From positions 1-24,010 of the IMG/VR virus record IMGVR_UViG_3300042521_001271: 24,010 nt of DNA; one strand, given 5' to 3'. A model generated the notes under the pieces. It was not told the origin of the DNA. It saw only the letters and a list, made by a program, of their open reading frames with translations, and searched no databases. This document shows positions 1-24,010 of this stretch, piece after piece (position 1 is the stretch's first letter; each line of letters starts with the position of its first letter). Origin of the DNA: a virus. A program made the position numbers and the translations under genes.

Positions 1-857
1 ACAATACATTGATAAACAATGAAATTGTAGATGAAGTTAGGGCATTGGAAGAATCACAAAATGCTCCATCTGCAATTTTACTTGAAAATAATCTAACAAA
101 CAACACTCACAAAGTTGTTTTTATAACTTTTCCTGATAACGGTCATTTTGATGTGTCAACATTGTACAGTGAAATATTTCAAAAAAAAGCTCAAACAGTA
201 TTAGACGTATATGAAGATAAAATTCAAATAGAGAAAGGATATAGCTTTAATACTTTAAATTTAGAAAATAGTTACGATGAAGATTTAACGATTAGGAAAG
301 AGGTTAAATTAGCATTTGATGCTTGGAGTCCATACTATAAAAGATTTTTAGATTCTTGTTTTAATTGTTTTGATGGAGAAAGTGACAATTATTTAAACGG
401 TCTCTATTCTAGCACAAACAAATTATATAATCGTTTAATTTGTCATGAATATCCAGATGCTCAATTTGATCGTGACAAAAATATAATCGAACAACTATGT
501 GAATTATATAAAATTACAGAAACAAATCAAGATAAGTTTGATTTAAATGAAATCATTCATAAATTGCAGCCAATATTGGCAAAAGAAAATTTAAAATTAA
601 ATTATAGATTAATACAGTCTAAAAATCAATTTCAAGAATTTGAAATTATGATTTATCCCATGGTACATGATGCAAGAAATGATATATTTTATTTTACCCT
701 AGATCATTTAAAAAATATAGAATTATTAAACTTTACAGTAGTAGAAGAATTAAAAAATTGGGAGTCTGATCGTAGAAAATTTGGACATATTTCTTTAAAA
801 ATAATCAAACAAGATCGTATAAGATTAGAAGTTTTAGCTTCTTATGGGGTGTTTTAA
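1..857 (+). CDS. Hypothetical protein, probably 5'-truncated by the window edge
   Basis: I do not recognise this protein. The frame is open to the left edge of the window. The first start-like codon is a TTG at 9, with no visible ribosome site, so the real start probably lies outside. At least 282 residues are visible, AT-rich in codon use, rich in Asn, Lys, Ile and Leu, with no signal peptide or membrane segment. It has scattered aromatic residues and mixed alpha/beta character. It is transcribed toward the tail-fibre genes. Its TAA (855-857) overlaps the TAA of the converging adhesin gene (854-856) on one TTAA palindrome, leaving no room for an intergenic terminator. Possible roles include a virion or host-takeover protein, but nothing in the sequence decides this. 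Confidence 0.7.
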   Translation, partial: NTLINNEIVDEVRALEESQNAPSAILLENNLTNNTHKVVFITFPDNGHFDVSTLYSEIFQKKAQTVLDVYEDKIQIEKGYSFNTLNLENSYDEDLTIRKEVKLAFDAWSPYYKRFLDSCFNCFDGESDNYLNGLYSSTNKLYNRLICHEYPDAQFDRDKNIIEQLCELYKITETNQDKFDLNEIIHKLQPILAKENLKLNYRLIQSKNQFQEFEIMIYPMVHDARNDIFYFTLDHLKNIELLNFTVVEELKNWESDRRKFGHISLKIIKQDRIRLEVLASYGVF

Positions 858-1888
858 TTATTGCTTGTAGCTCCAGCTAAAACTGACGTGCTTTCAATAG
901 AAACAACTCTATTGTAACCTTCAATAGAGCCGCCACCACCTCCTCCGCCTCCGCCAGAGCCGCCGCCGCTGCCTCCACCTCCTGCTTGGCAGTTTCCACC
1001 AGGACCTTGACTGCCACTACTACCATCATTACCCCTAGCTCCTGCAGAACCCCAACCTCCACCAGATCCACCAGATCCGCCAGCGCCGCCACCGTTGCCT
1101 GGATTATTCCCAGCATCTCCTCCTGCAGCAGTCACTAAAGTAAGTGTAGAGCCATTCCAGCTATATCCTTGACCCACGCCACCATTTCCACCAGATCCAC
1201 CGCTGTCACTTCCACCACCAACGCCGCTATCACAAGATTCACAATATTGCCAACCAGCAAAATCACAAGAAAAACCTCGTTTATTTCTACCTCCCCCACC
1301 TTCTTGTCCACCACCACCACCACCACCGCCAGATCCGCCGCCGCCATAAATTCCAGCACCAGTTCCAACAATTTGAATATTTGATAATGTTCTTAATGAT
1401 AAATTACCAGAACTTCCACTACCTCCTGTTCCCCCATTTCCACCACCACCTGCGCCAACAGAAGTTGCACGATGACCAAAAATACCTCCAGATGTTAATT
1501 GAATTTTAATAGTAGAGCCAGCACCTGATGGAATAGTTAATGCTGGATTTGAATTTTGTGAGATAATAGAGCCATTTACATTAATGGTTTTTCTAATTGG
1601 TTGTGTATAATCAGATCCAAATAAACTTGTGCTGGCGTTTAAATTTTCCTCTACATTTGTAATGTTAGCAGTTATTGAAACGTTTACTCCATACATATTA
1701 CTTGCAGAAATAGTTCCGCTTGTAGGAACGGAACCATTTGTTGAAGCAGTGGGGACATAAGTTCCATTCCTATACAGTTCACTCATAGAAACTGATCCTG
1801 AACCAGTTTCTTTTATTTTAGTTCTAAGTTCACTAAAAGAAACTGATCCCGAAGATGTAACTGGGTTGGTGACAATCTGTATGGTCAT
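854..1888 (-). CDS. Glycine-rich tail-fibre tip adhesin candidate
   Basis: This 344-aa protein probably sits at the fibre tip or distal tail and contacts the host surface. The N-terminal ~45 residues carry two copies of a short motif of the type SGSVS(F/M)SEL (around 13-21 and 30-38), which I have seen in cyanophage structural proteins. Residues ~50-140 look like a beta domain. Residues ~145-320 are an extreme glycine-rich block with runs of Gly broken by Ser, Asn and aromatic residues, plus four Cys (208, 216, 219, 300). The composition recalls the polyglycine-II sandwich adhesins (gp38 of S16/T2-like phages), but homology is not shown. It lies 9 nt downstream of the giant fibre gene, as gp38 follows gp37 in T-even phages, so it could be its adhesin or assembly partner. 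The function is inferred from composition and position. Confidence 0.6.
   Translation of the reverse strand: MTIQIVTNPVTSSGSVSFSELRTKIKETGSGSVSMSELYRNGTYVPTASTNGSVPTSGTISASNMYGVNVSITANITNVEENLNASTSLFGSDYTQPIRKTINVNGSIISQNSNPALTIPSGAGSTIKIQLTSGGIFGHRATSVGAGGGGNGGTGGSGSSGNLSLRTLSNIQIVGTGAGIYGGGGSGGGGGGGGQEGGGGRNKRGFSCDFAGWQYCESCDSGVGGGSDSGGSGGNGGVGQGYSWNGSTLTLVTAAGGDAGNNPGNGGGAGGSGGSGGGWGSAGARGNDGSSGSQGPGGNCQAGGGGSGGGSGGGGGGGGGSIEGYNRVVSIESTSVLAGATSNN
929..1456 (-). repeat. Glycine-codon-rich low-complexity tract
   Basis: This stretch encodes residues ~145-320 of the adhesin. It is built largely of GGN codons with GC content well above its AT-rich surroundings. The repetition also opens long antisense and off-frame reading frames that are not genes. 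Tracts like this can expand or contract by recombination and slippage, which suits host-range variation. Confidence 0.75.
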
Positions 1889-1897
1889 TTCTTTAAA

Positions 1898-4800
1898 TTA
1901 CTTATTTTCTAGTTTATCTAGTCTATTAGATAGTTCTTTGATCGCTTCAATAAGAAGAGGAACCAGTTTTTCATACTGAACCGTCAAGTAATCAGGATTT
2001 GCAGGTGCTGGTTTAACAGCTTCAGGAAGAACTGCTTGAACATCTTGAGCAGATACACCAGCAATTCTTTGATTTGAAGTAAATCCTAGGCTATATGCAA
2101 GATCATTAAAGTTGTAAGTAAATCCATGCAACTTGCAAACTTTATCAAGAGCATTTTCAATTGGTTCAATATTTGTTTTCAGTCTAATGTCAGAAGCAAA
2201 TGCTGTAATATCACCAGTTACTGATAAGTTATTAGATGATGGATTGTAATAAATTCCAGCATCAGTATAAAGATTTTCATTGGTTGCAGAAACATTGTTA
2301 CCATTTACAAAGGTTAGGTAGAAATTAGCATTAGTTGCAATGGCGTTAGTTTTAATCAGAGTTGCAGAATCAGCATTACCAGTAACATTTCCAGTGACAT
2401 TACCACTAACACTGCCTGTTAATGGACCACTGAAAGACGTTGCGGTAATAGTTCCAGCACTGAAGTTTCCAGAAGCATTACGTTGAACAACATAATTTGC
2501 CGTATTGGCTGATGTCGCATTAAGATTAATTGTCTTACTTTCGCTGTTATTAAATGCAGTGCTATTTGTGATTGTTAATGCACCAGAAACACCAATGCTA
2601 TACTGAAGTGCTCCGTTATATTGTGTTGCACTGACTGTACCAGCATTTAATTGACCAGTGAAGGTGGAGACTCCAGCAACTGTAAGACGATTAAGTGCCG
2701 CAGTACCTGCACTTTGTACAATATTATTGCCACTATTATTAAATGTGGTGATTCCTGTATGAACAGTGTTAGTATTATTCAGGAATGGTAATGTAGAAAT
2801 ACCACTTACATTTAATGTTGTTGGATTTAAAGTGTTAGCAACAACATTTTGAACAAATGTGGTTACACCAGAAACTCTCAATCTATTAAGTTCTGCGGTT
2901 CCTGCAGTTTGTTGGATATTATTAGCACTACCACTAAATGTAGCAATACCAGTTACACTTAAATTGGTTAATCCAATACCTGCTGTTCTTAAATTAGGGA
3001 ACGTTGCAACTCCTACTGTTTGTTCAATATTTCCACGGAATGTTGAAACACCTAAACAATCAATTGTACCAAATGTAATGTCATTGAATAAACCACCATT
3101 ATCAAAGGTAACAATACCTGTAACTCTAAGTTGCTGAACAATAGCACCACCATTTCTAATATCAAGAACGTCTCTTGGAATTGATGTATTAATACCAATC
3201 TTATCTGGTGTAATTACAGTAAGATTGGTTTCTTGGCTAACTAAACCAAATCTCTTCCAGTTGCTAGCACCAACGTTTACCCAACCAAGATAACCACCTG
3301 TAGTAGATGAAGAACTGAATACAATATCTCCTTGCGTTCCACTATAAGCTGGTGTAGAAATTCCAACGGTTAGTGATCTAGTCTGTGCAGCATTTCCCTT
3401 CATTAAGAATTGAACTGCCTCAATACCAGATGCAGAGTTTGAAGTTACTTTATTATAGAAGTTTAAAGGACCTCTGAATTCAGAGGATTGTACGTTACCA
3501 CTACCACCATTAACCTGTAAAGTATTGGCAATCGTAACATCATCATAACTTACAGAGAGGCTGGAGTCTGCTTCGCCAACAAATGTTTGAGTAGGAATAT
3601 TAACAGAGACTTCCTCGCCACTAACAGGATCAATAATCTTGTTACCAATGTAGAACTCACCAGTATCATTTGTACCAGTGTAAGCTACTGTACCACCATT
3701 TTGTGAAATAGATTGGGTTAATAACTGCTCCTCTCTGGTAAGGTTTCTATTTTGTCTTTGTGGTAAAGCAACAGAATAGTTACCATGACCAAAACCAACA
3801 TATTCAAATGTATGACCAGATGCACGAAGAATACTGTGTCTTCTTAGTTCAGTTGGAACTACTCGGATTCTTCTTAATGTAGAGTTAGCATCATGAGATT
3901 CTGCCTTTGTGCCAAACTGTCCTCTAAGAATATTTGCAGTATTAGTTGCAGTGCTGATACCACCAGAGATTCTCATAACCTCATGGTCAACCTGTACATA
4001 ATCACCAGTATTAAATCCAACAATACTTGCTAAAGTAATTGTGCTAGCAGTTGTGGTTAAACCTGCAGAAGAAATTGTACCAATACCTGCATAGAATGGA
4101 ATCATTCTACCGCCAAGTTTTTCATTAATTTGGCTGGTATTTTCATTTTGTGATGCAATAGCATTTCTAAGAAGAAATACACTTCCCCCAGTAAATGCAG
4201 CGGTATTAAATCCAGCGCCAACATAGAAAGTAAAGCTAGTAATTCCCAGTCTTTCTTTTAATGTAAAGGTTCCATTGTAAACTGTTTGCGCCGATCCTAC
4301 AATAGTAAACTTATTACCTACTGCAAGACCATGAGATTGTGAAGTAATTACAGTTACAATACCAGTGGTTGTATCTGTATATTGAATATCGGTGATTCCT
4401 TTAGTTTCATCCGAAAGATATAAGAATCCAGTATTCGCGCTAGTGTAAATGCCAGGATTTACTGATGAAGTTACAGTTACTGATCTTGTACTGGTAATGC
4501 CAGAGATTCTGAATAAACCATTATATCCGCTATAGAATCTATTTCCTGTTGTACCAACACCAACAACTTGAATACAATCTCCAACATTATTATTGAGTTC
4601 TTGAACTCTGACAATTGCCTGTTGCCAACCAGCACGAGTGGTAACACCAACAACAGCCATGGTTACGCCAATGCCATAACCAGAACCACCATCAACCAGA
4701 GTTACACCATTGATAGTACCAGCAGCACTGACTGAAATGTTTGCTGTAGCGCCTTCACCAGTAATTCCAATACCAATTAGAGATGCATTATAAAGAACCG

Positions 4801-7800
4801 TTGCAATACCACTATAACCATAGTTTGTACCAAAACCACTAATAGAAAGTCTTCTAATAGAATTTAAGTTATGTTGCACATCAGTATAGTAAGTGGTAAC
4901 ACCAGAAGTATGAATTGCATTTGTAATTGCAACACCAACTCTATTGTCTTTGAAGAAAGTCTCTACAACTTCTTTAGTAATGCTGTTTTCTCTATCATTT
5001 ACATGAACTTTTCCTAACTTTTCATTAGACGCATAGCTAACTGCAGCAATTGGATCGGTATCATAATTATCTCTATCTCTGGTAGGATATAGATTTGCAA
5101 TGTTTTGTGGGTATTCATCGCCGATAAAATAAGCATCATTAGGAGAAACATTATTAAGTAAGCATGTTAGATGGTAAATACCATCTGCTTTATTAAATTC
5201 TTGTTCTTGAACCGTATTAATTCTGTAAATTGTGTAGGTGTTTCTATATGCATCTCTAGAAACTGTTGGCAGATTTTCATCACGGCTGGATGAAACATTA
5301 ATATAAGCACCAGGATTTGAAGAAAGATTGACAGTAAATCCTTTGCTGCTGGTAATTCCTACGATTGGGAATACGCCATTAAATCCAGAATTAGCTGCGC
5401 CAACAGGGTTGTTTACACTCTTAATTTTATTAATTTTTACTCGGTCACCCGCATTTAAACTATGTGGTCTTTCTGTAACAACTGTACAGATTCCAGCAGA
5501 TTGATCGTGAACAACACTGTGAATAATTCTAAGATTTCTTTGATCTGTTGGATCAGTTACAGTTGCAAACTCAGCAGCGTTTCCAACTCCAACAGTTTTA
5601 CTTTCTTGAATAACATAACCAATTGAAGGTGGCTTAGCATTTGCTGCAGTTGTGCCATATTCTTTTGGAATGATGTATCTAAATCTATAAATTCTATCTT
5701 CTACAGCTCTAGTGTCAGACTGACGGGTAATATAAGACTTAGAGCTAGCATCTGTTAAGGATGATTTATATTGAATGAATGCTGGATAAATTGTATTTTG
5801 TGAGGTCGTTGCAGCACCAACAACATACCAATTTTTTCTTGCAGTATCATATTGAATTGGGTGACCAAAATCACCAGGAATCTTATCAGATACTCTACTT
5901 ACAATCGTAAGCAAACCACCAGAAGTATTTGATAATGTTAGAGGAACAGGTGTGCCTGTGATTGCATCATTAAAGCTCTTTGCAAGTTGTACTTGATTAG
6001 CAGACAATCCACTAACAATTGCATAATAAATGACATCTGCAGATAAGCCATCTGGCATTGCAGCATTATCACTGAATACTCTTACAGATTCTCCAGTAAA
6101 AAGTTCATGGTTTCTTTCAAGGTTAAATGTGGTATTTGATGTAATGCTATTAGCAGCGCCAACACGAATTACTTTATAAGACTTTTCTGCCGATGTAGTG
6201 CTTTCTCCCGAAGGAACCTGCATCAAAATTGGTGATGATACAGTTACTTCTGAAGATGCTGTAGAAACAACAACTTTTAAGAGTTCTCCAGACTTAGCAC
6301 CAATTCTATAAGAACTTAGAATGTTTGGTGGTGGATTATCAGGATCATTGAAATCGTAGAGATATAGTCTAGAAGTTGTACCTACGCCAGCTGTTGATGT
6401 TGACAGTCCAACATCTAAAGATACCCAACTTACGCTTTCTTCAGATTTATCAATTTCTTTTGGTGGAATGACGTGAGTAATATAACCAACATCATCACGA
6501 TCAAACGATTGAAGTTGATAACCTCTTGATACTAAAGATTTTGCACCAAAGTTGGAGTTGGAGTTGGTGATTGACATGTCACCACCAGACTCTGCTAAGA
6601 AGTGATTAGCAAATCCAATAGCAAAGATTGATACGCACTGAATGAATGCTCCATTAGCAGCACGAATATGATAATTATTATATGCTGGCTTGTAAATTGC
6701 CTTTGAGTTTAAATGTAAAGGCTTATTTGCGTTTGAAGTTGTATTATTGTCTTGATATTGCCCCGTAGTCTTATCATAAATTACAAACGCATCATCATCT
6801 TTTTGTAGACCAATACCAGTAAACTGTGCAACAACAATAGATTTGAATCCTGTTGCGCTTGCACCATCAGCATTAAGACCGCTCATGCCATAGGCTGATC
6901 TTAAGCTGCAGTTGAAAATATATGGGGAAGCACCACTTACGCTATCAGGTTCAACAATAAGAGTTTCTCCACCAGTTAAAGAAGGATTTAAAGCACCTGG
7001 AGTTGCACTTGCTCGATACTGGAATCTTCTAGCACTGGATACACCAACAACATAATAAGAACCATTGAAGACTGTAGATGTAAATCCACTAATTCTAACA
7101 GAATCATCAATGTTTAAACCATGATCTAGTGCGCTATCGACAGTTATAAGATTTCCTACTGCTGCAGCACTAGAAATGCCAATATCATTTGCGTTGACAG
7201 CACCAACAATTTTAAATTCTGGAGTATTTGGTTCAAAATCCAATGTTGATGGGAAATCACCAATTGCTCTACCCGAACTATCACCGTAAGCTTGAGCAAC
7301 TTTATAATAATACATCTGCAAATCAGATAATGCAGATGATGTTCCAACACCAACACCATTTACACCATCAGCATACTCAAATACTGCTAATTTGTGGTGA
7401 GAGAAGGTAGGTGTTTTAGTATTGCCATTGTAGTCATAATAAACCGAATTGTTTAGATCACCATCAAAGGCAGAAAACTGCCAAAAATAACAACCACCAG
7501 TAAGCTTAAACATTGCTGTACTGGTAATTCCTGCATTTGCTGGATCAGGAACAAATTTTGGTCTAATTTTTGTTTTACGAAGATCTAAACCAACAATTGA
7601 TGTTCCTCTTGGAACAATTACACCACCAATGGTAGAGTTAAACTTATAAAGAACGTTGGAAGGATCTTCAATGTCATAATTAGAGGTATTTGTTAATTCT
7701 GTTAATGATGCTAAATTACCATTAATATCTCTATATTGAACATTACCACCAACGTTTGCAACAGATAATCCAGGTCTGTTATCAACATTATAAGTACCTG

Positions 7801-8023
7801 GATAAACTAAAACTGTAGTTTTGTCAAACTTATCGTTATTTTGACCAATATTATACGAAAATCTTGCTGCTTCAATTAACGCCCTTTGAATCGTTTTGAA
7901 AGGTCTGGTTAACGAATTACCTTGGTTTTCAATACTATCGGTTGCGTCTAAATCTGATGGATTGACGTATAGAATGTTACCATCAGTGTTCTTTAAGAAA
8001 TTTTCTAATCTGCTTAAAGGCAT
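1898..8023 (-). CDS. Giant tail-fibre-like virion protein with C-terminal S74 chaperone domain
   Basis: This 2041-aa protein is probably a trimeric fibre or tailspike-like virion component. The N-terminus (about 1-120) has a pectin-lyase-like opening with phrases such as LTRPFKTIQRALIEAARFSY and VYPGTYNV, common in cyanophage structural proteins. The middle is long beta-rich sequence with many GVG, GITS and GSGYG turns. Residues ~1630-1800 form imperfect repeats. The last 98 residues begin SDIRLKTNIEP (Ser1944) and match the peptidase S74 intramolecular chaperone, which trimerises and in many fibres cleaves itself at the Ser; a coiled-coil tail ends the protein. It follows a TATAAATA late promoter. 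Related cyanophage proteins are sometimes labelled VrlC-like; I cannot confirm that here. Confidence 0.85.
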   Translation of the reverse strand: MPLSRLENFLKNTDGNILYVNPSDLDATDSIENQGNSLTRPFKTIQRALIEAARFSYNIGQNNDKFDKTTVLVYPGTYNVDNRPGLSVANVGGNVQYRDINGNLASLTELTNTSNYDIEDPSNVLYKFNSTIGGVIVPRGTSIVGLDLRKTKIRPKFVPDPANAGITSTAMFKLTGGCYFWQFSAFDGDLNNSVYYDYNGNTKTPTFSHHKLAVFEYADGVNGVGVGTSSALSDLQMYYYKVAQAYGDSSGRAIGDFPSTLDFEPNTPEFKIVGAVNANDIGISSAAAVGNLITVDSALDHGLNIDDSVRISGFTSTVFNGSYYVVGVSSARRFQYRASATPGALNPSLTGGETLIVEPDSVSGASPYIFNCSLRSAYGMSGLNADGASATGFKSIVVAQFTGIGLQKDDDAFVIYDKTTGQYQDNNTTSNANKPLHLNSKAIYKPAYNNYHIRAANGAFIQCVSIFAIGFANHFLAESGGDMSITNSNSNFGAKSLVSRGYQLQSFDRDDVGYITHVIPPKEIDKSEESVSWVSLDVGLSTSTAGVGTTSRLYLYDFNDPDNPPPNILSSYRIGAKSGELLKVVVSTASSEVTVSSPILMQVPSGESTTSAEKSYKVIRVGAANSITSNTTFNLERNHELFTGESVRVFSDNAAMPDGLSADVIYYAIVSGLSANQVQLAKSFNDAITGTPVPLTLSNTSGGLLTIVSRVSDKIPGDFGHPIQYDTARKNWYVVGAATTSQNTIYPAFIQYKSSLTDASSKSYITRQSDTRAVEDRIYRFRYIIPKEYGTTAANAKPPSIGYVIQESKTVGVGNAAEFATVTDPTDQRNLRIIHSVVHDQSAGICTVVTERPHSLNAGDRVKINKIKSVNNPVGAANSGFNGVFPIVGITSSKGFTVNLSSNPGAYINVSSSRDENLPTVSRDAYRNTYTIYRINTVQEQEFNKADGIYHLTCLLNNVSPNDAYFIGDEYPQNIANLYPTRDRDNYDTDPIAAVSYASNEKLGKVHVNDRENSITKEVVETFFKDNRVGVAITNAIHTSGVTTYYTDVQHNLNSIRRLSISGFGTNYGYSGIATVLYNASLIGIGITGEGATANISVSAAGTINGVTLVDGGSGYGIGVTMAVVGVTTRAGWQQAIVRVQELNNNVGDCIQVVGVGTTGNRFYSGYNGLFRISGITSTRSVTVTSSVNPGIYTSANTGFLYLSDETKGITDIQYTDTTTGIVTVITSQSHGLAVGNKFTIVGSAQTVYNGTFTLKERLGITSFTFYVGAGFNTAAFTGGSVFLLRNAIASQNENTSQINEKLGGRMIPFYAGIGTISSAGLTTTASTITLASIVGFNTGDYVQVDHEVMRISGGISTATNTANILRGQFGTKAESHDANSTLRRIRVVPTELRRHSILRASGHTFEYVGFGHGNYSVALPQRQNRNLTREEQLLTQSISQNGGTVAYTGTNDTGEFYIGNKIIDPVSGEEVSVNIPTQTFVGEADSSLSVSYDDVTIANTLQVNGGSGNVQSSEFRGPLNFYNKVTSNSASGIEAVQFLMKGNAAQTRSLTVGISTPAYSGTQGDIVFSSSSTTGGYLGWVNVGASNWKRFGLVSQETNLTVITPDKIGINTSIPRDVLDIRNGGAIVQQLRVTGIVTFDNGGLFNDITFGTIDCLGVSTFRGNIEQTVGVATFPNLRTAGIGLTNLSVTGIATFSGSANNIQQTAGTAELNRLRVSGVTTFVQNVVANTLNPTTLNVSGISTLPFLNNTNTVHTGITTFNNSGNNIVQSAGTAALNRLTVAGVSTFTGQLNAGTVSATQYNGALQYSIGVSGALTITNSTAFNNSESKTINLNATSANTANYVVQRNASGNFSAGTITATSFSGPLTGSVSGNVTGNVTGNADSATLIKTNAIATNANFYLTFVNGNNVSATNENLYTDAGIYYNPSSNNLSVTGDITAFASDIRLKTNIEPIENALDKVCKLHGFTYNFNDLAYSLGFTSNQRIAGVSAQDVQAVLPEAVKPAPANPDYLTVQYEKLVPLLIEAIKELSNRLDKLENK
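2620..3130 (-). repeat. Tandem degenerate repeats in the fibre shaft
   Basis: Within the giant fibre gene, roughly residues 1630-1800 repeat a unit of about 25-40 residues around the pattern (L)xVxGVxTF...G/N...NxxxxAGTAxLNRL. Clear copies start near 2695, 2880 and 3000. At the DNA level the copies are similar but diverged, which points to old duplication and a beta-helical or triple-beta shaft. Confidence 0.6.
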
Positions 8024-8055
8024 GGAAATATAACCATAAAGGAGCTATTATGGTT

Positions 8056-8063
8056 TATTTATA
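8056..8063 (-). promoter_or_regulatory. T4-type late promoter (TATAAATA)
   Basis: The minus strand reads TATAAATA, the exact T4 late promoter element recognised by gp55/gp33-modified RNA polymerase. It lies 32 nt before the start codon of the giant fibre gene and just beyond the 3' end of tRNA-Ala. This gives the fibre/adhesin pair its own late transcription, separate from the tRNA island. Start would be near 8050. Confidence 0.7.
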
Positions 8064-8066
8064 TCA

Positions 8067-8139
8067 TGGAGAATAGGGGACTTGAACCCCTGACTTGCAG
8101 CTTGCAAAGCTGCCACTCTACCAACTGAGTTAATTCCCC
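8067..8139 (-). tRNA. tRNA-Ala (anticodon UGC)
   Basis: A full cloverleaf is visible. The acceptor stem pairs 8133-8139 with 8068-8074 and contains the G3:U70 pair that identifies alanine tRNAs. The D stem is ACTC/GAGT. The anticodon stem GCAGC/GCTGC holds a TTTGCAA loop. The T arm has the loop TTCAAGT. The discriminator is A73 and CCA is not encoded. It is the last tRNA of the island. Confidence 0.95.
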
Positions 8140-8184
8140 TGGCGGCCCTTTTGTTTAACGGAGGAGTAGCCGATCCCCACTATA

Positions 8185-8209
8185 AGAATAAGATTTGGAC
8201 TCTTATTCT
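8185..8209. other. Perfect 9-bp hairpin between two tRNAs
   Basis: Positions 8185-8193 pair perfectly with 8201-8209 around a 7-nt loop. The surrounding 8140-8262 stretch between tRNA-Ala and tRNA-Thr has no convincing ORF. The arm resembles an anticodon arm in loop size (CCA on the minus strand, UGG on the plus), but no acceptor, D or T arm can be built around it. It could be a decayed tRNA, a processing signal or a small structured RNA. Confidence 0.45.
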
Positions 8210-8262
8210 GTTTGTAGGAAGAACCAGACATGTCACCTAATGAAGCACTTCTGGATCTTCCA

Positions 8263-8334
8263 AGCCCCCGACTGGATTTGAACCAGCGACCAATGGTTTA
8301 CAAAACCATTGCTCTACCACTGAGCTACAGAGGC
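8263..8334 (-). tRNA. tRNA-Thr (anticodon UGU)
   Basis: A cloverleaf is visible. The acceptor GCCUCUG pairs with CGGGGGC through two G-U pairs. The D arm is followed by anticodon stem ATGGT/ACCAT with loop TTTGTAA, and the T arm has stem CTGG/CCAG and loop TTCAAAT. The discriminator is U and CCA is not encoded. Its 5' end is one base after the stop codon of the 89-aa gene upstream, so the tRNA must be cut from that mRNA. Confidence 0.95.
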
Positions 8335-8335
8335 A

Positions 8336-8605
8336 TTAATCTTGTGGCAACATTTCTGGATTTTCCAGTTCCAGTTCAAACAACATTGGATGACACTGCT
8401 CATCAATTAAATAAAATGATGTTCTGTATAAATCCTCTGGTTCGTACCTTCTTTCTTTGTCTGCCACTTCTATCAATTCCAGATCAGTAATTGACTCATC
8501 TGGAAGTTCGTCAAAAGTAAAAGGAATGCCTTCTATAAAGTACATCAAGACAATTTGCATTCCCTTGTTGTACCAAACATATCTAGCGTCAATACGATAT
8601 TTCAT
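8336..8605 (-). CDS. Conserved-looking hypothetical protein, 89 aa
   Basis: This is an acidic small protein beginning MKYRIDARYVWYNKGMQ, with phrases FTFDELPDES and YEPEDLYRTSFYLIDEQ; it resembles short hypothetical proteins of other cyanophages, function unknown. I chose the ATG at 8605. An in-frame ATG at 8695 would add 30 residues encoded by poly-A runs (nearly all Lys/Arg) and would reach almost to the tRNA-Leu, which looks like chance extension. A CTAAATA late-like element lies at 8626-8632. The stop codon is one base from tRNA-Thr. It sits in the tRNA island, probably read from the promoter in front of tRNA-Leu as well. Confidence 0.7.
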   Translation of the reverse strand: MKYRIDARYVWYNKGMQIVLMYFIEGIPFTFDELPDESITDLELIEVADKERRYEPEDLYRTSFYLIDEQCHPMLFELELENPEMLPQD

Positions 8606-8625
8606 TGACGATCTTTTCTTTTGTT

Positions 8626-8632
8626 TATTTAG
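8626..8632 (-). promoter_or_regulatory. Possible late-type promoter (CTAAATA)
   Basis: The minus strand has CTAAATA followed by A, 20 nt before the chosen start of the 89-aa gene. It differs from TATAAATA in the first bases. A similar CTAAATA occurs before gp4 at 19621. This could let the gene be read late too. Weak evidence. Confidence 0.3.
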
Positions 8633-8689
8633 ATACCAAAAAACCTTTTTGGCATTTTTTTGGCGGGATTTTTTTCCGACCTTTTTTGT

Positions 8690-8710
8690 AACCAAAAGTC
8701 AATTTTGGTT
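8690..8710 (-). other. 8-bp hairpin just 3' of tRNA-Leu
   Basis: Positions 8690-8697 pair with 8703-8710 around a 5-nt loop, 4 nt after the tRNA-Leu 3' end in the direction of transcription. It is not followed by a U-run on the minus strand, so it is more likely a tRNA 3' processing or stability element than a terminator. Confidence 0.4.
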
Positions 8711-8714
8711 TAGG

Positions 8715-8798
8715 TAGGGCGAGGGAGACTTGAACTCCCACGGGCATAAGCCCAACAGATTTTAAGTCTGGTGTGTCTACCGATTCCACCACCGCCCC
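8715..8798 (-). tRNA. tRNA-Leu (anticodon UAA)
   Basis: This is a type II tRNA with a long variable arm (GGGC/GCCC around 8741-8754). The anticodon stem CAGA/TCTG encloses loop CTTAAAA. The T stem is GGGAG/CTCCC with loop TTCAAGT. The acceptor is GGGGCGG/UCGCCCU, ending in a terminal G-U pair, with discriminator A. CCA is not fully encoded (CC follows, then T). A perfect sigma70 promoter lies just upstream, with the expected start about 7 nt before the mature 5' end. Confidence 0.92.
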
Positions 8799-8811
8799 GT
8801 GGTATGCAGTA

Positions 8812-8840
8812 ATTATAGCATGGAGGTTATAGGCTGTCAA
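8812..8840 (-). promoter_or_regulatory. Perfect sigma70 promoter for the tRNA island
   Basis: On the minus strand TTGACA (8835-8840) is followed by exactly 17 nt and TATAAT (8812-8817), with TG one base before the -10 as in extended -10 promoters. The start should fall near 8805, a few bases before tRNA-Leu. A host-type promoter this strong implies early transcription by unmodified cyanobacterial RNA polymerase. Confidence 0.85.
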
Positions 8841-8849
8841 TAGGTCAGA

Positions 8850-9344
8850 TCAAAAATAATTAAAGTTTATTACTATCCGATAATTTGAATTTGTACAAGT
8901 GGTTCCTGTATGTAGTATGTTACCATCAAATTCGACATACCTATTTGCAACACTTTCCACTTTAGAACCATCTTCAAATTTTGTGTAGCCGTTATTATCA
9001 TTTAAGTAATATATTCCAGTCTTAAAATTTGAAAATGGTTGGTCTGTATGGTAACCATGTTCTATTATTTCATGAGTTCTGGTTGTCAGATTACATTTTA
9101 TTCTAACTAAAGCTTTGGGTTTTAAGTTATCAATAAAAGGTGTCAACAACTCAATGTAATCACTAGTTGGTCTAAATCCATGATAAAACCCATGATAAAA
9201 TTGAAAGTTATAATTTGGGTTACAAAATTTTTCGTGATAATCGTCAAGAACTTTACTGTAATGCCAAGGAAAACTATCTGATGTTATTCCTTGTTGCAAT
9301 TGTAAAAAATCTTTTTTGGATAAAAAATTATCGATTATATTCAT
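8850..9344 (-). CDS. 2-oxoglutarate/Fe(II)-dependent oxygenase
   Basis: This 164-aa protein is a prolyl-4-hydroxylase-like 2OG/Fe(II) dioxygenase, using 2-oxoglutarate and O2 to hydroxylate a protein or other substrate. The iron triad is visible: H99 and D101 in HTDQPF, and H145 in ILHTGTT. R156, which would bind 2OG, lies 11 residues later in YRIVINFNYF. Length and motif spacing suit the small phage members of the family, which are frequent in cyanophages; their substrates are unknown. Its start overlaps the end of the 54-aa gene by 17 nt, implying coupled translation, and it belongs to the unit started by the promoter at 9559-9587. The fold call is strong, the substrate unknown. Confidence 0.85.
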   Translation of the reverse strand: MNIIDNFLSKKDFLQLQQGITSDSFPWHYSKVLDDYHEKFCNPNYNFQFYHGFYHGFRPTSDYIELLTPFIDNLKPKALVRIKCNLTTRTHEIIEHGYHTDQPFSNFKTGIYYLNDNNGYTKFEDGSKVESVANRYVEFDGNILHTGTTCTNSNYRIVINFNYF

Positions 9345-9492
9345 TTGTGTAAATTGGTGGGTGAAAATTACAATACTCGTTAAAAGTAATTTTCATTTCT
9401 TTGTTAGTCAATCTAGCATGTGCTGCTGCTTTTGGTAGGTTCCATTTTGCATGGAACAGCATTTCCATTGCTTGTCTAGTTTCTGGTCTCAT
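9328..9492 (-). CDS. Small hypothetical protein, 54 aa
   Basis: This small gene lies between the virion-protein gene and the oxygenase. The protein starts MRPETRQAMEMLFHAKWNLP and ends in a TAA at 9328-9330. It looks helical, with a possible helix-turn-helix-like stretch in AAAHARLTNKEMKITFNEY (about 22-40) and an aromatic C-terminus. It is the first gene after a perfect sigma70 promoter, with a leader that contains an 8-bp hairpin, and overlaps the oxygenase start by 17 nt. I recall similar short proteins in other cyanophages but cannot check. No clear Shine-Dalgarno is seen. Confidence 0.65.
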   Translation of the reverse strand: MRPETRQAMEMLFHAKWNLPKAAAHARLTNKEMKITFNEYCNFHPPIYTNEYNR

Positions 9493-9511
9493 AAAGTTTC
9501 AAAATTGGTGA

Positions 9512-9531
9512 GGAGGAGATTTCTCTCCTCC
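9512..9531 (-). terminator. GC-rich hairpin with GAAA tetraloop
   Basis: Positions 9512-9519 pair perfectly with 9524-9531 (8 bp). On the minus strand the loop is GAAA, a GNRA tetraloop. It lies 24 nt after the stop of the 245-aa virion gene, so it could end or stabilise the late tail transcript. The U-tract after it is weak (ATTTT after 7 nt). It is also inside the leader of the transcript from the promoter at 9559-9587. Confidence 0.5.
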
Positions 9532-9554
9532 AGCAACTTCCTTCACACGGACTA

Positions 9555-10292
9555 TTATATTATAGCATCGTTTGTTGGGTCTGTCAAGATAGTGAGAATA
9601 GAACTCATTCTAGTGCTGTCTGCTTGCATACGTTCTATTCCTTTCCTTAAACTATATCTTCTAACTTCTGCTTCAGTTCTTTCCGACTTTAAAGTATTTG
9701 CAGTTGTAATTATTGTAGATACTTGTGATCTCAACGCAGTAATTTCACTTTCCAAAGTTGCGATAGCAGCTTTACATGCGGTGCAAGTTGCATTATCTCC
9801 TGCTGTAGGTGTGACAGTTGTAATACCATTTGTACCTGTCAAATAACCAGGCCCTGTAAGAGAATAGTAAGTTCCTAAAGAAGCTCCGCCATTATTTGAA
9901 TAAACATTGAACGATCCAATGCCACTTGTTGCAGAAGATAAAGTATTGCTTGTTATATTTCCGTAAGGCTGATCTCCATTATAAGATGCTGTGTTTATAT
10001 TCCAAGTGTTTGCTTGTGCAACATCTTGATTGACAGTTGTAGTTGTTGTGGTTCCACAACCTACCACGTTTTGTGCCGTGGATCCGATGCTTATGATTTG
10101 CTGTTGTTTTGCAACAATCTGTGCAGTGATAGAAATGATTTGATTATCAAACGCTTGAATAGATGGCAAAAAATCATCAATTCTATCTTCGGTTGGCGCA
10201 ATGAGTGGTGTGATTGCACTTACAGCATCTGCGTTTTCGCCAATCTTATCATTTAGATATTTAATTACACGTTTTGATTTTTCAGTTGCCAT
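9555..10292 (-). CDS. Putative virion structural protein with helical ends
   Basis: This 245-aa protein has a helix-beta-helix layout. Residues ~1-70 and ~165-235 look like long amphipathic helices. The centre (~75-165) is a Ser/Thr/Gly/Asn-rich beta region with a poly-Thr run after a Cys and a later CTACK motif. The layout suggests a coiled-coil stalk with an inserted beta head, fitting a small fibre or baseplate appendage. It is the last gene of the baseplate operon and overlaps the gene before it by 11 nt. Its 3' end holds the -35 and -10 of the next promoter. I know of no specific function; the virion role is inferred from position and composition. Confidence 0.6.
   Translation of the reverse strand: MATEKSKRVIKYLNDKIGENADAVSAITPLIAPTEDRIDDFLPSIQAFDNQIISITAQIVAKQQQIISIGSTAQNVVGCGTTTTTTVNQDVAQANTWNINTASYNGDQPYGNITSNTLSSATSGIGSFNVYSNNGGASLGTYYSLTGPGYLTGTNGITTVTPTAGDNATCTACKAAIATLESEITALRSQVSTIITTANTLKSERTEAEVRRYSLRKGIERMQADSTRMSSILTILTDPTNDAII
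9559..9587 (-). promoter_or_regulatory. Perfect sigma70 promoter inside the end of a virion gene
   Basis: On the minus strand TTGACA (9582-9587), exactly 17 nt, then TATAAT (9559-9564), again with TG one base before the -10. It covers the last ~11 codons of the 245-aa gene. The start should be near 9552. It would drive the 54-aa protein and the oxygenase, and possibly read on into the tRNAs. Confidence 0.8.
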
Positions 10293-11247
10293 TATTAATA
10301 CCTATAAAGTCTTGTCCTGGATAATCTTTAACCGAAGTACCTTCATACTCTACTACTAATTTATCTAGATCTTTTCTTTCAGCAAATACTGTATAATGAC
10401 AATAAACTTTTGTTAGTTTCTCCGACCCAACTACAATTTTTTCTGATGTAATATCCTTAACGTGTAAAGTTGCGTCGGAATGTTTCCATGCGGTTAATTG
10501 AACTGTGATAGAATTTTCATCTACAAGATCTTTCCAATACTCAGGAAGATAGATGATGTGTTCACCTTCAAGTTTCCCTCTATAAAATACAGCAATCTCT
10601 GGCCCCTCAATCGCAACATGTCTAAGACGATGATTTGGTTTTGATGGGTGTGGAATATCAAAAGGCTTTGCTGGTAATGCTTTTGCCAGATTAACTTCTG
10701 TTGTTACATCACCAAGTCCAGTAATTGTAATACCAGTGTTAGCTGTGATTCTAGCGTTAGCAGTAATCGCACCATTTGAAGTAATTGTGCCTGTAAAAAT
10801 TGCATCCTTAAATGTTGCAAACTTCTCAACAAAAGCTACGCCATTAACATTCAATAAAGTCTTAATGTAAGTTGGAGCAAGAACGTCAACAAGACTTCCT
10901 TTGATTGTTGTTAAAGGACTTGTTAATGTTGTTGCTGTTGTGGCTAAGATGTTGTGGTTGATGGCACTGGCTTGCAAACCAATTCCAGGAAACGGAGCAA
11001 CTCCATCACCTAAGGCGCTGATTTTTAATGCAGCTCCTCCTGGTGTATTCGTTGATGGAATAATATTAACAACTGCAGTCTTAGGGAATGCAGGCCCCAT
11101 AATTCCATCAATCAAAGTTCCACCAACAATCAAAGGCCCGTTAATGGTTGCAAGACCTGGAAGAACTGTAGGATTCTTAGGAATAAAAGTTGGATCTGAA
11201 AGTCCAACATGCAAAGTATTTTCTGCTGCTATCGAAGGAAAATTCAT
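10282..11247 (-). CDS. Virion structural protein, beta-repeat stalk plus C-terminal domain
   Basis: This 321-aa protein has an N-terminal ~190 residues of short Gly/Thr/Asn-rich beta repeats (for example GTITSNGAITANARITANTG), suggesting a triple-stranded beta-helical fibre stalk. The C-terminal ~130 residues form a distinct globular domain with phrases HRLRHVAIEGPEIAVFYRGK, LPEYWKDLVDENSITVQLT and KVYCHYTVFAERKDLDKL. I recall this domain at the ends of marine phage structural proteins, where it may assist folding or cap the fibre, but its function is not established to my knowledge. It follows the spike gene by 4 nt in the hub operon, so a short baseplate-associated fibre is likely. Confidence 0.65.
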   Translation of the reverse strand: MNFPSIAAENTLHVGLSDPTFIPKNPTVLPGLATINGPLIVGGTLIDGIMGPAFPKTAVVNIIPSTNTPGGAALKISALGDGVAPFPGIGLQASAINHNILATTATTLTSPLTTIKGSLVDVLAPTYIKTLLNVNGVAFVEKFATFKDAIFTGTITSNGAITANARITANTGITITGLGDVTTEVNLAKALPAKPFDIPHPSKPNHRLRHVAIEGPEIAVFYRGKLEGEHIIYLPEYWKDLVDENSITVQLTAWKHSDATLHVKDITSEKIVVGSEKLTKVYCHYTVFAERKDLDKLVVEYEGTSVKDYPGQDFIGINNGN

Positions 11248-11251
11248 AATG

Positions 11252-11830
11252 TTATCCGATTCCAGTTAAACTTTTTAATAATGTTCCAGTGGCTCCAAGT
11301 ATTCCCTTAGATAAATCTAAAGTCGATCCGCCAGTGGACATACTGCCTGCAATATTTAAAAATGTTTGCCCAGCAATATCCATTGCAAGACTAGCATTCA
11401 TTGTCACATTTGTACCTGAAATTTTAATTGTATCATAAGATGATATATTGATATCATTTGTTGCAAGTATATCTATGTTGCCATTTGATTGATCTTCTGT
11501 TTCAGGACCTGATGCAGAAATGACTACGTTTCTACCAGACAAATATAGTGTTCCCTGTGGCGCTTCAATAACTACATCACCTTTCTTAGCGCAAATCCAT
11601 TTGGCTGGAATGTGTGGCTGTTTAGCATCGGCATTAGCTTGCAGCTCTGTTCCAACAACTTCAACAGAAACACCACTGACAACTTTAACATTTCTACCAT
11701 CATCCATCCCGTAAATTTCACCATCACCATTTTCACAGATCAGTGCATAATTTACTTTACCATGAATAGGCATGGTATTACCACTGTCTATTCTGTAACG
11801 CTTTTTTATTGTAGTTTTTACTTTACTCAT
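11252..11830 (-). CDS. Baseplate central spike, gp5C/VgrG-like beta-helix
   Basis: This ~192-aa protein carries a run of short beta repeats from about residue 80 on (VVIEAPQGTLYLSGRNVVIS, then NIDILATNDINIS, TIKISGTNVTM, MDIAGQTFLNIAG), the pattern of trimeric needle proteins such as the C-terminal part of T4 gp5. The needle would pierce the outer membrane. I use the ATG at 11830, which overlaps the gp5-like stop as ATGA. An upstream in-frame ATG at 11842 would overlap more and is less likely. In T4 this needle is part of gp5; here it is a separate gene directly behind the OB-domain protein, consistent with a split. No C-terminal metal-binding tip motif is evident. Confidence 0.65.
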   Translation of the reverse strand: MSKVKTTIKKRYRIDSGNTMPIHGKVNYALICENGDGEIYGMDDGRNVKVVSGVSVEVVGTELQANADAKQPHIPAKWICAKKGDVVIEAPQGTLYLSGRNVVISASGPETEDQSNGNIDILATNDINISSYDTIKISGTNVTMNASLAMDIAGQTFLNIAGSMSTGGSTLDLSKGILGATGTLLKSLTGIG

Positions 11831-13932
11831 CTCTGTACACAATCAACAACTTGAATCACTCTTCCAACTCCTAATGCACCAGCATCTTCTTTATTTACCT
11901 CAATAAAATCAAAGGTTGGTTTGACCTTTGCACCAGCACCAGTCAGACTTACTAATAATAGTTCTGGCAGTTCAGTAAATCCTGATCCAGGTGCAACAAC
12001 ATCAATGTTTAAAATAGATCCATTAGGCCCGTAAGTAATTTGGAACTCAGGTAAGGTGACTAAACCAATATCGTTATCACCAGGAATAACTACGATTGAA
12101 GTATCCTCACCATAACCAACACCAATATTATCTACATTAACACCATTGAATTGTGTTACATAAGAATTGGCGTTAGCATCTGTACTGCCATCAGAAGGTG
12201 CAGGTGCAGGCTCCGATCCATAGGTTTGTACGGTTTGAGTATTTAAATAACCAGATCCAGGTTCATCGATAACAATACTTGTTACCTGCCCACCATTAAT
12301 AATCGCTCTTCCTCTAGCATTTTGTCCATTATTACATGAATCAATGAACGAAACATAAGGAGGTTCAAAATAACCACCGCCGCCATTAAGAATATTAGCA
12401 CCAATAACTTGCCCAAGATTGTTTACAATCGCAGTTGCTGATGCACCATTACCACCGCCACCTAAGATTGCAATTGATGGAGGCCCGCATCTTAAAACAT
12501 CTGGAGTGCAGCTTCCAAAGCTTAAGTCAACATCCTCAAGCCCAAGATCCTTATAAAGATCACTCTTTAAATTCTTAAGACCACCAACACCTGCTTGCTT
12601 TAATATCTTGTTGAAGTTATCAATTTCTTTTTGTGAGGGGCCATATCTAGTGGTATAGCTTTGTGGAGGTGTGCAATTTCTTGGTTCACAATTAAATAGA
12701 TTTTTAATGAACCCAACAACATTCATTGCCTTGGCAAGAATATCATTTGCATTACCTAGTGCTCCACCTAAGAAATTACTTAACTGTTGAAGTGTAGGGC
12801 CAACTGCATCTGCTAAAGAATTGAACATGCTGTTTAGCATTTGTCCGACAAAATTTTCTACTAAGCAAGTTGCAGTTCCTAAGACTTGACCAACCAACGA
12901 CTTTAATTGATTGACAACATAAGTAAATATCTTTTTGATAAACTTTTTGAACAAACAATATATTGTGGACATGTATGTTCTGATGACTTGTCCAGCAGCA
13001 TTTTGTTTTGGTTTTGGAAACAGATCTGCAATCAACTTATCCATTTTCTTGGAATACTCATCAAATAACCATTTCATTCCAAGCTTAACCATGTCAGTGA
13101 ATAGAGAAGCAATCTCCATTCCTGTCTCTCTAATTTCACTTTCAATGTTGCCTAACTTATTTGCAATACCACCAACATAAAGATTTGCATAAGCCTGATA
13201 GCCTTCTAATCTTGCTAGGAAATCTTCCAACTTATCTGTAATCTTAGAAATCTTATCTGACTTACATGGATTAGGTGGATTAGATTTAATATCACTCCTC
13301 TTGGCAAAACTTCCTGCTGCCTGGTCAACATTTTTATCAGTGGTTCTGGAGATTTTTTCTATACCAGACTTAGATACGCTCGTGGAAACACCAACGTTAG
13401 CAGGATTTCCTACACCAGTTCCTACATTCTGTCCACCATTGGCAGGTGGAACTGGAATTTGATGAGCACCTAATTCTCCAGGAGATACTGGTAAAAATTC
13501 AGAACTATTTTTGGACGCTACTTGTGCAGATGTAATTAAGTCACTAATGTTAGATCCTTTATACAAAGATCCAATGATAACTGGTTGCTGACCATCATCA
13601 CCATCTAAAAAGAAGCCAAATACAGTCTCTCCACCTTGATACTCATGAGAATCACCTTGAGACAATACCCCATTGGCAACTCCAGGTGGAACTAATACAT
13701 GTGCCCAAGGTAAATCAGCATCTGGTAGTTGACCACCTTCTTTAGTATGATAACCAAATATTCTTACCTTTACTCTGTTATAATATTCTGGTGGTTTTTT
13801 GCCGTTGATGATGTCTTGACCAGACCACTTACCAGTGGTAGGTAAAACAACCACGCCAAGCCACCACACGAAACCATCCCTTCCAAGGTAGTGTGTTCTA
13901 ATTAGTTGGTTGGATGATTGATCAAGAAACAT
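11827..13932 (-). CDS. 5: Baseplate hub protein, gp5-like (OB domain, no visible lysozyme)
   Basis: This 701-aa protein has a gp5-type OB fold in residues ~10-125 (VWWLGVVVLP, YNRVKVRIFGYH, DLPWAHVLVPPG, GETVFGFFLDGD, PVIIGSLY), which in T4 forms the collar between gp27 and the spike. Residues ~220-430 are largely helical. From ~500 to the end come glycine-rich repeats of the GxVxSIxIxxPGSGYxxxP type (near 510, 560 and 640). I see no T4-lysozyme-like domain; wall-degrading domains sit instead in two proteins upstream in the operon. Length exceeds T4 gp5 (575 aa). Its ATG overlaps the CP12 stop by one base. The gp5 assignment rests on the OB domain and gene context. Confidence 0.75.
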   Translation of the reverse strand: MFLDQSSNQLIRTHYLGRDGFVWWLGVVVLPTTGKWSGQDIINGKKPPEYYNRVKVRIFGYHTKEGGQLPDADLPWAHVLVPPGVANGVLSQGDSHEYQGGETVFGFFLDGDDGQQPVIIGSLYKGSNISDLITSAQVASKNSSEFLPVSPGELGAHQIPVPPANGGQNVGTGVGNPANVGVSTSVSKSGIEKISRTTDKNVDQAAGSFAKRSDIKSNPPNPCKSDKISKITDKLEDFLARLEGYQAYANLYVGGIANKLGNIESEIRETGMEIASLFTDMVKLGMKWLFDEYSKKMDKLIADLFPKPKQNAAGQVIRTYMSTIYCLFKKFIKKIFTYVVNQLKSLVGQVLGTATCLVENFVGQMLNSMFNSLADAVGPTLQQLSNFLGGALGNANDILAKAMNVVGFIKNLFNCEPRNCTPPQSYTTRYGPSQKEIDNFNKILKQAGVGGLKNLKSDLYKDLGLEDVDLSFGSCTPDVLRCGPPSIAILGGGGNGASATAIVNNLGQVIGANILNGGGGYFEPPYVSFIDSCNNGQNARGRAIINGGQVTSIVIDEPGSGYLNTQTVQTYGSEPAPAPSDGSTDANANSYVTQFNGVNVDNIGVGYGEDTSIVVIPGDNDIGLVTLPEFQITYGPNGSILNIDVVAPGSGFTELPELLLVSLTGAGAKVKPTFDFIEVNKEDAGALGVGRVIQVVDCVQR

Positions 13933-14144
13933 TAGTCTTCGTATACTTTACACTCTAAAGCATTAGGATTAGCGTCACAAAATAATTCTAATGGGGTTGG
14001 ATCATGATCATCTTCAGGATGACGCTCATGATATTTTTGAAGATCTTCTAATTCACCCTCAATATGGCGGCGCATTTGTGGGGAAACTGTGGGATCACTT
14101 AAAATTTCTTTATCCTTTTGGATATGTTGTTGAATGTTTTCCAT
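13932..14144 (-). CDS. cp12: CP12-like Calvin-cycle inhibitor
   Basis: This 70-aa, highly charged, probably disordered protein ends in a classic CP12 C-terminus: PLELFC56 followed by C65 in ALECKVYED, the eight-residue Cys spacing of the GAPDH-binding loop. In cyanobacteria CP12 ties GAPDH and phosphoribulokinase into an inactive complex in the dark; phage CP12 is thought to hold the Calvin cycle down so that reducing power goes to nucleotide synthesis. The N-terminal Cys pair is absent, and the AWDxVEEL motif survives only as ELEDLQ, so the PRK contact may be altered. The gene sits between two hub genes: its ATG is one base after the gp27-like stop, and its TAA shares a base with the gp5 ATG. 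It should therefore be translated with the late tail genes. Confidence 0.88.
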   Translation of the reverse strand: MENIQQHIQKDKEILSDPTVSPQMRRHIEGELEDLQKYHERHPEDDHDPTPLELFCDANPNALECKVYED

Positions 14145-14145
14145 T

Positions 14146-15426
14146 TTATGCTAATTGCGTTTTAATGTCATATGAATCTTTAACCAATTCAAGCGCAGTG
14201 TAACAATCCTTCCCAGAAAACGCATGGTGTAATGCCGTTATCATATAGCGACCAGAACTAATTGATTCGTAATTTTTATTTTGCATTTGGGAAGCTGTCT
14301 CGGGTATTCTACACTCTATAATTTGACCTGCTCTTAATGAAGGATTACATGGAATAGTAATTTTTAATATCTGAGAGAATAAAAGATTGTACCTTACGAC
14401 AGCTTCTGCTTGATATTTAGGTAGGTCTGGATACAAAGAATCTTTGCTTAACTTTCCAGTCTTATCTAATGCACCAACATCTAAAGTTCTAACAAAATAT
14501 CTAGATGGGAAATCTTGCATGTTCCCTGGCAGTGGTGGATATGTATCTGTAAGATTACCTGATGAGGTTACAATCTCACCATTATACTTCTGTTTTAATT
14601 GAAAGTCAACAAACTTAGGTTCATTTGTATACAGATTGTAAAACAAACTTTTGTTTGCATACATTCCCAAACGCAATGAATTCAATACATCATTGTTCTT
14701 TTCAATATACGAATTTAATATCCTGTATTTGTTAGCAACACGATTTGCATTTGTAACATCTTCCTGAGTATAGATTGGAACATTAGTTCCGCCTTTTAAT
14801 AGTGTGTTAATACTTTTAAATACAAATCCATCTTGTGTTTCAAAGAAAAAATATCCTGGTGATTTTTTGTCAGGCGCTACAGCTTTAGGACATAAGAAGT
14901 TAAGTAAATCAAATGGTCTTTTATTATTTCCTACAAAAGAATAATTATTAGAACTCTTCTCGGTTACAATTGTTTTATTACTTTTTAATTGGCGGAATAT
15001 TTTTTCTGCACTGACTCCTACGTTACCATCAAATCGATTTGGAACTCTAACAATTTCATTCATTAGAGTTTCATAACTAGTCAACTCTAAATTGTAAACA
15101 CTTTTTGTAGATTCTCTTAAAGATTGTATCGTTCTAATTCTCAATCCTTTTCCTGGAGTAGAAAAATTAATCTCTCCACCTTGAAAATCTGGCACATTAA
15201 TTGATCCTAATAGTTCTTCTCCACCATATAATTCAAGTCCAGAACTTTTAGTAATATCAATTATAGCAAAACTAATTCTTGCTGTAACCCCTGGCGATAA
15301 TACGTTTTCATAAAAAGAAAAACTCGCAATGGATTTTGCACCTAAATCAATCTCCTTTAAATTAGAACTTGATTTAAGTGGTTTTATTTTAAAGCTGCCA
15401 TATTCAAAACTATTTTCTGCAGACAT
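14146..15426 (-). CDS. 27: Baseplate hub protein, gp27-like
   Basis: This 426-aa protein resembles the gp27/gpD-type hub that forms the trimeric ring joining tail tube to spike. Support: phrases such as SFYENVLSPGVTARISFAI, VYNLELTSYETLMNE and AEKIFRQL, the middle segment FFFETQDGFVFKSINTLL, and a C-terminal part with LKITIPCNPSLRAGQIIECRIPE and GRYMITALHHAFSGKDCYT, which read like the two barrel domains of this fold. Its position just upstream of the gp5-like gene (separated only by CP12) matches its expected partner. Its ATG shares one base with the stop of the VanY-domain gene. Primary sequence similarity to T4 gp27 is low, so the call rests on motif style and context. Confidence 0.7.
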   Translation of the reverse strand: MSAENSFEYGSFKIKPLKSSSNLKEIDLGAKSIASFSFYENVLSPGVTARISFAIIDITKSSGLELYGGEELLGSINVPDFQGGEINFSTPGKGLRIRTIQSLRESTKSVYNLELTSYETLMNEIVRVPNRFDGNVGVSAEKIFRQLKSNKTIVTEKSSNNYSFVGNNKRPFDLLNFLCPKAVAPDKKSPGYFFFETQDGFVFKSINTLLKGGTNVPIYTQEDVTNANRVANKYRILNSYIEKNNDVLNSLRLGMYANKSLFYNLYTNEPKFVDFQLKQKYNGEIVTSSGNLTDTYPPLPGNMQDFPSRYFVRTLDVGALDKTGKLSKDSLYPDLPKYQAEAVVRYNLLFSQILKITIPCNPSLRAGQIIECRIPETASQMQNKNYESISSGRYMITALHHAFSGKDCYTALELVKDSYDIKTQLA

Positions 15427-16409
15427 TAACCAGTGGGGGTGATGAAGAAAGGATTAGCCGTAATCTTATTTAGTGACAGATTTGGAGGTGTCGTGGGTTC
15501 ATTTTGCTTTACTGGTGGTGAAACACTAGGATTATCTGGTGGAGCAACTAATGCTAGTAATAAAGATTCAGGTTCTTCTTTCGTATTATATGAAACAAGA
15601 TTGTTGTTTTGATTATTAGTTTTTTTAGTTACTGGTTCAACTTTACTTTGAGGTGTATTAATTGCACTTCCTTTCCATTCAAAATGCCAAGGTTCATTTG
15701 ATACTGTTGAATACCAACCATACTGACCACCATATCTTCGGATCCATTGTTGTGCTCCTGGTGAACTAATATCAATTGCAATTCCCCAACCATGTGCAGA
15801 AGTTCCTGGTGGTGCAGCTCCTGGATTTGTTGGACTCCATGTTCCAAGTTCTTCCTCTAACTTTGCCTGTTCTTCATAAGTTCTATAAGCACTTGACAAT
15901 TTAAAATATACTTTATTTCTGGCGGCGGCAGCTTTCATTTGCAAGTAAGATTCTGCTGCTGGAGCCCATAGTTTAAACCCATCACCTACATCTCTTAATT
16001 GATCTGGTTTTAATCTTCCATTTGAACCGTCTGGTTTAGTTTCTTGCTGCTCCTGTATCTCTTCACTAATAACCATTGAGGCAACACCAGTTCCCAAAAA
16101 TGTCTGGAGAATTTCTTTATTAAAACTTGTTTCTTGAGCAATTTCTGCCTTTTGTTTTTCTTCCTGTTGTCTCCTTTCATCTATTCTTTCAAGATCAGTT
16201 TTTTGTATTTGATTTGTTCTTTGCAATTCCTTTTCAAGTTCATGAGAACGTTTTTTTAATTGTTTTAATAAAGATAAATTACTTTTAATTAGTTTAGATG
16301 TTTTAATATAATCATACTTTGTTTTATCAATAAAGACAGTGATATCTTGTACTCTATCTTTTACAATATCAATATCTTTACTAATGGTTTCCGCAGTTAT
16401 TTTTGCCAT
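15426..16409 (-). CDS. Tail-associated VanY-type peptidoglycan peptidase
   Basis: This 327-aa protein starts with ~100 residues of charged coiled coil (KELQRTNQIQKTDLERIDERR) and then a VanY/D-Ala-D-Ala carboxypeptidase-type domain at about 135-246. Metal and catalytic residues are visible: R176 in SAYRT, H206 and D213 in SAHGWGIAID, and E239 and H242 in EPWHFEW. This enzyme would cut peptide bridges in the host wall. A Pro/Thr/Asn-rich tail follows. It lies 2 nt after the lysozyme-domain gene and directly before the hub gene, so it is more likely part of the injection machinery than of the lysis system. No signal peptide or membrane segment is seen. Confidence 0.8.
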   Translation of the reverse strand: MAKITAETISKDIDIVKDRVQDITVFIDKTKYDYIKTSKLIKSNLSLLKQLKKRSHELEKELQRTNQIQKTDLERIDERRQQEEKQKAEIAQETSFNKEILQTFLGTGVASMVISEEIQEQQETKPDGSNGRLKPDQLRDVGDGFKLWAPAAESYLQMKAAAARNKVYFKLSSAYRTYEEQAKLEEELGTWSPTNPGAAPPGTSAHGWGIAIDISSPGAQQWIRRYGGQYGWYSTVSNEPWHFEWKGSAINTPQSKVEPVTKKTNNQNNNLVSYNTKEEPESLLLALVAPPDNPSVSPPVKQNEPTTPPNLSLNKITANPFFITPTG

Positions 16410-16411
16410 AT

Positions 16412-17740
16412 CTACGCTTGCTTAACAGCATTGAGATTGATTGCTGTTGCAATTGGATAAGGATCTTTAGGATTTGTTGCTGGAAGAATAGGAGCAGATG
16501 CATGAGATGTTGTTGGTGCTCCCCCAGTTCCTTCAGGAATTGTTGGTGATTTAGTTGGAGCATTTAATAATGCTATTTGTGGTGACATGGCTTTGCCACC
16601 AGTTTCTTGTGCTAAAACTTGAGCATTTAATTTTTCTTGCTGAACACTAATCATAGTTCCTGGGGAAGATATTTGTGCTACTTGTGGTGGATCACCTGTT
16701 GCCCCTCTGCCTTTCATTTTGCTTGATTGATTACCAAGATCCTTAAATTTATCAAACGTATTAATTGTGTTTAATCTTTCTAATGATTTTTCTTCTTTGT
16801 TTGCAGGGTTTTCAAAATTTATTGTAAAATCCTTTGATGCATCTGCTGGTGTTGCAAAAGATTTTTTCAAATATGTTTTCATCGCTGGCTCAGACAGTGC
16901 ATAATCAACCTGACCTTTCCAATCTTTTGCCCAATCTGTGCCTACAGATTTAAACATTGTTTGAGCACGTCCACCACCCAAATTAAATTGAAACAATCCA
17001 AAAGAATTAGGTTTTCCATTTTCATAATCTCCCATTGCACCAGAATCAAATCCAGATTCATGTTCAATGTTGTTTAATATTCCAACTGCATGTGTATGAC
17101 TAATGCCTTTTGAAATTAAATAATGATATATTTCTTGGGCTCGTACTGGATTAGAAATAGGCTCTCCACCAATAAATTGATTTAAATCTTCTTCATCTTT
17201 CCCCCGCATCATTCCAGATATTCCAACACCAAAACCCAAAGCCGAAATTAGCGTACCCATTTGACGCTCTTGTTCCATTTCAGCTTGACGTTGCTGCCCT
17301 CTTTCTTCAGCTGCTTTAATTATGTCTTGTGTTGTTGCTTGCAATGCTTGCAATTTAGTAGCTTTAGAAATCTCAGAGCTTCTTTGTTGTTCTTCTTTTA
17401 CTGATTGTCTTGCTTCAATATTTCTACCTTTTATATCACCAAGTATTAGAGAAAATAATCCTGAGAGTTGTGAAGTTAATAAATCAACTCTACCAGTTAA
17501 TCCATCAACTAATGATTGCAATCTTATCTTTTCTGGATCTTCTTTTAATTGATCTTCCTCATCATTTATATCTATTTCAGTTTTAATAATTCTAAGAAGT
17601 CTAGATAAATCATCTCCACCAGAATAGACAGCTCGTGTTCTTTGCACACTTGCAGCTGGAGATGCAGCACCTTCAATTACTGCTTCTCCAGCACCAAAAA
17701 ACTTACTTGCGTCTATAGCCTTTGGGGATTCTTCATCCAT
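16412..17740 (-). CDS. Baseplate/tail protein with Phage_lysozyme2-like domain
   Basis: This 442-aa protein has a helical N-terminal third (about 42-160, Glu/Gln/Arg-rich coiled coil), a short hydrophobic glycine-rich stretch (164-177), and then a tail lysozyme domain at about 200-330. The domain shows AVGILNNIEHESGF with the likely catalytic Glu228, followed by GDYENGKPNSFGLFQF, the pattern of Phage_lysozyme2. The C-terminus is Pro/Thr/Ala-rich. It would cleave host wall glycan during injection. It starts within the last codons of the gp26 frameshift extension (8-nt overlap). Sitting right behind a frameshifting chaperone-type gene it occupies the place where tape-measure genes usually lie, but its helical part seems short for a full tape measure. 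Confidence 0.75.
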   Translation of the reverse strand: MDEESPKAIDASKFFGAGEAVIEGAASPAASVQRTRAVYSGGDDLSRLLRIIKTEIDINDEEDQLKEDPEKIRLQSLVDGLTGRVDLLTSQLSGLFSLILGDIKGRNIEARQSVKEEQQRSSEISKATKLQALQATTQDIIKAAEERGQQRQAEMEQERQMGTLISALGFGVGISGMMRGKDEEDLNQFIGGEPISNPVRAQEIYHYLISKGISHTHAVGILNNIEHESGFDSGAMGDYENGKPNSFGLFQFNLGGGRAQTMFKSVGTDWAKDWKGQVDYALSEPAMKTYLKKSFATPADASKDFTINFENPANKEEKSLERLNTINTFDKFKDLGNQSSKMKGRGATGDPPQVAQISSPGTMISVQQEKLNAQVLAQETGGKAMSPQIALLNAPTKSPTIPEGTGGAPTTSHASAPILPATNPKDPYPIATAINLNAVKQA

Positions 17741-17912
17741 TTTGTTTTTCTGCTTCCTTTTCTTCTATGTATTGTTTTAGAAGTTCAAGATAGGTTTCTC
17801 TTTCCCAAGGAATCATATTTTCTATTTCAGTAAGAGAATACTTATGAACTTGCATTAGCGCAAAGTTGATCCTGAAATATGTTTCAAGATCTTCTTTGGC
17901 TAGGGCTAGCCG
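17733..17912 (-). CDS. -1 frameshift extension of gp26 (59 codons)
   Basis: This frame has no good start of its own: it opens right at the slippery site in gp26 (upstream in-frame TGA at 17919-17921). It reads RLALAKEDLETYFRINFALM and then a helical acidic segment including YSLTEIENM and ending KEAEKQNG, stopping at 17733-17735 inside the next gene's start. Its amphipathic composition and IExM...WErexY pattern recall the T-type domains of tail-assembly chaperones. With the shift it makes a 299-aa fusion (240 residues of gp26 plus 59). An internal ATG at 17855 would give only 40 residues and has no well-placed ribosome site, so frameshifting explains the frame better. Confidence 0.75.
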   Translation of the reverse strand, partial: RLALAKEDLETYFRINFALMQVHKYSLTEIENMIPWERETYLELLKQYIEEKEAEKQNG

Positions 17913-18631
17913 AAAAAATCAGTTAAACCCTCCAGAACGATACTATTCTCTTTTCCAGTGTTAGGATTGACTACTTGTAATGTATGACTCAACTTAGGCA
18001 TTGTTTTAAAGAACTGTTCAATTTTTTTATATTGCTTGGGAGTTAACTTCTCAACATAATCAATCAGTTCTTTTTCAGTACAGTCAGAAGCCATCCAACA
18101 ATCTTCTTCATTATAAACGCTTTCCATACATGATGCAATAAGTTTTACAGATCGTTCTACATTCTCTGAAGACTTTTCTGAAACATCAAAGTTGTTTTCA
18201 ATAAATTGATTTAAAGATGGATATTTCATTTGCCAATGATATCCATTTTCCATATCAATTTTATTGGTATGTCCCTCTAGATATTGAACTTGAATTTCAT
18301 CTACAAATAATGTAACTGGAACTTCTGTTTCACCATCATCACCACAAGTGATTACAAGTTCAATAGACTCGCCAATAGATTTAGCACGAATATTTAAAAA
18401 CAAGTATTCAATATCAAACGAAGGAAGTTCTTCAATTTTAATTCCTTTAGTGAGAATACAATTAGACAATACTTGTTTAATTGCGTCAGTAATTTGTTTT
18501 GGATTTCTAGATTCTAATGCAATGATTAAAACCTTTTCTTCCTTAACAAGGAATGGTCTATATTTGATCTTCTTTTTATTTGATGGAAGAGTCAAATCAT
18601 ATTGTGGAACAGTATATTCTGGTAATGGCAT
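17906..18631 (-). CDS. 26: Baseplate hub/assembly protein gp26
   Basis: This 241-aa protein matches the T4 gp26 baseplate family. The N-terminal KIKYRPFLVKEEKVLIIALES block (about 21-41) is the family hallmark, followed by ITDAIKQVLSNC and by IEYLFLNIRAKSIGE. A central region is beta-rich, and the C-terminal half is helical (YPSLNQFIENN, LIDYVEKLTPKQYKKIEQFF). In T4 gp26 acts in hub assembly and is needed in small amounts. Length is slightly above T4 gp26 (208 aa). It lies 26 nt after the gp54-like gene. The last codons hold an apparent programmed frameshift, so two products, 241 and 299 aa, are expected, like the G and GT chaperones of lambda. Confidence 0.85.
   Translation of the reverse strand: MPLPEYTVPQYDLTLPSNKKKIKYRPFLVKEEKVLIIALESRNPKQITDAIKQVLSNCILTKGIKIEELPSFDIEYLFLNIRAKSIGESIELVITCGDDGETEVPVTLFVDEIQVQYLEGHTNKIDMENGYHWQMKYPSLNQFIENNFDVSEKSSENVERSVKLIASCMESVYNEEDCWMASDCTEKELIDYVEKLTPKQYKKIEQFFKTMPKLSHTLQVVNPNTGKENSIVLEGLTDFFG
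17912..17933 (-). promoter_or_regulatory. Programmed -1 frameshift signal (SD-like element plus U UUU UUC)
   Basis: On the minus strand GGAGG (17929-17933) is followed by 10 nt and the slippery heptamer T TTT TTC (17912-17918) in the correct zero-frame phase (GAT TTT TTC GGC TAG). The zero-frame stop at 17906-17908 is one codon further on. The bases right after the heptamer (17898-17911) form an inverted repeat GGCTAG/CTAGCC. An SD-like stimulator ~10 nt upstream is the dnaX arrangement of E. coli. Confidence 0.8.
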
Positions 18632-18651
18632 ACTATAAGATCAGTTAAATT

Positions 18652-18659
18652 TATTTATT
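18652..18659 (-). promoter_or_regulatory. Possible late promoter (AATAAATA) before gp26
   Basis: The minus strand reads AATAAATA, one base from the T4 late consensus, overlapping the stop of the gp54-like gene and about 20 nt before the gp26 start. AT-rich sequence makes chance matches likely. Confidence 0.35.
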
Positions 18660-19617
18660 AGGCATTACCACGACCAAAATTGGTTGCATCTTGTGATCTT
18701 TGTCCAGGACCTTGTGTTTGTTGTGATGGTGTATTTCCACGTATAATTCCATTATTATAATATTCATTTGTCAATGTTCTGCTAAAAGGACTAGTATCAA
18801 ATGGCTGTGCTCCAGAAAATTCTTCAAAACCTTGCAATGCATTTCCAGTTGGAACATCAGGAACTGTGATAGCACTATGATATTGTTTAACTGCGCTTAA
18901 GTTTCTTCTAATGATATATCTACTATAGTTAAAGTTAACAGTAAAAGTTAAAATTTCACTTGCCTGATAGCTTACAGGAGAAACAATAATGTTGGATGGA
19001 TATGCTTGAATAAATTCATAGCTTAAATATCCACTATTATAACTTTGAATTGTAGTATCATTAACTCGTGTTGTTGTATTTAAATCTTTCTCAAACTTAG
19101 TAACAAGAATTCTTTGGCAATAAGTATTTGGATATCTAAACTTCATAAAATTATTTTCATTTCCAGCAACAGGATAATCCTGTCCTGCTTCTGAGGATGT
19201 AACAACTCCATCGCCTGAATACAATGGGTTAATAAAATTAATCCACTCTTCAAAAAATCTAATGATCCTATGATTATTGTCAACGTAAAAAGTCATCGTC
19301 AATTCGGGATACTGACGAAGAATAGGATATTTTTCAATTACTCCTTGCCTATTTCCAATCGTATCTGTTGTTTTAAAATTAGGACCAGGAAGAACTGTTC
19401 CAGCACATAACAGTTCAATTGCTTCAATCGGATCTAGACCATTGGTTGATGCAGTATCATATATTCCAGCAGCTCGCAACCAACTAACTAATCCAGCATT
19501 CCCTGCAGCTCTATCGCTTAATGGAAATGCTACCTTGTAGTAACTATTAAGAGATACCTTTGAAAAGGTATTCTTTACACTTTCTATTGGAAAATAAAGT
19601 CTTGTATTACTAGACAC
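18658..19617 (-). CDS. 54: Baseplate tail-tube initiator, gp54-like
   Basis: This 319-aa protein equals T4 gp54 in length (320). It shows the tube-protein fold phrases YPELTMTFYVDNNHRIIRFFEEWINFINP and later YQASEILTFTVNFNYSRYIIRR, comparable to the central and C-terminal parts of gp54. gp54 sits on the baseplate and starts polymerisation of the tail tube with gp48. The start is a GTG at 19615-19617; no earlier ATG is in frame. It is the first gene of the leftward tail operon and diverges from gp4 across 27 nt. The C-terminus is Gln/Asn/Gly-rich and probably flexible. Confidence 0.75.
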   Translation of the reverse strand: MSSNTRLYFPIESVKNTFSKVSLNSYYKVAFPLSDRAAGNAGLVSWLRAAGIYDTASTNGLDPIEAIELLCAGTVLPGPNFKTTDTIGNRQGVIEKYPILRQYPELTMTFYVDNNHRIIRFFEEWINFINPLYSGDGVVTSSEAGQDYPVAGNENNFMKFRYPNTYCQRILVTKFEKDLNTTTRVNDTTIQSYNSGYLSYEFIQAYPSNIIVSPVSYQASEILTFTVNFNYSRYIIRRNLSAVKQYHSAITVPDVPTGNALQGFEEFSGAQPFDTSPFSRTLTNEYYNNGIIRGNTPSQQTQGPGQRSQDATNFGRGNA

Positions 19618-19644
19618 AAGCTAAATATTTGGGGTATCTATACT
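19618..19644. promoter_or_regulatory. 27-nt divergent control region
   Basis: The gap between the gp54-like gene (leftward) and gp4 (rightward) holds CTAAATATTTGG at 19621-19632, a nearly palindromic late-promoter-like core readable in both directions, and a GGGG at 19631-19634 that could act as a ribosome site for gp4. The spacing is very short for two independent promoters. Confidence 0.35.
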
Positions 19645-20088
19645 ATGTATATGTATTATCAAGGGAAATTTTCGCCCAAGAATTATCAAAAGTATAAAGG
19701 AGATCCTACAAATATATTTTATAGGTCTTCCTGGGAGTTAGTTTTCATGAAATACTGTGATGAGAATTCAAATGTTTTGGAGTGGGGAAGTGAAGAGATT
19801 GTAATACCTTATCGTTCTCCATTGGACAATAGATATCACAGGTACTTTGTGGATTTTTATATTAAAGTCAAAGAAAAAACTGGAGTTGTAAAAAAATATT
19901 TGATTGAGATTAAACCAAAGAAACAAGTTATTGGCCCTGTCCAAAATCCTAAAAGAAAAACTCAGCACTGGAAAAAAAGTGTTTTTGAGTATGCAAAGAA
20001 CACTGCTAAATGGGAGGCTGCAAAAGAGTGGTGTGAGGACAGAATGATGACATTCAAGATTTTGACCGAAGAGGATCTTGGATTATGA
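19645..20088 (+). CDS. 4: Head completion nuclease-fold protein gp4
   Basis: This 147-aa protein matches T4 gp4 (gp50/4 head completion, ~150 aa) over its length. Phrases: YQGKFSPKNYQKYKGDPTNI, YRSSWELVFMKYCDENSNVL, WGSEEIVIPYRS, HRYFVDFYIK and KKYLIEIKPKKQ. The WE, D and ExKPK positions look like a restriction-endonuclease (TnsA-like) fold active site: E31, D71 and E88-K90. In T4 the protein is needed to finish packaged heads before tails attach. Start at 19645; a second ATG at 19651 is possible. Its stop overlaps the next gene's ATG as ATGA. Confidence 0.88.
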   Translation: MYMYYQGKFSPKNYQKYKGDPTNIFYRSSWELVFMKYCDENSNVLEWGSEEIVIPYRSPLDNRYHRYFVDFYIKVKEKTGVVKKYLIEIKPKKQVIGPVQNPKRKTQHWKKSVFEYAKNTAKWEAAKEWCEDRMMTFKILTEEDLGL

Positions 20089-20591
20089 AGCCATCAGAAA
20101 TAATCAAAGATGAAGTTAAAAAAAGATTAAAAGGACAATTTCAAACTCAAGATTGGTATCGAATGAGATTGTTTGAAGAGTTAAATGTTGTTCAAAAAAA
20201 TTATGATGTTAGTGATAATCTAGATACTTTTGGTTTGGAAGTTGGTAAAGTATACTATTTTAATTACGTTGCAAAGTTTCCAAATCGTTATCCATACTAT
20301 GATAGATTTCCTTTAGCTATTATTTTAGGTATTGACACTAAGACTGGTTTGATTCTAGGCGGAAACTTTCATTATTTAAATCCATCTATTCGTGGAACAT
20401 ATGCACTGAATGCATTAAAAGCAACAAACGTTTTGCCAGATAAATGTCTTCATTCATATTACCCTCAAGGTATCAATGATATTAACAGAGTTCCTGATGA
20501 AGATGTGAAAGGATGTGCTGAGTTTATAACCGAGTATTTTGTCAATAAATACAATCAACAAGTAAAAAATAGTAGAGTTTGGGCGGCATAA
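20085..20591 (+). CDS. Conserved phage protein of unknown function (168 aa)
   Basis: The N-terminus is helical and basic (MKPSEIIKDEVKKRLKGQFQTQDWYRM). The core from about 48 has beta-strand character: GLEVGKVYYFNYVAK, then PYYDRFPLAIILGID, LILGGNFHYLNPSIRG and a helical end. I recall the PYYDxFPL...NFHYL pattern from an uncharacterised family seen in many myoviruses near gp4 or baseplate genes; the fold may be a small SH3-like barrel, which I cannot verify. Translation is coupled to gp4 (ATGA overlap) and it precedes gp48 by 3 nt, suggesting head completion or tail assembly. Confidence 0.7.
   Translation: MKPSEIIKDEVKKRLKGQFQTQDWYRMRLFEELNVVQKNYDVSDNLDTFGLEVGKVYYFNYVAKFPNRYPYYDRFPLAIILGIDTKTGLILGGNFHYLNPSIRGTYALNALKATNVLPDKCLHSYYPQGINDINRVPDEDVKGCAEFITEYFVNKYNQQVKNSRVWAA
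20544..20551 (+). promoter_or_regulatory. Possible late promoter (AATAAATA) before gp48
   Basis: AATAAATA lies inside the 3' end of the preceding gene, about 43 nt before the gp48-like start. It matches the late consensus at 7 of 8 positions. Chance occurrence cannot be excluded. Confidence 0.3.
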
Positions 20592-20594
20592 TTA

Positions 20595-21989
20595 ATGTCA
20601 GTACAACAATCTGGTACACAACAATTTATTGTTAGAGATGCGGTAGGACAATACTATACGGTATATACTGATTCAAACACATCTGGTAAAGTTGTATCGG
20701 TCATCAATAATTCAACAAGTGAAACTTTAACAAGACAGCAAAGTTCATCATTATTAAATAGTTTAATAATTAGTGATTCTTTAAATAAACAGTTTAGAGC
20801 TGCTGGTGGTGTTCATAAAGAATATACAAGCGCAAATAATGTTTTAGCTCCACAGGCACAGTTTGATTCGGAAAGCACTAAGCTTGATAAAGCAATTGCA
20901 AATGTTAGCGCCACAGAAAGATCTAATGGGGCTGAATTCCAAGGAAGAAATTTACAAAATATTAATTCATTAGTTGGTAAAAGTCAACCAAAAACATCTG
21001 GTGTAATAGTGTTCCCATCAGATTTGATTGTAAAGTCTGAATCTGGAGGAGTAAAATATTCTCAAGACACCATAAGAATCAAAGCATTAAAATATGTTCC
21101 TCCGCAACAAGATTTCTTAGAAGGTGTTTTTAATACTGGAAGTTTGTTTACTGAAGGAACAGTATCAAATAATCAAGAGTTTGATAGTTATCAGCAATTA
21201 AATGCGTTAATAAAAAATTATGATCAACGTGGAGAGGTTATCTTACCAATGCCATTGGCAGTAAGAGATGCTGTAGGTGCAGAGTGGGGAATTGATACTG
21301 TAAATGCATTAGCACTTGGTCTTTACAGTTCTATTCGGAACAAGTATGAAATGGATCCTACAGGAATGGGGACTCTCTTAAGATCTGGATTTAAACAATC
21401 TTCAAATTTAGAAGCTTGGGCATCATTAGCATCAGCATATGGAAGTGCTGGAGATGGTGGGCAAATAAGAACTCAAGTATTAAACAATTTAACCCGCGAC
21501 ATTCTTGCTAGTTTAGGACCAGATTTTAAAGTTGATCCTTTAGCTGCATTAGCAAGATCAACTGGTAGTGTTGTAAATAATAATGCTGAGCTGTTGTTTA
21601 GAGGACCTAAACTAAGATCATTTGATTGTGCTTGGAAACTTTCACCGAGAAGTGCTGAGGATTCTTTAAGAATTCGTAAAATGATTCGTTGGTTTAAAAT
21701 AAATAGTTTACCTTATTTAAGTCAAACGGCAATCTTCATGGAGACACCTAATGTGTTTGCCGTTCAATATACAAAAGCAAACAATGAAAGAAATGAGGCA
21801 TTACCTCAATTTAAACTCTGTGCTCTTGTAGACTTTCGTGTTGATTATGCTCCCGATGGAGTTGGTTGGGCAGCATATGAAGATGATTCTCAACCAATCA
21901 CCAGTTTAATTATAGCAACTTTCCATGAACTGACTCCACTATTTGCTAATGAATACGCAAAAGTTCCAGAAGGTAGTGTAGGTTACTAA
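20595..21989 (+). CDS. 48: Baseplate tail-tube cap protein, gp48-like
   Basis: This 464-aa protein is longer than T4 gp48 (364 aa) but keeps the typical outline. The N-terminal ~150 residues are Ser/Asn/Gln-rich and probably extended along the baseplate. Later come TIRIKALKYVPP, VILPMPLAVRDAVGAEWGID (around 215-233), and the tube-type domain at ~340-455 with FDCAWKLSPRSAEDSLRIRK, FMETPNVFAVQYT and LIIATFHELTPLFANEYAK. gp48 caps the baseplate and, with gp54, forms the platform for tube assembly. The TAA shares one base with the gp53 ATG. A gp48 versus second gp54-type call is made by size and gene order. Confidence 0.75.
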   Translation: MSVQQSGTQQFIVRDAVGQYYTVYTDSNTSGKVVSVINNSTSETLTRQQSSSLLNSLIISDSLNKQFRAAGGVHKEYTSANNVLAPQAQFDSESTKLDKAIANVSATERSNGAEFQGRNLQNINSLVGKSQPKTSGVIVFPSDLIVKSESGGVKYSQDTIRIKALKYVPPQQDFLEGVFNTGSLFTEGTVSNNQEFDSYQQLNALIKNYDQRGEVILPMPLAVRDAVGAEWGIDTVNALALGLYSSIRNKYEMDPTGMGTLLRSGFKQSSNLEAWASLASAYGSAGDGGQIRTQVLNNLTRDILASLGPDFKVDPLAALARSTGSVVNNNAELLFRGPKLRSFDCAWKLSPRSAEDSLRIRKMIRWFKINSLPYLSQTAIFMETPNVFAVQYTKANNERNEALPQFKLCALVDFRVDYAPDGVGWAAYEDDSQPITSLIIATFHELTPLFANEYAKVPEGSVGY

Positions 21990-22639
21990 TGTCTTACTTC
22001 AGATACTTACCCAATGTATATTATCCTTCTCTTAGAAATGAGAGGACATCATCTGGTGACTATACACTGATTAAAAACATTTTTAAACGTGCCAAAATTC
22101 GTGATGATGTAGCCAGTATCTTTACTGCATTTAATCAGTATTCAATTGTTGGAGATGAAAGACCTGATAACATAGCAGAACGAGTTTATGGTAGCGCCAA
22201 ATATGATTGGATTATCTTAGTTACAAACAACATTCAAAACATAAAAGAAGACTGGCCCCTCAGCCAAGCAGATTTAAATTTATATCTTAATCAAAAATAC
22301 ACTCCAGAAGAACTCGCACAGATTCATCACTACGAAACTACTGAGGTTGTCACAAGTTCTGGTGCAGTAGTCATGCCAGCAGGAGTTGTTGTAGATGCAG
22401 ACTTTGTTGTTAGTTATTCTGATCAAGATACATGGAAACAAAATAATGCCTGTGTAATTTCTGTGTCAAACTTTGAATATGAACTTAGAAAAAATGAAGA
22501 GAAAAGAAATATCTATTTACTTAAGCCAGACTACATTAGTGTAATTGAAAGAGATTTAAGATCTGTACTTGCCAATGAACCTTCATCTGAATACGTGGAT
22601 GCTAAAACGTTGAAGACATTCAATCCTAGAAGAGCATAA
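21989..22639 (+). CDS. 53: Baseplate wedge protein gp53
   Basis: This 216-aa protein is close to T4 gp53 (196 aa). The family signature is clear: FTAFNQYSIVGDERPDNIAE, then RVYGSAKYDWIILVTNNI (about 66-82), a LysM-like segment, and the following DWPLSQADLNLYLNQKY helix. The C-terminal ~45 residues (EKRNIYLLKPDYISVIERDL) resemble the end of T4 gp53. gp53 is the last wedge component and lets wedges join the hub into a baseplate. It is translationally coupled to gp48 and ends at a strong bidirectional terminator. Confidence 0.9.
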   Translation: MSYFRYLPNVYYPSLRNERTSSGDYTLIKNIFKRAKIRDDVASIFTAFNQYSIVGDERPDNIAERVYGSAKYDWIILVTNNIQNIKEDWPLSQADLNLYLNQKYTPEELAQIHHYETTEVVTSSGAVVMPAGVVVDADFVVSYSDQDTWKQNNACVISVSNFEYELRKNEEKRNIYLLKPDYISVIERDLRSVLANEPSSEYVDAKTLKTFNPRRA

Positions 22640-22640
22640 A

Positions 22641-22668
22641 AAAGGGGGCATAAGCCCCCAATTTTTTT
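22641..22668. terminator. Bidirectional rho-independent terminator
   Basis: The 6-bp stem GGGGGC/GCCCCC (22644-22649 with 22654-22659) has an ATAA loop, A-run on the left and T7 on the right (22662-22668). It works in both directions, ending the rightward gp4-gp53 transcript and the leftward gp33-gp32 transcript. The gp32 stop codon (22667-22669) lies within the T-run. Confidence 0.92.
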
Positions 22669-23593
22669 AGAACTCTTCAGCGAGTCGTTGGAAGTAACTC
22701 AGAGCATCATCATCGTCATCATCAGAAGAGGACGAAGCACTTCGACTCGGAACTCCACCAGACTTTCCCGCAGACACTTCTTCTTGAGTAGGAGCAGGGC
22801 TGCGATAATCATCTTCATCTTCAAAAGATTCATCAACTGCAGCAGGAGCAGAAGTGGTCTTTCCAAGAACAACATTCAGACGATCCTTCAGTTGATCGTA
22901 GGATTTGAACTGATCATCTGCAACAATCTGGGCAAGAGAATACTCTTTGTTCCAAATAGCTTCCAGAGCATCATCGTCATCGAGAAGAGCAGAAGGACGA
23001 GCAAACTCAGAGCTATCGTAGTTCCAATAGCCAGCAACCTTCTTGATCTTCAGTTTGAAGTCAGCACCTTGCCAAAAGTCAAAGGGGTTCAAGGGCTCTT
23101 CATCTTCAAACTCAGGCTTCATTGCGGCTTGGATCTTGTCAAAGATCTTCTTACCGTACTTATACAGGAACACACGACCTTCGTTTTCAGGATTAGCAGG
23201 ATCCTTCACGACATAAATGTTGCTATAGTAAGAGAGCTTACGCTTACGACCACGAGCAATTTCTTTGTTGGCATCAGAACCACTGTTCCAAAGGAGGCTG
23301 TTTGCTTCGCAGATGGGGCACTTACCACCAACGCTAGTGAGGCAATTGTCAATCAACCAACCACCAGTTCCTTGGAAGGCATGGTTGTACATTTTCACCC
23401 AAGGAATATCTTCTCCATTGGGGGCGGGAAGGAAGCGAATAACTGCATAGCCATTACCAGTTTTGTCTACTTCAGGCTTCCAAAGGCGTTCATCAGAATT
23501 GGAAGCACTGCTATTCAGTTTTTCAACTTCTTTTTGAAGTTTGGCAGTCAAGCTGCCAAGGGAGGATTGTTTCTTAAGATTAGAAAAAGACAT
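22667..23593 (-). CDS. 32: Single-stranded DNA-binding protein gp32
   Basis: This 308-aa protein is T4-type gp32 (301 aa in T4), coating ssDNA at replication forks and recombination intermediates. The N-terminal basic region (SNLKKQSSLGSLTAKLQKEV) is the cooperativity domain. The zinc site is seen as H71, C84, C92 and C95 (H-x12-C-x7-C-x2-C; T4 has nine residues in the second gap). The core continues through YYSNIYVVKDPANPENEGRV, FDFWQGADFKLKI and SYDQLKDRL. The C-terminal tail has a poly-Ser then poly-Asp run before LSYFQRLAEEF, as for the acidic partner-binding tail. A promoter and a tandem repeat precede it. Confidence 0.96.
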   Translation of the reverse strand: MSFSNLKKQSSLGSLTAKLQKEVEKLNSSASNSDERLWKPEVDKTGNGYAVIRFLPAPNGEDIPWVKMYNHAFQGTGGWLIDNCLTSVGGKCPICEANSLLWNSGSDANKEIARGRKRKLSYYSNIYVVKDPANPENEGRVFLYKYGKKIFDKIQAAMKPEFEDEEPLNPFDFWQGADFKLKIKKVAGYWNYDSSEFARPSALLDDDDALEAIWNKEYSLAQIVADDQFKSYDQLKDRLNVVLGKTTSAPAAVDESFEDEDDYRSPAPTQEEVSAGKSGGVPSRSASSSSDDDDDDALSYFQRLAEEF

Positions 23594-23608
23594 CGGATAA
23601 ATCGGATA
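23592..23608 (-). repeat. Tandem 8-nt repeat at the gp32 start
   Basis: The plus strand has ATCGGATA twice (23592-23599 and 23601-23608) with one base between. On the mRNA the second copy covers the first bases of the gp32 start codon. No clear Shine-Dalgarno is present. T4 gp32 represses its own translation by binding its leader, so this could be an operator. That function is inference. Confidence 0.45.
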
Positions 23609-23628
23609 GGTTGGATGTGGTCTTTGTT

Positions 23629-23657
23629 AGTCTAACAGCGTCAGCGTTGTTTGTCAA
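23629..23657 (-). promoter_or_regulatory. sigma70-type promoter for gp32
   Basis: On the minus strand TTGACA (23652-23657), 17 nt, then TAGACT (23629-23634; 4 of 6 to the -10 consensus). It overlaps the end of the gp33-like gene and would start transcription about 30 nt before gp32. Confidence 0.6.
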
Positions 23658-23979
23658 GCGACGCTTCCATGTTGTCAATTTTGTTTTGTAGGAATTTAAA
23701 AATTTCCAACATGGTCAGGTTTGCGGGAATGCCCATTCTGACAGCCACAGATTTCATTCTGTCAATCATTGATCTGGCATCGGGATCATCGGACAAAGAA
23801 AATCTCATGTATAAGATCTTCTGTTTTTCAAAAAGATCTTTTAATAATTGGATGTGATATTTCTTTTGTTCGTAATCATAATTTGGATATGCCAAGGTGC
23901 TCTGCAGAATTCTTTGTTGCAAAGCACCAATGGTTGCAATTTCCTCTTTGACTATTTCAGAGTCAAAGAAATCACTCAT
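23641..23979 (-). CDS. 33: gp33-like late-transcription coactivator (DUF1825 family)
   Basis: This 112-aa mostly helical protein begins MSDFFDSEIVKEEIATIGAL and contains EKQKILYMRFSLSDDPDARS. Both blocks match my memory of cyanophage gp33 and of the cyanobacterial DUF1825 family. In T4 gp33 tethers the gp55-bound RNA polymerase to the gp45 sliding clamp for late transcription. It lies just upstream of gp32 with the same orientation (T4 has 32-59-33), and its start overlaps the end of the gene before it by 8 nt. The gp33 role is taken from the family; no binding motif is proven here. Confidence 0.75.
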   Translation of the reverse strand: MSDFFDSEIVKEEIATIGALQQRILQSTLAYPNYDYEQKKYHIQLLKDLFEKQKILYMRFSLSDDPDARSMIDRMKSVAVRMGIPANLTMLEIFKFLQNKIDNMEASLDKQR

Positions 23980-24010
23980 CTTCCTTAGCAGCTTCTGCAG
24001 GGACTTCTTC
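23972..24010 (-). CDS. 3' end of an upstream gene (partial)
   Basis: The last 12 codons of a gene entering from the right edge are visible (EEVPAEAAKEDE, then TGA at 23972-23974). The acidic, Ala/Glu-rich end looks like a real C-terminus. It overlaps the gp33-like start by 8 nt, suggesting translational coupling. The product cannot be identified. Confidence 0.5.
   Translation of the reverse strand, partial: EEVPAEAAKEDE

Follow-up and report, generated by a model that had tools for sequence, protein, structure and literature searches.

A very probable programmed -1 ribosomal frameshift joining gp26 to a gp51-type domain in a T4-like phage of the cyanophage group

Gene 26 of the T4-like phage described here, a member of the cyanophage group, very probably ends in a programmed -1 ribosomal frameshift. 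The shift would give two products, a 241-aa gp26 and a 299-aa protein in which gp26 is fused to a gp51-type domain. Together they would form a tail chaperone pair. The parts of the signal, their conservation, the selection on the extension and the homology to T4 gp26 and gp51 are read directly from the sequence. The first-pass annotation of this DNA had proposed such a mechanism for gp26, and the proposal is supported, as the sequence comparisons capable of refuting it came out in its favor.

Results

The window, meaning the whole stretch of DNA that was analyzed, is the complete virus record IMGVR_UViG_3300042521_001271 of 24,010 bases. The features of the gp26 locus are as follows.

17906..18631, minus strand: gp26 (TAC-N-type) ORF in the zero frame, 241 aa; PF12322 T4_baseplate, E 4.4e-70; phrog_150, E 7.3e-74
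17929..17933, minus strand: SD-like GGAGG, 10 nt upstream of the heptamer
17912..17918, minus strand: slippery heptamer T TTT TTC, in phase with gp26
17906..17908, minus strand: zero-frame stop TAG, 3 nt past the heptamer
17856..17902, minus strand: two-part RNA stem, putative stimulator, downstream of the heptamer after a 9-nt spacer
About 17847-17911, minus strand: predicted outer pairs that lengthen the stem at 17856-17902
17733..17912, minus strand: -1 frame extension with the gp51 (TAC-C-type) domain, 59 new codons plus stop; phrog_634
17733-17735, minus strand: extension stop TGA, closing the -1 frame
16412..17740, minus strand: next ORF, 442 aa, lysozyme-domain and tape-measure-like; PF18013, E 2.1e-17; phrog_9570 tape measure, E 5.2e-14

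The PF12322 match of gp26 scored 236.2 bits against a curated cut-off of 24.5. On the minus strand, the 3' end of the gene reads GAT TTT TTC GGC TAG. Four elements claimed in the first-pass annotation are present as described: the U UUU UUC heptamer in the correct phase, the GGAGG exactly 10 nt before it, the zero-frame stop 3 nt beyond it, and an inverted repeat (GGCTAG/CTAGCC) directly 3' of it. The -1 frame does run 59 codons into the start of the next gene as claimed, but it opens at the heptamer and not one codon earlier. From the slip it holds 61 codons, 59 of them new, and the fusion has a computed length of 299 aa, in agreement with the 241- and 299-aa forms first suggested. The next ORF (16412-17740, minus strand) begins before the extension ends. 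Upstream, the nearest -1 stop (TGA, 17919-17921) lies right next to the heptamer. Ribosomes could therefore enter the extension only by slipping at the heptamer or from an internal start. Copies of the gp26 protein that are 100% identical occur in six IMG/VR contigs (L003-L008).

The junction was compared across 80 IMG/VR loci and 21 named phages of the frameshift type. The gp26 stop was readable in 79 of the loci; L079 was left out, having no gp26 stop inside its contig. In L027 and L050 the extension is cut by the contig end, and both were kept in the heptamer count and left out of the 93 complete extensions. Merging these 93 at 90% nucleotide identity gave 51 representatives, which include the window and 15 named phages. 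Except for Aeh1, which was taken by accession, the named phages were chosen by eye to cover a wide range of the 329, 588, and 533 records in three lists. By name or record, their hosts are cyanobacteria, Vibrio, Aeromonas, Cronobacter, Rhizobium, Sinorhizobium, Agrobacterium, Caulobacter, Pelagibacter, and Methylophilales; the C48C1 record gives no host.

An in-phase heptamer was found 10 nt before the gp26 stop in all 79 readable loci (78 TTTTTTC and 1 TTTTTTT). In-phase TTTTTT followed by C, T, or G also closes gp26 in all 21 named phages (C in 15, T in 5, G in 1). This conservation of the heptamer and of the -1 frame behind it in relatives had been set beforehand as a test of the frameshift, and it held. 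All 51 representatives carry the heptamer (TTTTTTC in 45, TTTTTTT in 5, TTTTTTG in 1), although such counts across homologues are not independent trials because the rows share ancestry. The heptamer stands 7, 10, or 13 nt before the stop in homologues, and the identity of the stop varies (TAG 26, TAA 17, and TGA 8 among the representatives). Codon choice at the junction is biased. For the residues encoded there, codon usage predicts a slippery site in about 44% of sequences, against the 51 of 51 observed. T TTT TTN occurs in phase at only 5 of 11990 other gp26 codon positions, and just 2 of the 52 other FF pairs in the gp26 of the representatives are slippery. Rhizobium phage RHph_I1_9 keeps a slippery TTTTTTG, though its second residue is then Leu. 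Judged from these comparisons, the heptamer is conserved beyond chance. A sequencing error or gene decay was rejected because all frameshift relatives inspected share this arrangement.

The extension matches phrog_634, "baseplate hub assembly catalyst" (gp51), with E 2.4e-25, and also the C-terminal part of phrog_150 with E 1.8e-7. Across the 51 representatives, the -1 frame stays open for 54 to 68 codons from the slip. As a control, none of 9028 segments taken from the gp26 bodies of the 51 homologues had a -1 frame open for 58 codons. Past the gp26 stop, the median dN/dS of the extension is 0.20 over the 252 usable pairs, i.e., those of 1275 possible pairs that fell within the saturation and length limits. 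This ratio indicates that the extension is under purifying selection.

An alternative reading takes the small frame as a separate gene (gp51) with its own start or with termination-reinitiation, as many public records annotate it. Of the 20 named records of the frameshift type that were viewed, 16 give the extension a CDS of its own, and all 20 list gp26 without a join. In 32 of the 51 representatives, the extension frame has an ATG no later than codon 8 (the slip itself covers codons 0 and 1), mostly just past the gp26 stop, which makes reinitiation possible in those 32. A conserved start for the small frame, which would speak against a frameshift, is nevertheless not found across the family: 17 of the 51 representatives, the window included, have no ATG, GTG, or TTG in this frame before codon 15. 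In the window itself, none appears before codon 21, which already lies inside the conserved domain. With rare starts allowed as well (ATT, ATC, ATA, CTG), only 6 of the 51, the window among them, lack a start before codon 10. A separate gene would also need no heptamer, no frame open back to the heptamer, and no fused counterpart of the kind seen in T4 gp51. We consider this alternative very unlikely. A mixed arrangement is somewhat less improbable, yet still doubtful. In the marine clade, an ATG in the hairpin would be used as well. One gene would then yield short gp26, the fusion, and, by reinitiation, a free gp51 domain, three products whose balance the hairpin would set; lineages like that of the window would use the frameshift only. 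Records in which no CDS is annotated on the extension are those of DSL-LC03, ACG-2014e, S-CAM4, and Cronobacter phage S13 (L083, L084, L085, and L101).

The proposed frameshift would draw on an upstream and a downstream stimulator. Of the 51 representatives, 30 have a GGAGG in the 30 nt before the heptamer, always exactly 10 nt away, and the other 21 have none over this distance. By comparison, GGAGG was present in 57 of 10915 control segments of 30 nt (0.5%). Part of this conservation is coding, since the same bases encode a conserved Leu-Glu-Gly. Even so, the GAG codon is used in 35 of 39 of the upstream EG motifs versus 6 of 27 other Glu-Gly pairs.

Downstream of the heptamer, a 74-nt segment of the window folds at -25.9 kcal/mol (z -5.26), and 0 of 200 shuffles folded as well. 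In 45-nt segments from the 51 representatives, the mean z reached -2.4 to -2.6 at three offsets from the heptamer (0, 7, and 12) and stayed between -0.58 and +0.22 at the remaining 15. At these three offsets, z was below -2 in 32 or 33 of the 51; at +7, 18 of the 51 had z of -2 or above. The 60-nt segments gave weaker values, with mean z of -1.75 to -2.32 near the heptamer versus -0.92 to +0.22 elsewhere, and z below -2 in 21 to 29 of the 51 near the heptamer versus up to 11 of the 51 elsewhere.

An alignment of 22 loci (A1) was used to examine pairing; its percentages favor the stem because these loci were selected for one common stem geometry, and in it 92.1% of stem cells are paired versus 26-44% when the structure is slid. 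Three stem pairs change on both sides, one of them appearing as U-A, G-C, and A-U. The counts of both-side changes alone prove nothing, since the structure slid by +2 has equal counts of such pairs and cells (3 and 7). The covariation score is 0.152 for the real structure and 0.062 when slid by +2. Across all 51 representatives, 68% of core pairs are formed versus 24-47% when slid, and at least 6 of the 8 core pairs form in 28 of the 51. The window forms 2 of these and has its own stem at 17856-17902 instead.

The GGCTAG/CTAGCC repeat was rejected as the main stimulator. It does form in the shorter 45-nt fold, and the longer stem wins in the 74-nt fold of the window. The repeat is absent from L018, whose gp26 is 71% identical to that of the window. 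The early suggestion of a structure after the heptamer thus stands in part: folding predictions indicate that the downstream stimulator is probably the longer stem beginning 9 nt past the heptamer rather than chiefly the GGCTAG repeat. The window has both the upstream SD-like site and the predicted downstream structure, and neither is universal in the family.

Slippage of RNA polymerase on the T6-T8 run could in principle add a base, so that the fusion would come from altered transcripts. At least six Ts are present in 51 of 51 representatives, with runs of 8 in HTVC008M, Melnitz, and C48C1, but 45 of 51 have six Ts and then a C, a run that is short for RNA polymerase slippage, and an SD-like site at fixed spacing together with a hairpin fits ribosomes better; this is the least credible of the explanations weighed.

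The homologues in T4 place the two products of the proposed frameshift in context. Both gp26 (208 aa) and gp51 (249 aa) of T4 belong to PF12322, and T4 gp51 runs on from the gp26 domain into the phrog_634 domain (E 1.2e-23). T4 therefore has as two genes what the window has as two frames of one gene. One PF12322 gene per genome was found in 21 of 21 frameshift phages, and two were found in T4 and in Aeromonas phage 60AhydR15PP. A frameshift at T4 gene 26 itself was considered and rejected: its FF is encoded by TTC TTT, which is not slippery, and the -1 frame beyond it is gene 25 and not an extension. Aeromonas phage Aeh1 (L109, NC_005260.1, about 119000) has a gp51-like -1 frame extension after gp26, with TTTTTTC. 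Aeh1 and Cronobacter phage S13 belong to Straboviridae, as does T4, so both strategies occur within that family.

The claim that gp26 is a chaperone-type gene agrees with these short and long T4 paralogues; the fold of its N-terminal part is suggestive only. Short and long forms with a common N-terminal part, the mark of tail assembly chaperones (TAC), are predicted here from the sequence and seen in the T4 paralogues. The predicted model of gp26 has a pLDDT of 84.5. A Foldseek search of this model against the PDB returned nothing at E <= 0.001 (best E 0.29; HK97 chaperone E 1.7). With the same PDB candidates, VIA-align placed the HK97 tail assembly chaperone first, at Z 7.8, a value below the level trusted on its own, with an rmsd of 4.2 over 85 residues. 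Next came 3fgx (7.5) and 3klu (7.2), which we take to be relatives of tail assembly chaperones, before a drop to 4.7. The gp26 profile gave one chance-level match (E 0.23) among the sequences of solved structures. Against viral models, Foldseek found 62 matches at E <= 0.001, some of them named baseplate hub subunit. Taken as modeled, the N-terminal fold of gp26 suggests a TAC-like protein.

The ORF just downstream of gp26 matches tape-measure profiles and also a lysozyme domain. In HTVC008M, phiM12, and Cr30, the tape-measure-like CDS is the third after gp26.

Discussion

We propose that most ribosomes would stop at the UAG and release the 241-aa gp26, the short form (TAC-N). Pairing between the GGAGG and 16S rRNA, together with the downstream hairpin, would keep a minority on U UUU UUC. 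These ribosomes would slip back one base and produce the 299-aa fusion of gp26 with the gp51-type C-terminal domain, the long form (TAC-NC). That ribosomes slip, how efficiently they do so, and what the SD-like site and the stem contribute are inferred. The short and long forms would probably act together as chaperones of the putative tape measure protein encoded downstream, an activity that is likewise inferred.

Xu, Hendrix, and Duda reportedly described in 2004 tail chaperone frameshifts of the lambda gpG/gpGT and P2 E/E' kind. In both systems, a short form and a -1 extended long form are encoded before the tape measure gene. The gp26 locus resembles them in having a short form and a -1 extended long form. 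It differs in its protein family, judged by the Pfam and PHROGs scans, and in its junction, where a U UUU UUC site is combined with an SD-like element and a hairpin. In E. coli dnaX, an SD-like stimulator lies about 10 nt upstream and a hairpin downstream, and the shifted frame leads to a shorter product. The gp26 junction shares the SD-like site at about 10 nt and the downstream hairpin. Unlike in dnaX, where the shifted frame ends early, the gp26 shift would give a longer product, and the heptamers differ.

The gp26 frameshift is already known in kind, and the same proposal for T4-like phages was published in 2022. Vladimirov, Gautam, and Davidson (Virology 2022) are said to have identified the T4-like tail assembly chaperone genes. 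They reportedly describe a frameshift that several T4-like groups conserve, while T4 relies on genes 26 and 51. Their work reportedly concerns the same gene family and the same frameshift, of which the window is a further instance. We rate the finding as known in kind on the basis of that study and of the PRFect and Adele papers, which cite it. PRFect (PMC10885494) cites it for some T4-like phages that have separate short and long chaperone genes and no frameshift. The paper on phage Adele (PMC12846349) cites it for poly-T frameshift signals in the TAC-N genes of T4-like phages. In the Vandenendeviridae phage Adele, as at gp26, a -1 frame extends the chaperone at a T-rich site, and the case is made from conservation; the motif there is GTTTTT rather than the TTTTTTC of gp26, and the phage families are others (PMC12846349). 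The first-pass annotation knew of no description for gp26 of cyanophages. None was found in the literature searched, which did not extend to the full text of Vladimirov et al. 2022, but the idea for T4-like phages had been printed by then. As far as the literature searched goes, the three-part signal, the Aeh1 case, and the phage of the window may be additions.

If the frameshift is real, cyanophage gp26 and its tiny gp51 are one gene with two products. According to Sullivan et al. 2010 (PMC3037559), gp51 seems to lack about 200 residues in cyanophages and vibriophages, and Aeh1 has no gp51. The frameshift, if true, would account for both the short gp51 and its reported absence in Aeh1 (PMC3037559). 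The annotation would then need mending, since gp26 stands without a join in every named record viewed. The frameshift in one gene and the paralogues of T4 also offer a natural comparison of two routes to a short and long pair.

Beyond the junction, the tape-measure and lysozyme or peptidase matches in the window are divided between two neighboring ORFs (442 and 327 aa; 15426-17740, minus strand). P-SSM4 and ACG-2014e have in this place a single long ORF annotated as endolysin. A DNA endonuclease V-type gene (phrog_274) lies at 8850-9344 on the minus strand, between a large tail-fibre gene and the tail module.
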